From: Anaerolineaceae bacterium
GTDB lineage: Bacteria > Chloroflexota > Anaerolineae > Anaerolineales > Anaerolineaceae
DNA length: 64,000 nt
Assembly: GCA_016841445.1 (NCBI GenBank)
Contig: JAENZD010000001.1
Location: 248,001 to 312,000 of the forward strand
Direction of reading: 5' to 3'
Part shown: positions 1 to 64,000 of the stretch, piece after piece
How positions within the stretch are numbered: position 1 is the first letter of the stretch
Layout: each line of letters starts with the position of its first letter
Made by a program: the position numbers and the translations under genes
The notes under the pieces: model-generated
The model's database searches: none
The model's input: the letters and a program-made list of their open reading frames with translations, nothing else
What the model was told of the DNA's origin: nothing

Positions 1-31
1 AAAAGGATTATCTCTTGCGGAGTATTAAATT

Positions 32-949
32 ATGAGCGAAAATGAATTTGACGTAAAAAATGCTGTTTCAGGCGTGTTGGTCATTGATAAACCGGTTGGA
101 ATGACATCACATGATGTTGTGCAGGTTGTGCGGCGCGGCACCGGTATCCGGCGCGCAGGACACACCGGAACCCTCGACCCCCGTGCCTCTGGTGTTTTAG
201 TTGTTCTGGTTGGACCTGCGGTCCGGCTGAGCGAATATGTATCTGCTTCTGACAAACGCTACCAGGCGATCATTCGTCTGGGTGAGTCAACCGATACGTT
301 TGACGGGGATGGAGAGGTTACCCAACGCTCACCAGTCAATATCACCGAAGAGCAAATTGAAGAGGCTTTGACCCAATTTGAAGGTGTTGTTGAACAGGTG
401 CCACCCGCTTATTCAGCGAAGAAGATCAACGGTGAAAAAGCTTATGAACTGGCACGAAAAGGTGAAGAAGTTGAACTGGAACCAAAAGAGATTGATGTTT
501 ATCATCTTGAATTGCTCGAATGGGATCCACCTGAGGCAATTGTGGATGTCTACTGTTCATCTGGTACTTATGTACGCGCTTTGGCCAATGACCTTGGGGA
601 AGTCCTGGGATGTGGTGGGCATCTTGTCGGCCTCCGAAGAACTAAAAGTGGTGAGTTTGCCTTAAGGGATGCGATCCAATTGCGCAAGCTTGAAGAAGCT
701 TTTGATAATGGTGATTGGTATAAATACCTGATCCCTGCCGCTGAAGCTTTGGGTGATTGGCCCTCCCGCGAACTCAGCTTTGATGAAGTTGATTTGATCA
801 GGCACGGTCACCGGATTCCAGTGGAAGTGGAACCTGATAACCCGGATCATTGGGTCAGGGCGGTCAGCCAGCAAGGTGAACTGGTCGCTTTATTAGAGTA
901 TCTACCCGAAGAGAAAGAATGGCAGCCGCGTAAAGTATTCTTTTCTTAG
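32..949 (+). CDS. truB: tRNA pseudouridine(55) synthase TruB
   Basis: Converts U55 in the T-loop of tRNAs to pseudouridine; cytoplasmic. The 305-residue protein opens with the TruB catalytic block, residues 43-50 (GHTGTLDP), where Asp49 is the expected nucleophile, followed by ASGVL. The later TruB segments YSAKKINGEKAYELAR and GTYVRALANDLG are also present. The length is usual for bacterial TruB with a short C-terminal domain. ATG at 32 is preceded by GGAG at 20-23. ribF follows, the common rbfA-truB-ribF order; any upstream gene lies outside the window. Identification is secure. Confidence 0.97.
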   Translation: MSENEFDVKNAVSGVLVIDKPVGMTSHDVVQVVRRGTGIRRAGHTGTLDPRASGVLVVLVGPAVRLSEYVSASDKRYQAIIRLGESTDTFDGDGEVTQRSPVNITEEQIEEALTQFEGVVEQVPPAYSAKKINGEKAYELARKGEEVELEPKEIDVYHLELLEWDPPEAIVDVYCSSGTYVRALANDLGEVLGCGGHLVGLRRTKSGEFALRDAIQLRKLEEAFDNGDWYKYLIPAAEALGDWPSRELSFDEVDLIRHGHRIPVEVEPDNPDHWVRAVSQQGELVALLEYLPEEKEWQPRKVFFS

Positions 950-1033
950 ACGGAGTTTGATGAAATAAGATCATGATAATGCCCTTTCTTCATGTTTGAG
1001 GGAGGGGTATTTTTATAGTCAGAGTGTTGTGTG

Positions 1034-1993
1034 ATGAAATTTGACGATCCTGAATTCATGACTGAAATTTACGATTTTGAATCATTGCCAAAATTCGACA
1101 TTGAACGATCCTGCCTCACGATTGGGAACTTTGATGGGGTTCATCTCGGTCATCAGGCTTTGATCAAGACATTGATCAATAAAGCCCACCTGGTTGGTGC
1201 CGCTGTAGTTGTTGTGACATTCTATCCCAACCCGGTAAACTTTTTCAAACCCGATCTCAATTCGTTTTATTTATCCACACCCCAGGAAAAGGAAGCATTC
1301 CTGGTTGATTTTGGTGTTGATAAGGTTGTTACGTTTGCTTTTGATCATCACTTTGCAAACCTGACAGCGAGGGAATTCCTGGTTGGGATGAAGGAAAAGC
1401 TTGGATTGCAGTTGTTGGTGGTTGGACCTGATTTTGCGCTCGGGAAAAACCGCCAGGGCACCATCCCGGTTATCCAATCAATCGGCGAGGAGATAGGATT
1501 CAGCCTTGAACTAATGGAGCCTGTGAGTCTGGGAGAGGAGGAGATTTCTTCAACCAGGGTCCGCGCTCTTCTTGAAGCAGGCGATGTTGTTGGGGCTGCA
1601 AAATTATTAGGACGTTCATACGAAATTTCAGGTATTGTTGAACACGGATCGGACCGGGGTGCCAGCATTGGGCTGCCGACTGCGAATATTAAACACTGGA
1701 AGAAAAAGAAATTACCAGCGGTAGGCGTTTATGCCACAGAGACCATTTATAAAGGGGAATTACATCTGGGTATCACTAATGTTGGTTACAGGCCAACATT
1801 TGAAGACCAGGATGAACCCAATGTGGAGACCTACATCCTCGATTTTAACAGGGATATTTATGGAAACAGGCTAACATTGAAATTCATTGAAAAGCTTCGG
1901 GATGAAGAAAAATTTACGAGCCTTGAATCCTTTCTTGAACAAATTGAGCGTGATAAAACCGCAGCACGAGAGATATTTCGCAATGAAAGATAG
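1034..1993 (+). CDS. ribF: Bifunctional riboflavin kinase / FAD synthetase RibF
   Basis: Phosphorylates riboflavin to FMN, then adenylates FMN to FAD. The N-terminal nucleotidyltransferase domain has the ATP-binding motif GNFDGVHLGH at about residues 31-40. The C-terminal flavokinase domain starts near residue 190 with GLPTANI around 210. Length (319 aa) is standard. Start is uncertain: ATG 1034 is taken, a GTG lies directly before it at 1031 and another ATG at 1058, and no clear Shine-Dalgarno separates them. The stop overlaps the next gene by 11 bases, so translation of the ThyX-like protein is probably coupled; both enzymes concern flavin, since ThyX uses FAD. Confidence 0.95.
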   Translation: MKFDDPEFMTEIYDFESLPKFDIERSCLTIGNFDGVHLGHQALIKTLINKAHLVGAAVVVVTFYPNPVNFFKPDLNSFYLSTPQEKEAFLVDFGVDKVVTFAFDHHFANLTAREFLVGMKEKLGLQLLVVGPDFALGKNRQGTIPVIQSIGEEIGFSLELMEPVSLGEEEISSTRVRALLEAGDVVGAAKLLGRSYEISGIVEHGSDRGASIGLPTANIKHWKKKKLPAVGVYATETIYKGELHLGITNVGYRPTFEDQDEPNVETYILDFNRDIYGNRLTLKFIEKLRDEEKFTSLESFLEQIERDKTAAREIFRNER

Positions 1994-3416
1994 AAGAATC
2001 TACCTTTTAGATCCAAAACAGCTAAGCCCCGAGACGATCGCGGTAACGTTTGCTAAAACTTCGCGATCCCCAAAACCGTTTGATGAAATCGCAGATGAGC
2101 TGACGGATGCCCGGTCTGCTGAATTTCATGAAAAATGGGTTGTGGGTTATGGTCATTCTTCTGTAGCTGAACATGCTGTACTCCATATTGCACTTGAAAA
2201 TGTGTCCCGTCTGGCGATTGAAACCATCGAAGGAAATCGCCTGGCTTCGTATACTGAAAAATCAACTCGTTACCAGCAATGGGATGATGACGCTTTTTAT
2301 CATCCGAAGGAGCTTAAAGCGCAAAATCTGCAAGAAAGATTCAATGACACTTGCTGTCTTCTGTTTAACACTTATCAAACCTGTATTAAGAAGGTCAGCA
2401 AGCACTTTAATGAAGTACTGTTTCCATCTAATGGTGAGTCTGAAAAAGCTTTTGGACGACGGGTGAAAACTGAATCCGTTGATGTATGCCGTTTTTTGCT
2501 GCCAGCCGCGTCACTGGCAAATGTCGGAGTGACGATCAATGCTCGTTCCCTTGAATATGCGATTTGTAAAATGCTTAGCTCCCCGCTCAATGAAGTACGC
2601 GAAATCGGTGAAGAACTTTGCAGCGTGGCAAAACTTGAAACACCAACCCTGATCAAATACGCGGCTTGTAATGAGTACCTGGTCTCAACCCGTGAGAGGA
2701 TGAGTGTCTATTCTCAAAAAATTGCTTCGCAAAATGACGGTGCCTGGTTCAACCTGGTTTCTTATGATCCTGAGGGGGAAGACCATGTCCTGGCAGCGCT
2801 TCTTTTCCGGTTTGGTTCGCACCTTAGTTTTGAGGCTTGCATGGCACACATCAGGCATATGGATTGTGATGAAAAAAAGAAATTGGTTGATGAGATCATC
2901 GCGACTCGCGGCGTTCATGACCAGCCATTGCGTGAATTGGAATATGCGCATTTGACATTTGAAATTGTGATGGATCAGGGCGCGTATTTTGAATTTAAAC
3001 GCCACCGTATGATGACCCAAACAGCCCAACCCCTGCTGGCTGACTTAGGTTATGCCGTACCAAAGGCAATCGTTGAGGCGGGTGTCGATGCTGAATATGC
3101 AACAGCAATGGAATCAGCCGCAGCGCTCTACAGGGAGGTGGCGAATTTCAACCCGGATGCAGCAGGTTATATCATCCCCAATGGATTCAATCGAAGGGTC
3201 TTGTTCAGTATGAACCTGCGTGAAGCATTTAATTTTGTCCGCTTGCGGTCCGCAAAAAATGCTCATTTTTCCATTCAGCGGATTTCCCAGCGGATTGCCG
3301 ATACAATCCAGGAAGTTTACCCGTTATTGGGGCAGTATTTGGAAATAGCTGATCAGAAAACCTGGCAGGATATCGAAAGCCAGTATTTTTCAGTCACACA
3401 GCAGGACACACGATAA
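1983..3416 (+). CDS. thyX: Tandem-duplicated ThyX-like flavin-dependent thymidylate synthase
   Basis: ThyX enzymes methylate dUMP to dTMP with methylenetetrahydrofolate, FAD and NADPH. This 477-residue protein is about twice the usual length and holds two ThyX-like halves. Half 1 has GHSSVAEHA at 58-66 and, at 84-97, GNRLASYTEKSTRY, which keeps the R..S..E.S.RY part of the ThyX motif but has GNR where RHR is normal. Half 2 has an intact RHR at about 340 but loses the following Ser/Glu/Ser (RHRMMTQTAQP). Each half also ends in the NAR/LR helix type (NARSLEYAI; LREAFNFVRLRSAKNAHFSI). The 1983 start is chosen because family similarity begins there; the open frame extends upstream to 1887 inside ribF. 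Activity as a synthase is likely but not certain. Confidence 0.85.
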   Translation: MKDRRIYLLDPKQLSPETIAVTFAKTSRSPKPFDEIADELTDARSAEFHEKWVVGYGHSSVAEHAVLHIALENVSRLAIETIEGNRLASYTEKSTRYQQWDDDAFYHPKELKAQNLQERFNDTCCLLFNTYQTCIKKVSKHFNEVLFPSNGESEKAFGRRVKTESVDVCRFLLPAASLANVGVTINARSLEYAICKMLSSPLNEVREIGEELCSVAKLETPTLIKYAACNEYLVSTRERMSVYSQKIASQNDGAWFNLVSYDPEGEDHVLAALLFRFGSHLSFEACMAHIRHMDCDEKKKLVDEIIATRGVHDQPLRELEYAHLTFEIVMDQGAYFEFKRHRMMTQTAQPLLADLGYAVPKAIVEAGVDAEYATAMESAAALYREVANFNPDAAGYIIPNGFNRRVLFSMNLREAFNFVRLRSAKNAHFSIQRISQRIADTIQEVYPLLGQYLEIADQKTWQDIESQYFSVTQQDTR

Positions 3417-3521
3417 TTCAGGAGAAATCATTAATCACGTATACCGGATTTTCTTCCGAATTTGTAATGGTTTTTGGGTTCTGGAATAAAAACTGGGGTT
3501 TGGTGATTACAAGGAGGGCAT

Positions 3522-4544
3522 GTGGCATTCATCCGAGCGATTAAGAGCATATTTTGGAATGACCAGGAAGGGCGGATGCGAGCTTTTTGGCGAATTGCAT
3601 TGCATACTGGCATGTTCCTGATTTTGACCACTGTACTTGGAACAGGCATGATGATCCTGCTCCTTCTATTTGGCCCAGCTCTTGGTATCGATATCCAAAC
3701 CATTTTCACAAGCGGTGATGTACTGCAAATAGCCCAGGAACCGTGGGTTGGAACGGTGATTATCCCGGGTGCGACTTTCATGAGCGTCATTTTAACCACT
3801 TTCCTGGCAGGAAGAATTTTTGACCGTCGTAAATTTAAAGATTTTGGCCTTCAATTTTCACTGCGATGGTGGGGTGATTTCGGCTTTGGTTTGGCTTTAG
3901 GTGCGATCTTGATGGGAGCGATCTTCCTGATCGGGTTGCTGACCAATAGCATCAGGGTCACCGGATTTTTCCAGACGCCCAATGAAAATATCTCATTTGT
4001 CTCAGGGATGGTGCAGACCCTGATATTATTCATCCTTGTGGGAATCTATGAAGAACTCCTGTCTCGCGGTTATCATCTCATCAACCTTGCTGAGGGATTT
4101 AATCTCAAATTACTCGGAAAGAAATGGGCATTGTTCATTGCAATCTTAATTTCCTCAGCAGTGTTTGGCATACTCCACCTGGCTAACCCCAATGCGAGCT
4201 GGGTCAGTGCACTTAATATTTCCCTGGCAGGCATGGTTTTTGGTTTGGGGATGGTGCTGACAGGACGCTTGGCCATTCCAATGGGAATGCACATCACCTG
4301 GAATTTTTTCCAGTCTGCAGTTTTTGGTTTTTCTGTCAGCGGTTTAGAACCTGGGGTTGTGATAATTGCCACTGAACCGGTTGGGCCAGCTTGGCTGACT
4401 GGGGGGTTGTTCGGGCCGGAAGCGGGCTTGTTGGGCGTAGGCGCGATCATCCTCGGTGGTATTCTGATCTATTTATGGGTTCGCTGGCGGGGGGAATCAT
4501 CCGCCAACTTAGATTTGGCAGTTTACAAAAAGAAGGATGGGTAG
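3522..4544 (+). CDS. CPBP-family intramembrane metalloprotease (CAAX/Abi type)
   Basis: Polytopic membrane protein of 340 residues with about eight hydrophobic segments and the three CPBP motifs: EELLSRG at about 177-183 (EExxxR), ILHLANPNAS near 216 and GMHITWNF near 256, which together supply the Glu/His metal site. The family covers CAAX-type prenyl proteases and bacteriocin self-immunity proteins; the substrate cannot be told here. GTG start at 3522 with a strong AAGGAGG at 3511-3517. It follows the thyX gene by 105 bases on the same strand and may have its own promoter. Confidence 0.9.
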   Translation: MAFIRAIKSIFWNDQEGRMRAFWRIALHTGMFLILTTVLGTGMMILLLLFGPALGIDIQTIFTSGDVLQIAQEPWVGTVIIPGATFMSVILTTFLAGRIFDRRKFKDFGLQFSLRWWGDFGFGLALGAILMGAIFLIGLLTNSIRVTGFFQTPNENISFVSGMVQTLILFILVGIYEELLSRGYHLINLAEGFNLKLLGKKWALFIAILISSAVFGILHLANPNASWVSALNISLAGMVFGLGMVLTGRLAIPMGMHITWNFFQSAVFGFSVSGLEPGVVIIATEPVGPAWLTGGLFGPEAGLLGVGAIILGGILIYLWVRWRGESSANLDLAVYKKKDG

Positions 4545-4753
4545 AGAGAGTCCCTTTTCCTGATCTTATTGGAGGTGAATCCGAAAATTGAGATCGGCAG
4601 GATGAAAACCGCATCTTGCCCTACAGATGACATTGATTTTCGTGTGCAAGGTTTCTTTCCCGAGGTTTCATTTAGAACTTGAATATTCCAAACGTTGCGC
4701 ATATGATAAATATGGATAGATTAAGAATTCATTCACTTGATATGGTTAAGTAG

Positions 4754-4762
4754 TGATATAAT
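4754..4762 (+). promoter_or_regulatory. Extended -10 promoter of the 4835 gene
   Basis: TGATATAAT is a perfect extended -10 (TGnTATAAT). The -35 region is weak: CACTTG at 17-bp spacing, or TTGATA at 14 bp, which fits an extended -10 promoter. The expected transcript start is near 4769, about 65 bases before the GTG at 4835. The rest of the 290-base gap 4545-4834 shows no gene. Confidence 0.6.
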
Positions 4763-4834
4763 AGGTTGATTTTGGCATTTTTCCCGGGCGGTTTTTACTC
4801 ACCTGGGACATTTATTCTTACAAGGAGGTAAATT

Positions 4835-5599
4835 GTGACGGTTCATTTATATTTATCCTTAATTCCAGAAGCGTTGATTGCTTCGATGCTTTCACCGGAG
4901 GAATTTGGTGCGTACTATGCCGTGGGTTCGAATAAGAAATCCAGCGGTCAGGCGATCTTTTTCGAGATTGACCCAGATTACCGCAGTAAACACTTTCGTA
5001 TCCAGGAAGGGATTGCTCGCTGCATTCCTCATGACGATGGCACGCCCAAAGCTTCGATCTATATCAGCGTTTACCGTGTTCTGGAGCAAATAGACATTAA
5101 GACATTAAAAAGGTTGTATCTCGTGACACAGGACGGCCGAACGCTTGGGTTAGATCCCAGCGATGTGCTTCCTGAGCCTTGTGAAGGACTTCATCTTTAT
5201 AAGGAGGTTGTTCCTGTCTCCCCACTTGTCGCCAGCCGTTTGAATCCGTTGGAATTCTACGACTTGATTGTCAAGAATCCTACATCCCTGGTGACCATGC
5301 CTGCGATTGCTTTTGTCGAGCTGCGTTTAGGCGAACTGGCTGAAGATCCCGATATGGGTGAAATTGGTGACCTTCCGTATCCCAATATGGATCACCTGCG
5401 TGAAGTTCTTGTGGATTTGCAGAAGAAACCTGTTGCCACAAAAATGGTAGATCGCACCAGCCCATCAACCTTCCCATACAGGACGATGAAGAACGGACTG
5501 TTTGTTGGGAACGAATCGAAATTGTTGTATTACCCAATTCCTTCCCATGAAGTATTACGGGAAGAAAATTATCGATGGTGGCGTTCGGCGAATATTTAG
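4835..5599 (+). CDS. Hypothetical protein, 254 aa, upstream of hppA
   Basis: Not recognised. It has no signal peptide, membrane segment or zinc motif, so it is a soluble cytoplasmic candidate of mixed composition, rich in Pro, Tyr and acidic residues. The first 80 residues (MTVHLYLSLIPEALIASML onward, with YYAVGSNKKSSGQAIFFE) look like a compact alpha/beta domain. The C-terminal part has several conserved-looking aromatic positions and ends ENYRWWRSANI. GTG start at 4835 has an excellent AAGGAGGT at 4822-4829 and an extended -10 promoter upstream, so expression is likely good. hppA follows 59 bases later on the same strand. No function is claimed. Confidence 0.8.
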   Translation: MTVHLYLSLIPEALIASMLSPEEFGAYYAVGSNKKSSGQAIFFEIDPDYRSKHFRIQEGIARCIPHDDGTPKASIYISVYRVLEQIDIKTLKRLYLVTQDGRTLGLDPSDVLPEPCEGLHLYKEVVPVSPLVASRLNPLEFYDLIVKNPTSLVTMPAIAFVELRLGELAEDPDMGEIGDLPYPNMDHLREVLVDLQKKPVATKMVDRTSPSTFPYRTMKNGLFVGNESKLLYYPIPSHEVLREENYRWWRSANI

Positions 5600-5609
5600 C
5601 ATTCGCTGG

Positions 5610-5629
5610 AAGTCGTCAAGACTTTTTTT
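5610..5629 (+). terminator. Weak hairpin and T-run before hppA
   Basis: AAGTC/GACTT (5610-5614 with 5620-5624, five-base loop) is followed by seven T. A 5-bp stem is short for a true terminator; it could give partial termination between the hypothetical gene and hppA. Confidence 0.25.
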
Positions 5630-5658
5630 ACTATCTATAAAATTTTTTAGGAGTACTT

Positions 5659-7725
5659 ATGGAAACGATTTGGCTTTATATTAGTATTGGTGCGGGTGTG
5701 GTTTCTATCGCAGTCGCAGTGTTCTTATTCTTCTGGGTTAAGAAGCAAGACCCGGGGACTGAACGTGCAAAGGAAGTGGCTGGTTGGATTAAAGAAGGCG
5801 CTCAGACATACCTGAAGCGACTATACATTTCCCTGGCAGTTGTCGCAGTGATCCTTGCTTTTATCATTGCGGTGGTTTTCAGTTTTGATTTTTCCCAAGC
5901 AGCTGAGAGGAGTGCTGTTATCATTCCTCTGAATGGTATCAGCATGGCAGTGACTTTCATCGGTGGCGCATTATGCTCTGCCGTAGCAGGTTACATGGGG
6001 ATGGCGATTGCGGTTGAGGCAAATGTCCGCACAGCAACAGCAGCTAATGAATCCCTCAATAAAGCGTTTAAACTTTCATTCTATGCGGGTTCAGTTATGG
6101 GCCTCGCAATGGTTGGCCTGGCTATCATCGGGATGAGCACGATTATGTTAGTGACTCAAAGCGCAGATCTAGTCCTCGGTTTCAGCTTCGGCGCTTCTGC
6201 TTTAGCCTTATTAGCCAAAGCTGGCGGCGGTATTTATACGAAAACAGCAGATATTGCTGCTGACCTGGTGGGTAAGATCGAGGTTGGGATCCCTGAAGAT
6301 GATCCCCGAAATCCTGCGGTTGTGGCGGATAATGTTGGCGACAATGTTGGTGATGTAGCGGGGATGGGTGCGGACATTTTCGACTCTTATGTTGCATCGG
6401 TAGTGGCAGTCATGTTGATTGGTGCTGTTGCATCTGATGGCTTGAGCATGTACGTTGTGCTGCCCTTGATTTTATGCACGCTTGGCAGTTTCGCTTCGTT
6501 GTTGGGCATCCAGTTTGTGAGGGTTGGAAAGAATGGTAAGCCTGGACCAGCATTAAATTTTGGTACGATCATTACAACAGTGCTTTTTGCTGCCATGGTT
6601 GTTGCGCTGGTTTTACTTGGCGATTTGGAACTTGGCATTCTTTGGGCAACGCTCGTTGGATTAATTGCTGGGGTCGTGATCGGTTTTACTTCAGACTACT
6701 TTACATCAGATAATTACAAACCTGTTTTGGAAACAGCCAGAGTGTCTAGCTCAGGATCAGCAATCAATATTATTACTGGGTTTAGTTATGGCTTGATCAG
6801 TATTGTTCCTTCAGTTATCGGCATTGCCTTAGCAACTTTTCTTTCCTACAAACTTGCAGAACTATCTGGTGTACAGGGTATTTATGGGATTGGCATCAGC
6901 GCGGTGGGGATGTTATCCATCAGCGGGATGATTGTATCTGCAGATGCTTACGGCCCGATTGTTGATAATGCACGGGGTATTGCTGAAATGGCTGGAATGG
7001 ACCCCCATGTGATTGAAACTGCGGATGTATTGGATTCAGCAGGCAATACGGCTAAGGCAATAACCAAAGGCTTCTCGATCAGTGCGGCCGCGCTGACCGT
7101 CTTAGCCTTGTTTGCCGCATTTGCTGAAGTGGTCGAGGCTGCTGGTTTCACCATAAATCTCAGCCTGCAGGAGCCTATTGTGGTGACAGGTGTTTTCCTG
7201 GGTGCAATGACGCCACCGTTGTTCAGCGCTCTCACTATGCTTTCTGTGACCCACAATGCCTTTGATATGATCGAGGAGATCCGGCGCCAGTTCCGTGAAA
7301 AACCGGGTATTCTGGCAGGTACAGAAAAACCTGATTATGCTACCTGTGTCAGATTGGCTGCGCAAGGCGCGTTGAGCTCCCTGATCTTGCCTGCTTTCCT
7401 GGCTGTAGGTTTGCCGCTCCTAATTGGGTTTATCCTGGGGCCAAATGCTTTAGGTGGTTTCCTGGGTGGTGCTATCTTCACAGGTGTGATCTTTGCCCTG
7501 TTCATGGCGAATGCCGGCGGCTTATGGGATAACGCCAAGAAATACATTGAAACAGGCAAGTTTGGTGGTCCTGGATCTGAAGCGCACAAAGCTGGTGTCG
7601 TTGGCGATACCGTTGGTGATCCATTCAAGGATACTGCAGGACCTTCGTTGAACACCCTTATTACTGTGATGTCCCTGGTGGCTTCATTATTTGCACCCAT
7701 CATCGCAGCGTTTCACATCTTTTAA
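5659..7725 (+). CDS. hppA: Membrane-bound proton-translocating pyrophosphatase, K+-independent type
   Basis: Hydrolyses cytoplasmic pyrophosphate and pumps ions across the membrane, saving energy from biosynthetic PPi. The 688-residue protein has about 16 hydrophobic segments. The substrate/metal-site motifs are present: DNVGDNVGDVAGMGADIFDS around residues 221-240, DAYGPIVDNARGIAEM near 430, and DNAKKYIE with GDTVGDPFKDTAGPS near the C-terminus. At about residue 460 the sequence GNTAKAITKG carries Lys where K+-dependent enzymes have Ala, so by the known rule this is a K+-independent, most likely H+-pumping, form. SD AGGAG at 5649-5653 precedes ATG 5659. Confidence 0.96.
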   Translation: METIWLYISIGAGVVSIAVAVFLFFWVKKQDPGTERAKEVAGWIKEGAQTYLKRLYISLAVVAVILAFIIAVVFSFDFSQAAERSAVIIPLNGISMAVTFIGGALCSAVAGYMGMAIAVEANVRTATAANESLNKAFKLSFYAGSVMGLAMVGLAIIGMSTIMLVTQSADLVLGFSFGASALALLAKAGGGIYTKTADIAADLVGKIEVGIPEDDPRNPAVVADNVGDNVGDVAGMGADIFDSYVASVVAVMLIGAVASDGLSMYVVLPLILCTLGSFASLLGIQFVRVGKNGKPGPALNFGTIITTVLFAAMVVALVLLGDLELGILWATLVGLIAGVVIGFTSDYFTSDNYKPVLETARVSSSGSAINIITGFSYGLISIVPSVIGIALATFLSYKLAELSGVQGIYGIGISAVGMLSISGMIVSADAYGPIVDNARGIAEMAGMDPHVIETADVLDSAGNTAKAITKGFSISAAALTVLALFAAFAEVVEAAGFTINLSLQEPIVVTGVFLGAMTPPLFSALTMLSVTHNAFDMIEEIRRQFREKPGILAGTEKPDYATCVRLAAQGALSSLILPAFLAVGLPLLIGFILGPNALGGFLGGAIFTGVIFALFMANAGGLWDNAKKYIETGKFGGPGSEAHKAGVVGDTVGDPFKDTAGPSLNTLITVMSLVASLFAPIIAAFHIF

Positions 7726-7784
7726 AATTACACCTTGATTAAAAGGTCGCGCAAATAAAATTTGAGCGCATCGTAATTAATGGG

Positions 7785-7811
7785 TAGAGGCGAGGCATGT
7801 CCTCGCCTCTA
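7785..7811. terminator. Perfect 11-bp hairpin after hppA
   Basis: TAGAGGCGAGG (7785-7795) and CCTCGCCTCTA (7801-7811) pair perfectly around CATGT. No T-run follows directly, so it may be a factor-dependent stop or a transcript-stabilising hairpin rather than an intrinsic terminator. Confidence 0.45.
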
Positions 7812-7922
7812 TGAATTTAAGAGCTTAATCTGATCACAAGGGATGACCAAATTCATTACATTTGTCCACCTTTTTTCAAATATAATCAGTGTTTAATATT
7901 CTAATCTTCGGGATTATGTTAA

Positions 7923-8186
7923 ATGGTTCAAGACTTTGGTTCCGGCATGACGGTTGATGAGCTTATCGGTTGGATTGCTGAGGATATTAATAAACTTCGG
8001 CTTCCTACCGGTGATGTCTTTAATCTTGTATCCCAATCGGCAAGGTATCTCGTCAAGAAAAACTTTGCTTCCGCTGTTCTGATGGAAATATGGGGAGATG
8101 GTCACACAGTTTGGCGTATTAATCACAAAGAACAACCATTGTGGATCACACCAACAGGTGAAATTAGACGTTCAAAAGAGATATAA
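7923..8186 (+). CDS. Small hypothetical protein, 87 aa
   Basis: Not recognised. A soluble 87-residue protein with an N-terminal helical stretch (VDELIGWIAEDINKL) and a beta-like C-terminal half (EIWGDGHTVWRINHKEQPLW). Codon use looks like its neighbours. ATG 7923 has little Shine-Dalgarno; ATG 7947 (MTVDELIGW) is an alternative. It is isolated between hppA and a convergent gene that ends three bases downstream, so it is probably transcribed alone. Confidence 0.65.
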   Translation: MVQDFGSGMTVDELIGWIAEDINKLRLPTGDVFNLVSQSARYLVKKNFASAVLMEIWGDGHTVWRINHKEQPLWITPTGEIRRSKEI

Positions 8187-8188
8187 AT

Positions 8189-8992
8189 TTATAAATCCCG
8201 CTTAACGGCGGATTTTAATTGCTTTTGAAGGTTTTCAGGAAAAGCTATAATAGCGTTTTTGACCAACCGTACTGTCTCAGCGGATTCACTGATCGATAAA
8301 GCCTGTTTCAGGTAAAAAGCCGTCTCGATGGGGGCGTGTTGTGCCAGGGTTTTAATTAATCTTTCCAGGGAACGCATGATACCAGGGTATGGGTCACGTA
8401 AAAACGGGCTGGTCAACCTGAAAGCAGCAGGAAGATTCGTAAATGACGGGGATTTAATACCTTCAATCAAACCGATCAGCCCAAAATTGATCAGTTTAGG
8501 GTTCTGATCCGAAAGATAGGTATAAACCAATGACTCCCATGCTTCAGGTAAGCGGGATTGCAGCGATTTCGTTCCGACAGAGAATAATTGGGTTGCCAGG
8601 AGGGGGTCGATCGAGGGTGACAGCCATTCTTTGATACGCGCTACGATCTGAGTGGTTTCTTTGATTGGCACATTTCCCAGGATAAAGATTGCAGTTTGCA
8701 GGACCTCGAAATAGTCATCTAGCCAGAGCGAATCTGATAGGTTGAGAGCGGCTTGAGGGTTAGCTTGGATTTGGGGAATTAAATCCAGTTTGAGTTGGCG
8801 CATAACCGGATGCGGCAGGTGATACATGGGGACGAGGGGAATTGCAGAGGCAGATTCACCGAACCGTAGCGCACGGTTTCCATAACTGCTGAATAGGTCG
8901 CTCAGCCTGCGGTGGAATTCTTCAGGGGACTCAAAGAAGGAAATCACGCCTTGAATTTGGAACCGCAGTCGGGTTGGATTTACAGCAGTCAT
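8189..8992 (-). CDS. Alpha-helical repeat protein of unknown function, 267 aa
   Basis: Predicted to be almost wholly helical, with repeated 30-40-residue helix pairs (for example PQAALNLSDSLWLDDYFEVL and HAPIETAFYLKQALSISES) that resemble HEAT/ARM solenoids as in DNA-alkylation-repair-like folds. No catalytic motif is visible. It has no signal peptide. It lies 81 bases downstream of proS on the same strand with AAGGATT about nine bases before the ATG. HEAT-like is a fold impression, not a family match. Confidence 0.7.
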   Translation of the reverse strand: MTAVNPTRLRFQIQGVISFFESPEEFHRRLSDLFSSYGNRALRFGESASAIPLVPMYHLPHPVMRQLKLDLIPQIQANPQAALNLSDSLWLDDYFEVLQTAIFILGNVPIKETTQIVARIKEWLSPSIDPLLATQLFSVGTKSLQSRLPEAWESLVYTYLSDQNPKLINFGLIGLIEGIKSPSFTNLPAAFRLTSPFLRDPYPGIMRSLERLIKTLAQHAPIETAFYLKQALSISESAETVRLVKNAIIAFPENLQKQLKSAVKRDL

Positions 8993-9073
8993 ATCGGTTT
9001 ATGGAATCCTTATAAGTTGATCTATCAATATTGGGAGGAAAATCCCTCTTTCCTTCCAAATTATTATTAGGGA

Positions 9074-10510
9074 TCAATAGGCTCTTGCGAAATAAGCCTT
9101 CTCTGTGGCTTCCTCACCGCTGAAAATGCATTTCCCTTTTCCGCCGGGCTGATCCATTGGAATGCATCTGAGTGTAGCTTTGGTGTCCTCTTTGATTTGG
9201 GCTTCATTAGCCGCATTTGGCTTCCACCAGACATAACACCAACCGTCGTTTTTGACGATCTCTTTGAACTCATCATAATCCTTTGGCTCAAATATGTGTT
9301 CGTCTCGGAATTGGGTTGCTTTGGCCAGCATGTCCGCCTGGATGGTGTCCAGCATATTGCCAACAGTTTCTGCAATACCATCCTGGGGCACAAAAGATTT
9401 TCCATCGCGTCCGGGAATATCCCTGCGTGCCAATGCGACGCTGTTCTTGGCGACATCCTTAGGACCGATTTCTAAGCGTAAGGGGACACCCTTCAATTCC
9501 CACTCGTTGAATTTGAAGCCGGGCGTGACTTCCATGCGGTCATCGATCTCAACCCGAAATTCGCTCAATTGTGCTTTGACCTTATCAACGGCAGCCATTA
9601 CGGCTTGCTGTTCTTCTTCTTTTCGGAAAATGGGGACGATCACCACCTGGGTAGGTGCCAGGCGAGGCGGCAGGATCAAGCCCTGGTCATCACCATGGGT
9701 CATGATGATCGCACCTATGAACCGTGTTGACAGCCCCCAGGATGTCGTCCAACAGTGCTGGAGGGTATTGTTTTGATCCAAATATTGAATTTCAAAAGCT
9801 TTGGCAAAGTTTTGACCCAGGTTATGGCTGGTACCTGCCTGGAGTGCTTTTGTGTCACCCATCATACCTTCAATGGTGTAAGACCGCACAGCACCGGCGA
9901 ACTTTTCGCTTTCGCTCTTACGTCCTGGGATCACTGGCACTGCTGCTTCGTTCACAGCAAAGTCAGTGTAGATATCTAGCATCCGCAGGGTTTCTTCCTC
10001 TGCCTCTTCAGCCGTGGCGTGTGCGGTGTGACCTTCCTGCCAATAGAATTCGAGGGTGCGCAGGAACAGCCGTGTCCGCATTTCCCAACGGACGACATTG
10101 CCCCACTGGTTGATCAGAACAGGCAAATCCCGGTAGGACTGGATCCATTTGGAATACATATAGCCGATAATGGTTTCGGACGTTGGGCGGACAATGAGCG
10201 GTTCTTCCAATTCGGACCCGCCTCCGATGGTGACCACCGCCAGCTCAGGTGAAAAGCCTTCTACATGTTCCTTTTCTTTTTCCAGGAACGACATGGGGAT
10301 GAATAACGGGAATGCCGCATTCTTGTGTCCTGTGGCTTTGAACCGGCTGTCAAGGGCAGCCTGTATGTTTTCCCATAAAGACCACCCGTAAGGACGGACG
10401 ACCATGCAGCCGCGAACCGGAGCATAATCTGCGAGTTCAGCACGCTGAACCAACTGGTTGTACCAGTCTGAATAATTTTCTGATTTTGGTGTTAATTTTT
10501 TTTCATCCAT
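9074..10510 (-). CDS. proS: Prolyl-tRNA synthetase, archaeal/eukaryotic (short) type
   Basis: Charges tRNA-Pro. The 478-residue class II synthetase lacks the editing insertion of the long bacterial ProRS and has the archaeal-type features: an N-terminal class II core (VRGCMVVRPYGWSLWENIQ), motif 2 WEMRTRLFLRTLEFYWQEGH, anticodon-binding domain, and a C-terminal domain with CIPMDQPGGKGKCIFSGEEA ending in a terminal Tyr (EKAYFARAY), a mark of this type. Upstream on the same strand are the LOG and MazG-like genes (34-base gap). Confidence 0.96.
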   Translation of the reverse strand: MDEKKLTPKSENYSDWYNQLVQRAELADYAPVRGCMVVRPYGWSLWENIQAALDSRFKATGHKNAAFPLFIPMSFLEKEKEHVEGFSPELAVVTIGGGSELEEPLIVRPTSETIIGYMYSKWIQSYRDLPVLINQWGNVVRWEMRTRLFLRTLEFYWQEGHTAHATAEEAEEETLRMLDIYTDFAVNEAAVPVIPGRKSESEKFAGAVRSYTIEGMMGDTKALQAGTSHNLGQNFAKAFEIQYLDQNNTLQHCWTTSWGLSTRFIGAIIMTHGDDQGLILPPRLAPTQVVIVPIFRKEEEQQAVMAAVDKVKAQLSEFRVEIDDRMEVTPGFKFNEWELKGVPLRLEIGPKDVAKNSVALARRDIPGRDGKSFVPQDGIAETVGNMLDTIQADMLAKATQFRDEHIFEPKDYDEFKEIVKNDGWCYVWWKPNAANEAQIKEDTKATLRCIPMDQPGGKGKCIFSGEEATEKAYFARAY

Positions 10511-10544
10511 AATAAGTTCATTATCTCTTTTGTTTTATTTAAGT

Positions 10545-11099
10545 TTATGATATGCCCAGGAACTGATTGACGATTTCAAACGCAGCTTCAGGGCCTGGTG
10601 CAAAGGCGATATATTCACGATTTTCCATCGCAACATAGTCGCCCTGGGTTGCAAAAAAAGTTTCAATTGTTTTCTGCCAACCGCTGCCTAATAAGATCAG
10701 GGGCTTTGGCGTGATGGAATTGATGACAAGACGGTTCCACGTAGCGCAGATCTCTAATAGTGTGCCCACACCGCCGGGCAAGGCGATGGCAGCATCACAA
10801 TTTTCTACCAGCGCATCGACTCTGCTCTGCAGTGTTTTCCGCCGCCATTCCTCTGCGACCCATTGGTTGGGACCGATTGGCCGGTAAGTTTCGATATCAT
10901 CACATGTCACCCCGATGACGTGCCCGCCGGCTTCACTGGCACCACGCGAGGTCGCTTCCATGGTACCTCCATATCCCCCGGTCAGAACAGCAATACCTGC
11001 ACTGCCCAGTAATTTTCCTAATTCATAAGCTTCCTGGTAGGCAGTTGATCCCGGTTTAGGATTTGATCCGCCAAATACGCTAACTTTCATCTTGTTCAT
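10545..11099 (-). CDS. LOG-family nucleoside 5'-monophosphate phosphoribohydrolase
   Basis: LOG proteins split the N-glycosidic bond of (modified) nucleoside monophosphates into base and ribose 5-phosphate. The 184-residue Rossmann-like protein has the LOG active-site motif PGGVGTLLE (PGGxGTxxE) at about residues 103-111, preceded by GGYGGTMEATSRGA. Start codon ATG at 11099 lies inside the end of the MazG-like gene (20-base overlap), which suggests coupled translation. The pairing points to nucleotide clean-up rather than cytokinin synthesis. Confidence 0.88.
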   Translation of the reverse strand: MNKMKVSVFGGSNPKPGSTAYQEAYELGKLLGSAGIAVLTGGYGGTMEATSRGASEAGGHVIGVTCDDIETYRPIGPNQWVAEEWRRKTLQSRVDALVENCDAAIALPGGVGTLLEICATWNRLVINSITPKPLILLGSGWQKTIETFFATQGDYVAMENREYIAFAPGPEAAFEIVNQFLGIS

Positions 11100-11424
11100 C
11101 TTCCTCGTTCATTTTATTTTCAGCCATATCCCAGGTTCGGGACCGGTTGATTTGTAGTTTCTCTAACACAGCTTTCTCAAGGTCAATACCGGATACGCTG
11201 GCAAGCTGCAGCAGATAAAGGGTCACATCAGCCAATTCACCTGCCAGCGAGTGAGGGTCTGGGAGGGTTTCTAGCCATTGGAAGAGTTCCAGCACCTCAG
11301 CAGCCTCAATATTGAGCGAAAGGGCAAGGTTTTTCGGCGTTTGCGGCCGTGGACTGTCAGGTTCGTGCCATCCTTTTTCAGCCACGAATTGGTTCATGGC
11401 GCGGGTCAGGTCTTTGATATCCAT
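11080..11424 (-). CDS. MazG-like nucleotide pyrophosphohydrolase
   Basis: All-alpha NTP pyrophosphatase of 114 residues, converting (d)NTPs to monophosphate and PPi. The MazG metal site is readable: EAAEVLELFQWLE (ExxE, about 40-52) and GELADVTLYLLQLA (ExxD, about 62-75). The N-terminus DIKDLTRAMNQFVAEKGWHE and the region after the first helix match the dCTPase/iMazG-like subgroup. Overlaps the LOG gene by 20 bases; a methyltransferase gene ends 60 bases upstream on the same strand. Confidence 0.9.
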   Translation of the reverse strand: MDIKDLTRAMNQFVAEKGWHEPDSPRPQTPKNLALSLNIEAAEVLELFQWLETLPDPHSLAGELADVTLYLLQLASVSGIDLEKAVLEKLQINRSRTWDMAENKMNEEDEQDES

Positions 11425-11484
11425 AACTTAAGAATTATACATGATAAACTGGAGATTTCCTAAAACACAAACCAGCACAAACGG

Positions 11485-12312
11485 TTATTTCACAGCCAGC
11501 ACACCAAATGCCCTATCTTTTTTGGTGACACGAAAGCCAGCTTTCTTGAGGCGCTCAACCGCGCCCCGACCAACAGAAGCACCGAGCCTGCTCTCCGGGT
11601 TGCCGATGTAATGGAATAAGCGACCGCCCGGTTTGAGAATCCTGTAAAAGGTATGATAGATGGATTGGCTGTAAAGGTGTCCAGCCAGGCTGAACATCGG
11701 CGGATCGTGGATGATGGCATTGAAATAACCATCATCGAATGATGGTGCAAGGTCCGCACTGTCCCCAACCAGGTGATGTATCTTCGGGTTGGTGAACAAG
11801 TCTGCTGACCAGGGGTTCATCCGGCAGATTTGATGCACCGCAGGATCGAATTCGATCGTGATGACCTTTTCGGCTGTTTTACCCGCCTGGATCGCTGTAT
11901 AGCCTAACCCCATTGCTGTATCCAGGATTTTGCCGTATGGTTTACCCAGGGCAAGGATTTTTTGTTTTGTATCTTCATCGGGTGTGGTTCCCTTGACACG
12001 GTGCATAGGGATGCCGGAGACCAGCATGGTAGGCGCTTTGGATGTGGGCATCAGGCTGTAATAGCGGTTTGTCCTGGGTGAAAACACCTCTACTTTTATA
12101 AGTTCACCATTCTCCAAAATAAAACAATTGTTTTCATTTTCAGTTATGATCTTCACCTGCTCAGTGGTCAATACCTTGCCGTTATTAAACTGCCAGCCGC
12201 CGGCAATTTTCTCCGCTAGCTCTTCAGAAAGACCCAGATCTGTTGATATTGTGCACCTGTCTTCTTTTTGATCTTTGATCAATTGTTGGGTTTGATAGTG
12301 GGAGAAAATCAT
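11485..12312 (-). CDS. SAM-dependent methyltransferase
   Basis: Class I Rossmann methyltransferase of 275 residues. Motif I is ILDTAMGLGYTAI (about 128-140), followed by the acidic end of strand 2 (VITIEFDP), a catalytic-type HDPPMFSLAGHLY (about 200-212) and LKPGGRLFHYIG. The N-terminal 100 residues form a separate domain. The DPP motif recalls N-methylating enzymes, but the substrate cannot be named. Same strand as the MazG-like gene; no obvious functional link. Confidence 0.82.
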   Translation of the reverse strand: MIFSHYQTQQLIKDQKEDRCTISTDLGLSEELAEKIAGGWQFNNGKVLTTEQVKIITENENNCFILENGELIKVEVFSPRTNRYYSLMPTSKAPTMLVSGIPMHRVKGTTPDEDTKQKILALGKPYGKILDTAMGLGYTAIQAGKTAEKVITIEFDPAVHQICRMNPWSADLFTNPKIHHLVGDSADLAPSFDDGYFNAIIHDPPMFSLAGHLYSQSIYHTFYRILKPGGRLFHYIGNPESRLGASVGRGAVERLKKAGFRVTKKDRAFGVLAVK

Positions 12313-12456
12313 AGGTTTAGTCTTGATGAAATTTAAGATTAAATGGATTTCAGAAGGAGTTGCTTCAATTAATGAAGAAATAAGGGGAACTCATTGGACT
12401 TCAGAAATTAGATATCAGGAATGGGAGATTAACTCATGGTCGGATTGATGAGAAAT

Positions 12457-12831
12457 TTAATCGCCAAAAAAGAGTTCCTGCCAGACTTCCCAATTGCTGA
12501 CCTCATCGATAATAACTTCCTGGCGTGCAGATTCAGTGACAACCAGATCAGAGGGGGAGAGGAGAACGATCGGGATATCACCTTCCTGCACCATCGAGCC
12601 TTCCTCCCGCGCCCATTCCTCCACAGCCTGGTTAGATTCTGCAAAGGTTAAAGCCGCCTTCAGTGCAGTGCGTGTAGCCTCCAATTGGCTGTATTCCTGT
12701 TCAAGCTGTTTTTCCTGTTTTCTTAACCGGGAAAGCAGTACCATCCGTTGGTTAAAATTGATCAGTAAAAAGACCAAAATGATCACCAGGACGACCACAA
12801 TCACACGTTTATCTTTTAGTATCTTCTTCAT
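12457..12831 (-). CDS. DivIC/FtsB-like septum formation initiator
   Basis: Bitopic membrane protein of 124 residues: short basic N-terminus (MKKILKDKR), one membrane helix at about 9-25, then a coiled coil (RKQEKQLEQEYSQLEATRT, about 36-56) and a short C-terminal extracytoplasmic domain including EEWAREEGSMVQEGD. This is the layout of FtsB/DivIC, which bridge the divisome with FtsL and FtsQ. GGGAAG sits just upstream of the ATG. It lies downstream of tRNA-Leu, separated by that gene's terminator. Confidence 0.8.
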   Translation of the reverse strand: MKKILKDKRVIVVVLVIILVFLLINFNQRMVLLSRLRKQEKQLEQEYSQLEATRTALKAALTFAESNQAVEEWAREEGSMVQEGDIPIVLLSPSDLVVTESARQEVIIDEVSNWEVWQELFFGD

Positions 12832-12900
12832 AGCTTCCCAAAATAGTTGGTATCATGATTGGTTACAATTATTGTACCATTCTTGGTAAAACCGTTTTGA

Positions 12901-12928
12901 TAAAAAAATACCCCCAAAATTTTGGGGG
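12901..12928 (-). terminator. Intrinsic terminator of tRNA-Leu
   Basis: On the minus strand CCCCCAAAATTTTGGGGG (12928-12911) is a perfect palindrome followed by TATTTTTTTA (12910-12901). It lies directly behind the tRNA. Confidence 0.85.
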
Positions 12929-12931
12929 CAG

Positions 12932-13016
<85 letters not shown>

Positions 13017-13245
13017 ATCGGTCTTTATTTTATCCAATAACCATGAATTGTCAACCTTATGATAGAAAGAAGCCTGGAAACCTTGACTGCCTGATCAATA
13101 CAGCCATGATAGTAGAAGATTTATGATGAGAATCATAGGCAAAAATTATTTCAGTTTAAATTGAATCATAAAGCATAATTTCGTAATTTTAGGTAAAATA
13201 ATGGTATCGGGATTAATGACGAAAATTTAGTGGATGGGAGTGAAG

Positions 13246-14562
13246 GTGAATAAGAAATTCCTAAACTATCTGTGGATACTTATCTACATCTTGATGGTTT
13301 TTATGCCCCTTGTACTGTTAATGATTTTGCCCAAGCCAGACGGCCGGGAGTTTCTCAGGGAAGTATCGGTGGCATTGGGATTCCTGGGTATGGCACTGCT
13401 GGGTCTTCAGACCATACCAACATCCAGGTTGAAATTTTTCACCAAAGCTTTTCCTATGGATACCATCTATACCATCCATCACGGGCTGTCAGTTTTCACA
13501 TTCCTGGTTGTTTTAGCCCATCCAATTTTGCTATTTATTAATAACCCTGAAACGCTGCGTCTTCTTAACCTGATTGATGCACCTTGGCGTGCCAGGGCTG
13601 GTGTCGTTGCTGTTTTGGGTATGCTACTGCTGGTGGTTACTTCAGTTTGGCGGGAATTGATGAAGGTCAAATATGATATCTGGCGCTGGATCCACGATGT
13701 TTTATCATTTCTTGCGATTGGCTTAGCGCTGTATCACATGTTCAAAGTCAACCATTATATGGCCTTAACCTATCAAAGGGTCATCTGGTTGGTATTAACC
13801 GGCATCTGGCTGGCCACCATCCTTTATATTAGGGTGGTAAAGCCGATCATTATGATCAAGAAGCCTTATAAAGTTGTGAAGGTCATTAAGGAAAGGGGTC
13901 AGAGCTGGTCACTGTACCTCAAACCTGATGGCCATGATGGGTTGGAATTTGAAGCCGGTCAATTTGCGTGGATAACCACTGAATCACCCTTCATCTTCAG
14001 AGAGAATCCCTTTTCCTTTTCGAACAGCTCTGACCATGAAGGAAATGTGATCGCATTCACGATCAAAGAACTGGGTGATTTCACCAGTAAAATTGGTGGA
14101 TTTGAGGAGGGGAAGACAGTCTTCGTAGACGGTCCTTATGGCACCTTCAGCATGGACGAACATGCGTGCAAAAAGATGGCATTTATCGCCGGCGGTATTG
14201 GGTCTGCCCCTGTGATGAGTATGCTGCGAACCCTCGCAGATCGGAAAGACAAGAAAGAAACATATTTCTTCTACGGTAATGCGACCTGGGAATCAATTAT
14301 TTTCCGGGAAGAGCTGGAAGCGTTGGAGAAGAATTTGAACCTTAAACTGGTTCATGTCCTTGAACGTCCCCATGAAGAGTGGCAGGGTGAAAAAGGATTT
14401 ATTACGGCTGATATACTTGGACGATATCTTCCAAAAGATTACCAGGATTTCACTTATTTCTTATGCGGACCGCTCCCAATGATTAATGCTGTTGAAGGGG
14501 CTTTGCATACATTGCATATCCCTCCAGGGCAAGTTTATTCTGAACAATACGAAATGGCGTGA
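13246..14562 (+). CDS. Ferric-reductase-like transmembrane flavocytochrome
   Basis: Membrane electron-transfer protein of the ferric reductase/NADPH oxidase superfamily: about six N-terminal membrane helices with paired His (HHGLSVFTFLVVLAHP; WIHDVLSF and ALYHMFKVNHYM) that should bind two hemes b. A cytosolic FAD domain follows (AGQFAWITTES; ENPFSFSNSS), then an NAD(P) domain (AGGIGSAPVMSML; YFLCGPLPMI). It should pass electrons from NAD(P)H across the membrane. GTG 13246 is chosen for GGGAG at 13236-13240; ATG 13234 is in frame but lacks an SD. A 34-residue membrane peptide follows at once, and a pentaheme cytochrome converges from the other strand. Confidence 0.88.
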   Translation: MNKKFLNYLWILIYILMVFMPLVLLMILPKPDGREFLREVSVALGFLGMALLGLQTIPTSRLKFFTKAFPMDTIYTIHHGLSVFTFLVVLAHPILLFINNPETLRLLNLIDAPWRARAGVVAVLGMLLLVVTSVWRELMKVKYDIWRWIHDVLSFLAIGLALYHMFKVNHYMALTYQRVIWLVLTGIWLATILYIRVVKPIIMIKKPYKVVKVIKERGQSWSLYLKPDGHDGLEFEAGQFAWITTESPFIFRENPFSFSNSSDHEGNVIAFTIKELGDFTSKIGGFEEGKTVFVDGPYGTFSMDEHACKKMAFIAGGIGSAPVMSMLRTLADRKDKKETYFFYGNATWESIIFREELEALEKNLNLKLVHVLERPHEEWQGEKGFITADILGRYLPKDYQDFTYFLCGPLPMINAVEGALHTLHIPPGQVYSEQYEMA

Positions 14563-14573
14563 AAGGAGTCGGA

Positions 14574-14678
14574 ATGGATCTTCAACATATTCATCAGCGA
14601 GTATTAATGATCATCACTGTCCTGCTGTGCGTGGGCTTGGCCGTTTTGTTTGGCGCAATCCAGGCGGGGTTGATCTAA
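14574..14678 (+). CDS. 34-residue single-helix membrane peptide
   Basis: A short frame not usually annotated: polar N-terminus MDLQHIHQRV, then one hydrophobic helix (LMIITVLLCVGLAVLFGAI) and a QAGLI end. It has a good SD, AAAGGAG at 14562-14568, five bases before ATG 14574, and starts 11 bases after the flavocytochrome stop, so co-translation with that gene is likely. It could be a small subunit or assembly helix of the flavocytochrome. Function is inferred only from position. Confidence 0.6.
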   Translation: MDLQHIHQRVLMIITVLLCVGLAVLFGAIQAGLI

Positions 14679-14710
14679 TCGAAGCATAAATTTCTATCCA
14701 TTACAAAACC

Positions 14711-14738
14711 ATAAAAAAGACGCCCGTTATGGGCGTCT
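14711..14738 (-). terminator. Intrinsic terminator of the pentaheme cytochrome gene
   Basis: AGACGCCC (14718-14725) pairs with GGGCGTCT (14731-14738). On the minus strand the stem is followed by TTTTTTAT, a proper T-run for the cytochrome gene ending at 14770. On the plus strand only a weak T-stretch follows, so it may work poorly for the flavocytochrome. Confidence 0.8.
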
Positions 14739-14769
14739 ATGTCTTAATTAAACTACTATGTTAACCTGG

Positions 14770-15903
14770 TCATTCAGGCCGGAGTAGACCTGACATTTCA
14801 ACATCAACGACCTCTGATAAATCATCCAGGGTGTCGTATATTAATTGGATCAAATATCGTGCGTTATGGGTAAAGCCACCAGGATCTTCGAGCACCAGAT
14901 GGTAATTATAGGTCGCTTTGACTAACCTGGGTGTCCAACTTCCATAACTGTTTGCGCGTTCGGTCTCTCCTTCATCAGCTTCTCCGTTGCCATTGGTGTC
15001 AATGAACCAGTAGGGATTTTGAAATGCATAAACGATAGACTGATCGGAGACCTCTTCGGCATAAGCCTGGATTGCACTATACAACATGTCGTGCATCTTT
15101 GTCAATTCTCCATAAACACCTTCCGCGGTATCGCCATCACCGTCAAAGTCCAGCGTGTCCTCTGTACGTATGTCACGTAAATCACCATAATCACTGACTT
15201 CAGAATGGCAGGCAGCACATTCATCGGGATTGATCAGGAGTGAGTGCGGGTTATGGCAGTCTGTACACAATTGGTAGTCTTCAACATGGTTGAAAAAGCC
15301 ACTGTAGCTCAACTCAGGGTATTCATATCCAGTGATGACATCGGTCCCGTAACGAACTGCTGCGGCAATTTTGTAGTGGATATTGATAAACCCCAACTCT
15401 TCATTTACCTCATCCTCCGGAAGATTTACTGTACTTTTTTCAACGTCTAACCCGGAGCGCCTACCCTGGTGACACTCAGCACAAATCGCACTTTCTTCCA
15501 AGGTATCGATGGTTTCACCAGAAGGAAAATAGGCGGATGTTTTAACATGGGCTGAATCATTGTGGCAAACAAAACAACTGACCACTGAACCAGTATTGGC
15601 TTCATTATCGGTCGATGTGCCCTGGTTGGGTTCTGTTTCATCTTCCCCCAGGTAATCAAGGAAGCCATAAGCACTATGGCATTTTGCGCAAGATGTGGAT
15701 ATTACTGGCGGGTCATCTTCGTCCCAGTGAACAAAAGACTCTGCCTCAGAATCTGCGTGGGCTGAACCTGACCATTGTTCACTGATGGCCTCAACCGTTT
15801 CAGGCCGTGGTTCCGGGGGTAGAATGAATTGTCCTAAAAGGATCGCTGCCAGCCCTCCCAACAAAAAGAAAATTATGATCAGGGGCCACACCAATTTCTT
15901 CAT
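14770..15903 (-). CDS. Membrane-anchored pentaheme c-type cytochrome
   Basis: Extracytoplasmic electron carrier of 377 residues. It begins with a membrane anchor (WPLIIIFFLLGGLAAILLGQ, about 5-25). Five CxxCH heme sites follow: CAKCH, CFVCH, CAECH, CTDCH and CAACH, about residues 72-230. The heme-poor C-terminal third carries Asp-rich loops, DFDGDGDTAEG and DTNGNGEADEGE; the second fits a DxNxNxxxDxxE calcium loop. Its electron partner may be the convergent flavocytochrome. The terminal acceptor is not visible. Confidence 0.9.
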   Translation of the reverse strand: MKKLVWPLIIIFFLLGGLAAILLGQFILPPEPRPETVEAISEQWSGSAHADSEAESFVHWDEDDPPVISTSCAKCHSAYGFLDYLGEDETEPNQGTSTDNEANTGSVVSCFVCHNDSAHVKTSAYFPSGETIDTLEESAICAECHQGRRSGLDVEKSTVNLPEDEVNEELGFINIHYKIAAAVRYGTDVITGYEYPELSYSGFFNHVEDYQLCTDCHNPHSLLINPDECAACHSEVSDYGDLRDIRTEDTLDFDGDGDTAEGVYGELTKMHDMLYSAIQAYAEEVSDQSIVYAFQNPYWFIDTNGNGEADEGETERANSYGSWTPRLVKATYNYHLVLEDPGGFTHNARYLIQLIYDTLDDLSEVVDVEMSGLLRPE

Positions 15904-16006
15904 TTTCTATCTCCTCTCCCAAAATTAGCGGATAAACACGTCAATTTATATAATTTTACTTGATAATTTCATTTGCCAACAACTCACTGAAAAAATGATC
16001 CTTCGG

Positions 16007-16012
16007 TATAAT
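16007..16012 (+). promoter_or_regulatory. -10 box upstream of the deacetylase cluster
   Basis: A perfect TATAAT lies 33 bases before ATG 16045. No convincing -35 hexamer is seen at 16-18 bp, so this is tentative. Confidence 0.3.
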
Positions 16013-16044
16013 CAAAAGCGTCTTCGGATTATGATAAGGTGCTC

Positions 16045-17172
16045 ATGAAGAAACCAGTCGTTTTGTTATTATTAATTGTATCTATTTTTTTACCATCATG
16101 TGTGGCTTCCCCTGCGAATGACATTGATCACAGCAGTGTGCCAGAGGTTAACAAATCTGAAACCCCTTTACCTGCAACCGCGACACCTTCAAGGACATTA
16201 ATCCCAAGCAACACACCCTCTCCGACCACAACAAATACACAACTTCCGCCCACAGTTACAGCTACCCCTTATGATTTGACCTATTTTACTAACTTGGACC
16301 TGTACCCAGGTGTGATCCCGGTCAATTATATTGAGGTTACTTGTTCTTATCTTGAGAATCGCTGGGGTGACGGAAAGAGCAGTCCTGGCACGATAGTTGT
16401 ACCCATAATGTTCCACTCGGTTGCCAAACCGGGCAGAGAGATTACGGACACGACCACGATCAGCATGGCTTATTTTGAGTATTTTATGGAATTTGCCATA
16501 GAGCAAGGATTCTCAACAGTTACAGTGGATGAATTGATTGGGTTTTTAGACTCCAACCAAAAAATACCGGAACTTTCGATGATTTTAATCCTGGACGACC
16601 GGCGGCCTGGTGTAACCGAGCTTTTTATGCCTTATTTGGAAGAAAACGACTGGACTTTAACCTTGGCCTGGCCAACCACAGATGCCACCGGGGATGCTTT
16701 ATGGGATCGAATGGAAGGATTAGCCTCATCCGGTCGTCTGGATGTTCAATCGCATGGGCATGACCATATTTATATCCAGGATTACACAGCCCAGGAAGAA
16801 ATTGAAGAGGAGATCTATCAGCCGATCGAAGTTATCCAGGAGCATTTCAATACCACACCACAAGCGATCATATGGCCTGGCGGAAATTTCACCCAAACTT
16901 CGGTGGACATGGCTTCTGAGGCAGGCTTTGAAGTTGGATTTACAGTCTTCTCAAGGGGACCGTTGATGTTTAATTGGATCCCTCAAGGCGAAAAAGAACA
17001 GGCTCTCGGAGCACCCTTACTGCTCCTGCCGAGATACTGGTCAACGGCTGCCGATGTTGCTTTGATCGAAGCAATCAAGATCAATGAAGCAGCCAAAAAG
17101 GATGCCGCCGCAGTTAAAACAGATGAAATATATTACTATGAAACCTACTGTCAACCGCTGGAAAACAATTAA
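16045..17172 (+). CDS. Polysaccharide deacetylase-family lipoprotein
   Basis: Secreted lipoprotein, 375 residues: lipobox LPSC near residue 19, a Thr/Pro linker to about 75, then a NodB-type catalytic domain. The NodB signatures are VPIMFHSVAKPG, the Asp pair ILDDRRPG (about 180) and the His motif SHGHDHI (about 235), with IWPGGNF later. These enzymes remove N-acetyl groups from peptidoglycan or other amino-sugar polymers. ATG 16045 is favoured by AAGG six bases upstream; GTG 16039 is in frame. Its end overlaps the next gene by 35 bases, so it should be in one transcript with the LysM-M23 proteins. Confidence 0.85.
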   Translation: MKKPVVLLLLIVSIFLPSCVASPANDIDHSSVPEVNKSETPLPATATPSRTLIPSNTPSPTTTNTQLPPTVTATPYDLTYFTNLDLYPGVIPVNYIEVTCSYLENRWGDGKSSPGTIVVPIMFHSVAKPGREITDTTTISMAYFEYFMEFAIEQGFSTVTVDELIGFLDSNQKIPELSMILILDDRRPGVTELFMPYLEENDWTLTLAWPTTDATGDALWDRMEGLASSGRLDVQSHGHDHIYIQDYTAQEEIEEEIYQPIEVIQEHFNTTPQAIIWPGGNFTQTSVDMASEAGFEVGFTVFSRGPLMFNWIPQGEKEQALGAPLLLLPRYWSTAADVALIEAIKINEAAKKDAAAVKTDEIYYYETYCQPLENN

Positions 17173-18694
17173 AATAATCTGCAAGCCCCTGGCAATCATG
17201 TCGATTGCCAGCGCTTTACTATCAGGCTGTTTCCGGCCGGATAGTGGTTTGCCTTTCTTTAAAGTATCAGGGCCTATCACTGAATCAACCAGCATATCCA
17301 ATCCAGAGGTCGCTGCAGAAAATAATAATCAGGGCGGTGGGAAAGCACAAATTCTCTTAACGCCGACCCCAAACGAGCCAATTGTCTTACCTACGCTTCG
17401 GACAGGCACTATCACGTATATTGTTCAGTCAGGTGACACCCTGCAAAAAATAGGCCAGCGTTATCAAGTCTCGGTTTCACAGATTATGGAAGTCAATGAA
17501 TTTGTAAACCCCAACCTGATTGAGATCGGTCAGGTCATCATTGTTCCACCGCCATCATTTGATAAGCAGGCTTCATCTTTTAAAATTATCCCGGATTCCG
17601 AACTGGTCAACAGCCCATCCAATGCAAGTTTTGATGTTAATCAATATGTCAGTGATTCGGGGGGGTACTTGGCGGATTATTCACAAGATATTGATGGGGC
17701 TGTCCTCTCGGGGGCGGAAATCGTGCAACGGGTAGCGGTGGAGTATTCCGTCAACCCGCGGCTGCTGCTGACAATGCTGGAATACCAGAGCCAATGGCTG
17801 TCTCTGGATAATCCTGAGGATAATACAGAAGTTTACCCGATGCGATATTATGACGTATGGCGAGAAGGATTGTATAACCAGCTCAGCTGGGCTGCCAACC
17901 TATTGAACGAAGGATATTACCTCTGGAAGATCAATGCCATCAATGTCTGGGTCTTATCTGACAGCAGTGTCGTCCAGGTGGAGCCCACCATCAACGCGGG
18001 CACAGCGGGTGTACTGAATTTGTTAAGATACCTGAAAACCGCCGAAAACTGGGATGAAGCGATTTCTCCTGATGGTGTTTATGCAACATACCAGGACCTC
18101 TTCGGTTATCCCTTCAGCGGTGCGGTTGAGCCGATGCTCCCGGGAAACCTGGTCCAGCCAGATCTGCAGTTACCTTTTGAAGAGGGTGATGAGTGGTCTT
18201 TTACCGGCGGTCCGCATGGTGGCTGGAATACAGGGTCCGCCTGGGCCGCCATCGATTTTGCCCCACCCGGTGAGGCTTTAGGTTGTTACCCCAGTGATGC
18301 CTGGGTGGCAGCATCTGCCCCGGGTGAGATTGTTTATTCTGATTATGGTGCTGTGATCCAGGATTTGGATGGAGACGGTATCTGGCAGACAGGTTGGTCG
18401 ATTCTTTACATGCATATTGATCCTGTAGACCGGGTCGAGGCTGGTACTTTCCTGGAAGCAGGGGACCGGATCGGACATCCTTCCTGTGAAGGCGGCTATT
18501 CTTCGGGCACCCATCTGCACATTGCCAGGCGGTATAATGGTGAGTGGATCTCAGCTGATGCAGAACTTCCCCTGGTGATGGATGGCTGGGTAACAGCAGG
18601 TTATGGGGTTGAATACGATGGTTATTTGATCAAAGGAGACCAAACTTTGGAGGCATGGGATGGGCGCTCGCCGCTCAACGCTATCAAGCGCTAG
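17138..18694 (+). CDS. LysM / lysozyme-like / M23 lipoprotein, tandem copy 1
   Basis: Envelope protein of 518 residues. Signal peptide with lipobox LSGC near residue 29; LysM at about 91-137 (YIVQSGDTLQKIGQRYQVS); a central helical domain starting EYSVNPRLLLTMLEYQSQWL near 203, similar in pattern to soluble lytic transglycosylases; and a C-terminal M23/LytM endopeptidase domain from about 355. M23 ligands are GGPH, AAIDFAP, YMHI and GTHLHIA. The first His and the Asp are separated by 12 residues, not the usual three. A DLDGDG loop sits inside the M23 domain. ATG 17138 is the first Met with a good signal peptide; the frame is open to 17084. It overlaps both neighbours by 35 bases. Confidence 0.85.
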   Translation: MKPTVNRWKTIKIICKPLAIMSIASALLSGCFRPDSGLPFFKVSGPITESTSISNPEVAAENNNQGGGKAQILLTPTPNEPIVLPTLRTGTITYIVQSGDTLQKIGQRYQVSVSQIMEVNEFVNPNLIEIGQVIIVPPPSFDKQASSFKIIPDSELVNSPSNASFDVNQYVSDSGGYLADYSQDIDGAVLSGAEIVQRVAVEYSVNPRLLLTMLEYQSQWLSLDNPEDNTEVYPMRYYDVWREGLYNQLSWAANLLNEGYYLWKINAINVWVLSDSSVVQVEPTINAGTAGVLNLLRYLKTAENWDEAISPDGVYATYQDLFGYPFSGAVEPMLPGNLVQPDLQLPFEEGDEWSFTGGPHGGWNTGSAWAAIDFAPPGEALGCYPSDAWVAASAPGEIVYSDYGAVIQDLDGDGIWQTGWSILYMHIDPVDRVEAGTFLEAGDRIGHPSCEGGYSSGTHLHIARRYNGEWISADAELPLVMDGWVTAGYGVEYDGYLIKGDQTLEAWDGRSPLNAIKR

Positions 18695-20300
18695 AAAGAG
18701 ATACTTCAAACGCCGCTTCAAGCGTTTGGGTGTTCTGCTGAGTGTTTCGTTGGTATTGGCAGTTGTGGTTTGCAGCAACCTGGTTCGTCCCGTCTTAGCT
18801 CCGGATAGCAGTCTGAGTGCTGCTTCTGTGTTCACACCTGTCCCCAGCCTTTCGCAAACAGCCAGTCCAGGGGGATCAACTCCTCCAACACAAACCGAAG
18901 AAGCCACAGAATCCATCGTCGAAACCCAGGTGGCAATTGAACCAACAACCATCCCGCTTCCCACGGAAGGACAAATCATCCCGCCAAGTGATGATTCGCA
19001 TCTTCTTTATTACACAATTGCCGGTGACAGCCTGGATGTGGTCAGCCTTCATTTTGGGGTGGATGTGCATGAAATCACTTCACCAGACCCGATTGCGAGA
19101 GACGGGTTGCTGACCCCCGGTCAATTGCTGATCATCCCGAACAACCTGGATGAAACCAGCTCTAGAAGCAAACTTCTCCCGGACAGCGAAGTCACTTTCT
19201 CTCCTTCAACCATTGATTTTGATATTGAAGCATTTGTCAACGCTGCCGGGGGATACCTTTCAACCTATACGGAAGATCTTGCCTCAACCGGCCGCACATC
19301 AGGTGCGGATATTATTGCCCGGGTTGCGCTCGAATACTCAGTGAACCCCAGGCTTTTGCTTGCTTTTCTTGAATATCAATCTGGTTGGGTTTACAGCAGC
19401 CCGCCAGCAGTACCGGATACCGAATATCCGATGGGCTATGTTGACAGCATGAAAAGTGGGCTGTATATGCAATCAGCGTGGTTTGCCAGCAGTGTGATGG
19501 AAGGTTATTACGGCTGGCGTGAAGGCCGGCGCTTGATCATCAATTTTGATGATGGTTCATTCCTGCGGTTGGCTCCTGACCTCAATGCAGGGACGGTTGG
19601 GTTGATGAATGGTTTTTCTTATCTGTATGATTTTGAGACATGGGCTAACCTTTTGTATGGCGAGAATAACTTCTTTGATTTTCACGAGTCAATGTTTGGC
19701 AGCGCTTGGATCAGGGCACAGGAAGTTGAACCGTTAATTCCAGCGGATACCCTGCAGCCGGAAATGATCTTGCCCTTTGAAATGAATGCATTGTGGGCTT
19801 TCACGGGTGGTCCCCACGCTGCCTGGAGTTCAGCTGATGTATGGGCTGCACTTGATTTTGCTCCCGCCAGCGGAGAAACTGGCTGCCATGAATCCAATGC
19901 GTGGGTTTTGGCATCTATTCCCGGTCTGGTTGTCAGGTCTGGGAATGGGGTGGTCGTGATTGATATGGATGGCGATGGTTATGAGCAGACCGGTTGGACA
20001 TTGGTATACCTGCATATCGCAACCAAGAATCGGATCCCAATAGGCACCTGGGTTGAAGTCGGGGATCGAATTGGTCATCCCTCCTGTGAAGGCGGGCGTT
20101 CAACAGGCACCCACGTTCATATGGCTCGCAGGTACAACGGTGAATGGGTACCTGCGGATGGTCCTTTGCCGTTCACATTGGACGGTTGGGTAGCAAAAGC
20201 CGGGGTATCTGCCTATAAAGGCTGGCTGATCAATGGTGAACGAATCCTGTATGCCAATACTTCCGCTACGATTGAAACACAGATCACCCGTGATAATTAG
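18660..20300 (+). CDS. LysM-like / lysozyme-like / M23 membrane protein, tandem copy 2
   Basis: Paralogue of the preceding gene, 546 residues. Instead of a lipobox it has a very basic N-terminus (RKRYFKRRFKRLG) and one hydrophobic segment, so it is a signal-anchor or cleaved-signal protein. The LysM (about 116-162, YYTIAGDSLDVVSLHFGVD) is degenerate. The central domain (EYSVNPRLLLAFLEYQSGWV, about 225) and M23 domain (GGPH, AALDFAP, YLHI, GTHVHMA, from 380) follow, with H-x12-D spacing and a DMDGDG loop as in copy 1. ATG 18660 lies inside the end of copy 1, suggesting translational coupling. Confidence 0.85.
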   Translation: MGARRSTLSSARKRYFKRRFKRLGVLLSVSLVLAVVVCSNLVRPVLAPDSSLSAASVFTPVPSLSQTASPGGSTPPTQTEEATESIVETQVAIEPTTIPLPTEGQIIPPSDDSHLLYYTIAGDSLDVVSLHFGVDVHEITSPDPIARDGLLTPGQLLIIPNNLDETSSRSKLLPDSEVTFSPSTIDFDIEAFVNAAGGYLSTYTEDLASTGRTSGADIIARVALEYSVNPRLLLAFLEYQSGWVYSSPPAVPDTEYPMGYVDSMKSGLYMQSAWFASSVMEGYYGWREGRRLIINFDDGSFLRLAPDLNAGTVGLMNGFSYLYDFETWANLLYGENNFFDFHESMFGSAWIRAQEVEPLIPADTLQPEMILPFEMNALWAFTGGPHAAWSSADVWAALDFAPASGETGCHESNAWVLASIPGLVVRSGNGVVVIDMDGDGYEQTGWTLVYLHIATKNRIPIGTWVEVGDRIGHPSCEGGRSTGTHVHMARRYNGEWVPADGPLPFTLDGWVAKAGVSAYKGWLINGERILYANTSATIETQITRDN

Positions 20301-20448
20301 TATATTAAAATAATTCAATTAATAGAATTAGTTGACGGATTTTCCTTGAAACTGGACTTTTTTGCACCTTCGGAGTATTCTTTATTCTCTGAATGTCCTT
20401 TTAATGTTATTAACAGATTACCTTCTCTCAAAAAATTTCCCGGAAAAA

Positions 20449-21915
20449 ATGATTCGTAAATACCTGTTTCCTTTGATCTTGATCACTATTCTCTTGGCGG
20501 CATGTTCTCCCACAATGCAGCCTACGATGATCTTGCCCGATTCTATACAGCCCACCAACACGCCGATCACTCCTGAGATAACACCATTTCCCACCCGACC
20601 CGCTTTTGAACCGGGCGTATTGGTTGAATACACTGCACAATCCGGCGATACGCTGCCAGCCCTTGCGGTCCGGTTCAATACCTCTGTTGAGGAAATCAGG
20701 AACGCGAATCCTAATATTCCTCAAGATGCCACAACCATGCCGCCTGGTATGCCGATGCAAATGCCAATCTATTATCGCCCCCTTTGGGGTAACCCATACC
20801 AAATGTTGCCGGATGCTGCTTTTATCAACGGCCCGGCTGCATCGGGTTTTGACACGGGGGCTTATCTGAAAGCACAACCAGGCTGGTTAAGCAGCTATTC
20901 CACCTGGGCTTTCAGCGGCACCCGAAGTGCTGGAGAGATGATCGATTATGTCGCTTTCCAGTATTCGATCAGCCCTAAACTGCTGATCGCCCTGCTGGAA
21001 TACCAGGGCGGGGGCTGTTCACTGCCTGACCTTGATCAAATGCTTGAAAAAAATATTCTCGGTTTAGAATCCAGTTACTGGACAGGGGTTTACCTTCAAT
21101 TGTCTTATGCGGCGAATATTTTAAATGACGGTTACTACCGTTGGCGCGATGGTGAATTGATTGAATTTGAACTTCTGGATGGCAGCCTGGTGAGGCCGGA
21201 TCCATGGCAAAATGCCGGCTCGGTAGCGCTGCAGTTTTTCTTTGCAAAGGTATTATCGCCGCTTGAATTTCAGTATGCCATCGGATCTGACGGTTTCGCA
21301 AAAGTTTACCAGGATCTATTTGAAGATCCGTGGACATCTGAACCGCTCATAAGCGGTTCATTGGTGCAGCCCGAAATGCAGCTGCCCTATTCCAATGATA
21401 TCGGTTGGGCATTTACCGGCGGTCCGCACACAGGCTGGGGCAGCATGGCGCCATTGGCAGCGTTGGATTTTGCCCCTCCATCAGATATCACCGGCTGCTA
21501 CCCTTCGTCGTTGCCCGTCACAGCAGTTGCTGATGGGGTGGTTGTGCGTGATGGCGACGGTCTCCTGGTGTTGGACCTGGATGGTGATGGGAATGAACGT
21601 ACAGGTTGGGTTGTATTCTATCTACATATTGCGAAGGATGGACGGGTTCCAGTTGGAACAGTTGTAAATGCCGGTGATCCTTTGGGATTTCCTTCCTGTG
21701 AAGGTGGACGCTCCACCGGCACTCATATCCATATTGCCCGAAAGTATAACGGTGAATGGATGACGGCTGATGGTGTGATCCCATTTGTGCTTTCAGGCTG
21801 GACTCCTGTCAGGGGAGAAGAACCTTATAAAGGCTGGTTGGTGAAAGATGATATGATGGTGTTGGCAAACACCAATCCTGATAACCGCAGCACTATTCCA
21901 CTGGATTTACCCTAA
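20449..21915 (+). CDS. LysM / lysozyme-like / M23 lipoprotein, tandem copy 3
   Basis: Third paralogue, 488 residues. ATG 20449 gives a proper lipoprotein signal (MIRKYLFPLILITILLAAC); an upstream in-frame TTG at 20362 would bury it. LysM at about 60-105 (YTAQSGDTLPALAVRFNTS), central domain from about 173 (QYSISPKLLIALLEYQGGGC, the most divergent copy) and M23 domain from about 321 (GGPH, AALDFAP, YLHI, GTHIHIA) with the same H-x12-D spacing and DLDGDG loop. A 148-base gap separates it from copy 2, and a strong bidirectional terminator follows. Confidence 0.85.
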   Translation: MIRKYLFPLILITILLAACSPTMQPTMILPDSIQPTNTPITPEITPFPTRPAFEPGVLVEYTAQSGDTLPALAVRFNTSVEEIRNANPNIPQDATTMPPGMPMQMPIYYRPLWGNPYQMLPDAAFINGPAASGFDTGAYLKAQPGWLSSYSTWAFSGTRSAGEMIDYVAFQYSISPKLLIALLEYQGGGCSLPDLDQMLEKNILGLESSYWTGVYLQLSYAANILNDGYYRWRDGELIEFELLDGSLVRPDPWQNAGSVALQFFFAKVLSPLEFQYAIGSDGFAKVYQDLFEDPWTSEPLISGSLVQPEMQLPYSNDIGWAFTGGPHTGWGSMAPLAALDFAPPSDITGCYPSSLPVTAVADGVVVRDGDGLLVLDLDGDGNERTGWVVFYLHIAKDGRVPVGTVVNAGDPLGFPSCEGGRSTGTHIHIARKYNGEWMTADGVIPFVLSGWTPVRGEEPYKGWLVKDDMMVLANTNPDNRSTIPLDLP

Positions 21916-21976
21916 GTATTTCCTAACTAAACCCAATTATTCATTCAGTTTTGATCTTGAAAAATATAGATGAAAT

Positions 21977-22011
21977 AAAAAGCAGGATCCATTGATCAGG
22001 ATCCTGCTTTT
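21977..22011. terminator. Bidirectional intrinsic terminator
   Basis: GCAGGATCC (21982-21990) pairs with GGATCCTGC (21999-22007) around ATTGATCA, flanked by an A-run on the left and T-run on the right. It serves the convergent M23 genes ending at 21915 (+) and 22066 (-). Confidence 0.9.
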
Positions 22012-22065
22012 GTGTAGTAGAAGTCAGCTTTTATTATTTAGAAATTCAGTTTCCACAAGCTTTGA

Positions 22066-23262
22066 TTAATATAAGAAGTTCCAGGGATTGACCGGGTAAC
22101 CCTCTAAGCGCAATTCAAAATGCAGGTGGGGGCCGGTGGAATTGCCCGTGCTGCCCATGGAGGCGATCAAATCACCCTTCTGGACGTTGGATCCACAAGG
22201 GAGCAAAGTGCCGTCCATCATGTGGGCGTAAAAGGTTTGCCATCCGCCGTCATGATCAATGACGATCAGGTTCCCATAACCCCGATCAGACCATCCGGAG
22301 TAGACGATCACACCGGAATCAGCAGCGTAGATTGGGCTGCCAAAATCGCCATCAAAGTCAAGACCGTTATGGGTTGGGGGTGTGTAGTCGTACCCTGAGA
22401 GCCAGGTCGCGGTTGTTGGCCATGTGAAACTGCCTGTACCCACGTTGCCGTAGATGATACCGCCGCAAGCGCCAGGACCAAGATAGGAATTACCGGATGC
22501 CGGGGCATCCCGTGCAACCACCCATGTGACGGTTGGCCGGGTACCCCCCGGAACAATCAGCATCGTTCCTGGTGTGATGTTGGGGTTGGCATAGTTGCCA
22601 ATCGTTTCTGGGTTGAGGTTGTTTCCTGGGTAATTTACAATGGCGTCGGGTTCAACACCATAAAATTCTGAGACACCGTTCAATCCCTCCCCTTCTGACC
22701 ACTGGTGATAGACACCATCGACCGGCAAAATAAACAATTCCAACCCGACGGTCAGACCATCCGGTGTGTCTCCAAGGATATAACGGTTCGACCATAAAAC
22801 GGTCTCCGGTTTGAGGCCAAATTTCTCACCAATACCAAAAATGGTATCACCCAGTTCTACCACGTAAGTCGTGACAACATCACGGTCTTCAGGGGTCGGC
22901 ATACTGGTCACATGAACTTCAGGCAGCCTGACGACCCCGCCCGACTGCCCATCTGTTGAGAAAACCGGTGTGGCAACCCCCTCTGGGAGGGCGACAGCAG
23001 TTTCGGTGGGGACAACTGTTGGTTCAGGAGATGCAGCAAAGCCATTGGTGATCAATGAGCCGATGCCCCAAACCATCAGCACGATGACGGCAAACAGGAC
23101 AGCGAACACCCCAATCCGCAATATTAATTGTTTCTTATTGGGTTTGTCTTCTGAAGGTGTGTCTTTAGGACGAGGTTGATTGATTATTTCCTCATCGGCG
23201 GCTTTGCTCTGCAAGAGAGCTTGCCCTTCGTTAATATCAGTAATCTGTTCTTTTTCAGTCAT
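22066..23262 (-). CDS. Bitopic LysM-M23 peptidoglycan endopeptidase
   Basis: 398 residues: a 48-residue acidic cytoplasmic tail, one membrane helix at about 49-72, a linker, a LysM at about 130-175 (YVVELGDTIFGIGEKFG), a second LysM-like segment (about 186-235), and a canonical M23 domain from about 270. The zinc and catalytic residues are standard: HNGLDFDG (HxxxD), YAHM and GPHLHFEL (HxH). Unlike the three proteins converging on it, it has no lysozyme-like domain, no His-Asp insertion and no DxDGDG loop. It should cut peptide cross-links outside the membrane. It follows the M1 peptidase gene by 103 bases. Confidence 0.92.
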   Translation of the reverse strand: MTEKEQITDINEGQALLQSKAADEEIINQPRPKDTPSEDKPNKKQLILRIGVFAVLFAVIVLMVWGIGSLITNGFAASPEPTVVPTETAVALPEGVATPVFSTDGQSGGVVRLPEVHVTSMPTPEDRDVVTTYVVELGDTIFGIGEKFGLKPETVLWSNRYILGDTPDGLTVGLELFILPVDGVYHQWSEGEGLNGVSEFYGVEPDAIVNYPGNNLNPETIGNYANPNITPGTMLIVPGGTRPTVTWVVARDAPASGNSYLGPGACGGIIYGNVGTGSFTWPTTATWLSGYDYTPPTHNGLDFDGDFGSPIYAADSGVIVYSGWSDRGYGNLIVIDHDGGWQTFYAHMMDGTLLPCGSNVQKGDLIASMGSTGNSTGPHLHFELRLEGYPVNPWNFLY

Positions 23263-23365
23263 TTTTTCCTCTATGGCATGATAACATTAAAAAAATGAAT
23301 GTCAAGCAGGCACGAGAAGCCCTAATGGGGACTATTTTATGATATATAGGCGGATTTCTTTGACC

Positions 23366-24862
23366 TTATGGCGTTTCAGGTGGGTTTGAGAAATATTCTT
23401 CGACCAGAGGGGATAAGTCAGCATCCGTATGCTGCTCGAGGATTGTCCAAAAGTCGGCGCTGGACGCAATTTCGTACCGGAAAGTCCTGACATAATCCTT
23501 GATAAAACCAAAGAAGGCATCATCACCGATAGTGTCCCGGAGGTCCTGCAAGAAATGGGCACCGTTCAGGTAGACGCTGTCCCGGTAATCCTCATAACCA
23601 CCCGGGAGGTAGATTGTGTTGTCCACATACCCTGATGGCAGGTAATTATCAACTCGGTTTTCCCACCACCATGCGAGGAGTTCCGGGTGGTATTCCTCAT
23701 AAAACAAAGCTTCGGAATAAGTCGCAAAAGACTCGTCCAGCCAGGGTTCCATGGCCTGGTTATTGCCCACCAGGCTGAAAAACCATTGATGAGATATTTC
23801 ATGGGGCGTGATCATCGTCAGGTTGGTTTCCGGGGTGCTGTTGTAGAACATGTAAAAGCCCCGGCTGAGGAGGACAAGCCCATCGAATTCCATGCCATGT
23901 AAGAAATCCGCTTCTACAAGTGAGATCAGGTCTCTTTCCATCGGTCCGTAAAGGTCGCTGTAAAGATTGATGGCATTCACAGCAAGATCAGCCGCGGCTT
24001 CACCGGCGTAAGCTTCTTCAGGGAAGGTATAAGAACGGATCAGAACGCCGTTGGTCTCTCGCTCCGTCAGGGTGTATATATCACTTATTGACAGCGTCAG
24101 CGTCCGCGATAATGGCATTTGGTAATGCAGGACACCATCAGTTTCCTCGGGGAGGGCACCTGCTGCGATTTTGAAGTTTTCACGGCGGTCAGAAAACTGC
24201 AGGGTCAGATCAAAATCAGATGGTTCAAACACCAGGTGTTCTCCCACGATCTGGCTGTTGATGATCGAAATCTCGTAAACCTGCCATCCTTCTTCGGTGC
24301 GGGCAGGGATCAACGGGAACCAGTAGGATAAGTTCAACTGCCTCCCAGTTTGGCCAAAGGTCCCCTCGCGGTTAGGCATGTAAAGTTCAAATTCGTGGGT
24401 GAAGGAGATTTGCTGTCTCGGCAGCAGCGGTGAATCCAGCGGGATCACCATCCGGTGGCCTTCCCAGCGGTAATTGGTCACATCTGTTCCATCGCCCATT
24501 TCGACCGATTTGATATAAATTGCACTCTGGAAAATGGTCGGGTAGACGATGAAAACCATCTCATTGATGGGTGATTCTGTTTTATTGGTGTAAACCGCGC
24601 GGCTTGTCCCGGTGATATAGCGGTTGTAATAATCTATTGTCGTATCAATGAAGTATTGGGTTTGCTGTCCATTGAGCGGCAGGGGTGTGGGAGTTGCTGT
24701 TGGGCTTGCGGTTGCCGTTGGGAAAATGGTAGGTGTGGTTGATGGCAGCAAAGTCGCCGTCGCAGATGGGATGACATCCGAATTTGTTCCAGACGTACAT
24801 CCAGTAAGTATTATGGCTGCAGCTACGGACAGAAATAGTATGGTTCGAAGGGAAATTTTCAT
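23366..24862 (-). CDS. M1-family metallopeptidase lipoprotein
   Basis: 498 residues with lipobox LTGC near residue 22, a Thr/Pro linker, a beta-rich N-terminal domain and a gluzincin catalytic domain. HEISHQWF (HExxH, about 354) is followed by WLDESFATYSE, giving the third zinc ligand Glu. The usual GAMEN exopeptidase loop is not obvious: the segment before the site reads LHGMEFDGLVLLS, so it is a variant with HGMEF. It is expected to act outside the cell on peptides. Same strand as OsmC upstream and M23 downstream. Confidence 0.87.
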   Translation of the reverse strand: MKISLRTILFLSVAAAIILTGCTSGTNSDVIPSATATLLPSTTPTIFPTATASPTATPTPLPLNGQQTQYFIDTTIDYYNRYITGTSRAVYTNKTESPINEMVFIVYPTIFQSAIYIKSVEMGDGTDVTNYRWEGHRMVIPLDSPLLPRQQISFTHEFELYMPNREGTFGQTGRQLNLSYWFPLIPARTEEGWQVYEISIINSQIVGEHLVFEPSDFDLTLQFSDRRENFKIAAGALPEETDGVLHYQMPLSRTLTLSISDIYTLTERETNGVLIRSYTFPEEAYAGEAAADLAVNAINLYSDLYGPMERDLISLVEADFLHGMEFDGLVLLSRGFYMFYNSTPETNLTMITPHEISHQWFFSLVGNNQAMEPWLDESFATYSEALFYEEYHPELLAWWWENRVDNYLPSGYVDNTIYLPGGYEDYRDSVYLNGAHFLQDLRDTIGDDAFFGFIKDYVRTFRYEIASSADFWTILEQHTDADLSPLVEEYFSNPPETP

Positions 24863-24920
24863 TACAATTCTCTTGAGATTCTCTGGATCACAGGATTTTA
24901 CCCGAAGAAAAGAAAATTGC

Positions 24921-24967
24921 CCACCCTCACCTCAATCCCCTCCCGCACTGCGGGAGAGGAGGTAAAG
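24921..24967. repeat. Dispersed TIR-type repeat, fragment (copy 1)
   Basis: CCACCCTCACCTCAATCCCC and the hairpin CTCCCGC/GCGGGAG followed by AGAGGAGGT match the end motif of the longer repeats near 30.8 kb and 61.5-62.0 kb. The 202-base gap 24863-25064 holds nothing else recognised. Confidence 0.6.
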
Positions 24968-25064
24968 ACTTAAGATCAAACAATGTTTGGTGAAATGGAC
25001 CAATGAAATAATAATGACATTTAAGTTACCCCATAAAAAGGAATTCCGTTATACCACTGGATCT

Positions 25065-25484
25065 TTATTCTTCCTCTTCAATAACAATTTTATGGGTGAT
25101 CTCAGCTGTCTTCTCCAACATTGCTTGAGCGGGGCAGTATTTCGTTTCCGAGAGTTCAACCGCGCGCTCAACAGCGTCCCTGTCAAGATTCTTCCCCTTA
25201 AGACGGTATTCCAGCACGATTTTCGTGAACACTTTAGGGTGTTCAGCTGCCCGTTCAATAGCCGTTGAAACCTCGAACTCAGTGACATCCTGGCGCTTTT
25301 TCTTTAATATGGAGATCACATCCATGGCCGTGCATCCGGCTAAACCAACAGCAAACAACTGCAAGGGACGGAATCCCATCCCGTGACCGCCGACTTCTTT
25401 CCTCGCATCCAGTGGGATCAGGAAGCCGTCTTCTGCAGTCCCAGTAAACGCCATATCTCCTGTCCATACTACTTTACTCTTCAT
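25065..25484 (-). CDS. OsmC/Ohr-family protein
   Basis: 139 residues from ATG 25484, chosen because AAGGG lies a few bases upstream; the frame is open to 25517. The two redox cysteines of the family are present: LAGCTAMDVISIL (about 54-66) and KYCPAQAML (about 115-123). OsmC/Ohr proteins reduce organic hydroperoxides in the cytoplasm. It lies 46 bases behind the zinc-ribbon gene and may belong to the same transcript as the ECF sigma/anti-sigma pair. Confidence 0.9.
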   Translation of the reverse strand: MKSKVVWTGDMAFTGTAEDGFLIPLDARKEVGGHGMGFRPLQLFAVGLAGCTAMDVISILKKKRQDVTEFEVSTAIERAAEHPKVFTKIVLEYRLKGKNLDRDAVERAVELSETKYCPAQAMLEKTAEITHKIVIEEEE

Positions 25485-25530
25485 TTGATACCCTTTCCGA
25501 CCTCCACCGGAGGTCATTAAATCTAATTTA

Positions 25531-25740
25531 TCAGGTGCATGCGCCTGCTTCTGTCAGCCCGCAATTTGGGCAGACCAGGTTCAACATGCCGTTATAGGCC
25601 ATTTTTGCAGCCCGGCAGCGCGGGCAGACCATACCCTCCCGCAGCCTCTCACCGGGTTTGATATAACAAATGGAAAATCCTTTGTCCGTCCTCGAATTTT
25701 TCCTGAAATCAGGCTTTGTCCCGTCAGTCTTTTGTGACAT
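25531..25740 (-). CDS. Small zinc-ribbon protein, 69 aa
   Basis: Two CxxC knuckles, CPRC (about 39-42) and CPNC (about 57-60), form one zinc ribbon; a basic N-terminal tail precedes it (MSQKTDGTKPDFRKNSRTDK). The frame is open up to 25896, but the part above 25740 only shadows the anti-sigma gene, so ATG 25740 is used, overlapping the anti-sigma stop by 17 bases. Function unknown; DNA/RNA or protein binding is typical of such ribbons. Ends GACT before the OsmC gene. Confidence 0.7.
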   Translation of the reverse strand: MSQKTDGTKPDFRKNSRTDKGFSICYIKPGERLREGMVCPRCRAAKMAYNGMLNLVCPNCGLTEAGACT

Positions 25741-25984
25741 AGTCATCCAAATCGAGACTGGCATAAAGACGCTTGCGTACTTCAGGCGGGAGTTTTGTTT
25801 CACGACCATCTGATTGGTAGATCTGGATGGTTTTTTTGAGCGTGTTGACCACGACCTGGCAATTTGAACAGCTGTTGATATGCTCTTCAATTTCACCGCA
25901 TAAAGCGTTATCTAACTCGCCATCGATATAGGCATTTAGATTCTTGACCATATCCTTACAATAAAATTTATGTTCGTGTGTCAT
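25724..25984 (-). CDS. Anti-sigma factor, zinc-binding (zf-HC2/ZAS type)
   Basis: 86 residues, soluble, no membrane helix. The ZAS signature HINSCSNC (HxxxCxxC, about 33-40) is preceded by Cys in ALCGEIEE; the family opening AYIDGELD is present. Such proteins hold an ECF sigma factor inactive, and many release it on thiol oxidation. Its start overlaps the sigma stop by four bases (ATGA), the classic sigma/anti-sigma arrangement. Confidence 0.88.
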   Translation of the reverse strand: MTHEHKFYCKDMVKNLNAYIDGELDNALCGEIEEHINSCSNCQVVVNTLKKTIQIYQSDGRETKLPPEVRKRLYASLDLDDYVTKD

Positions 25985-26583
25985 GCGTTTTCTCTTGTTA
26001 ATCTTTCCGAATAAAAACCGGTCAACGCTTCCCTGAGCTGCATTCTTGCTCGCATAAGGCGGACTTTCACGGCGGACTCGGAGATATCGAGTGTTTCTGC
26101 AGTTTCCCGGGTGGATAAGCCCTCTACATCTCGCAAGAGGAAAGTAGCCCGGTTGGCTTCCGAAAGGTGATTGATCGCTTTTTTAATATGGATCCGCGCT
26201 TCGCTGCTCATCAATTCCTTTTCCGGAAGACAGCACCAGTCGATGATCTGCCGGGGGATCACGTCGCCATCATCTTTTTCAATCTCCGCATCAATCTCCG
26301 TAACATGATCTTTCCGCTTCCGCAGCACCATGAGGGACTCGTTGACAGCAATCCGGTAAAGCCAGGTTGATACTTTTGAGCGGCCTTCAAACTTATGAAT
26401 GTTGTTGAAGGCTTTGATGAAGGTCTCCTGCAGGATATCTTCCGCATCCTGGACATTACCGACCATTTTAAGTGCCAGCCGGTAGATCTTCTCTGAGTTC
26501 TGATCGAGGACTTGTGCAAAAGCAGTTTTATCCTTGCGTTTCAGCGCTTCAAGATCGATTTGCGTTGGGTTTTCTTTATTCAT
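25981..26583 (-). CDS. ECF-type RNA polymerase sigma factor
   Basis: 200 residues with sigma region 2 (DAEDILQETFIKAF, about 46-60; STWLYRIAVN) and region 4 (LSTRETAETLDISESAVKVR, about 155-174, HTH). No region 3, as in group 4 sigma factors. It should direct a regulon controlled by the overlapping anti-sigma factor; the zinc anti-sigma and nearby OsmC suggest redox stress, which is inference. tsaD ends 36 bases upstream on the same strand. Confidence 0.93.
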   Translation of the reverse strand: MNKENPTQIDLEALKRKDKTAFAQVLDQNSEKIYRLALKMVGNVQDAEDILQETFIKAFNNIHKFEGRSKVSTWLYRIAVNESLMVLRKRKDHVTEIDAEIEKDDGDVIPRQIIDWCCLPEKELMSSEARIHIKKAINHLSEANRATFLLRDVEGLSTRETAETLDISESAVKVRLMRARMQLREALTGFYSERLTRENA

Positions 26584-26618
26584 TGGATGAGAAAATGCAA
26601 CTTTTGGTTACGTAGTCA

Positions 26619-27647
26619 TCAAGAGAGAGGCCAGGTCGGCAATACATCAAAATCTTGTTTGCTGAAATCGTTTTGGATGTAGTGAAAATATGCAGCCCCT
26701 GCGATCATCGCTGCATTATCCGTGCACAGGTAGAGCGGCGGGATGTGAACCGGCTTTGTACTTTCAGAGAGCATTTTGTCACGCAAGTGTTTATTAGCGG
26801 AAACACCCCCGGCTACAATGATTTCCCGCACATCATGATCATCGGCCGCCGCGATGGTTTTTTCAACAAGGACATCCACCACCGCTGCCTGGAAACTGGC
26901 TGAAAGATCAGCAACCGGCAGCCGGCGTCCCTCTTGCTGGAGGGATTCGATTGTTCGGAGCACTGCTGTTTTGACACCGCTGAATGAAAAGTCCCAGGTG
27001 CCTTCCAAATAAGCACGCGGAAAAGAAAAGGCTGTGGGGCTGCCTGGCTGAGCTGCTTTTTGGATGGATGGCCCGCCAGGATAGGAGAGATCAAGGAGCC
27101 GGGCGACTTTATCAAAGGCTTCTCCAGCTGCATCATCCAGGGTGCCCCCTAGTCGCTCATATTGGAGGTGATCCTTAACCAGGATCAGTTCGCTGTGACC
27201 GCCTGACACCAGCAGTGCCAGCAGCGGAAAGCGCGGTACCTGGTGGGGTGAAGCATCTGCGAGGTACAGCCAGGCTGAATAAATATGGCCTTCAAGATGG
27301 TTGATACCGATCAGGGGCTTACCTGTGGCTAAAGACAAACCTTTGGCCATATTGACCCCCACAACCAGCGAACCGGCTAATCCGGGTCCCTGGGTAACGG
27401 CGATGGCATCTAGATCTTCAATATTGACATGTGCCTGTGCCAGTGCTTTTTCGACGATGGGATAGATCGCTTTGACATGTTCACGTGAAGCCAGTTCCGG
27501 GAAAACACCGCCAAATTCTGCATGCATATCCACCTGGCTGGCAACAACATTAGACAGGATCAGGCGACTGTCGCTGACAACCGAGGCTGCTGTCTCGTCG
27601 CATGAGGATTCAATACCTAGAATTCTTACAGTTGGTTGGGTCATCAT
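26619..27647 (-). CDS. tsaD: tRNA N6-threonylcarbamoyladenosine transferase TsaD
   Basis: Transfers the threonylcarbamoyl group from the TsaC product to A37 of ANN-decoding tRNAs. ASKHA-fold protein of 342 residues with the family start ILGIESSCDETAASVV (about 9-24), the metal motif HLEGHIYSAWL (about 118-128, HxxxH), LLVSGGHSELI and GGVSANKHLR. Either ATG 27647 or the adjacent ATG 27644 may be used; AAGGTGA lies just before. The partner tsaC is also in this window at 45.9-46.5 kb. Confidence 0.97.
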   Translation of the reverse strand: MMTQPTVRILGIESSCDETAASVVSDSRLILSNVVASQVDMHAEFGGVFPELASREHVKAIYPIVEKALAQAHVNIEDLDAIAVTQGPGLAGSLVVGVNMAKGLSLATGKPLIGINHLEGHIYSAWLYLADASPHQVPRFPLLALLVSGGHSELILVKDHLQYERLGGTLDDAAGEAFDKVARLLDLSYPGGPSIQKAAQPGSPTAFSFPRAYLEGTWDFSFSGVKTAVLRTIESLQQEGRRLPVADLSASFQAAVVDVLVEKTIAAADDHDVREIIVAGGVSANKHLRDKMLSESTKPVHIPPLYLCTDNAAMIAGAAYFHYIQNDFSKQDFDVLPTWPLS

Positions 27648-27659
27648 TCACCTTCGCTT

Positions 27660-28892
27660 TCATTTCATGGGCAGAACGAGGTTCATTGGGTAATCCACGA
27701 ACTTCCCGAACTTGCCGTCATGTGTGACGTAATAGGTATCTTCCAAACGAACGCCCATGCCTTTGTCTGGATAATACAGCCCGGGTTCGATCGTAAATAC
27801 GGAGCCCGGGACCAGGCTGTTGGTGGGATCATCGGCACGGCTAAACCATGGTTTTTCATGGACGTTCAAGCCCAGGCCGTGCCCCAGGGAATGGACATAG
27901 CCTTCTTCTGTTCCCGGATTTTTCCTGGGAGTTTGGTGTCCCAGGTCTTCAAATAACTCGCATGTGCGGTTTTGGAAGTGAGCTGCGTTTTTCCCGGCCT
28001 CCAGTTCAGAGACGACCTGGTGATACACGCCCTTCACCGATTCGTATAGCTGAATGGCTTCGTCCGGTGCGTAACCCAGGCACCAGGTGCGGGTGAAATC
28101 ATAAAAATAGCCGCCGCCTTTTTCACATGGGAAGATGTCAAACACAATGGTTTGGCCTAATCGGAGTGCATCTGTCGGTGTTCCACTGCTGTGCGGAACA
28201 CCTGCATCCCTGCCGATGGCAAAAATGGTATCTTCGGGGTTTTCTGCCCCTGATTCCGCCAACCAAAGGTTGATCTTCCCTTTGACATCACCGATCAAGA
28301 GGGGGGTACCGTCAGGTTTCATGAGGATTTCATCCTCGACAGCATGCCCCGTCAGAAACGCTGCAACCCGTGAGACAACAGTAGTGACGACTTTTCCCAT
28401 GGCCCGGATGCGCTCGATCTCATCTACATCCTTGGTTGCCATGGCTTGCAGCAGGACGGCATCGTTGATATCACCCTCAAAGCTTAACCCAGGCAGCATC
28501 TCCTCCAATTTCTTGAGGATCGAATAGAATTTCCCGACCTGAGTTCTGCCATATACCAGGACTTTTCCCGAGGTCAGGCCGATTTCTTCCAAAATATATT
28601 TATTAAGCAAAGCGCTTGCAACCAGGTGATCGCCTTCGGCAAACGCAAGCCGTTCTTTGAGTGGAAACTTACTAAAATTGAGGGTTTTCAAGCCCGTGCG
28701 GGCTGCTTCATCTCGTTCCATGGGAGCATGGCATAACACCGGTTCTTCACCAACTTTCTTGAACACATCCGCGGCTGTCATATGACCCCCGCCTGTCAGG
28801 TACACCACAGCAGGGTTATGCTGCGCTGGACCAGTCGCCCATAAAGCGTCAGCATGGTCGTCTCTAAGGAGTTGATCAAGATCAGATTTCAT
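27660..28892 (-). CDS. M24-family metallopeptidase (Xaa-Pro peptidase-like)
   Basis: Pita-bread fold peptidase of 410 residues with an N-terminal creatinase-like domain and a C-terminal catalytic domain. Dinuclear metal ligands are visible: VFDIFP and YDFTRTW (two Asp), SLGHGLGLNVHE (His), FTIEPGLY (Glu) and VRLEDTY (Glu). It probably removes N-terminal residues ahead of proline. It stops 12 bases before tsaD and is likely co-transcribed with it; selA lies 56 bases upstream. Confidence 0.9.
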   Translation of the reverse strand: MKSDLDQLLRDDHADALWATGPAQHNPAVVYLTGGGHMTAADVFKKVGEEPVLCHAPMERDEAARTGLKTLNFSKFPLKERLAFAEGDHLVASALLNKYILEEIGLTSGKVLVYGRTQVGKFYSILKKLEEMLPGLSFEGDINDAVLLQAMATKDVDEIERIRAMGKVVTTVVSRVAAFLTGHAVEDEILMKPDGTPLLIGDVKGKINLWLAESGAENPEDTIFAIGRDAGVPHSSGTPTDALRLGQTIVFDIFPCEKGGGYFYDFTRTWCLGYAPDEAIQLYESVKGVYHQVVSELEAGKNAAHFQNRTCELFEDLGHQTPRKNPGTEEGYVHSLGHGLGLNVHEKPWFSRADDPTNSLVPGSVFTIEPGLYYPDKGMGVRLEDTYYVTHDGKFGKFVDYPMNLVLPMK

Positions 28893-28948
28893 AAACGGAT
28901 TTCCTCAGTTATCATATAATTTCAAATCAAAATTGGTCGGTCTTTATT

Positions 28949-30316
28949 TCAGGCTTTGTTTTTCTCAAAGAGATTTGCCAGGCCGCGCAGTAGAGCGGCT
29001 TCTTGCTCCGGGAGCACTGTCCGGGGGTCGAGCAACACCCGGTCTTCTTCAATTCGGGCAATAATGGGGGGATTGGACTGCCTTAATGCTTTCAAAAAAG
29101 CATCCGGTTTTTCAGCCTGCAATGCCAGTAAATAGGTGGGCATTTCTTCTGTGGGAAGACTGCCCCCGCCGACAGTTGAAAATCCCTGGATAACGTCCCC
29201 GTGCCCAAGATACTCCCGCCAATTTTCAGCGCTGGTCTTGATGGATTCGATATCCCGGCTGATCATCTGCCAGATCGGGATTTTGTTTTCGGCTTCATTT
29301 TTCAAATAATGCAGCAAGGTAGCGGTTACACCTGAAAGGGTCAATTTGTCTGGCCTGAGGGCACGTGCTAGGGGGTGTGTGCGGATGGGTTTCAGCAGGC
29401 TTTCCTTACCGATGATGATCCCTGCCTGTGGGCCGCCCAAAAGTTTGTCGCCGGAGAAACAAACCAGGTCGCAGCCTGAAGCCAGCGATTCCTGGATCGT
29501 GGGCTCATGGGCTAGGCCGTAGTCGTCTGTGTTCAAAAAAGCACCGGAGCCCAGGTCGTGTACCAGGGGGACGTTATACCGGTGAGCGATCTCAGCTATT
29601 TCTTCAAGATTGGGTTCGCTGTGAAACCCGATCAGCTTGAAGTTGGAATGATGCGCGATCAGCACCAGTGCGATCTCTTTTTCTGCCAGGGCATTCTCAA
29701 AATCATAGCTGTGAACCCGGTTGGTGGTGCCAATCTCAACCAGGTTAGCACCGGATTGGCGCATTACATCGGGAATTCGGAAACCACCGCCTATTTCAAC
29801 CAGCTGCGTGCGGGAAACCAGCACATTTTTATTGGAAGCCAGGGCCGAAAGGGTTAACAGGACTGCTCCGGCATTGTTATTAACGATGAAGCCGCCTTCT
29901 ACCCCCGTCAGCAGTTTGAGCAGGTCAGCTGCATGCACATCGCGCTTCCCCCGTTTGCCTGTCTCGAGGTTGAATTCCAAATTGGAGTACCCGGTCACTG
30001 TTTTGAAGATCGCGTCCCGGGTCGCTTTGCTGAGGGGTGCACGGCCGAGGTTGGTGTGCAGTACCACGCCGGTCGCGTTGATCAGGGGCACAAGGGTTGG
30101 CTCAAGCCAGGATTCAAGCTGAGCACGAACACTGCGAATAATGTTGCTTGTGGTAGGCAATGATTGGTTTTCTTTGAGCATGGATTGGCGATAGCCGTCC
30201 AGTACCTGGCGCAGCGCGTTCAGGGTCAGGGGACGTCCATAGGCATGGATGACTTCCTGGATTTTCGGATCCTGAAGAATTCGATCGATCGAAGGTAGTT
30301 GGCTCAGATCAGGCAT
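28949..30316 (-). CDS. selA: L-seryl-tRNA(Sec) selenium transferase SelA
   Basis: PLP enzyme converting Ser-tRNA(Sec) to Sec-tRNA(Sec) with selenophosphate. The 455-residue protein has the SelA N-terminal domain (LPSIDRILQDPKIQEVIHAY), NATGVVLHTNLGRAPLS, and the PLP lysine in CFSGDKLLGGPQAG at about residue 291. Full length, no disruption. selB, selD and tRNA-Sec are not in the window, and no neighbour shows an obvious in-frame Sec codon. The gene before it on the strand is a small membrane protein. Confidence 0.95.
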   Translation of the reverse strand: MPDLSQLPSIDRILQDPKIQEVIHAYGRPLTLNALRQVLDGYRQSMLKENQSLPTTSNIIRSVRAQLESWLEPTLVPLINATGVVLHTNLGRAPLSKATRDAIFKTVTGYSNLEFNLETGKRGKRDVHAADLLKLLTGVEGGFIVNNNAGAVLLTLSALASNKNVLVSRTQLVEIGGGFRIPDVMRQSGANLVEIGTTNRVHSYDFENALAEKEIALVLIAHHSNFKLIGFHSEPNLEEIAEIAHRYNVPLVHDLGSGAFLNTDDYGLAHEPTIQESLASGCDLVCFSGDKLLGGPQAGIIIGKESLLKPIRTHPLARALRPDKLTLSGVTATLLHYLKNEAENKIPIWQMISRDIESIKTSAENWREYLGHGDVIQGFSTVGGGSLPTEEMPTYLLALQAEKPDAFLKALRQSNPPIIARIEEDRVLLDPRTVLPEQEAALLRGLANLFEKNKA

Positions 30317-30336
30317 GGTTTCTATTGATGCTCATG

Positions 30337-30741
30337 TTAGGATTCTTGTTTGGGATTCCACCTGCTGCGCTCAAACAGGCGCAAGAGGAATTCGATCAGC
30401 ACAAACACACCCGCCAGGATCAGTGCTAAACCAGGGGAGAGGACACGCCCAAGCTGGAGCCAGGCCACGGTGCTGCCGAATACGCCCACCCACAAAGCCT
30501 GGCGGAGGATGACCATTCCTTCCACCGGCGGATTGCTCGGGAATCTTAAATTAAGATAATAAGTGATGGGAATGGCAGGCCCGGTCAATGCCAGGACACC
30601 AAAAAAGAAGAACAGCCACCTGGGACCGAGGTTTGGCAGGGTGCCCTGGATGATGATCAACAAGCCAACCCAGCCTGTGATTGTTAAGATCAGTGCGAGG
30701 GGCAGGTACGTGCGAATGAACTTAAAAAGATTAGGTTTCAT
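30337..30741 (-). CDS. Four-helix membrane protein of unknown function, 134 aa
   Basis: Four hydrophobic segments (about 11-31, 41-60, 78-98 and 101-118) with short loops, a basic N-terminus (MKPNLFKFIRTY) and a basic C-terminus (RLFERSRWNPKQES), so both ends probably face the cytoplasm. No known motif. It lies 20 bases before selA and may be co-transcribed with it. Confidence 0.7.
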   Translation of the reverse strand: MKPNLFKFIRTYLPLALILTITGWVGLLIIIQGTLPNLGPRWLFFFFGVLALTGPAIPITYYLNLRFPSNPPVEGMVILRQALWVGVFGSTVAWLQLGRVLSPGLALILAGVFVLIEFLLRLFERSRWNPKQES

Positions 30742-30812
30742 CTGATTATTTCCTCAATAATTATTGTAACATCTAAATCTCACGGTGGGATATTTGATTT
30801 TAATGTATATGA

Positions 30813-30997
30813 AACCCTCACCTCAACCATCTCCCGCTGGAAAAGCTTTCTTAACCTTTACACTTTACTATTTTAGCATGGGGCCAATCACTTCGAGGGA
30901 GAGGGGTTCAGACCCATTATTCGATGCCAATCAAAGCTGCAAGAATATTAGGAAAACCCTCTCCCTTTCAAAAAGGGAGAGGGCAAGGGTGAGGGTT
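30813..30997. repeat. MITE-like dispersed repeat (copy 2), 185 bp
   Basis: Bounded by 10-bp terminal inverted repeats AACCCTCACC and GGTGAGGGTT. Inner arms CTCTCCCTTT/AAAGGGAGAG near the right end form a hairpin. The inner TTTACACTTT matches, inverted, the GTGTAAAG of the copies near 61.6 and 61.9 kb. It fills most of the 356-base gap 30742-31097, and no gene is seen there. Confidence 0.7.
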
Positions 30998-31097
30998 CCG
31001 AATTATTTCCTTAAGGTTTATTTTGCATCGTTCCACTTTCTTCTTTAGTGATTGAAAATAAAGTAAAATCTATTGAAATAAGAACCAGGAGATTTAA

Positions 31098-31937
31098 ATG
31101 GCAGCAGGACACATTGCGGTCGATATTGGTATGACGAATATTGACCTGATCGTCGAATTAAAATCCGGTCTTTGGATGGAAATATTGAGCAATAAAGAGA
31201 AGACCGCAGAGGATCAGCTTAAGCAGGCTTTGTCACACATTGATGAGCATCACGCCAAAGGGATGACGATCGGCGTGACGGGTGGGCGCTATCGTGATTT
31301 GCCTGATGAGCTGGATGGCTACAAAATTCTCAAAGTCGATGAGATGCAGGCTCTAGGCCTGGGAGGATTAGCCTTGTCCAAACTCGATTCGGGGCTGGTC
31401 GTCAGTGCCGGTACAGGTGCGGCGATGGTGGCTGCAGGACCTGAAGGGATCGAGCACGTCACCGGATCTGCTGTTGGGGGCGGTACACTTTTAGGCCTTT
31501 CGAAGCTCATCCTCGGGACGGATGATATCTATGAAATTGATGCGCTGGCAATGAAAGGGGATGCCGCAGCAGTTGATATCATGCTGACTGAAGCCGTGGG
31601 TGGTGAGGTTGGACGCCTGCCGGCGAATGCCAATGCGGTCAACCTGGGTAAGTTGGACCGGGAAGAAAGCTTTACGCGTCAGAATTTAGCCGCTGGACTT
31701 GTGCGGTTGGTTGCCCAGGTGATCTCCGTGATCGCCATTAACGCTGCAAGTGCATCCAGCATGGAAAATATCATCATGGTCGGCCATCTGATGGACCTCA
31801 AATCCATTCAAAAAGAGGTCTGCCTTGTCGGAGAATTTTATCAGCGATCATTTGTTATTCCTGAAAACCCGGGTTTTGGCACGGCAATGGGCGTGTTGGT
31901 GGCATTGAGAGAAATGAACAATAAAGAAATTCGGTAA
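31098..31937 (+). CDS. Type II-like pantothenate kinase
   Basis: ASKHA-fold kinase of 279 residues: phosphate-1 loop AVDIGMTNIDLIV (about 7-19), VSAGTGAAMV (about 96-105) and GSAVGGGTLLGLSKLILG (about 122-139), the hallmark of PanK-II/Fumble-type enzymes. It would catalyse the first step of CoA synthesis and is expected to resist CoA feedback. SD AGGAG at 31087-31091. It ends 48 bases before the SAM riboswitch aptamer and is not controlled by it. Confidence 0.85.
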   Translation: MAAGHIAVDIGMTNIDLIVELKSGLWMEILSNKEKTAEDQLKQALSHIDEHHAKGMTIGVTGGRYRDLPDELDGYKILKVDEMQALGLGGLALSKLDSGLVVSAGTGAAMVAAGPEGIEHVTGSAVGGGTLLGLSKLILGTDDIYEIDALAMKGDAAAVDIMLTEAVGGEVGRLPANANAVNLGKLDREESFTRQNLAAGLVRLVAQVISVIAINAASASSMENIIMVGHLMDLKSIQKEVCLVGEFYQRSFVIPENPGFGTAMGVLVALREMNNKEIR

Positions 31938-31939
31938 AA

Positions 31940-31968
31940 TTGACTTTAGTGGTCGAATGTGATAGACT
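31940..31968 (+). promoter_or_regulatory. Promoter of the SAM-I riboswitch/metH transcript
   Basis: -35 TTGACT (31940-31945), 17-bp spacer, -10 TAGACT (31963-31968). The expected start near 31975 is just before the aptamer. Confidence 0.6.
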
Positions 31969-31984
31969 TTGTCTAATTGGAAGA

Positions 31985-32149
31985 CTCATCAAGAGAGGTG
32001 GAGGGAACGGCCCGTTGAAACCTCGGCAACCACGATATACAATCGCAGGTGCTAATTCCGGCAGACCCGAAAAGCAGGTGATCTGGAAGATGAGGTGAAG
32101 GTCCCCAAAGGGTTCTGACGCCTCTCAAAATCGAGAGGCATTTCTTTTA
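31985..32149 (+). promoter_or_regulatory. SAM-I (S-box) riboswitch controlling metH
   Basis: The aptamer spans 31985-32094. P1 is CTCATC (31985-31990) with GATGAG (32089-32094). S-box consensus blocks are in order: AAGAGAGGTGGAGGGAACGG, GGCCCGTTGAAACC, CGGCAACC, AGGTGCTAATTCC and GAAGATGAG. The expression platform can be read directly: GAGGTG (32092-32097) can pair with CGCCTC (32119-32124) as an antiterminator that uses the 3' side of P1; otherwise GCCTCTC/GAGAGGC forms a terminator. So SAM binding should stabilise P1, free the terminator and switch metH off. Confidence 0.95.
32120..32149 (+). terminator. Riboswitch-controlled terminator
   Basis: GCCTCTC (32120-32126) and GAGAGGC (32133-32139) pair around AAAATC, followed by ATTTCTTTTA. 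It lies 41 bases before metH. Confidence 0.85.
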
Positions 32150-32190
32150 TAGAAAGCATGATCCTTGGGTGAGTTTGGAAGGAAAGTAAA

Positions 32191-35100
32191 ATGGCATCTG
32201 GTTCTAAAAAAATTACAAACCGGCGTTACCTGGACGCATTGGATCAGCGTGTGCTGCTGTTTGATGGCGCAATGGGGACCAACCTTGACCGCCAGAACCT
32301 GACCCCTGAGCATTTTGGTGGTGAAAAAACAGCCGGATGCAATGATATCCTGGTGATCACCTATCCGCAAGCTGTAGAAAAAGTCCACCGCGCCTTCCTG
32401 GAGGCTGGTGCGGATGTGATCGAAACCGATTCGTTCCGCTCGAACCGCATTACCCTTACAGAATTTGGGCTGGGTGACCGTGTTTTGGAGATCAACCGGG
32501 CTGCGGCTGCGCTGGCAAGGCGCATTGCCGATGAATACTCAACACCAGAAAAGCCGCGGTTTGTTGCCGGTTCGATGGGCCCCAGCGGCAAATTGATCTC
32601 TGCTGAAGATCCTGAAATGTCGAATATCAGTTTTGATGACCTGGCGGATGTTTTCCGGGAGCAGGCGGTTGGCTTGATCGAAGGTGGGGCTGACCTGCTG
32701 CTGATCGAAACCTCGCAGGATATCCTGGAAGTTAAAGCGGTGATTGACGGCATTAAGGCTGCTTTCGAAGAGACAGGTGTCGTCATTCCTATCCAGGCCC
32801 AGGTGACTTTGGATACAACCGGACGCATGCTGTTGGGCACAGATATCGCTGCTGCCAGGGCTATCCTGGAAGATATGGAGATTGATGTCATCGGTTTGAA
32901 CTGCTCTACGGGGCCGGATTATATGCGTGAGCCGATCCGCTATCTGACCGAGAACGCCGCTGTGCCTGTTTCCTGCATCCCAAACGCAGGGCTGCCCCTG
33001 AACGTGGATGGCGAAGCAGTATACCCAATGAAGCCGGAGCCTTTTGCCGAACTCATTTTGGAATTTGTGAACGACTATGGCGTGCGTGTCGTCGGTGGCT
33101 GCTGCGGCACCCGTGAAGAACATATTCAATTGATCAGTGAGGGGTTGGACCGCCAACGCGCTAAGCCGCCTGAACCGGATCAAACCCCAATGCTGGCTTC
33201 CCCTGTCCAGGCAGTCACGATGGAACAAACGCCGCCGCCTTTCTTGATTGGCGAAAGGCTCAACACCCAGGGGTCAAGGAAATTCAAACGCCTGGTTATG
33301 GCTGAGGATTATGACGCCATTGTTGAATTGGCACGCGGGCAGGTTGAAAGCGGTGCCCATGGATTGGATTTATGTGTGGCTCTGACGGAACGAGCCGATG
33401 AAGAGCAGTTGATGGCAAAAGTTGTCAAGAAACTTACCAATGCCGTCCCGGTTCCGTTGGTGATCGACAGCACCGAAATTGATGTGATTGAAACCGCACT
33501 CAAAACAAATCCTGGACGGAGTTTGATCAATTCCACCCACTTGGAATCAGGTCCCGAAAAGGCTGGCCAGATTTTTTCCCTGGCTAAGCGCTTCAATGCG
33601 GCAGTGATCGTCCTGACCATTGATGAGGAGGGCATGGCTAAGACTGCGGAGCGTAAGTTTGAGGTGGCTGAACGCATTTATGATCTGGCTGTTAACCAAC
33701 ACGGGCTTAAACCGGAAGATTTGGTATACGATGCGCTGACTTTCACGCTGGCTACCGGCGATCCGGATCTGGCTAACTCAGCCAAAGACACCCTTGAGGG
33801 GATTCGGAAGATCAAACAGCTTTTGCCGGGTGTTTTGACCTCCCTGGGTGTGAGCAATGTCTCATTTGGTTTATCGCGACCAGCCAGGGCAGTGTTGAAC
33901 AGCGTGATGCTTTATCATGCTGTTGAATCGGGATTGGATATGGCGATCGTCAACCCGGCTCACATCAAACCGTATGCCGAAATTGGCGAAAAAGAACGTC
34001 GAATGGCTGAGAATTTGATCTTTAATAAAACGGATGATGCTCTCCCTGAACTGATCGCTTATTTCGAAACGGTTAAGGATGGTGATGAAGGCGATGGGGA
34101 TGCCGGGGTTGATCTTGAATCAATGTCCCCGGAAGAGCGTTTGCACTGGCGTATCCTGCACCGCCATAAAAGTGATGTGGAAGCGGATATTGATCTCATC
34201 CTTAACCAGGATCCGGAGAAACCTAAAGCAGTAACCGCGGTAAAGGTGCTTAATGAAGTACTCCTGCCGGCAATGAAAGATGTGGGTGACAAGTTTGGTG
34301 CGGGGGAGTTGATTCTGCCGTTCGTTTTGCAAAGTGCTGAAGTGATGAAGGTCGCTGTGGGCTACCTGGAAAACTTCCTTGAGAAAAAGGAAGGATCAAC
34401 CAAAGGCAAGCTCGTTCTTGCGACTGTTTACGGGGACGTACACGATATCGGCAAGAACCTTGTGAAAACGATACTCTCGAATAACGGGTATACCGTCGTT
34501 GACCTGGGTAAACAGGTGCCTGCGGAAACGATTATTACCCGAGCGGTACAGGAAGAAGCAGATGCGATTGGCTTGAGTGCACTCCTGGTCAGCACCAGCA
34601 AGCAGATGCCCCTGATCATTAATGAACTGGACCGGCGAGGATTGTCTTTCCCGGTACTTATCGGTGGGGCAGCGATCAACCCAGCCTTTGGCAAGCGGAT
34701 CTTGCTGACTAAGCAAGGACATTACTATGAACCGGGTGTGTTTTACTGTAAGGATGCCTTTGAAGGGCTTTCCACAATGGATTCGTTGATGAACCCGGAA
34801 AAACGGGGAGCATTGGTTGAATCCATTCAAAAGAAAGCGGATTTCGAATTGGGCCGTGAGCTTGCTGTTCGGCGGCCTCGACCTGCAAGCCGGAAAACTC
34901 GCAGTGCTTCAATCTTAACGGAATTACCGAAAGCACCGCATTGGGGAGCCAGGGTGGTGGGTCACATGCCGTTACCAATGGTTGCTGAGCACCTTTCGAT
35001 CAATGAGCTGTACCGTTTATCATGGGGAGCGAAGAATACCCATGGTGCGGAATGGGAGAAATTGAAAGTGGAATTTGACGCCCGCTTAGCGCGGATGCGT

Positions 35101-35718
35101 AAGGAAGTCGGACGCGAAGGCTGGCTTAATCCGCAGGGTGTTTATGGCTACTGGCCGTGCCAGTCAGAAGGTGATTCCTTGTTCGTTTATGATCCACAAA
35201 CCATTGACGATAACGATCCTAAACCCCTGCAGCAGTTTGACTTTCCACGACAGGAGGGCGGCCAAAGGTACTGCCTGGCGGATTATTTTGCGCCGAAATC
35301 TTCAGGGAAAATGGATGTGGTGGCCTTCCAGGTTGTGACAGTTGGGCAAAAAGCTACGGAGCGTTTTGATGGCTATCAGGATGCTGGCGAATACGCAGAA
35401 GGCTATTATTTCCACGGGTTGGCTGTCCAAATGGCAGAAGCGACCGCAGACTACCTGCATGGTCACATCCGGCGGGAGCTGGGTCTGCCGCCCGACCGGG
35501 GAAAACGTTATTCCTGGGGGTATCCAGCTATTCCTGAACTTGAGGACCATCAAAAAGTCTTTCAATTACTGCCGGTTGAATCAGCCCTTGGGATGAGTCT
35601 GACTTCGGCGTTCCAATTGATACCTGAACAGTCCACTGCTGCCATCATCGTCCATCACCCGGAAGCGAAGTATTTCAATATTGGTACCAGCCGGATTGAA
35701 CAATTGATGAAAAAATGA
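32191..35718 (+). CDS. metH: Cobalamin-dependent methionine synthase MetH
   Basis: Methylates homocysteine from methyltetrahydrofolate through cobalamin. The 1175-residue protein has all four modules: homocysteine domain (1-325; zinc Cys in NCSTGP about 237 and VGGCCGTREEH about 302), pterin domain (about 350-610; GERLNTQGSRKFKR), B12 domain (about 650-890; GDVHDIGKNLV near 748 with the axial His) and reactivation domain (about 910-1175; RYSWGYPAIPELEDH near 1103). Under SAM-I riboswitch control. ATG 32191 has GGAAAG about six bases upstream. The stop overlaps an upstream ATG of the next frame. Confidence 0.97.
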   Translation: MASGSKKITNRRYLDALDQRVLLFDGAMGTNLDRQNLTPEHFGGEKTAGCNDILVITYPQAVEKVHRAFLEAGADVIETDSFRSNRITLTEFGLGDRVLEINRAAAALARRIADEYSTPEKPRFVAGSMGPSGKLISAEDPEMSNISFDDLADVFREQAVGLIEGGADLLLIETSQDILEVKAVIDGIKAAFEETGVVIPIQAQVTLDTTGRMLLGTDIAAARAILEDMEIDVIGLNCSTGPDYMREPIRYLTENAAVPVSCIPNAGLPLNVDGEAVYPMKPEPFAELILEFVNDYGVRVVGGCCGTREEHIQLISEGLDRQRAKPPEPDQTPMLASPVQAVTMEQTPPPFLIGERLNTQGSRKFKRLVMAEDYDAIVELARGQVESGAHGLDLCVALTERADEEQLMAKVVKKLTNAVPVPLVIDSTEIDVIETALKTNPGRSLINSTHLESGPEKAGQIFSLAKRFNAAVIVLTIDEEGMAKTAERKFEVAERIYDLAVNQHGLKPEDLVYDALTFTLATGDPDLANSAKDTLEGIRKIKQLLPGVLTSLGVSNVSFGLSRPARAVLNSVMLYHAVESGLDMAIVNPAHIKPYAEIGEKERRMAENLIFNKTDDALPELIAYFETVKDGDEGDGDAGVDLESMSPEERLHWRILHRHKSDVEADIDLILNQDPEKPKAVTAVKVLNEVLLPAMKDVGDKFGAGELILPFVLQSAEVMKVAVGYLENFLEKKEGSTKGKLVLATVYGDVHDIGKNLVKTILSNNGYTVVDLGKQVPAETIITRAVQEEADAIGLSALLVSTSKQMPLIINELDRRGLSFPVLIGGAAINPAFGKRILLTKQGHYYEPGVFYCKDAFEGLSTMDSLMNPEKRGALVESIQKKADFELGRELAVRRPRPASRKTRSASILTELPKAPHWGARVVGHMPLPMVAEHLSINELYRLSWGAKNTHGAEWEKLKVEFDARLARMRKEVGREGWLNPQGVYGYWPCQSEGDSLFVYDPQTIDDNDPKPLQQFDFPRQEGGQRYCLADYFAPKSSGKMDVVAFQVVTVGQKATERFDGYQDAGEYAEGYYFHGLAVQMAEATADYLHGHIRRELGLPPDRGKRYSWGYPAIPELEDHQKVFQLLPVESALGMSLTSAFQLIPEQSTAAIIVHHPEAKYFNIGTSRIEQLMKK

Positions 35719-35732
35719 AGGTGAGCGCGAAT

Positions 35733-37604
35733 ATGACCACTGCAAAAAATAAATTCGTAAATAGACTTGAGAAATCCACCCGCCCGATTGTAGCGGATGG
35801 CGCCATGGGTACACTCTTACATGACCGCGGGATCGAGATTGATGCCTGTTTTGACGAGTTGAACATTACCCAACCAGCTGTTGTTGCCGACATTCACCGC
35901 GATTATATCCAGGCAGGTGCGGAGATCATTAAAACCAATACCTTTGGTGCAAACCGAACAAAGCTGGAACGCCATGGCCTGGATGACAAAGTCAATTTGA
36001 TCAACACGGAAGCCGTGGGATTATTAAAGAAAGTCATATCTGCATCATTTAAGGATGTTCTGATCGCAGGCGATGTTGGACCGTTAGGCGTACCGCTGGC
36101 TCCCTTCGGCCGCTTACAGCTCGATGAAGCCTTTGAAATTTACATGGAACAAATCAGGGCGCTGGTTCAGGCGGGTGTCGACTTGATTTTGATCGAAACC
36201 ATGGTCGACACCTATGCTGTGCGGGAGGCTGTCAAAGCTGCCCGTCATGTGGATCTGGGAATCCCAGTGATTGCTTCCATGACCTTCACCCGAGATTTAA
36301 GGACCCTTCTTGGGGATACACCTGAAGAGGTCGCCATTCGGATGGATGAGTTAGGGGTCGATGTGATTGGTGTGAACTGTTCCGGCGGGCCAGCGCAGCT
36401 CCTGAGGATCTTAAAACAGATGAAGCATGCAGTTCCAAAAGGACGTTTTTCGGTGATGCCCAATGCTGGTTTCCCAGAAAGGATCGGCGGGCGCATCATG
36501 TACCCGGCCGGACCGGAATATTTCCATGATTATGCCCTTTCATTCTGGCGAACAGGTGCTGATGTGATCGGTGGGTGCTGTGGGACAACCCCAGCCCATA
36601 TTGAAGTGATTGCTGAGACGATCAAAACGACCTCGGATGACTTCCTGATCAGCGTGACGCCGGAGTTGGAAGCAGAGGTTGAAAAGACACAAGAATATGC
36701 CGTAGAACCTTCAAAACTTGCTCAAAAATTAGAATCAGGAAAATTTGTGGTGGCGGTTGAAATGGACCCACCGCGTGGGCTATCAATACACAAGCGTTTG
36801 GCAGGTGCGTCCCTGCTGGCTGACGCCGGTGCAGATGTGATCGATGTGGCAGACAGCCCGATGGCGCGCATGCGAATGAGCCCGTGGGCGGTATGTCACC
36901 TGATCCAGGCACAGTTTGGGATTGAGACCACGCTTCACTTCCCAACCCGCGGACGCAACCTGCTGAGGGTCCAGGGCGATCTGCTCGCTGCACATGCCAT
37001 GAGCATCCACAATGTGTTTGTTGTAATGGGTGACCCGACAGCGATCGGTGATTACCCAGATGCGAACGATTCCTATGACCTTGTCCCAACGGGTTTGATC
37101 AAGCTGATCAAGGAAGGGTTTAATCAGGGCGTTGATCATTCAGGAGGGGAAATCGGCCAGCCAACCTGTTTCTTTGTGGGGGCTGCGCTGAATTTAAGCC
37201 CACGTAATCCTGAACGGGAAATCCGTGTGATCCGTAAGAAAATCGAGTCTGGTGCTGATTTCTTCCTGACACAGCCCGTTTTTGAGATGGACAAAGCACG
37301 TCAGTTCATGAAAATGTATGAGAATGTCCACGGTCCATTGAATGTCCCGGTATTGGTTGGCATTTTACCGTTGGTCACTGACCGCCATGCCCGATTTTTG
37401 CATAATGAGGTGCCTGGCATAGAAATCCCGGATAAGATCCAGGCTCGAATGGAAAAAGCAGGGGATCATGCAGCCATGGAGGGTGGAAAAATTGCTACGG
37501 AACTGATACAGGAAATTCAGGAAGAATTCCAAGGCGTATATTTCATGCCAGCGTTCAACCGGTACGATATGGTTGCAGAGATCATTGATCGAATTCACCG
37601 GTAG
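35733..37604 (+). CDS. Homocysteine S-methyltransferase / methylenetetrahydrofolate reductase fusion
   Basis: 623 residues in two domains: an N-terminal homocysteine S-methyltransferase (ADGAMGTLLHDRGI; VNCSGGPAQ and GGCCGTTPAHIE near 280 give the zinc Cys) and a C-terminal MTHFR barrel (from about 330; VAVEMDPPRGLS, FVVMGDPTAIGDYPD, FLTQPVFEMD). This is the YitJ architecture. It should make methyl-THF for MetH and may itself methylate homocysteine. ATG 35733 has AAGGTGAG upstream; ATG 35715 would overlap the metH stop by four bases. Same riboswitch-controlled transcript as metH. Confidence 0.93.
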   Translation: MTTAKNKFVNRLEKSTRPIVADGAMGTLLHDRGIEIDACFDELNITQPAVVADIHRDYIQAGAEIIKTNTFGANRTKLERHGLDDKVNLINTEAVGLLKKVISASFKDVLIAGDVGPLGVPLAPFGRLQLDEAFEIYMEQIRALVQAGVDLILIETMVDTYAVREAVKAARHVDLGIPVIASMTFTRDLRTLLGDTPEEVAIRMDELGVDVIGVNCSGGPAQLLRILKQMKHAVPKGRFSVMPNAGFPERIGGRIMYPAGPEYFHDYALSFWRTGADVIGGCCGTTPAHIEVIAETIKTTSDDFLISVTPELEAEVEKTQEYAVEPSKLAQKLESGKFVVAVEMDPPRGLSIHKRLAGASLLADAGADVIDVADSPMARMRMSPWAVCHLIQAQFGIETTLHFPTRGRNLLRVQGDLLAAHAMSIHNVFVVMGDPTAIGDYPDANDSYDLVPTGLIKLIKEGFNQGVDHSGGEIGQPTCFFVGAALNLSPRNPEREIRVIRKKIESGADFFLTQPVFEMDKARQFMKMYENVHGPLNVPVLVGILPLVTDRHARFLHNEVPGIEIPDKIQARMEKAGDHAAMEGGKIATELIQEIQEEFQGVYFMPAFNRYDMVAEIIDRIHR

Positions 37605-37919
37605 GTGCTGGATGATCCCAAACAATCAATTTGCTATGTGTAACGGAAAACACGAACTCCTCATAATGGATTACTGGTTATAAATACCTTAAAGCAAATC
37701 TAATCGAGAATTTCCTGATAATAAATGTAACGGTTAGCGGTTCAAATCTATCTAATGACTAATTGAAAAGATGACAATACGGAACATCAGTCTAGATGTT
37801 ATGCACCAACAATCAATAACAATTGCGAGCTTTAATAATTGATGGACGATATTTGCTGTCATTGATTTGAATAAATCGTATATTATAGAATTAAGGTAAA
37901 ATTACGACAGAGGTGAACT
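37605..37919. other. 315-base intergenic region without a gene
   Basis: AT-rich; no ORF, tRNA or repeat matching the other families. A possible promoter for the next gene is TTGATT (37862-37867), 16-bp spacer and TATAGA (37884-37889). GAGGTGA at 37910-37916 is the SD for ATG 37920. Confidence 0.5.
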
Positions 37920-39134
37920 ATGAAAATATCTAAAATGCGCATTAAATGGGTTTTTTTTGTTTTCTTAATGATCGTGCTTGCTTCCTGTACACCAAATCAG
38001 ACACCGGATATGGATCTGGCAAATACTTATATTGCTCAAACCATTGCTGCGGTTCTCGAAGAAACAGATCAACCGGTACAGGATTCAACAACACCTGAAC
38101 CAACAGCAGCCCTAGCTCCGACGAGTACGACGACCGCGACGCCAAAACCAACGGTTGGTGCGGTTGGGCCTTCAAATTTTCCTGAGAACGTCAACCCATT
38201 GACAGGTTTGCTGGTTGATGATCCTTCTATCTTGAACCGCCGGCCTGTCCTGGTAAAGGTTGCGAATTACCCGGCCTCCGGCCGGCCGCATGCCGGGTTG
38301 TCGTTTGCCGATATTGTTTTTGAATACTATATTGGCTATGGTTCAAACCGGTTCATGGCTTTGTATTATGGGCAGGACGCACCCCAAATCGGGCCTGTGC
38401 GTTCTGGGCGTTTAATTGATCCTTACATCGTGACCATGTATGAAGGTATTTTAGGCTTCGAAAGCGCTTACCAGACGGTTTACGACCATATTGTTAATAT
38501 TCTTGGGTCTCGGGCGATAAGCGGGCAAGTTTGCCCTGCAATTTGCGATGATGGGCGAGGAATTGTCACCAGTGTCTTTGCAGATTCCGCAGAACTTTCT
38601 GCTCTGGCTGCGCAGCGAGGTGTCCAGAATCAACGCTATAACCTTGATGGTATGGCATTTGATCCCGAAGCACCCGAAGGTGGTGAGCCTGGTGATGATG
38701 CACTTGTGATTTATTCCAACCTTGACCGTGGTGAATGGCGATATGAAGAAGCCAGCGGTACCTATTTGCGCTGGATCGAAGATACCACAGGGAATGAATT
38801 AGAGATGGTTCCGCTTGTTGACAGGCTGACCGATGAGCAGTTGAGCTTCTCAAATGTGGTTGTTTTATTTGCCTACCATACAGAATATGCTGAAACTTTG
38901 ATCGATGTCAATCTTTGGAATTCAGTGGGGCAGCGTGCTGTCATCTTCCGTGATGGGCAGGCGTATGACCTCACCTGGACCACCCCTCAAACAGATCAGC
39001 CCATCCAGTTTGTGGATGCAAATGGCGAACCTTTTCCATTAAAACCCGGGAACACCTGGGTAGTCGTTTTGGGTTCGTATTCCGGTGTGACCGTGGATGA
39101 GGGTTCCTGGAAATTCAACTTTTACATGCCTTAA
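37920..39134 (+). CDS. DUF3048-domain lipoprotein
   Basis: 404 residues: lipobox LASC near residue 22, a Thr/Pro linker, then a DUF3048 (YerB-like) region from about 90. Recognisable blocks are NPLTGLLVDDP, RRPVLVKVANYP, GLSFADIVFEYYIGYGSNRF and IGPVRSGRLID. The role of this family is not known; some members sit near peptidoglycan genes. It lies 3 bases before a phosphoesterase gene and shares its transcript, which ends at the terminator at 39.9 kb. Confidence 0.85.
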   Translation: MKISKMRIKWVFFVFLMIVLASCTPNQTPDMDLANTYIAQTIAAVLEETDQPVQDSTTPEPTAALAPTSTTTATPKPTVGAVGPSNFPENVNPLTGLLVDDPSILNRRPVLVKVANYPASGRPHAGLSFADIVFEYYIGYGSNRFMALYYGQDAPQIGPVRSGRLIDPYIVTMYEGILGFESAYQTVYDHIVNILGSRAISGQVCPAICDDGRGIVTSVFADSAELSALAAQRGVQNQRYNLDGMAFDPEAPEGGEPGDDALVIYSNLDRGEWRYEEASGTYLRWIEDTTGNELEMVPLVDRLTDEQLSFSNVVVLFAYHTEYAETLIDVNLWNSVGQRAVIFRDGQAYDLTWTTPQTDQPIQFVDANGEPFPLKPGNTWVVVLGSYSGVTVDEGSWKFNFYMP

Positions 39135-39137
39135 TCC

Positions 39138-39869
39138 ATGCGAACGCTGATCATATCCGACATTCACGCCAACATCACTGCTTTGGAGGCAGTCCTTAAG
39201 GACGCTGAACCTTTTGAACAGGTATGGTGTTTGGGTGATGTTGTGGGTTATGGCCCTGACCCCAATGCCTGTATTGAGCGGGTGATGAGTTTGCCCGGGA
39301 TTAAATGTGTTAAAGGAAATCATGATGCGGCTATTACTGGGGTGATAGGGCTGGAAGCCTTTAATTATGAGGCGCGTGCTTCCCTGGAGTGGTTAGAATC
39401 CAGGCTTACGCCTGAGAACAAACGCTGGCTGTCTGGGCTGGATGAAAAGCTTGAGGTGGACGGGATCACCCTTGTTCACGGCAGCCCACGCAAACCGATT
39501 TGGGAGTACATGATGGATCTTGTCACAGCGCGCCAGAATATGCGTGAATTTGACACCCTGTTTTGCCTGGTGGGTCATACCCACATCCCAAGTGTTTTTC
39601 GAATGGAAGGTGAAGGACCAAAATCTACACGCCTTTATTTTATGCAAACTGGCAAGCTTTTCGAGTTGGAAGACAAATGCATCCTCAACCCGGGTTCAGT
39701 GGGGCAACCACGTGACCATAACCCCAAAGCTTCTTACCTGACCTATGATGATATGGAACAATTTTGGATGTACAACCGGGTTGAATATGATATTCAAGCT
39801 GTCCAACAGCGAATTCGGGCTGCAGGTTTACCTGATCGCCATGCAGCCAGGCTTGAAGACGGCTGGTAG
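39138..39869 (+). CDS. Calcineurin-like metallophosphoesterase (YfcE/MJ0936-like)
   Basis: 243 residues with the phosphoesterase metal motifs in order: ISDIHANITALEAVL (DxH, about 5), CLGDVVGYGPDPNACIE (GDxxG, about 33), KGNHD (GNHD, about 57), LVHGSPRKP and VGHTHIPSVF (GHTH). The class contains phosphodiesterases and small phosphatases; the substrate is unknown. Three bases after the DUF3048 gene; followed by a terminator. Confidence 0.92.
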   Translation: MRTLIISDIHANITALEAVLKDAEPFEQVWCLGDVVGYGPDPNACIERVMSLPGIKCVKGNHDAAITGVIGLEAFNYEARASLEWLESRLTPENKRWLSGLDEKLEVDGITLVHGSPRKPIWEYMMDLVTARQNMREFDTLFCLVGHTHIPSVFRMEGEGPKSTRLYFMQTGKLFELEDKCILNPGSVGQPRDHNPKASYLTYDDMEQFWMYNRVEYDIQAVQQRIRAAGLPDRHAARLEDGW

Positions 39870-39897
39870 ATTTCAGGATTAATTCTTTATTCCAATA

Positions 39898-39938
39898 TTC
39901 CCCTTAACATATATAGGGTTTGTTCAGGGGAACTTTTT
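39898..39938 (+). terminator. Intrinsic terminator after the phosphoesterase gene
   Basis: TTCCCCT (39898-39904) pairs with AGGGGAA (39926-39932), and AACA with TGTT inside after one mismatch; CTTTTTATT follows. Confidence 0.65.
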
Positions 39939-40001
39939 ATTATCGTTTCCCGTCATAATAGTATAAAATAGAGGAGAATTCGATATATTAAGGAGATTCA
40001 G

Positions 40002-40967
40002 ATGAAGAAGAAAAAGTTTGGTCTGCTCGTTATGTTGCTCGTCGTTGGTCTTTTGGCCAGTGCTTGTGCGGCTAAAAGCGCTTCAGATGAAGCAATATCT
40101 CAATCCGCGCCGGAGGAACCTTCGTATGATATGGCTTATGAAGAAGAAGCCGTTGAATCTGAGATGGCTGCCGAAGGAAGAAGTTTTAATTCCGGGGCAA
40201 GCGATTCTGATGCTTCAGCAGAACGCATGGTGATTTATAACGCCAACCTGCAGATCGCCGTGCAGGATCCGCTGGATACCATGGAAGCGATCATCAGTAT
40301 GACGGAGAGCTCTGGGGGACGTGTTATATATTCCAACACCTATCAAACCAATACGGCTCGAGGATCTTTCCCACATATCAGCCTGACGGTGCGCGTCCCA
40401 GCAGGCCAGCTGGATTCGATCTTAGCTGCGATCAAAAACCTAACGCCGGTTCCGGACGATGATGTTATTTCGGAAAACGTTTCAGGACAGGATGTGACTG
40501 CAGAGTTTACAGACTTGTCATCACGTTTACGTAACCTGGAGGCCGCCGAGGAAAAGCTCACTGAGATCATGGACCAGGCTCAGGATACTGAGGATGTTCT
40601 GGCTGTATTTGATGAACTGACCTATTACCGGGGCGAAATTGAAGTCGTCAAGGGACGGATGAAATACCTGAAGGAATCTGCTGATCTATCGGCGATTACG
40701 GTCGAGATCATCGCAAAAGAATCACTCCAGCCCGTACAGAAAGGTGGATGGGAACCCAAAGGCACGGTCAAAGATGCATATGAAGCCCTGATCGAAGCTG
40801 GTCAATTCATTGTTGATGCCGCAATCTGGCTTGGCATTTACTGCTTGCCCTTCCTGATTCCCCTGGGCGTCGCAGTTTACTTCCTGATCAAGATCATCCG
40901 TAAGCGACGGGCGAAGCGGAAAGCAGAGAAGGCTGAAATCCTTGATCCTACGAAATCAGCTGAGTAA
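40002..40967 (+). CDS. DUF4349-domain lipoprotein
   Basis: 321 residues: lipobox ASAC near residue 22, an acidic Ser-rich stretch, a DUF4349 region from about 75 (RMVIYNANLQIAVQDPLDTM; RVPAGQLDSILAAI; SRLRNLEAAEEKLTEIMDQA coiled coil) and a C-terminal membrane helix (about 270-297) with a basic tail. So it is held at the membrane at both ends. Family function is unknown. SD AAGGAG at 39989-39994; a -10-like TATAAA at 39962-39967 may start its transcript, and a strong terminator follows. Confidence 0.85.
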   Translation: MKKKKFGLLVMLLVVGLLASACAAKSASDEAISQSAPEEPSYDMAYEEEAVESEMAAEGRSFNSGASDSDASAERMVIYNANLQIAVQDPLDTMEAIISMTESSGGRVIYSNTYQTNTARGSFPHISLTVRVPAGQLDSILAAIKNLTPVPDDDVISENVSGQDVTAEFTDLSSRLRNLEAAEEKLTEIMDQAQDTEDVLAVFDELTYYRGEIEVVKGRMKYLKESADLSAITVEIIAKESLQPVQKGGWEPKGTVKDAYEALIEAGQFIVDAAIWLGIYCLPFLIPLGVAVYFLIKIIRKRRAKRKAEKAEILDPTKSAE

Positions 40968-40997
40968 CGATTTCATCGAAAATAAAAAATAATCGTC

Positions 40998-41033
40998 AAA
41001 TACAGAGACACCCATCCGGGTGTCTCTGTATTT
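40998..41033 (+). terminator. Strong intrinsic terminator, 16-bp stem
   Basis: AAATACAGAGACACCC (40998-41013) pairs perfectly with GGGTGTCTCTGTATTT (41018-41033) around ATCC. The A-run before and T-run after make it usable in both directions. Confidence 0.9.
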
Positions 41034-41094
41034 AAACGCTAAGAAGTGGATATGTCGAAATTCTTCAGGAATATATTTGTTCACAAAGATCCTC

Positions 41095-41123
41095 TTGACA
41101 AAAAAAACTATAGCGCATAAAAT
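41095..41123 (+). promoter_or_regulatory. Sigma70-type promoter of the ArsR-like/MFS operon
   Basis: Perfect -35 TTGACA (41095-41100), 17-bp spacer, -10 TAAAAT (41118-41123). The expected start is near 41130. Confidence 0.8.
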
Positions 41124-41126
41124 AAG

Positions 41127-41138
41127 TTTATCGATAAA
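41127..41138. promoter_or_regulatory. Operator-like palindrome at the transcript start
   Basis: TTTATCGATAAA is a perfect 12-bp palindrome four bases after the -10 box and 28 bases before the regulator's ATG. The position suggests autoregulation by the HTH protein encoded next; binding is inferred. Confidence 0.5.
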
Positions 41139-41166
41139 ATAAATTTTAATGATAAAGGATATTTAA

Positions 41167-41799
41167 ATGGATGAATTACCGGAGAGAGCACCAGTTTTCC
41201 TGGTTGATAACCTGGAGACGTTAAAAGTTTTGACGGATCCGATCCGTATAGAGATTTTGCATATTCTTGATCCGGAACCCCAAACAATTAACCAGGTTGC
41301 TGAGAAATTAGGGTTGTCTAACAGCCGGTTGTATTACCACTTCAGAATCCTTGAGGAGCACGGATTAATTTCAGTTGTGCATACCAGGATGGTTAGCAAT
41401 ATTGTGGAGAAATTTTATTGGTCAACGGCAGCTGATTTTGATATTGATAAAACCTTGCTGGATTTTTCTTCCGAAAGCGGAAAGGAGAATATCGAAAGAT
41501 TGGTATCGAGCACTGTTGAAACGACACGGATGGATATGTTACGAAGTCTCCAGGCGAGAAGAGAAAACCTTGCTTCGGGTTCAGCGTCTGTTCCACGTGA
41601 AATGATCATCACGAACATCAAGAAGCGATTAACGGATGAGACCTTTCAGGCTTTCATCAAACGGCTTAAGGATTTGTTAGAGGAGTTCTCAAAATTACAG
41701 GAAGAGAAATCCGAAGGGGAGGATATAGCGCAATTCAGCCTGGCAGTTTATGCTTACCCCAATTATTATTACGAACAAGGGCAGGAAGAGAATGAATAA
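41167..41799 (+). CDS. ArsR-like winged-helix transcriptional regulator
   Basis: 210 residues: an N-terminal winged HTH (LTDPIRIEILHIL, QTINQVAEKLGLSNSRLYYH, LEEHGLISVV; about 17-75) and a C-terminal helical part of 130 residues that is larger than in typical ArsR proteins and ends in Tyr-rich YAYPNYYYEQ. No metal-binding ELCVCD motif is seen, so the signal is unlikely to be a metal at the usual ArsR site. It overlaps the MFS gene by eight bases and probably represses that operon until the exporter's substrate binds. Confidence 0.88.
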   Translation: MDELPERAPVFLVDNLETLKVLTDPIRIEILHILDPEPQTINQVAEKLGLSNSRLYYHFRILEEHGLISVVHTRMVSNIVEKFYWSTAADFDIDKTLLDFSSESGKENIERLVSSTVETTRMDMLRSLQARRENLASGSASVPREMIITNIKKRLTDETFQAFIKRLKDLLEEFSKLQEEKSEGEDIAQFSLAVYAYPNYYYEQGQEENE

Positions 41800-43186
41800 C
41801 GAAAAGAAAACCAAAGAAAACAAGGGGATGCGTACTTTTCTCATCATTTGGTTAGGTCAATTAACCTCGATGATGGGTTCCGGTTTGATCGGGTTTGCAT
41901 TGGGGGTTTGGATCTTTGAAAAAACCGGGCAAGCCACACCCTTTGCCTTATCCGCATTATTTGGCACGCTGCCCCGGATATTGCTCTCCCCGATCGCTGG
42001 TGCAATATCCGATAGGTGGAACCGGAAGAAGATCATGTTGATCTCCGATTCGCTTGCTGGTATGGTGGAACTGGCAGCAGCGCTGCTTTTGTTTACCAAC
42101 AATCTGGAAATTTGGATGGTTTACCTGATCAGCTTTTTGGGATCGATGTTTGCCGCCTTCCAGCAGCCAGCTTATTCAGCATCCATCGTGATGCTGGTGC
42201 CCAAGGCGCAGCTGACGCGTGCCAACAGCATGATCCAGATGGGGCAGGCGATTGAGACGATCCTGACACCGGTTTTGGCAGGGGTCCTTTTTGTCACGAT
42301 AGGGATGGGTGGGATCATTGTGATTGATGCGGTCACCTACCTGGCAGCGATCCTGGTGCTGCTTTTAGTACATATTCCCCAGCCCGAGCGGAAAACTTCC
42401 CAGGACAGCAAGAAATTCTCGGTATTGAAGGATGTAGCATTTGGCTGGCGATACCTGGCGGAGCGTCGTGGGCTTTTGGGGCTGCTGTTGTATTTTGCTT
42501 CTGTCAATTTCTTTTTGAACCTTTCTGCCGTGATGCTGGGACCGCTGGTGCTTTCATTTGGAACACCCACAAGTATGGGCGCTGCCCAAACTGTTATGGG
42601 GGCTGGGATGCTGGCAGGCAGCATTTTGATGAGCATTTGGGGTGGATTTAAGAAGCATAAGATCCAATCCGTTATCGTGTTCATCTTTTTAGCTGCCATG
42701 GGTTTCATGGTTGCGGGTTTGCAGCCTTCATTATTATTTGTCAGCGTGGGTATCTTCATCATGACATTCTTCATCCCGTTTGCATCTGGCCCAAGCTCAG
42801 CTGTGTTTGCGGAAAAAGTTGCACCGGATGTCCAGGGGCGGGTTTTCGCCACCCGGGGCATGATCTCGCAGTCCATGATGCCGCTGGCTTTCATTCTCAG
42901 TGGGGTCCTGGCAGATAAGGTCTTTAACCCGTTACTGGTCGAAGGTGGGGCATTAGCCCAGACCTTTGTTGGCGATCTCATTGGGGTAGGCCCCGGGCGA
43001 GGGATTGGACTGATGATCATCTGCAGCGGATTACTATTGCTGATCATCAGCGGACTGGCTTTTGCCAACCCCCGCATTCGCGGCATAGAGACGAATATCC
43101 CTGATGCAATTATTGAGGAAGAGGAGGGTGGTGTGTTTGTGGAGGATGGTAAGCTGGGAGAAAAAGCTGCCGCAGCCCAGGGGTGA
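41792..43186 (+). CDS. MFS transporter, probable drug/siderophore exporter
   Basis: 464 residues with about 12 membrane helices. The loop 2-3 motif typical of the superfamily appears as GAISDRWNRKKIMLISD (about 67-83). The shape (LGQLTSMMGSGLIGFALG at the start, long loop at about 190-215) resembles the EntS/MFS_3 exporters. ATG 41792 is selected by AGGAAGAG just upstream; the frame opens at 41750 inside the regulator gene. It is paired with the ArsR-like regulator, so expression is probably substrate-induced. A repeat region follows. Confidence 0.9.
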   Translation: MNNEKKTKENKGMRTFLIIWLGQLTSMMGSGLIGFALGVWIFEKTGQATPFALSALFGTLPRILLSPIAGAISDRWNRKKIMLISDSLAGMVELAAALLLFTNNLEIWMVYLISFLGSMFAAFQQPAYSASIVMLVPKAQLTRANSMIQMGQAIETILTPVLAGVLFVTIGMGGIIVIDAVTYLAAILVLLLVHIPQPERKTSQDSKKFSVLKDVAFGWRYLAERRGLLGLLLYFASVNFFLNLSAVMLGPLVLSFGTPTSMGAAQTVMGAGMLAGSILMSIWGGFKKHKIQSVIVFIFLAAMGFMVAGLQPSLLFVSVGIFIMTFFIPFASGPSSAVFAEKVAPDVQGRVFATRGMISQSMMPLAFILSGVLADKVFNPLLVEGGALAQTFVGDLIGVGPGRGIGLMIICSGLLLLIISGLAFANPRIRGIETNIPDAIIEEEEGGVFVEDGKLGEKAAAAQG

Positions 43187-43198
43187 GTTATTTTGGAG

Positions 43199-43304
43199 TA
43201 GGGCGGGATCCGAATTTGATCCCGCCGTTAATTGTTGCCAGAGATTGTATTATTGGGATGAATCGCAGCAGGGAATTGGAATGAGGGCTTTAGCCCGAAA
43301 GTTT
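43199..43304. repeat. 106-bp direct repeat, unit A
   Basis: Matches unit B (43355-43460) with about 80% identity by eye and the same length. It starts with a perfect hairpin GGCGGGATC/GATCCCGCC (43202-43210 with 43218-43226), which is also a plausible stem after the MFS gene, and ends with the small palindrome GGGCTTTAGCCC. Confidence 0.8.
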
Positions 43305-43354
43305 GTACTGCCGTATCCCAGGCGTGATGCATTTTGGAGTGAAGGCTTTAGAGG

Positions 43355-43460
43355 TAGGGCGGGATCCGAATTTGACATCGCCGTTAATTATTGCCACACA
43401 TTGCAAAATTGGGGTGAATTGCAGCAGGGAATTGGAATGAGGGCTTTAGCCCGATAGTTT
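43355..43460. repeat. 106-bp direct repeat, unit B
   Basis: Second copy, 156 bases after unit A. The first hairpin is broken by base changes (GACATCGCC instead of GATCCCGCC), while the 3' block GCAGCAGGGAATTGGAATGA and the GGGCTTTAGCCC palindrome are unchanged. With unit A it fills the 348-base gap 43187-43534; no gene is supported there. Confidence 0.8.
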
Positions 43461-43534
43461 GGTTGCGATAGAGATGTATCGACCTGAAGGTCTCATTCCA
43501 TATTCTATGACTTCACAGCATGAACAATTAACGC

Positions 43535-45883
43535 TTATCCCCTGATGAGGATTTTTCCATCATCAATATCTTCAAGCCTGAGCTGATAAATACCGCCGCC
43601 CTGGTCATGCAGCGTATACGGTTGATCATCAACCCAAACATCAACGGGCTTCCATGGCAGGTAGACACTAACATTTCCTGTTGCTTTTCGACCTAGATCC
43701 ATCCGAAACGTGATTTCCTTCCCTTTCACCGTCCAATCAGCCACCTCCATCCCCTGTGAAAAATGAAGGTCGCTGCCGAGGTACACCGGCTGTTCAGGGA
43801 GGGATAGCCGGACAGCAAGCACCCTTATCCCGTGTGCTTGGACCTGATGTGCAGTGAAGGGTGAATCATCGCTCATCTTGCTGATTTCACCCGTCCAGAA
43901 TTCGCGCAGCCAATAGGTCTGGCCGGCAGGAAGGAGAAAATCCTTTGCGTTAAAGGTCAGGGATGCGGGTATGTCCTGCCAATTGATCATTGCCAGCAGT
44001 GCCCAGGACCCTATCTCCCCTGTTAAATCCAGTTTGATCCGGGATGGCTCCCTCGAATCCAACCAATCCAAAACCTGTGCCCGCTTGCTGATCGGTGGCA
44101 GTAAAGCTTTCACAATCTCCAAACGGTCAGATGGGAGGGCAGGTAAGTTGTCCGATAACAGAAGTGACCCACCGGTCAGGGCGATCACAGATGCCATCGT
44201 TTGCACCTCTGAAAGCGTCAGGTCGCTGTCAGGACGGATCATGAGGCAGTCTGGGTCATTGATCCACCAGTGGATGTGCATCATGGCGCGGGTAAGGGTG
44301 TTCTTCAGGGCATTTCGTGCTGAGGGCATGCCGGCTTCATTCCGGAGGAAGTAACTCACCGGGGGAAAGTGCGGCTTCCAGGTGCTGTTGACATCCGGGC
44401 CGATGCGCATAGCCTCAAACAGGCCCAGGGCGGAACCAAGCGGGCAGCCGCAGGCCAGCATGCTGGTTTCCTCACCAGCCGCCTGCCGAAGCGCTTCCAG
44501 TCCTTTACGCAGGACCTGAGCTCGGGATTGTGAGGGGTCATGGAACTTACCCGGCAGGGCTGCTGCATACAGGAAATCCAGTTTCAAGTAATCAAATCCC
44601 CATTCATGAGAGGCCTTATGGATCACCTCGCATGCGTAAGCCAGGGCGCCGGGATGGGTCAGGTCGAGGGCAAAGGTGGTCAGTCTGTTCCAACCAAAAC
44701 CGGCTGTCACGGGTCTTCCCCGTTCATCTCTCAGCAGCCAATCCGGGTGGTCCTGAACCAAACGAGCCTGTGGGTGAACGATGAAAGGCGCCAGCCACAA
44801 GCCAGGAGTCATTCCTTTCGCTTTGATCTCTTTAGCCAGGGGCTGTACACCTTCCGGAAAGGCTGGATCGAAGACAAGCCAGTCACCGACCTGCGCTTGA
44901 AAGCCGTCATCAATCTGGCAAAGATCCAGGGGCACTTCGCTCCTGATTTTTTCGAGTGATGCGATGTTGCTGCGGATGTTTTCTTCACTGATATCCTGGT
45001 AGTAGTAATACCAGGAGCACCAACCGGTTGGAACAGGCAGGTTTCTCTCAAGGCTATGCGCCCTGGAGACCGCTTGAAGGTACGGTGTCATTGGCTCCGG
45101 ATCATCCAGATGCACGAACCCGAACGCTCCCCAATCGCTTGTGATGCTTTCACCTGACAGTAGAACCACCTGATCGCCGTTTGCCCACATTTTCAGGCTT
45201 GGCGCAGGATCGAAACGGGTTTCCAGGCTCCCGAAGTGATATTTTTGCGATAAAAATCCTGCAGCCAGCCCTACCCGGCTGTCCAGGTCACCCAGTAAGC
45301 CAAACATCTCACTGCTGAAGTGGTTTCTCTTTTTTGGCTGGGGAGTCGCGGGGTTGATGATCATTGGTTTCTGCAAGCGGCCCAGTTTTGACCTGATTTG
45401 CCTGTCCCCCAAATGGTAGGTGCGGGTTGGCGACCATGACTGCCAGCCGTTGCTGTAAAAGGCTGGTTTGGGTTCTTGAACATCACCTAACTGCAGGTCG
45501 CCCTGATCAATATCAAGCAAGGATAATCTCTCCAGGGCGACGGGTGATGACCCATCATTTATGATTTTCATCTGGACTAAGCCAAGCTCATCGGTCAGTC
45601 CTAATACCAATTGGATTTTGATCATTGAATCAGTCAAGGCCGTGGACGTTTCGAAAGCAGCAAATTTTAAATCGCCCAATCCTGGATCATCGGCAGTTGA
45701 GTTTGGCAGCTGCCTGAACCGAAGCGCTTGAGAAACAAGATGGATTTCTTTTCCATCAAGCAAACAAATGACATCAAATCGGGTTGAAAAAGATGCCTTG
45801 GAAAATTTTCGTGATCTCAGGTTAAGAATGCCCCGGTCTGGATCAAAGGTCAGTTGTAAAGTCCTGGATGAAATTTCGATCAT
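43535..45883 (-). CDS. GH36-family alpha-galactosidase
   Basis: 782 residues, no signal peptide, so cytoplasmic. N-terminal beta-sandwich, then a TIM barrel with GWCSWYYYYQDIS (about 290), DLCQIDDGFQ (about 320-329), the nucleophile Asp in YLKLDFLYA (about 433), CGCPLGSALG, and the acid/base region RIGPDV (about 496). It removes alpha-1,6-galactosyl units from raffinose-type sugars; related GH36 members act on alpha-GalNAc, so exact specificity is open. Its ATG overlaps the tsaC stop by four bases, an unusual partner for a translation operon. Confidence 0.92.
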   Translation of the reverse strand: MIEISSRTLQLTFDPDRGILNLRSRKFSKASFSTRFDVICLLDGKEIHLVSQALRFRQLPNSTADDPGLGDLKFAAFETSTALTDSMIKIQLVLGLTDELGLVQMKIINDGSSPVALERLSLLDIDQGDLQLGDVQEPKPAFYSNGWQSWSPTRTYHLGDRQIRSKLGRLQKPMIINPATPQPKKRNHFSSEMFGLLGDLDSRVGLAAGFLSQKYHFGSLETRFDPAPSLKMWANGDQVVLLSGESITSDWGAFGFVHLDDPEPMTPYLQAVSRAHSLERNLPVPTGWCSWYYYYQDISEENIRSNIASLEKIRSEVPLDLCQIDDGFQAQVGDWLVFDPAFPEGVQPLAKEIKAKGMTPGLWLAPFIVHPQARLVQDHPDWLLRDERGRPVTAGFGWNRLTTFALDLTHPGALAYACEVIHKASHEWGFDYLKLDFLYAAALPGKFHDPSQSRAQVLRKGLEALRQAAGEETSMLACGCPLGSALGLFEAMRIGPDVNSTWKPHFPPVSYFLRNEAGMPSARNALKNTLTRAMMHIHWWINDPDCLMIRPDSDLTLSEVQTMASVIALTGGSLLLSDNLPALPSDRLEIVKALLPPISKRAQVLDWLDSREPSRIKLDLTGEIGSWALLAMINWQDIPASLTFNAKDFLLPAGQTYWLREFWTGEISKMSDDSPFTAHQVQAHGIRVLAVRLSLPEQPVYLGSDLHFSQGMEVADWTVKGKEITFRMDLGRKATGNVSVYLPWKPVDVWVDDQPYTLHDQGGGIYQLRLEDIDDGKILIRG

Positions 45884-46509
45884 TTGCGTCCCTCAGCGAT
45901 GGAGTGTAACTGTGATAAAGTGATTGGACCATGTCGCAAGATTTTTATTTCCTTGGTGGTGACATCTGCAACAGTGGATGCGGTCGGACCTGGCGTCGGA
46001 CCGCCATCCAGCAGGAGATCGATCTTCCCGCCCAGCTGGTTGAGGACGTCTTGTGCTGATATCGGGTTGGGTCCGCCGGAAATATTGGCAGAGGTGGTTG
46101 CAAGGGGACCCGTTTCGCGCAACAAAGCCAGCGTGAAATCAAGATCCGGCATCCGGACCCCGATAGTTGGGTAAGCGGACAGGTTTTCAGGCAAGTCCGG
46201 TGCTTTAGGCAGGATCAGCGTCAGAGCGCCAGGCCAAAAGGCTTCTGCAATCCTTCGGACATGGTCGCTGATCTCTGAAACCAGGTGCTCAAGCTGTGCC
46301 ATATCCCCGATCAGAACAGGCAGGGCTTTCTCATCGGGCCGTTGTTTAGCCTCGTAGATTTTTTCAATCCCAGATTGGCTGAAAGCATTCGCAGCTACAC
46401 CGTAAATCGTATCTGTTGGAAATGCGATAACGCCATCCATTTCCAGAATTTGTTTTGCCATTGGGATACATTGGGGATCGGAGGTCAGCAGGATTTTCGT
46501 ATCAGTCAT
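45880..46509 (-). CDS. tsaC: L-threonylcarbamoyladenylate synthase TsaC/Sua5-type
   Basis: Makes threonylcarbamoyl-AMP for the t6A modification finished by TsaD. YrdC fold, 209 residues, no Sua5 C-terminal extension. Family blocks are GVIAFPTDTIYGVAANAFS (about 26-44), IYEAKQRPDEKALPVLI, PGALTLILP, VGVRMPD-like IGVRMPDL and TTSANISGGPNP. Lies 62 bases after prmC and overlaps the alpha-galactosidase gene by four bases. The prfA-prmC-tsaC order is common in Gram-positive-type genomes. Confidence 0.96.
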   Translation of the reverse strand: MTDTKILLTSDPQCIPMAKQILEMDGVIAFPTDTIYGVAANAFSQSGIEKIYEAKQRPDEKALPVLIGDMAQLEHLVSEISDHVRRIAEAFWPGALTLILPKAPDLPENLSAYPTIGVRMPDLDFTLALLRETGPLATTSANISGGPNPISAQDVLNQLGGKIDLLLDGGPTPGPTASTVADVTTKEIKILRHGPITLSQLHSIAEGRK

Positions 46510-46571
46510 GAAACCCTTTCAAAAGCGGATGTTATTATTTTCCTAATTATTTTATCCTGAAATGGGCAGTT

Positions 46572-47447
46572 TTATGTTTGAATGATCTCAACCAGGCGGT
46601 CATGCCCGGCAAGATCTTGATGCAAAATAATTTCAGCGTTTGGAAAAGATGCACTTGCCAGTTTGAGGGCTTGTTCACCCAGGCTCGATTCAATTTCAAG
46701 CAAGATCACGCCCGGCACTGCCAGGCGGCTTCGTGACTGTTCCAGGAGGGGTGAAATGAAGGAGAAGCCACCAGGACCGCCGTCAAGTGCAAGATGCGGT
46801 TCCGATTTTGTCACAGACAAATTTTCCAATGTTCGGCTGGGGATGTAAGGGAGGTTAGCACAGATCAGGTTGAAAAGTCCCCGAATTGGGGATAAAAGAT
46901 CAGTGATCGCAAAATTAATCTGTGTTAGTCCGAGCCTGATGGCATTTTGCTTTGCAACTGCCAGGGCTTTCATGGAAATGTCAACGGCTGTGATGGCTGC
47001 CCCGGGAATTTCAGCGGCAAGGCTGGCGGCAATGATTCCTGAACCTGTACCAACATCGATGATGTTTGGAAGGTCTAGAAATTTCGCATGCTGAATGGCT
47101 TTCTCCACCAAAAGCTCGGTTTCAGGGCGTGGGATCAGGACATCCGGATTCACAATAAATGATCTGCCAAAAAATGGCCATTCCCCGAGGAGATAAGGCA
47201 GAGGCTTTCCTGTGAGGATGTCAGTCAATCGTTCTTGAAGGGTATCTTTTTCTGGTTTTGTGAGCTGATATTCTGTATGGGCAAGAACCCAGGATTTTGA
47301 ACGCTTCAGCACATGACATAAAAGAACCAGGGCTGTGTTGGCGGGAGTGTTTTCGCCCGATTTTCGCAGTTTTTCCTGGATGTTCAATCGCGTTTGCTGG
47401 AGATTGATGGGTTTACTCCTCCACCATGGCCAATTTTTCTGCTTCAT
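46572..47447 (-). CDS. prmC: Release factor glutamine N5-methyltransferase PrmC
   Basis: Methylates the GGQ glutamine of release factors. 291 residues: helical N-terminal domain (about 1-90), the family motif RPETELLVE (about 103-111), motif I IIDVGTGSGIIAASLA (about 126-141), and the catalytic loop CANLPYIPS, where the usual NPPY is NLPY. Overlaps the 3' end of prfA by 35 bases, so translation is probably coupled to its substrate's gene. The start may lie further in, as the first 12 residues are unusual (MKQKNWPWWRSK). Confidence 0.94.
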   Translation of the reverse strand: MKQKNWPWWRSKPINLQQTRLNIQEKLRKSGENTPANTALVLLCHVLKRSKSWVLAHTEYQLTKPEKDTLQERLTDILTGKPLPYLLGEWPFFGRSFIVNPDVLIPRPETELLVEKAIQHAKFLDLPNIIDVGTGSGIIAASLAAEIPGAAITAVDISMKALAVAKQNAIRLGLTQINFAITDLLSPIRGLFNLICANLPYIPSRTLENLSVTKSEPHLALDGGPGGFSFISPLLEQSRSRLAVPGVILLEIESSLGEQALKLASASFPNAEIILHQDLAGHDRLVEIIQT

Positions 47448-48474
47448 CCACCAGGGTCAGCTCATCGATAAATTCATCAATATCTCCACCCAAAACACCG
47501 GTGAGGTTATAAGATGAGAGGTTGATCCGGTGGTCGGTCACCCGGCTTTGCGGGAAATTATAGGTTCTGATTTTCTCAGCCCGTTCACCGGTGCCAATTT
47601 GTGAGCGGCGGTTGGCCCTCTCTTCTTCCTGACGTTTTCGTTCTTCCATTTCGTACAGGCGCGCTTTGAGGATGCTCATGGCACGCGTCTTGTTCTGCAG
47701 CTGTGAGCGTTCATCCTGGCAGGCAACCACCATACCGGTGGGGAGGTGTGTGATCCGGATCGCTGTGGAGTTTTTCTGCACATTCTGGCCGCCAGCGCCA
47801 GCAGACTTATAGACATCAATGGTGATGTCGGAATCGGGAATGTTGATCTCTACATCATCCACTTCAGCAAGGACTGCCACGGTGACAGTGGAGGTATGGA
47901 TCCGACCCTGCGATTCTGTTTCAGGGACTCGCTGCACACGATGCACACCTGATTCGTACTTTAACCGGGAATAAGCACCCTTTCCCTTGATCATAAAGCT
48001 GACTTCTTTTAGCCCGCCGATGCCAGTATCGTGCATGCTCAGGACTTCTATCTTCCAATTTTGCTGCTCTGCGTAGTATGAATACATACGGAAAAGTTCC
48101 GCAGCAAACAAACCGGCTTCATCTCCACCGGTGCCTGCCCGAATTTCCATGATCACATTCCGGTCATCACGCGGATCTTTCGGAACCAGCATGCTCTTGA
48201 GTTTATCCTCGAGTTCATCCCGTTTTTCTTCCAGCGATTCCAGCTCCATCTGGGCAAGGGAGCGCATTTCCTCATCATTAGTATCAAGGAGCAGTTCTGT
48301 TTCCTCAATTTTCTCAAGTGTCTCTTTATAAGCTAACGCTTTGCGATAAACTGGTTCTAGATCTGCCCGTTCTTTGGATAGTTCGATAGCCGTTGTATAA
48401 TCGTTGCCGACTTCTGTAAGCTGCTGGTCTATTTCTGTAAACCGATCAAGTATGCCCTGTAATTTATCTAACAT
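47413..48474 (-). CDS. prfA: Peptide chain release factor 1
   Basis: Ends translation at UAA and UAG. 353 residues with the coiled N-terminal domain, the codon-recognition region RVPETESQGRIH (PxT type, so RF1), and the peptidyl-transferase motif SAGAGGQNVQKNSTA (GGQ about 228). First gene of prfA-prmC-tsaC-GH36 and divergent from the HDAC-like gene across a 204-base gap with no other gene. Confidence 0.97.
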   Translation of the reverse strand: MLDKLQGILDRFTEIDQQLTEVGNDYTTAIELSKERADLEPVYRKALAYKETLEKIEETELLLDTNDEEMRSLAQMELESLEEKRDELEDKLKSMLVPKDPRDDRNVIMEIRAGTGGDEAGLFAAELFRMYSYYAEQQNWKIEVLSMHDTGIGGLKEVSFMIKGKGAYSRLKYESGVHRVQRVPETESQGRIHTSTVTVAVLAEVDDVEINIPDSDITIDVYKSAGAGGQNVQKNSTAIRITHLPTGMVVACQDERSQLQNKTRAMSILKARLYEMEERKRQEEERANRRSQIGTGERAEKIRTYNFPQSRVTDHRINLSSYNLTGVLGGDIDEFIDELTLVDEAEKLAMVEE

Positions 48475-48678
48475 AATTTCATTTTCTCATTTTTCTATGG
48501 TGTTTATAGCCACAGGATTATACCACTTTCGAGGTTGTTTTAGGTTTCGTATAGGTTATTTTGCCCCAGAATTAAAGGGTCCCATATATTTGGATGATCC
48601 CGTATCAATTCGTCCATCAACCCAAAACGACCATACCGAAGTGCAAAACCATAGGTCTTGCGGTATACTAATCCCTGC

Positions 48679-49713
48679 ATGGCAAAAATTGAAAATCAAC
48701 AAACTGTATATTGCACATTCCAGGATGCACCTGGTCACCAGTACCCTGGGCACCCTGAATCCCCCAAAAGACTAACAGCGATAAAAGCCTGGCTGGATAA
48801 TGCGCCTTATCCTGAAATGGAATGGCTGGATTATGAGCCTGCTAGAATGGGGGAGGTTACCCTGCTGCATCATCAGCACGTGGTTGATTTTGTCCGCGAA
48901 GAATCGAAAAAGGGTGCTCACGAAATTGAGCCTTCACCATCTTATGTGACACGAACGAGCTACCAGGATGCATTAGGCGCGGTTGGGGCATCCCTGCGGG
49001 TTAGCCGGCAGATCCTCGAAACCGGAAGCGGAAGGGGTTTTGCCATCGTTCGACCGCCTGGCCATCACGCAGAACCGGATGCGCCGATGGGATTCTGCCT
49101 TTTTAACAATGTTGCCATTGCCGCGGCAGATGCTGTTGCCAGCGGATGCTCAAAAGTGGCTATTATTGATTTTGATGCCCATCACGGGAACGGAACCCAG
49201 GCTGCTTTCTGGGATACACCTGAAGTGGGTTACTTCTCAAGCCATGAAGCCGGACTGTACCCTGGAACAGGCCAGGTTGACGACGCACCGCATGCAAGGC
49301 AGCGGATCATCAACGTCCCACTTCCGGCATTTTCGGGCAATGCTGTTTTCAATACGCTGATGCAAGAAATCATTGAACCCTGGATATCCGTATTTAAACC
49401 GGAAATGATCTTTGTTTCAGCAGGGTATGATGGTCATTTCTCTGACCCGCTGACAACCTTAACATTGAATACGCATGGATTTTTTGAATTAACCCGGCGA
49501 TTGGTAGGATTGGCTGATACCTATTGTGAAGGACGCATGATGTTTGTGCTTGAGGGGGGATACAATATGATTGCACTCCGGGATAATATAGGGGCTTCCC
49601 TGGCAGCTATGTCCGGACATGATCATTTTACAGATGAGTCAGGAGCGGGACCGGGATCGCTTTCGGATCCCGGAGATTTGATCGAGGAACTCAAAGGGTA
49701 TCACAATTTATAG
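48679..49713 (+). CDS. Histone deacetylase-superfamily protein
   Basis: Arginase/deacetylase-fold zinc hydrolase, 344 residues from ATG 48679; the frame is open to 48658 but similarity starts after it. Catalytic features: RPPGHHAEPDAPMGFCLFNN (His pair, about 119-138), IIDFDAHHGNGTQ (zinc Asp and His, about 162-174) and SAGYDGHFSDP (third zinc Asp, about 246). Bacterial members deacetylate acetyl-CoA synthetase, acetylpolyamines or similar. A phosphatase and a GNAT acetyltransferase follow closely. Confidence 0.92.
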   Translation: MAKIENQQTVYCTFQDAPGHQYPGHPESPKRLTAIKAWLDNAPYPEMEWLDYEPARMGEVTLLHHQHVVDFVREESKKGAHEIEPSPSYVTRTSYQDALGAVGASLRVSRQILETGSGRGFAIVRPPGHHAEPDAPMGFCLFNNVAIAAADAVASGCSKVAIIDFDAHHGNGTQAAFWDTPEVGYFSSHEAGLYPGTGQVDDAPHARQRIINVPLPAFSGNAVFNTLMQEIIEPWISVFKPEMIFVSAGYDGHFSDPLTTLTLNTHGFFELTRRLVGLADTYCEGRMMFVLEGGYNMIALRDNIGASLAAMSGHDHFTDESGAGPGSLSDPGDLIEELKGYHNL

Positions 49714-49721
49714 GAGATGTT

Positions 49722-50453
49722 TTGCTGAAATTATATTTTATTAGGCACGGCCAATCAACGAATAATGTGGCCTATGAAGATGAAAGCGATATTGAATACT
49801 TTGGCTTGCGCAGACCTGACCCTGACCTGACGGAAATTGGTGAAGAACAGGCACGGATTGTCGGAGAATACTTGAACAAACCCTTTTCGGAAAATGGTTT
49901 TGATCCTCAAAATCATAACGGGTTTGGGCTGACGCATCTTTACTGCAGTTTGATGCTGCGAGCCGTGAAAACTGGAACAGCCATATCGAATCAAACAGGT
50001 TTGCCGCTGGTTGCCTGGCCTGATATTCATGAAACAGGCGGCATTTTTGATGTTGAGACAGGCGGACCTGAGCCAGTTTTTGTTGGACAGCCGGGCCCCG
50101 GAAGATCATACTTCCAATCGAATTTTCCAAACCTGGCGATCCCGGAAGATTTGCCCGAAGAAGGCTGGTGGAATCGAGAAATTGAACCACGTGAGCGTTC
50201 TTTGGAACGAGGAAAAAAAGTTGCTGCTGAACTGATTAATAGGCATAGCGGAAAAGATCACCGGGTGGGTTTGGTGTTACACGGTGGGATTTTTACCCGT
50301 CTCCTGACCGCATTCTTTAATGTTCAAGCTGAACATTCATGGTTCCTGATGAATAACTGTGCGATCAGCAGAATGGATATCAGGGATGATGGACATATTA
50401 TGCTGACCTATATGAATAAAGTTGATCATCTGCCTGGGCACCTGATCACATAA
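49722..50453 (+). CDS. Histidine phosphatase-family protein (phosphoglycerate mutase-like)
   Basis: 243 residues. The catalytic RHG motif is FIRHGQSTNN (about 6-15), with the second His in LVLHGGIFTR (about 180-189). A long insert at about 90-150 separates them. Substrate unknown. The start is TTG at 49722: AGGAG lies five bases upstream and the next ATG would remove the RHG motif, so the rare start is well supported. Eight bases after the HDAC-like gene. Confidence 0.88.
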   Translation: MLKLYFIRHGQSTNNVAYEDESDIEYFGLRRPDPDLTEIGEEQARIVGEYLNKPFSENGFDPQNHNGFGLTHLYCSLMLRAVKTGTAISNQTGLPLVAWPDIHETGGIFDVETGGPEPVFVGQPGPGRSYFQSNFPNLAIPEDLPEEGWWNREIEPRERSLERGKKVAAELINRHSGKDHRVGLVLHGGIFTRLLTAFFNVQAEHSWFLMNNCAISRMDIRDDGHIMLTYMNKVDHLPGHLIT

Positions 50454-50475
50454 ACATTTTCTGGAGTCCGATTTT

Positions 50476-51123
50476 ATGGCTCAACAAAAGAATAAAAACT
50501 TATCTGTTGATTTCCGTCCAGCAAAGCCATCTGATGCAAAAATCGCCAGCAGGCTGCTTTTTGAGACGTTCCCTAAGAAAGCAACCTTCATCGTTGGGCT
50601 GGGGAGCCGGGAACGGGCGATCAGCATCCTTGAGAAAATCTTCCCGCTAAAAGGTCATCGCCTCAGTTATGAATTTACTGAAATGGTGCTTCTTGATGGC
50701 AAAGTTGCGGGCTTGGTGACCAGTTTCCCGGGAAGCCAGAAAAAAAGGCTTGACAGGCAGTTGGACAATCAAATCTTGCGTCAATATAACTTACGCGGCA
50801 AAATTGCCGTCATTTCGCGGGGTTTTCCCCTTGTTTTTATCAAAGAAGCATCTCAGGATGAATATTTCCTGAATAACCTGGTGGTAAAGAAGGGATCAAG
50901 GCGAAAAGGTTTAGGTAACCAGGTTCTTTCTTACGTTGAAAATAAGGCAAAATCAGCAAATCTTAACAAAGTTTCGCTCATTGTGCATGTTGAAAATAAA
51001 TCCGCACGCGAATTTTACAAGCAGAACGGCTATGAATTTAAGGCACTGCATCTTGAATCGAATAAACGGGTGCGTTATTTGGGGGCAGGATACCAGCGGA
51101 TGGTCAAGGTAGTCAGAAAGTGA
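50476..51123 (+). CDS. GNAT-family N-acetyltransferase
   Basis: 215 residues. The acetyl-CoA-binding motif A is NNLVVKKGSRRKGLGNQVLS (about 134-153, with RRKGLG as the Q/RxxGxG/A loop) and motif B is ENKSAREFYKQNGYE. Acceptor unknown. 22 bases after the histidine phosphatase, with GGAG at 50462-50465, so it probably belongs to the same transcript as the deacetylase. Confidence 0.88.
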   Translation: MAQQKNKNLSVDFRPAKPSDAKIASRLLFETFPKKATFIVGLGSRERAISILEKIFPLKGHRLSYEFTEMVLLDGKVAGLVTSFPGSQKKRLDRQLDNQILRQYNLRGKIAVISRGFPLVFIKEASQDEYFLNNLVVKKGSRRKGLGNQVLSYVENKAKSANLNKVSLIVHVENKSAREFYKQNGYEFKALHLESNKRVRYLGAGYQRMVKVVRK

Positions 51124-51286
51124 ATCTCATGCAATTTATTTGCCGGAAAAATGGACCTTAATTCAGGTACAATCACCATGGTAAAATTATCGAAGGATTA
51201 ATGACAATTCAAGCGATGAATTGACCGAATTGACATAACAAATCAGTATTCTGAAATAGGGTCAGATAAAAAATAAGAAAAAATAT

Positions 51287-52624
51287 ATGCCAATTTATGT
51301 AAATATAATCATCATCTTAGTGCTTTTCTTCTTCAACGCGATCTTCGCGATGTATGAAATCGCGATGGTTGCTGCCAGGAAGACCCGTTTACAGCAAAGG
51401 GTTGAAGAGGGCCAACGAGGCGCTGCGGATGCACTCTTCCTGCTGGATGATCCGAACCAGCAGTATCTCTCGACGGTTCAAATCATGATTACCCTGATTG
51501 ACACCCTGGCAGGTGGTATCGGTGGTGCCTTGATCGCTGAACCGGTCGCCGAATTGCTTAAGACTGTGCCTTGGCTTGCCCCTTACGCTGACACAATTGC
51601 TTTGATCGGTGTCGTTGTGATCATTACCTATTTCTCAATCGTGCTGGGTGAATTGATTCCCAAACGATTAGCGGTCAGTAAGCCGGAAAATGTTGTGACC
51701 ACGTTGTCGCCCATTATCCGTTTTATGACCCGACTGTTCAGGCCGCTAACCAAATTCTTGAGCACGTCAACCAATGTGGGCTTGAAAATTTTTCGGATCA
51801 ACACTGAAATGGGCCCAAGCATAACTGAAGAAGAGATCAAAAGTTATATTGAAGAAGGCAGGGACATCGGCTTGATCGAAGAGGCTGAACGCGAAATGGT
51901 CTCTGGTATTTTCCGCCTGGGTGACCGGCGGGTTGAAGCATTAATGACGCCTCGAATGGAAATGACCTGGATTGATATCAATGGGCTTCGATCTGAAATT
52001 TGGGACAATATAAGTAACACGCCTCATTCACGCGTGCCTGTCGCGGATGGTGATTTAGATAAGGTGCTCGGTTATGTCCAGATTCGAGATTTGTTAGGAA
52101 TCTCTCCTGATGATCCTGAATTTGATTTAAATAGATACATTAAAGTACCTATCTACCTGCCTGAGAATATGGCAGCGTTGAGAGCTCTGGAAAACATTCA
52201 GACAAGTGGTGTCCATATGGCCATGGTTGTTGACGAATTTGGCGGTATTACCGGCATGGTCACAGATTATGATATTTTAGAGGCGATTGTAGGGGATATC
52301 CCTGAAGACCATGAAGATCGGGATGTCCTGGCGGTACAGCGGGAGGATGGGTCCTGGTTGTTTGACGGTTTGATCGTGATCGATCAGCTTAAAGATATTC
52401 TGGATATTGATGAGATGCCTCGTGAAGACAAGGGCGTTTACCAGACATTGAGCGGCTTTGTTATGAGCCAGTTGGGACGCATCCCAAAAACTGGGGCGAA
52501 ATTCGTCTTTGGTGAATATGTTTACGAAGTCGTTGATATGGATGGACGGCGCGTTGATCGCGTAATGGTTTCACGGGTGGCTAAAGGGGACAACGATGAA
52601 ACTTCATTCGTTGTCAAAAATTAA
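51287..52624 (+). CDS. CNNM/CorC (UPF0053, hemolysin C-like) membrane protein
   Basis: 445 residues: a DUF21 membrane domain (about 1-190, three to four helices, start IIIILVLFFFNAIFAMYEIA), two CBS motifs (about 215-335, RVEALMTPRMEMTWID; VVDEFGGITGMVTDYDIL) and a C-terminal CorC/HlyC domain. Such proteins are linked to magnesium/cobalt transport or resistance. ATG 51287 has no clear SD (AAGAAA only). A 163-base gap before it shows no gene. Confidence 0.92.
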   Translation: MPIYVNIIIILVLFFFNAIFAMYEIAMVAARKTRLQQRVEEGQRGAADALFLLDDPNQQYLSTVQIMITLIDTLAGGIGGALIAEPVAELLKTVPWLAPYADTIALIGVVVIITYFSIVLGELIPKRLAVSKPENVVTTLSPIIRFMTRLFRPLTKFLSTSTNVGLKIFRINTEMGPSITEEEIKSYIEEGRDIGLIEEAEREMVSGIFRLGDRRVEALMTPRMEMTWIDINGLRSEIWDNISNTPHSRVPVADGDLDKVLGYVQIRDLLGISPDDPEFDLNRYIKVPIYLPENMAALRALENIQTSGVHMAMVVDEFGGITGMVTDYDILEAIVGDIPEDHEDRDVLAVQREDGSWLFDGLIVIDQLKDILDIDEMPREDKGVYQTLSGFVMSQLGRIPKTGAKFVFGEYVYEVVDMDGRRVDRVMVSRVAKGDNDETSFVVKN

Positions 52625-52654
52625 ATTCGAACTTCAGTAAGAGAACAATCTATC

Positions 52655-53790
52655 TTATTTCACTAACGCCCAGGCAAGGTCGGCGATCTCAAAAGCTGCA
52701 TTCGGGCGGCCGATCTGGGCTGCATTTTTTGCTGCCATTTTCAACAGCTGCTGATCATCTTCCAGCCACTGTTCCAGGTCATTGAGAGCACATTTCGGTT
52801 TTTTACAATGGACACCCGCTTCATGTTCAAGAATATATTCCAGGTTGCCCTCTTCCTGCCCGGGAATAACCTCAACCACCATCATTGGCAATCCGGATGC
52901 CAGTGATTCCGTCGTGATCAAGCCGCCTGCTTTGCAAAGGATCAGATCGGCTGCCCGCATTAATTTTGGCATCGTGTCGATGAAATCATAAATGTGGGCA
53001 GGATGCTGCCAGCTTACTGAATTGAACTTTTTTAGGAGAGATTTGTTCCCCCCAGCAACCAGGGCAAATTGAATATCATGTTTACTGCCATCAAGCGATT
53101 TTAAAATATCCATTAATGACCCAATGCGAGGGCTGCCAGCTACCAGGATTGTTATTGGTTCTTCCTGCCAACCAAGTTCAGTTCTGATCAGCCGCTTATC
53201 GACGTCTCGTAATTCTGAAATTTTTGGATCTACCGGGATGCCGGTGTTGACAACCTGTTCTTCGCTAAAGCCAGCCTCCAGAGCAAGCCGCGCCACCGCT
53301 TCGGTTGGGACTGTGCACCTGATAGCTCCCTTATTGAACCATACACGGTGAACGGTGATCAGGTCGGTAATGACCGTAATAAGTGGGATATCAAACTCAC
53401 CGGATTGGAAAATGGACTGCAAAGGCGCAATGAATATGGGATAAGTTGATATGATGATGCCAGGTTCAATTTCTTTTATAATTGCCCGTAAAGTATCCAG
53501 AAATAGGATCGTGAATCCGCTTTCCATTATTTTGACAGGGAGTTTTGCATCACTGATTTGATAACCGATTTTATTGAGTTCAGGGAAGAATTTTACGACT
53601 GAGTCATAATTGGATTGGCTTTCCCGGATGATATCCGGAATATCGGGGTGATTGAGGGGGTTTTTGATCAGCGTTTCACATTGTTCCCCATATTTAATGT
53701 TTATTGCTTTTGAACAGCCTCTGCCGCTGACCGGTGCCCCAAACCCGCATCTCCTGTCAGGATCAAGACTTTTTTCTTTTCCTTAGCCAT
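52655..53790 (-). pseudogene. MGDG-synthase-like glycosyltransferase, frameshifted
   Basis: Family GT28-like enzymes move sugars onto diacylglycerol. Reading from ATG 53790 gives MAKEKKKVLILTGDAGLGHR then SAAEAVQKQ and a TAA at 53703-53701; GLGHRSAAEA is the family's N-terminal acceptor motif. In the -1 frame the protein continues without loss (KAINIKYGEQ onward) to 52655, with CKAGGLITTESLASGLP and VIPGQEEGN as the donor site. One more A in the AAAA run (53708-53711) would restore a single 379-residue protein. Either a true mutation, phase switching or a sequencing/assembly error. The in-frame open part alone begins at about 53527. Confidence 0.82.
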
Positions 53791-53811
53791 GAAAAAACCT
53801 CAAATTCTCTA

Positions 53812-54312
53812 TTAATCTTCTTCCAGGTCCTCTAAAAGTAAAGACAATAATTTATGCACAGTACTGTTTTTGATTTGATCACGGTCGCCATCAAAATGGC
53901 ACTCAATTGTATGTGTGCCTTTTTCCGTGCTGATGCCTATCCAAACCAGCCCGACAGGTTTTTCGGGTGTACCCCCGGTTGGCCCTGCGATGCCTGTTGT
54001 GGAGAGTCCAATATCCGTATCGAACCGCATCCGAATGCCGTCCGCCATTTCTTGTGCTGTCTGGGTACTGACCGCCCCAAACTGCTCAAGGGTCCCGGCT
54101 CTGACTCCCAGTGCTGCCTCCTTGATACTGTTGCTGTATGCCACAACACCCCCGATGAAGTAACCAGATGATCCGGAGACACTCGTTAAGACGTGGCTGA
54201 GCAAGCCTCCAGTGCAGGATTCGGCTGATGCGATGGTTTGTCCTTTTTGGATTAGAATCTCACCGATTTTTGACGATAAACTTTCCAGAACAGGATCCAT
54301 TTGGTCTCCCAT
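53812..54312 (-). CDS. pncC: CinA-C / nicotinamide-nucleotide amidohydrolase PncC
   Basis: Stand-alone CinA C-terminal domain of 166 residues that deamidates NMN to NaMN in pyridine nucleotide salvage. The signature is IASAESCTGGLLSHVL (about 28-43), GYFIGGVVAYSN, and STTGIAGPTGGTPEKPVGLV (about 109-128). Lies 21 bases before the glycosyltransferase gene and 32 bases after the methyltransferase, all on the minus strand. Confidence 0.94.
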   Translation of the reverse strand: MGDQMDPVLESLSSKIGEILIQKGQTIASAESCTGGLLSHVLTSVSGSSGYFIGGVVAYSNSIKEAALGVRAGTLEQFGAVSTQTAQEMADGIRMRFDTDIGLSTTGIAGPTGGTPEKPVGLVWIGISTEKGTHTIECHFDGDRDQIKNSTVHKLLSLLLEDLEED

Positions 54313-54344
54313 ACAAATAGTAATTTATGAATTTCCTGGTGGCT

Positions 54345-55244
54345 TCAATCTTTTGACCAGCGGGAAAAAAGCGAATGGGAAAGAATGTGTCCCTGGCTTC
54401 TCTCCACCGAGATCAGTTCCCCGCTTTCTATTTGACCGCCAAAACCCTTGATAATTTCTTGCAGTGCCTGGTGTGGGATCAGTGCCGAAGCCTGGATGGC
54501 ATAGGAAGTTAGGCAAATGAATTTGGGGTTTGGTGAAAGGACTTTTCGGACCAGCGCTAATAACCCCGTAATATCTTCAAAATAATCCCAGACCCTGCCG
54601 CTGGGTCCCCTTCCGAATTTCGGTGGGTCAAGGATGACACCGTCATAATAGGATTGGCGCTTTGCCTCTCGCTGCAGGTATTTCCGGGCATCTTCCACAA
54701 GCCAGCGAACATGCGCCTTACCTAAACCGGATAGGTCGAGGTTATGGCTTGCCCAGGCTACAGCATGTTTGGAGGCATCTACATGCGTCACTTCTGCCCC
54801 TGCCCTGGCAGCCGCTGCGGTTGCCATCCCGGTGTATCCAAACAAGTTGATCACCCGCAGGGGGCGTCCTGCAGACCGTACTTGTTGTTCGATCCAGTCC
54901 CAATGGCTGGCTTGTTCAGGGAAAACACCAATATGGCGCGACTTTGCAAGCCTGATTTCGCATTTAAGACCTTTATACGAGACCGACCAGGGCTGCTTGA
55001 TCTGTTGATTGAGTTTCCAGTCGCCGCCGGATTCTCCGGAGGTGGAAAACATTTCCGCATCAGCTTTCTTCCAATCTTTTTCTGAAAGCGAACGCGGCCA
55101 GATTGCCTGGGGTTCCGGACGGATGAGGGTGTAGGCTCCGAACTTCTCCAGGGCTTCACCGCCGCCGGTATCCAGGAGCATATAGTCCTGCCACTCGTCT
55201 GATGAAAGTAAATGTATCTTTGGAATTTTATTTTTTTCAACCAT
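54345..55244 (-). CDS. Class I rRNA methyltransferase-like protein (RlmI/RlmK-like)
   Basis: 299 residues with a Rossmann methyltransferase core: motif I LNLFGYTGMATAAAARAGA (about 137-155), VTHVDASKHAVAWASHNL, and the catalytic-type DPPKFGRGPSGRVW (about 213-226). This arrangement matches 23S rRNA cytosine methyltransferases of the RlmI/RlmK group, but without their N-terminal PUA domain. The exact target is unknown. Nineteen bases separate it from ubiA. Confidence 0.85.
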   Translation of the reverse strand: MVEKNKIPKIHLLSSDEWQDYMLLDTGGGEALEKFGAYTLIRPEPQAIWPRSLSEKDWKKADAEMFSTSGESGGDWKLNQQIKQPWSVSYKGLKCEIRLAKSRHIGVFPEQASHWDWIEQQVRSAGRPLRVINLFGYTGMATAAAARAGAEVTHVDASKHAVAWASHNLDLSGLGKAHVRWLVEDARKYLQREAKRQSYYDGVILDPPKFGRGPSGRVWDYFEDITGLLALVRKVLSPNPKFICLTSYAIQASALIPHQALQEIIKGFGGQIESGELISVERSQGHILSHSLFSRWSKD

Positions 55245-55263
55245 ATTTCTCTCTTTTTATTTA

Positions 55264-56169
55264 TTATCGGAAAAATCCCAGGTCGAAAAGTTGATCGAGC
55301 CAAGGTATAAAGTACAGCAGTACAAGAGTAAGGGCAGTTGACCGCTCTAAAGGTTTTTGGAAAGATTCCCAAATCCTTGTTTCTCTTTTTCCCTGGAATA
55401 CCCTAATTAAAGGAGGCAGCAGGAAAATGATAACCAGTACAGCCCATGTCAGGACAGCCCAACCCGGGAAAAGTTGGATTATAAAGATGGTCATTACGCC
55501 CGAAAATGTGACAATGACCATCAGCGTGATCAGTAAGAAATGCCAGGCCCTTTCGCCGATAAACTCATCATCCTGCTGGCGGTCTGCTGTTCGGCCATCC
55601 GCAACTTGCTGACCCTGGTGATGGAGTTCGCCAGTGATGCTGATTGTCAGCAGGAAAATGAATGGCCAGAACCACTGTCCTGCTAGCCTGGATGTGTATG
55701 TAAAATAGCCAGCCATAAATGGCAGACCAGCTATTAACAAGCTGTGAGAGAGGATACTGCGAAAAGCGATGACCTTTGACCGGACCCTTCTTATCGAATA
55801 AAAAAAGCCGAGGAAGATGTTTAAACAACCTATTGCCAGCGTCCAGTACCCTAACAAAGCCAGCAAGCCAAGTGATAAAATTGCAGCCGAAAACGCAACG
55901 AGCCTTGCTGTTTTTGTGGTAACCAATCCCGATGAGATCGGGTTGCGGTTGGTTTTTTGGCCTGATAAGACGTCATCAGGGGCATCTTTGATATCGTTGA
56001 CAACGAACGCAAAGCTTACACCCAATAAATTCCCTGCAACCACGATGAAAAGCTTCCAGTCAATGATTGATCGGGAAGTTGTTACGCCAACGAGTGTTGT
56101 GATAACTACGGCATAGAAGTATGCGGACAGGCGTGAAAGTTTAATCAAGCCTTTGATGGTTTTCTTCAA
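55264..56169 (-). CDS. UbiA-family prenyltransferase
   Basis: Membrane prenyltransferase of 301 residues with about eight or nine helices. The first Asp-rich motif is NDIKDAPDD (NDxxDxxxD) and the second, later, is DGRTADRQQDD. The attached aromatic or glycerol acceptor cannot be told. The frame runs up to 56298, but TTG 56169 is preferred: GGAG lies seven bases upstream, similarity begins just after, and the longer form would overlap the divergent gene's start. Transcribed towards an rRNA-type methyltransferase, pncC and a lipid glycosyltransferase. Confidence 0.85.
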   Translation of the reverse strand: MKKTIKGLIKLSRLSAYFYAVVITTLVGVTTSRSIIDWKLFIVVAGNLLGVSFAFVVNDIKDAPDDVLSGQKTNRNPISSGLVTTKTARLVAFSAAILSLGLLALLGYWTLAIGCLNIFLGFFYSIRRVRSKVIAFRSILSHSLLIAGLPFMAGYFTYTSRLAGQWFWPFIFLLTISITGELHHQGQQVADGRTADRQQDDEFIGERAWHFLLITLMVIVTFSGVMTIFIIQLFPGWAVLTWAVLVIIFLLPPLIRVFQGKRETRIWESFQKPLERSTALTLVLLYFIPWLDQLFDLGFFR

Positions 56170-56261
56170 TGAGCGTCTCCATCTTCTTTTTTTGCTTCCG
56201 TTTTTGAGTATACCATTTATTACGATCATGAAGTTTAGAGGGTCTGATACCAACTTTAGGC

Positions 56262-56267
56262 TATAAT
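56262..56267 (+). promoter_or_regulatory. -10 box for the PatB-like gene
   Basis: Perfect TATAAT 30 bases before ATG 56298, with GAGGAG as SD (56287-56292). No clear -35 hexamer. Confidence 0.4.
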
Positions 56268-56297
56268 AACCCTGCAAATAATTAATGAGGAGCTTCA

Positions 56298-57449
56298 ATG
56301 AATTTTGACCAGATCATCGAGCGCAGGGGGACAGATAGTATTAAGTGGAATTATTACGATGAAGATGTTTTACCCTTGTGGATCGCGGATATGGATTTCC
56401 GCTCCCCTGAACCTGTGATCAATGCCCTGCATGAACGTGTTGAGCACGGCATATTTGGCTACGGCTGCCCTCCGGAAGGGTTAATGGATGCAATCATTAG
56501 CCATCTGGGAGATCGTCAAAATTGGCGAGTGACGGAAGAAGATATCTCCTTTATATCTGGCGTTGTAATGGGTTTCAATCATGCCATTTACAGCCTGACA
56601 CAGCCGGGTGATAAGGTGTTGATCCAAACACCGGTTTACCCGCCTTTCCTGATGGCACCCGGTTTAGCAGGACGTGAACGTGTTGAAAACGAACTTGTCC
56701 ATAGCGAAGATGGCCATTATGAAATAGATTTTGATGATTTTGAGGGTCAATGTGCTTCCGGTGTCAAATTATTTATTTTGTGCAACCCGCATAACCCGGT
56801 AGGCAGAGTCTTCAAACGTGAAGAACTAACCAGGATGGCTGAGATCTGCTTGCGATATGGGGTTACGATTTGCTCTGACGAGATCCATGCAGACCTGATA
56901 TTCTCCGGTTGCCAGCATATTCCCACGGCCAGCCTATCCCAGGAAGTATCTGATATTACGGTGACCTATTTTGCACCCAGCAAGACATTCAATATTGCAG
57001 GATTTTCGACGTCTGTTTACATTGCACAAAACGAGGACATGCGCAAGGCACTTTCCAAGTCGATGCCCATGCTGCTTGGGCATCCGAATATTCTTGGGCT
57101 TTATGCAGCAAGGGCAGCTTATCAGTTAGGGAGACCGTGGCTAGATGAATTACTTCATTACCTGGAATCAAACCGGGATTATCTGGTTGAGACTGTCAAA
57201 AACAAGTTGCCAGGCGTAAAAATTTGGAAACCGCAAGGGACATACCTGGGCTGGCTGGACTGCCGGGATTTGGGTTTGGAAACTTCACCTCATTTGTTCT
57301 TCTTGGAAAAAGCAAAAGTAGGGTTGAACAAGGGTGAAAACTTTGGAAAGCCTGGGAGAGGATTCGTGCGGCTTAATTTTGGATGCCCGAGGGCTTTATT
57401 GGAAGAAGGTCTGGATCGGATGAAAGCTGCGCTTAGTAAAGTAAGTTGA
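56298..57449 (+). CDS. PatB/MalY-type pyridoxal phosphate aminotransferase / cystathionine beta-lyase
   Basis: Fold-type I PLP enzyme of 383 residues. The start NFDQIIERRGTDSIKWNYY followed by LPLWIADMDF is typical of PatB/MalY. Others are NPHNPVGRVF (about 167-176), ICSDEIHADLIF, and the PLP Lys in APSKTFNIAG (about 228-237). These enzymes split cystathionine or related C-S compounds, giving homocysteine or thiols, which fits the methionine genes elsewhere in the window. Start ATG has a strong SD; YdcF follows 3 bases after. Confidence 0.93.
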   Translation: MNFDQIIERRGTDSIKWNYYDEDVLPLWIADMDFRSPEPVINALHERVEHGIFGYGCPPEGLMDAIISHLGDRQNWRVTEEDISFISGVVMGFNHAIYSLTQPGDKVLIQTPVYPPFLMAPGLAGRERVENELVHSEDGHYEIDFDDFEGQCASGVKLFILCNPHNPVGRVFKREELTRMAEICLRYGVTICSDEIHADLIFSGCQHIPTASLSQEVSDITVTYFAPSKTFNIAGFSTSVYIAQNEDMRKALSKSMPMLLGHPNILGLYAARAAYQLGRPWLDELLHYLESNRDYLVETVKNKLPGVKIWKPQGTYLGWLDCRDLGLETSPHLFFLEKAKVGLNKGENFGKPGRGFVRLNFGCPRALLEEGLDRMKAALSKVS

Positions 57450-57452
57450 TTT

Positions 57453-58079
57453 ATGAAGAATACAACTAGGTCCAAAAACCGGGATACCAAACCTCAAATG
57501 ACTTGTTCTTTGAGTATCTTAATTATTTTTATTGGGGCTATTGTCGGGGGTGTAATCCTTTATTTATTCTTAGTGGGGATTGGCGCAATATTAATTGTGG
57601 CCGATCCCATTGCGTCGGTTGATGCCGTGGTGATCCTGAGCGGGGATGATGGCAATCGCCTGAGCATGGCAGCCGACATGCGGAAAAACGGTTTTGTTGA
57701 CAGCCTGGTGATCACTGAAACGTCAAGTGAGGCGAGCAGCCGTTTGGTCCGCGAGGCTCAGCAAGCGGGATTCCCGCAAGGCTCGATTTATATCACGGAT
57801 TTACAGGTTGACAGCACCCTGGACGAAGCAATCGCCGTCAGAGAATATGCCCAGGAAAAAGGTTGGGATGCCTTGATGATCGTGACCGACCCGTACCACA
57901 GCTTCAGAACGAGGATCATCTTCAGGCGGGAACTGGCAGGCAGCGGGATCCAAATCTATGTGAGGCCGGTCGTAGGCCACTGGTTCACATCTTCGAAATG
58001 GTTTTTGAGGCCTGATGGTTGGAACTATGCCTTTCTTGAAATCATCAAGCTGATGAATTACCTTGTTTTCCACTCTTAA
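57453..58079 (+). CDS. YdcF-like DUF218 membrane protein
   Basis: 208 residues: one N-terminal membrane helix (about 20-45) and a DUF218 domain outside or inside the membrane. Family blocks are DAVVILSGDDGNRLSMAADM (about 54-73), STLDEAIAVREYA and IVTDPYHSFRTRIIF. Some relatives (SanA, ElyC) act in envelope integrity or vancomycin tolerance; the activity is not known. Three bases after the PatB gene, same transcript. Confidence 0.88.
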   Translation: MKNTTRSKNRDTKPQMTCSLSILIIFIGAIVGGVILYLFLVGIGAILIVADPIASVDAVVILSGDDGNRLSMAADMRKNGFVDSLVITETSSEASSRLVREAQQAGFPQGSIYITDLQVDSTLDEAIAVREYAQEKGWDALMIVTDPYHSFRTRIIFRRELAGSGIQIYVRPVVGHWFTSSKWFLRPDGWNYAFLEIIKLMNYLVFHS

Positions 58080-58110
58080 AACAAAAAATTGGGCCGCATT
58101 TGCGACCCAA
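58078..58110 (-). terminator. Intrinsic terminator of the cold-shock gene
   Basis: On the minus strand TTGGGTCGC/GCGGCCCAA (one mismatch, loop AAAT) is followed by TTTTTTGTTTT. It lies 36 bases after the cold-shock stop and may also slow the convergent YdcF transcript. Confidence 0.8.
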
Positions 58111-58145
58111 TCAATTTTGAAGATCTTTTTTTCCTCAGATGACCC

Positions 58146-58478
58146 TTAGAAGCTTAAGAATCCTCCGGACTCCTCTTCAACAGTTTCCTCAGGTTCTTCA
58201 ACAGTAGCAACTTCAATTTCCTCGACATCAGCTGATTCAACGTCTTCGACAGCAGCAGCCTCAGTTTCTGCAAGAATAACATTTGCAGCCTGTAATCCCT
58301 TTGGTCCATCTTCAATCGAGAATTCTACAGTTTGGCCTTCTTTAAGCCTTTTGTAACCTTCCATCTGGATTGCTGAGAAATGTACAAAGACATCTTCTTC
58401 GCCATCTTCACGACCGATGAAACCATACCCTTTCGGGGCACTGAACCATTTCACGGTTCCAATATAACGTTCTGCCAT
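58146..58478 (-). CDS. Cold-shock-domain protein with acidic C-terminal tail
   Basis: 110 residues, longer than the usual 65-70. A standard CSD comes first: [13 protein letters not shown] (RNP1, about 9-21), DVFVHFSAI (RNP2, about 29-37) and [17 protein letters not shown]. After about residue 70 comes an Ala/Val/Glu tail dense in acidic residues ([18 protein letters not shown]) that ends GGFLSF. CSD proteins bind single-stranded RNA as chaperones; the tail may limit or steer binding, as acidic tips do in other ssRNA/ssDNA binders. It has a near-perfect promoter and a 62-nt leader. Confidence 0.93.
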
Positions 58479-58547
58479 GCTTATACTCCATCTTTCTAGT
58501 ATTTATTAAGGTTCTACGCATCAGATATTCTAAATTGATGCTGAATA

Positions 58548-58576
58548 AATATAGTACTTCTACAAGGTGCTGTCAA
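58548..58576 (-). promoter_or_regulatory. Strong promoter of the cold-shock gene
   Basis: On the minus strand TTGACA (58576-58571), 17-bp spacer and TATATT (58553-58548). The transcript should start near 58541. The stretch 58577-58725 behind it has no gene, only a 7-bp hairpin GCTGGTG/CACCAGC at 58675-58692 without a T-run. Confidence 0.8.
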
Positions 58577-58725
58577 GTATATTCAATCGAACGGCAAGAA
58601 CGAGATCTTTGGTTTTTCGCGTTCGCGAGGGTCTCTTGACTGAGTGCTGAATGAACCAAGAATAGGGGTTCTGCGCTGGTGAGGACACCAGCAAAAACGG
58701 GGGGAGTGAATTTTGAGGTTAGTGG

Positions 58726-59469
58726 TTATTCCTGGATGCAAAGCAGCAGCTGAACTAGTGTTCCCTGTGGTTCTTGTGGTGTGACCGCCAGGACATATTG
58801 CACAGCGGAGGCTTGATCGAAACCGGTGATTTCAAGCTGGCTGGCATTTTGCGGCAGCTGGCTTTCCAAACCATAACCGATGATATTAGGATTCTCATTT
58901 ATATAATCGGTTAAGAAATCAATGGTTGAAAATTCTTCTACCCCGCCAGTTAGGGGTTTCTCATTTAAATAGGATTTTGAAAACAAATGCCTCACGATAT
59001 CCCCCTCAGGATAGGTTAAAACTGTGATAGCTTGATTGCCTTCAATGTCCCGCTTAGAAAATTCTGGGAGATCATTCCAGTTTGTGATGCTTCCATCAAA
59101 AATTGCTTGTAAGCTTTCCAGGCTAATGGCGTCCAGATCAATCCCCTCACTCGTAAAGATGACGATTTCTTCAGTCCCTAATACGACGACATAAGGGTCT
59201 GATTCCACGCGATCACCCAAGCGCACGATAAGGTCTGCCTGGCTGAGGTCAAGATCCGCATCTGGCAGAACGTTTGTGGTGATGCCAAAGTTCTGGATAT
59301 CCTCAGCACATGCAGCAATTTTTGGGAGCCACTGCTGCAGCGCTGTAGAGATTTGCAAATGGATGATCTCGAAGGTCGTTTCTGTTGGGGTTGGTTCAGA
59401 AGCGTTGCTGCAGGCAGCCAGTAAACAAATCGCTAGAAGGAATATCAAAAAATGAGCATATCTTTTCAT
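58726..59469 (-). CDS. PstS-like periplasmic-binding-protein lipoprotein
   Basis: 247 residues: lipobox LAAC at about 17-20, then a type II binding-protein fold. The segments VVVLGTEEIVIFTSEGIDLD and LQAIFDGSITNWNDLP (about 118-133) match PstS-like domains, where the latter region contacts phosphate-type ligands. The domain is shorter than PstS and no ABC transporter genes are nearby, so it may be a stand-alone sensor or binding protein. It stops four bases after uppP begins its downstream end (59474), so both share a transcript. Confidence 0.85.
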   Translation of the reverse strand: MKRYAHFLIFLLAICLLAACSNASEPTPTETTFEIIHLQISTALQQWLPKIAACAEDIQNFGITTNVLPDADLDLSQADLIVRLGDRVESDPYVVVLGTEEIVIFTSEGIDLDAISLESLQAIFDGSITNWNDLPEFSKRDIEGNQAITVLTYPEGDIVRHLFSKSYLNEKPLTGGVEEFSTIDFLTDYINENPNIIGYGLESQLPQNASQLEITGFDQASAVQYVLAVTPQEPQGTLVQLLLCIQE

Positions 59470-59473
59470 GGGT

Positions 59474-60298
59474 TTACCGTATAAACCATATGATGATCGT
59501 CAGTCCACCAAGCAGGGCACAGTAAATTGAAAAATAAGCCATTGAATGGTTCACCAGGAATTTCAGGAGCCAGCGGATAGTGAGATAGCCGACGATCATG
59601 GAAGTCAGGAAACCGATCAAAATGATTGGTAGGAATTCACCCAGGTTGGGGACCTCGGTCATCATTTCATAAGTTGAGAGCGCGCCTGCTGCCAGCATGA
59701 TCGGGATCGACATCAGGAAGGAGAAACGCCCGGCTGCCTGGCGCTTTTTATGGCGCAACAGCCCGCCTGAGATGGTTGAGCCTGACCGGGATAACCCCGG
59801 GAATAATGCCAGAACCTGGAAAAGTCCCATCACGATGGCGTCCCACAGGGTGATATCGAATATCTCTCCGATGTTCTTGCTGACCTTCTCAGCCAGGAGC
59901 ATCAAAATGGCCGTTACCAGCAGCGCGATGCCGGCAAACAGAGGCGAAGTAAATGTTTGTTCTACGAGATCTTTCAGGAATACACCCGCCAACCCGGCAG
60001 GAACGGTGGCCGCTATCAAAAGCCAGCCAAGCCGCGCTTCGTGGGAGGCAAAAGGTGTGCCTTTGAACAGGTCTTTGAAGATGGCTGTAATAATCCTGAC
60101 CAGGTCTTTCCGGAAGTAGAAGATGACCGCGACCAGGGTGCCCAACTGCACCAAAACATTGAAGATAAAAGTTTCTTTTTCAGGCAGTGACCAGTTGAGG
60201 AAAAAAGGGAGGATCACCAGGTGACCGGAACTGGAAACCGGCAGGAATTCAGTGAGTCCCTGTAATATTCCTAAAATGATGGCTTGGATGATTTTCAT
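59474..60298 (-). CDS. uppP: Undecaprenyl-diphosphate phosphatase UppP (BacA)
   Basis: Recycles the peptidoglycan lipid carrier by removing a phosphate from undecaprenyl diphosphate. 274 residues, about eight membrane helices. The two catalytic regions are LQGLTEFLPVSSSGHLVIL (about 14-32) and FPGLSRSGSTISGGLL (about 166-181). It lies between tgt (14 bases upstream) and the binding-protein gene on the minus strand. Confidence 0.97.
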   Translation of the reverse strand: MKIIQAIILGILQGLTEFLPVSSSGHLVILPFFLNWSLPEKETFIFNVLVQLGTLVAVIFYFRKDLVRIITAIFKDLFKGTPFASHEARLGWLLIAATVPAGLAGVFLKDLVEQTFTSPLFAGIALLVTAILMLLAEKVSKNIGEIFDITLWDAIVMGLFQVLALFPGLSRSGSTISGGLLRHKKRQAAGRFSFLMSIPIMLAAGALSTYEMMTEVPNLGEFLPIILIGFLTSMIVGYLTIRWLLKFLVNHSMAYFSIYCALLGGLTIIIWFIR

Positions 60299-60311
60299 AA
60301 ATTGGTCCTGA

Positions 60312-61628
<1,317 letters not shown>

Positions 61629-61704
61629 AGTTGTTGAAATTTGGCCTTTAAAGAAACCAAGAAAAATCTATACTATTATATTTTGCTTATGGGCTGATGA
61701 TAAT

Positions 61705-61755
61705 ATCCCTCCCTCACCTCAGTCCTCTCCCTACCTGGGAAGGAGAGGAGGTCGA
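61705..61755. repeat. Dispersed TIR-type repeat, short (copy 4)
   Basis: CCCTCCCTCACCTCAGTCCT followed by CTCCCTACCTGGGAAGGAG, the same end motif as copies 1 and 2. Confidence 0.6.
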
Positions 61756-61895
61756 TATATTGGTTTAAAAACCGCCTTATGGAACAAAGACAATTAATGA
61801 ACCACCCGGCAATTAATCTCAAAAGTAGTGATTGGCATACTTTGTTCGGTGACAAAAATTACACTTCTATATTTATGCACAAAGAGCAGATCTGG

Positions 61896-61987
61896 AACCC
61901 TCTCCCTCGAGCTGAATGGTTTCATACCATATCAGCGAAGTGTAAAGATCGAGAGATCTTTACAAGGGAGAGGGCAGGGTGAGGGTT
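61896..61987. repeat. Dispersed TIR-type repeat (copy 5)
   Basis: Bounded by AACCCTCTCCCT and AGGGTGAGGGTT. Contains ATCAGCGAAGTGTAAAG (61931-61947) and a perfect hairpin TGTAAAGATC/GATCTTTACA (61941-61950 with 61955-61964). Together copies 3 to 5 fill most of the roughly 680-base gap between tgt and alr. Confidence 0.65.
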
Positions 61988-62097
61988 TCAAAATGGATAA
62001 ATTCAGTGCGTTTTGGAAATATTCTTTCGTAAGTGACACCCTGGTCATTTGAAAGAATTACTTGAAAGGAATGAAAAGCCGGGCTATACTTCAACCC

Positions 62098-63213
62098 ATG
62101 AACACCCAAGCATACTCAACCTGGCTCGAAGTCGATTTGGGGGCTATCAAGCACAATATCAAATTAATTAAGAAAATGACCGGCACGAAATTGATGGCGG
62201 TCATCAAAGCTAACGGCTATGGCCATGGCGTGATGGCGGTGGCTAAAGCAGCTGAAGAAGCCGGTGCGGATTGGTTGGGGGTTGCCCGGATGGAAGAAGC
62301 GCTGAACCTTCGGAATGCCGGGATTGCCACTGAGATCATGGTGCTTGGCTATACTCCAGCCGTCCTTATCCCTGAGGCTGTTCAGCATCAAATACATGTC
62401 GCAATCTATGATATTGAAATGGCGCAGGCATATGCAGCATCCGCCAGAAATAGCGCTGGTGTCCTGAAGGCTCACTTAAAGGTTGAAACGGGGATGGGAC
62501 GTTTGGGTATGGATCCGGAATTAGCCCTCAATTTCTTGTCCAACCGCAAGAACCTCACCAATATCGAGATTGACGGGATTTTTACGCATTTTGCACGAGC
62601 TGACGAGCCAGTTATCGATAAAACCCGCGAGCAGCTGTGTATTTTCAATCACCTTTTGGGTGAATTACGTTCGCTGGGCTTATGTCCGGAAATGATCCAC
62701 GCAGCCAATTCGGCGGCTGTGATCAATTTCCCAGAGGCTTATTTTGATATGGTCAGGCCCGGGATCGCGATCTTTGGGTTGGATCCATCACCGGATACGC
62801 CTCTTTCCAGCTCATTTCGAAAAGCACTGACCTGGAAAGCCAGGCTGACCTCCGTTCGCACGCTGCCGCCTGGACATGGCGTAAGCTATGGTTCTGTGTA
62901 TGTGACCTCGAAAGAAGAACGGATAGGTGTGATCCCCGTCGGTTATGGTGACGGCTACCGCCGGGTTGATGGACAGCAGGTGCTGGTGGATGGCAGCTAT
63001 GTGGATGTGGTCGGACGGGTATGCATGGACCAGTGCATGCTGCAGCTCGATGATCTCCCGAATGCCCGACCGGGTGATGAGGTTGTTTTGCTGGGTGAAC
63101 AGGCTGGACAAGCCATAACGGCTGGTGATCTGGCTGAACGTTGGGGGACCTTGAATTACGAGGTGGTTTGCGGGCTGGCAGACCGGCTGCCAAGGGTTTA
63201 TTTTGAGTCATGA
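62098..63213 (+). CDS. alr: Alanine racemase
   Basis: PLP enzyme making D-alanine for peptidoglycan. The barrel domain has WLEVDLGAIKHN (about 8-19), the PLP Lys in AVIKANGYGHG (about 34-44) and GIFTHFARAD. The C-terminal domain has the second catalytic Tyr in GVSYGSVY (about 261-268) and GRVCMDQCML. Length is 371 from ATG 62098; ATG 62071 and TTG 62062 are in frame, and no candidate has a well-placed SD. The next gene overlaps by four bases. Confidence 0.96.
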   Translation: MNTQAYSTWLEVDLGAIKHNIKLIKKMTGTKLMAVIKANGYGHGVMAVAKAAEEAGADWLGVARMEEALNLRNAGIATEIMVLGYTPAVLIPEAVQHQIHVAIYDIEMAQAYAASARNSAGVLKAHLKVETGMGRLGMDPELALNFLSNRKNLTNIEIDGIFTHFARADEPVIDKTREQLCIFNHLLGELRSLGLCPEMIHAANSAAVINFPEAYFDMVRPGIAIFGLDPSPDTPLSSSFRKALTWKARLTSVRTLPPGHGVSYGSVYVTSKEERIGVIPVGYGDGYRRVDGQQVLVDGSYVDVVGRVCMDQCMLQLDDLPNARPGDEVVLLGEQAGQAITAGDLAERWGTLNYEVVCGLADRLPRVYFES

Positions 63214-63884
63214 CAGAGAACGGGGAAAAACGCCTGCGGGTTGAACTGCATGTGCACACGATTGGCTCTCACGACAGCTTAATGAAACCCCAGAAAATTC
63301 TGGATCGCTGCGATCGGTTAGGAATTGACCGGATTGCTGTGACGGATCATGATGTGATTTCCGTTGCGCTCGAGATGAAAGCCCTCGCACCGCACCGTGT
63401 GATCGTGGGAGAGGAAATTCAGACCAGCCAGGGCGAGATCATTGGATATTTCTTGACGGAACTTATTCCTGGGGGGCTTGATCCCATGGAAACCATTCAG
63501 CGGCTGCGTGCACAGGGCGCAGTGATCAACATTCCGCACCCGTTTGACGCCCTTCGTACACCTAATTTCACCCGAGCGCAAATAGAAGAAATTGCACCGC
63601 ATGTCGATGCCCTTGAGACGTTCAATGCTCGCTGCATCACCAATGTGCCTAATGAGAAGGCAAAAACATTTGCGCAAGCGAATGGCCTGCTGGAGACGGT
63701 GGGTTCCGATGCCCATTCACTCCTTGAATTGGGAAAAGCCAACCTGTTGATGCAGGATTTCTGGGATCCAGAGACGTTTTTGACTGCTTTAAAAGATGCC
63801 AAACAGATAACGAAAAAATCTTCTCCCCTTGTTCACTTTTCTTCAAGGTTCGCAAAATTTTATAAGAAGTTAGACCAGAGATAA
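63210..63884 (+). CDS. PHP-domain phosphoesterase
   Basis: 224 residues with PHP metal motifs: ELHVHTIGSHDSLM (about 11-24), IAVTDHDV (about 42-49), VGEEIQTSQGEIIGYFL, NIPHPFDAL and GSDAHSL near 169. The TrpH/RNase-AM-like group fits, so a phosphodiesterase or 3',5'-bisphosphate hydrolase is possible. Start ATG lies in the alr stop (ATGA), so the two are translationally coupled. The last 116 bases of the window show no gene. Confidence 0.88.
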   Translation: MTENGEKRLRVELHVHTIGSHDSLMKPQKILDRCDRLGIDRIAVTDHDVISVALEMKALAPHRVIVGEEIQTSQGEIIGYFLTELIPGGLDPMETIQRLRAQGAVINIPHPFDALRTPNFTRAQIEEIAPHVDALETFNARCITNVPNEKAKTFAQANGLLETVGSDAHSLLELGKANLLMQDFWDPETFLTALKDAKQITKKSSPLVHFSSRFAKFYKKLDQR

Positions 63885-64000
63885 GTTCTCAACCTTTGAT
63901 ACTAAATTTATCATTTCTCTTTTGCAAAGGGTCTTGCCATGGGATGAGGGATAGACAGAATCACTGGTTTGTGGAAAATCACCTTCGCATTTCAATATCC

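Follow-up and report, generated by a model that had tools for sequence, protein, structure and literature searches.

The window analysed here (the whole stretch of 64,000 nucleotides) carries three paralogous genes, hereafter copies 1 to 3, whose arrangement is conserved throughout the bacterial order to which it belongs. We propose, with a probability of about 0.6, that they encode three non-redundant, membrane-anchored, zinc-dependent cross-bridge endopeptidases of the LasA (M23A) type, which would serve the cell's own wall and grip glycan with a lysozyme-like domain. The locus is broader than the original prediction described, being an order-wide trio, which suggests three separate jobs in wall building. 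The envelope of the Chloroflexota is disputed: they stain Gram-negative yet are regarded as single-membrane cells (PMC13319060). Wall enzymes that have stayed a trio from about the time of the order's ancestor would provide a handle on the growth and division of these often filamentous cells.

An ordered trio of paralogues

Reading of the open reading frames and their translations placed a NodB-type lipoprotein gene followed by three LysM/M23 paralogues at 16045-21915 on the + strand (Table 1), in agreement with the original prediction both in the coordinates and in the two overlaps of 35 bases, one between the NodB gene and copy 1 and the other between copies 1 and 2. The latter was seen again in 12 of 79 three-copy loci, and intergenic gaps measured at most 100 bases in 70/79 and 63/79 loci at the two copy junctions. 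Identity to copy 1 is 40% for copy 2 and 37% for copy 3. Since copy 3 is followed by a terminator-like palindrome and no such element turned up in the one longer gap, between copies 2 and 3 (20300-20449), a single transcript across the NodB gene and the three copies is likely.

Table 1. Coordinates of the array, its predicted domains and its downstream neighbour in the window.
Feature	Position	Strand	Remarks
NodB/CE4-type polysaccharide deacetylase lipoprotein	16045-17172	+	Pfam PF01522, 54.6 bits
Copy 1: lipoprotein, LysM, predicted lysozyme-like and LasA-type M23 domains, 518 residues	17138-18694	+	
Copy 2: arginine-rich signal anchor, diverged LysM, predicted lysozyme-like and LasA-type M23 domains, 546 residues	18660-20300	+	
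Copy 3: lipoprotein, LysM, predicted lysozyme-like and LasA-type M23 domains, 488 residues	20449-21915	+	
LysM domain, copy 1, residues 94-137	17417-17548	+	Pfam LysM, 57.7 bits
Predicted lysozyme-like domain, copy 1, about residues 147-324	17576-18109	+	E215 at 17780, Q217 at 17786
Predicted LasA-type M23 domain, copy 1, residues 339-507	18152-18658	+	Structure match and conserved residues
M23 residues, copy 1: H360, D373, H426, H459, H461	18215, 18254, 18413, 18512, 18518		
M23 residues, copy 2: H386, D399, H452, H485, H487	19815, 19854, 20013, 20112, 20118		
LysM domain, copy 3	20629-20766	+	
Predicted lysozyme-like domain, copy 3	20788-21372	+	
M23 residues, copy 3: H327, D340, H393, H426, H428	21427, 21466, 21625, 21724, 21730		
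Terminator-like palindrome in the interval separating copy 3 from the convergent gene	21978-22011		13-pair stem, T tail; consensus match only
Ordinary (M23B-type) M23 protein, weak LysM match, convergent	22066-23262	-	Pfam M23, 107.7 bits; synteny

The distribution of the family was surveyed in 400 genomes of the phylum, comprising 37 from the order of the window, 24 from other orders of its class and 339 from the rest of the phylum. At least three copies were present in all 37 genomes of the order; matches occurred in 15/24 genomes of the other orders, mostly as one copy, and only distant ones were obtained in the rest of the phylum (10/339 genomes). The array is therefore not the peculiarity of one strain that the original prediction had allowed for. 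Exactly three tandem copies were found in 79 of 93 loci, several of the remaining loci being cut by contig ends. Within the genus of the window the family was present in 16/16 genomes, most of them having three or more copies in tandem. In a FastTree phylogeny of 263 proteins, positional copies fell into their own clade in 78/78, 78/78 and 76/78 cases; the two exceptions, together with the extra members of four-copy arrays, joined the copy-2 group. IQ-TREE supported copy 2 (100/98), copy 3 (100/99) and a sister relationship between these two (100/99), and placed two single-copy proteins beside copy 1. Neither a constraint keeping all copies together (p-AU 0.30) nor one making copy 1 a single clade (p-AU 0.39) was rejected. 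By sequence comparison, copies 1, 2 and 3 thus form three orthologous groups kept in the same order across the window's order, and a single ancestral gene would have been triplicated at about the ancestor of that order. Both trees rule out a recent local duplication, so that the synteny and phylogeny searches proposed with the original prediction point to a conserved array and an old duplication. The window's genome has a fourth paralogue on another contig (G000:C5:75578-76951; loci L003 and L131), which falls in the copy-2 group and neighbours murI, the glutamate racemase gene; most genomes of the genus likewise have additional copies outside the array.

Predicted domains and membrane anchoring

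The three copies score 28.9-32.3 bits against Pfam M23, barely above the cut-off of 28.7, and an M23 domain is common to all of them as originally proposed. Each contains H-x12-D, HxH and a histidine 33 residues ahead of HxH; H(x)12D is the published LasA motif (PMC9662197). The AlphaFold (AF2) model of copy 1, obtained with 110 sequences, reached a pLDDT of 94.5 and a pTM of 0.92. Its M23 domain found its best structure matches in LasA (3it5; VIA Z 18.9), pseudoalterin (18.5) and beta-lytic protease (17.8), the next fold relative after this group reaching only Z 13.3. We assign the M23 domains of the three copies, from motif and predicted fold, to peptidase M23A (LasA/beta-lytic protease type), a point beyond the original reading. 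Peptidases of this type cleave peptide-bridge bonds, often after Gly. An ordinary LytM-type M23 was ruled out for the three copies by the H-x12-D spacing and the structure Z values. Because the metal and catalytic residues are kept across the three groups (copy 1, 78/78 orthologues; copy 2, 77-78/78; copy 3, 78/78), all three copies should be enzymes; the loss of zinc contemplated in the original prediction is contradicted by ligands intact in every group.

The middle of each protein had been described simply as a central helical domain. This shared domain is indeed present; its probable lysozyme-like nature had been missed. Folded alone (AF2), that of copy 1 reached a pLDDT of 95.6, and nearly all of the 50 structure matches listed belonged to the lysozyme superfamily (Z 5.7-8.6), among them the GH73 glucosaminidases LytB and AtlE, goose-type lysozymes, MltF, MltC, MltE and Slt. 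Foldseek E-values for the domain were weak, the best being 0.15. Alignment by hhalign with a Chloroflexota SLT profile gave P 2e-4 over 28 columns, as against 0.06 or worse for reversed or shuffled controls. No Pfam model matched the middle domains of the window copies, and a scan of 120 middle domains returned stray weak matches only, the most relevant being to Glucosaminidase in two members (E 0.034). We take the domain to have a putative lysozyme-like fold, closest to GH73, goose lysozyme and MltF. The domain make-up is new to the family libraries and papers searched; the chemistry is of a known kind. In distant relatives within the phylum (L184-L190) the same lysozyme-like domain accompanies M23, and the M23 is of the ordinary type in some of them, so that the M23 half seems to differ between lineages.

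The N-terminal LysM domains had been predicted to differ in quality. Copy 1 (Table 1) and copy 3 (30.8 bits) exceed the Pfam LysM cut-off (PF01476, 20.9 bits) and the window's copy 2 gave no Pfam LysM match, but the domain was recognised at E 0.01 in 28/36 orthologues of copy 2, compared with 34/36 for copy 1 and 36/36 for copy 3, and is diverged there rather than lost. Conservation of the LysM is highest in copy 3, a hint that this domain may have a ligand or partner of its own. Lipoboxes were read in copy 1 (LSGC), copy 3 (LAAC) and the NodB protein (LPSC); copy 2 has an arginine-rich start, then a hydrophobic stretch, and no lipobox was seen at its N-terminus. The original distinction, lipoboxes in the first and third copies against a basic anchor in the second, thus holds in the window but not beyond the genus, a simple pattern count finding a lipobox in about 55 of 79 copy-2 proteins. 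A signal anchor devoid of a lipobox in copy 2 is a trait of the window's genus; the anchoring differences arose late, at the level of the genus, and cannot explain why three copies were kept.

Proposed role and alternative explanations

In the mechanism that we propose, the proteins would be held at the membrane by their lipid or signal anchor, the N-terminal LysM and the lysozyme-like groove would bind the wall, with the lysozyme-like domain most likely gripping a glycan strand, and the C-terminal M23 zinc domain would then cut a nearby peptide cross-bridge. The fixed gene order may have been kept as the copies act on different own-wall material, sites or growth stages, for instance elongation, septum or pole. 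From this fixed order and the one-to-one orthology across the order we infer three separate housekeeping tasks; the copies might differ in timing only, not in substrate. Wall remodelling by copies adapted to different places or partners, as originally suggested, gains from the three ordered orthologous groups and their intact zinc sites, but loses anchoring as a cause. A wall with a peptide bridge, the target of LasA-type enzymes, would fit the presence in the window's genome of murE and of two FemAB-type bridge-peptide genes lying side by side (FemAB at G000:C5:50667-52721).

An unlikely alternative is that the proteins are bifunctional, the lysozyme-like domain cutting glycan through E215 while M23 cuts peptides. 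The predicted fold would allow it, E215 is kept as Glu in 72, 64 and 75 of 78 orthologues of copies 1, 2 and 3, the acid is likewise Glu in every single-copy relative that was read and Glu or Asp in more remote ones from other classes, and Q248 is kept in 233/234 proteins of the three groups. The SLT catalytic Glu, however, aligns to position 217 of copy 1, in a register that is weak as it covers 28 columns only, and by this profile alignment the SLT/GH23 catalytic Glu (ES position) is absent from all three window copies, each of which has Q there. Among 78 copy-1 orthologues this position is Q in 51, R in 23 and never E; in the 78 of copy 3 it is mostly Q, E not being among the top residues; and Glu is missing at 217 from the distant relatives too. 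In copy 2 the residue is E or Q in most proteins, and the 31/78 with E speak for the bifunctional reading. Holding glycan rather than cutting it is the safer of the two readings of this predicted domain. We consider it quite unlikely that the middle domain is a lysozyme-superfamily family not described before, its catalytic acid shifted two residues along the helix, in which case each protein would cut both glycan and peptide and the three ordered paralogues would constitute a dedicated wall-growth machine of the order.

Against an own-wall role it counts that known LasA-type enzymes are described as lysins acting on other cells or elastin. Cell-bound LasA-like lysins directed at other bacteria, whether for food or in attack, would agree with the targets of LasA, pseudoalterin and beta-lytic protease, namely elastin or foreign walls (PMC9662197; PMC9783410), and LysM would bind a foreign wall equally. 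The proteins nevertheless bear a lipobox or membrane anchor in place of free secretion, and each orthologue is single in nearly every genome of the order, the pattern of housekeeping rather than of a weapon; we therefore give this reading little credence. Activators of the EnvC/NlpD type have broken zinc sites. A role for some of the copies in activating other hydrolases, without enzymatic action of their own, is suggested by their tandem M23 and LysM lipoproteins, a layout like that of NlpD, but is highly improbable with all metal ligands intact in the three groups, which rules out degenerate EnvC/NlpD-type activators. The original prediction also joined deacetylation and peptide cutting into one obligate set, in keeping with the apparent operon of overlapping genes in the genus. 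The NodB protein scores well above the Polysacc_deac_1 cut-off of 23.1 bits (Table 1), and its NodB/CE4 metal and catalytic residues D184-D185, H237 and H241, as well as H124, are all five kept in 31/31 neighbouring orthologues, so the deacetylase is probably active. Yet its gene adjoins the array in only 28 of the 67 loci with enough upstream sequence, leaving 39 without it, it was detected in only 18/61 genomes of the window's order, and even within the genus of the window it was not found upstream of the array at two loci. The best NCBIfam match is moreover PgaB, an exopolysaccharide deacetylase, far below the model cut-off. An obligate set is accordingly very unlikely and unsupported as a rule; the deacetylase looks like an optional, lineage-level addition and not a core part of the array. 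The stress originally laid on deacetylation and anchoring fails beyond the genus and near relatives. Under the preferred reading of three cross-bridge endopeptidases, the deacetylase is probably co-expressed with the copies in this bacterial family and may tune glycan for them.

Known systems and genome context

No described system with this layout was found in the open-access papers searched, as had been anticipated. The copies share with LasA, beta-lytic protease and pseudoalterin (M23A) the H-x12-D, HxH and CEGG-S-G-H-x-H motifs and the predicted fold (Z 17.8-18.9), but the known members are described as secreted lysins whereas the present proteins are anchored, fused to LysM and lysozyme-like domains and encoded as three ordered paralogues. 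A LasA-type M23, so far known from lysins, would here have an apparent housekeeping role, fused to a lysozyme-like domain that was invisible to the family libraries searched. NlpD, MepM and DipM likewise combine LysM with M23, and NlpD also has a lipid anchor; their M23 is of the ordinary LytM type, they have no lysozyme-like middle, and NlpD has no zinc site. GH73 enzymes (LytB, AtlE), goose lysozyme and SLT/MltF come nearest to the fold predicted for the middle domain (Z 5.7-8.6); this domain has no Pfam match, and in copies 1 and 3 its catalytic Glu is out of place. Phage phi29 gp13, among the structure matches of the whole copy 1 model, also has a lysozyme-fold domain followed by M23, but this protein of the phage tail has an H(x)7D motif (PMC9662197) and neither LysM nor lipid anchor. 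The NodB protein shares family PF01522 and the metal motif with NodB/CE4 deacetylases (PgaB, IcaB, PdaB), but its place beside the M23 genes is confined to part of the order.

Downstream of the array, the convergent M23B-type gene is conserved in the genus and is not one of the three paralogues. An OsmC-like gene (25065-25517, - strand), also convergent with the array, was found shortly downstream in 38 loci across the order. On the other side, a gene for a multihaem c-type cytochrome-like protein with five CxxCH motifs (14770-15903, - strand) adjoins a ferric-reductase-like gene (13234-14562), and the place of both beside the array is kept across the genus. Farther away in the window, 1887-3416 on the + strand encodes a ThyX-like protein, about 500 residues long, which read by eye has two apparent thymidylate synthase-like halves.
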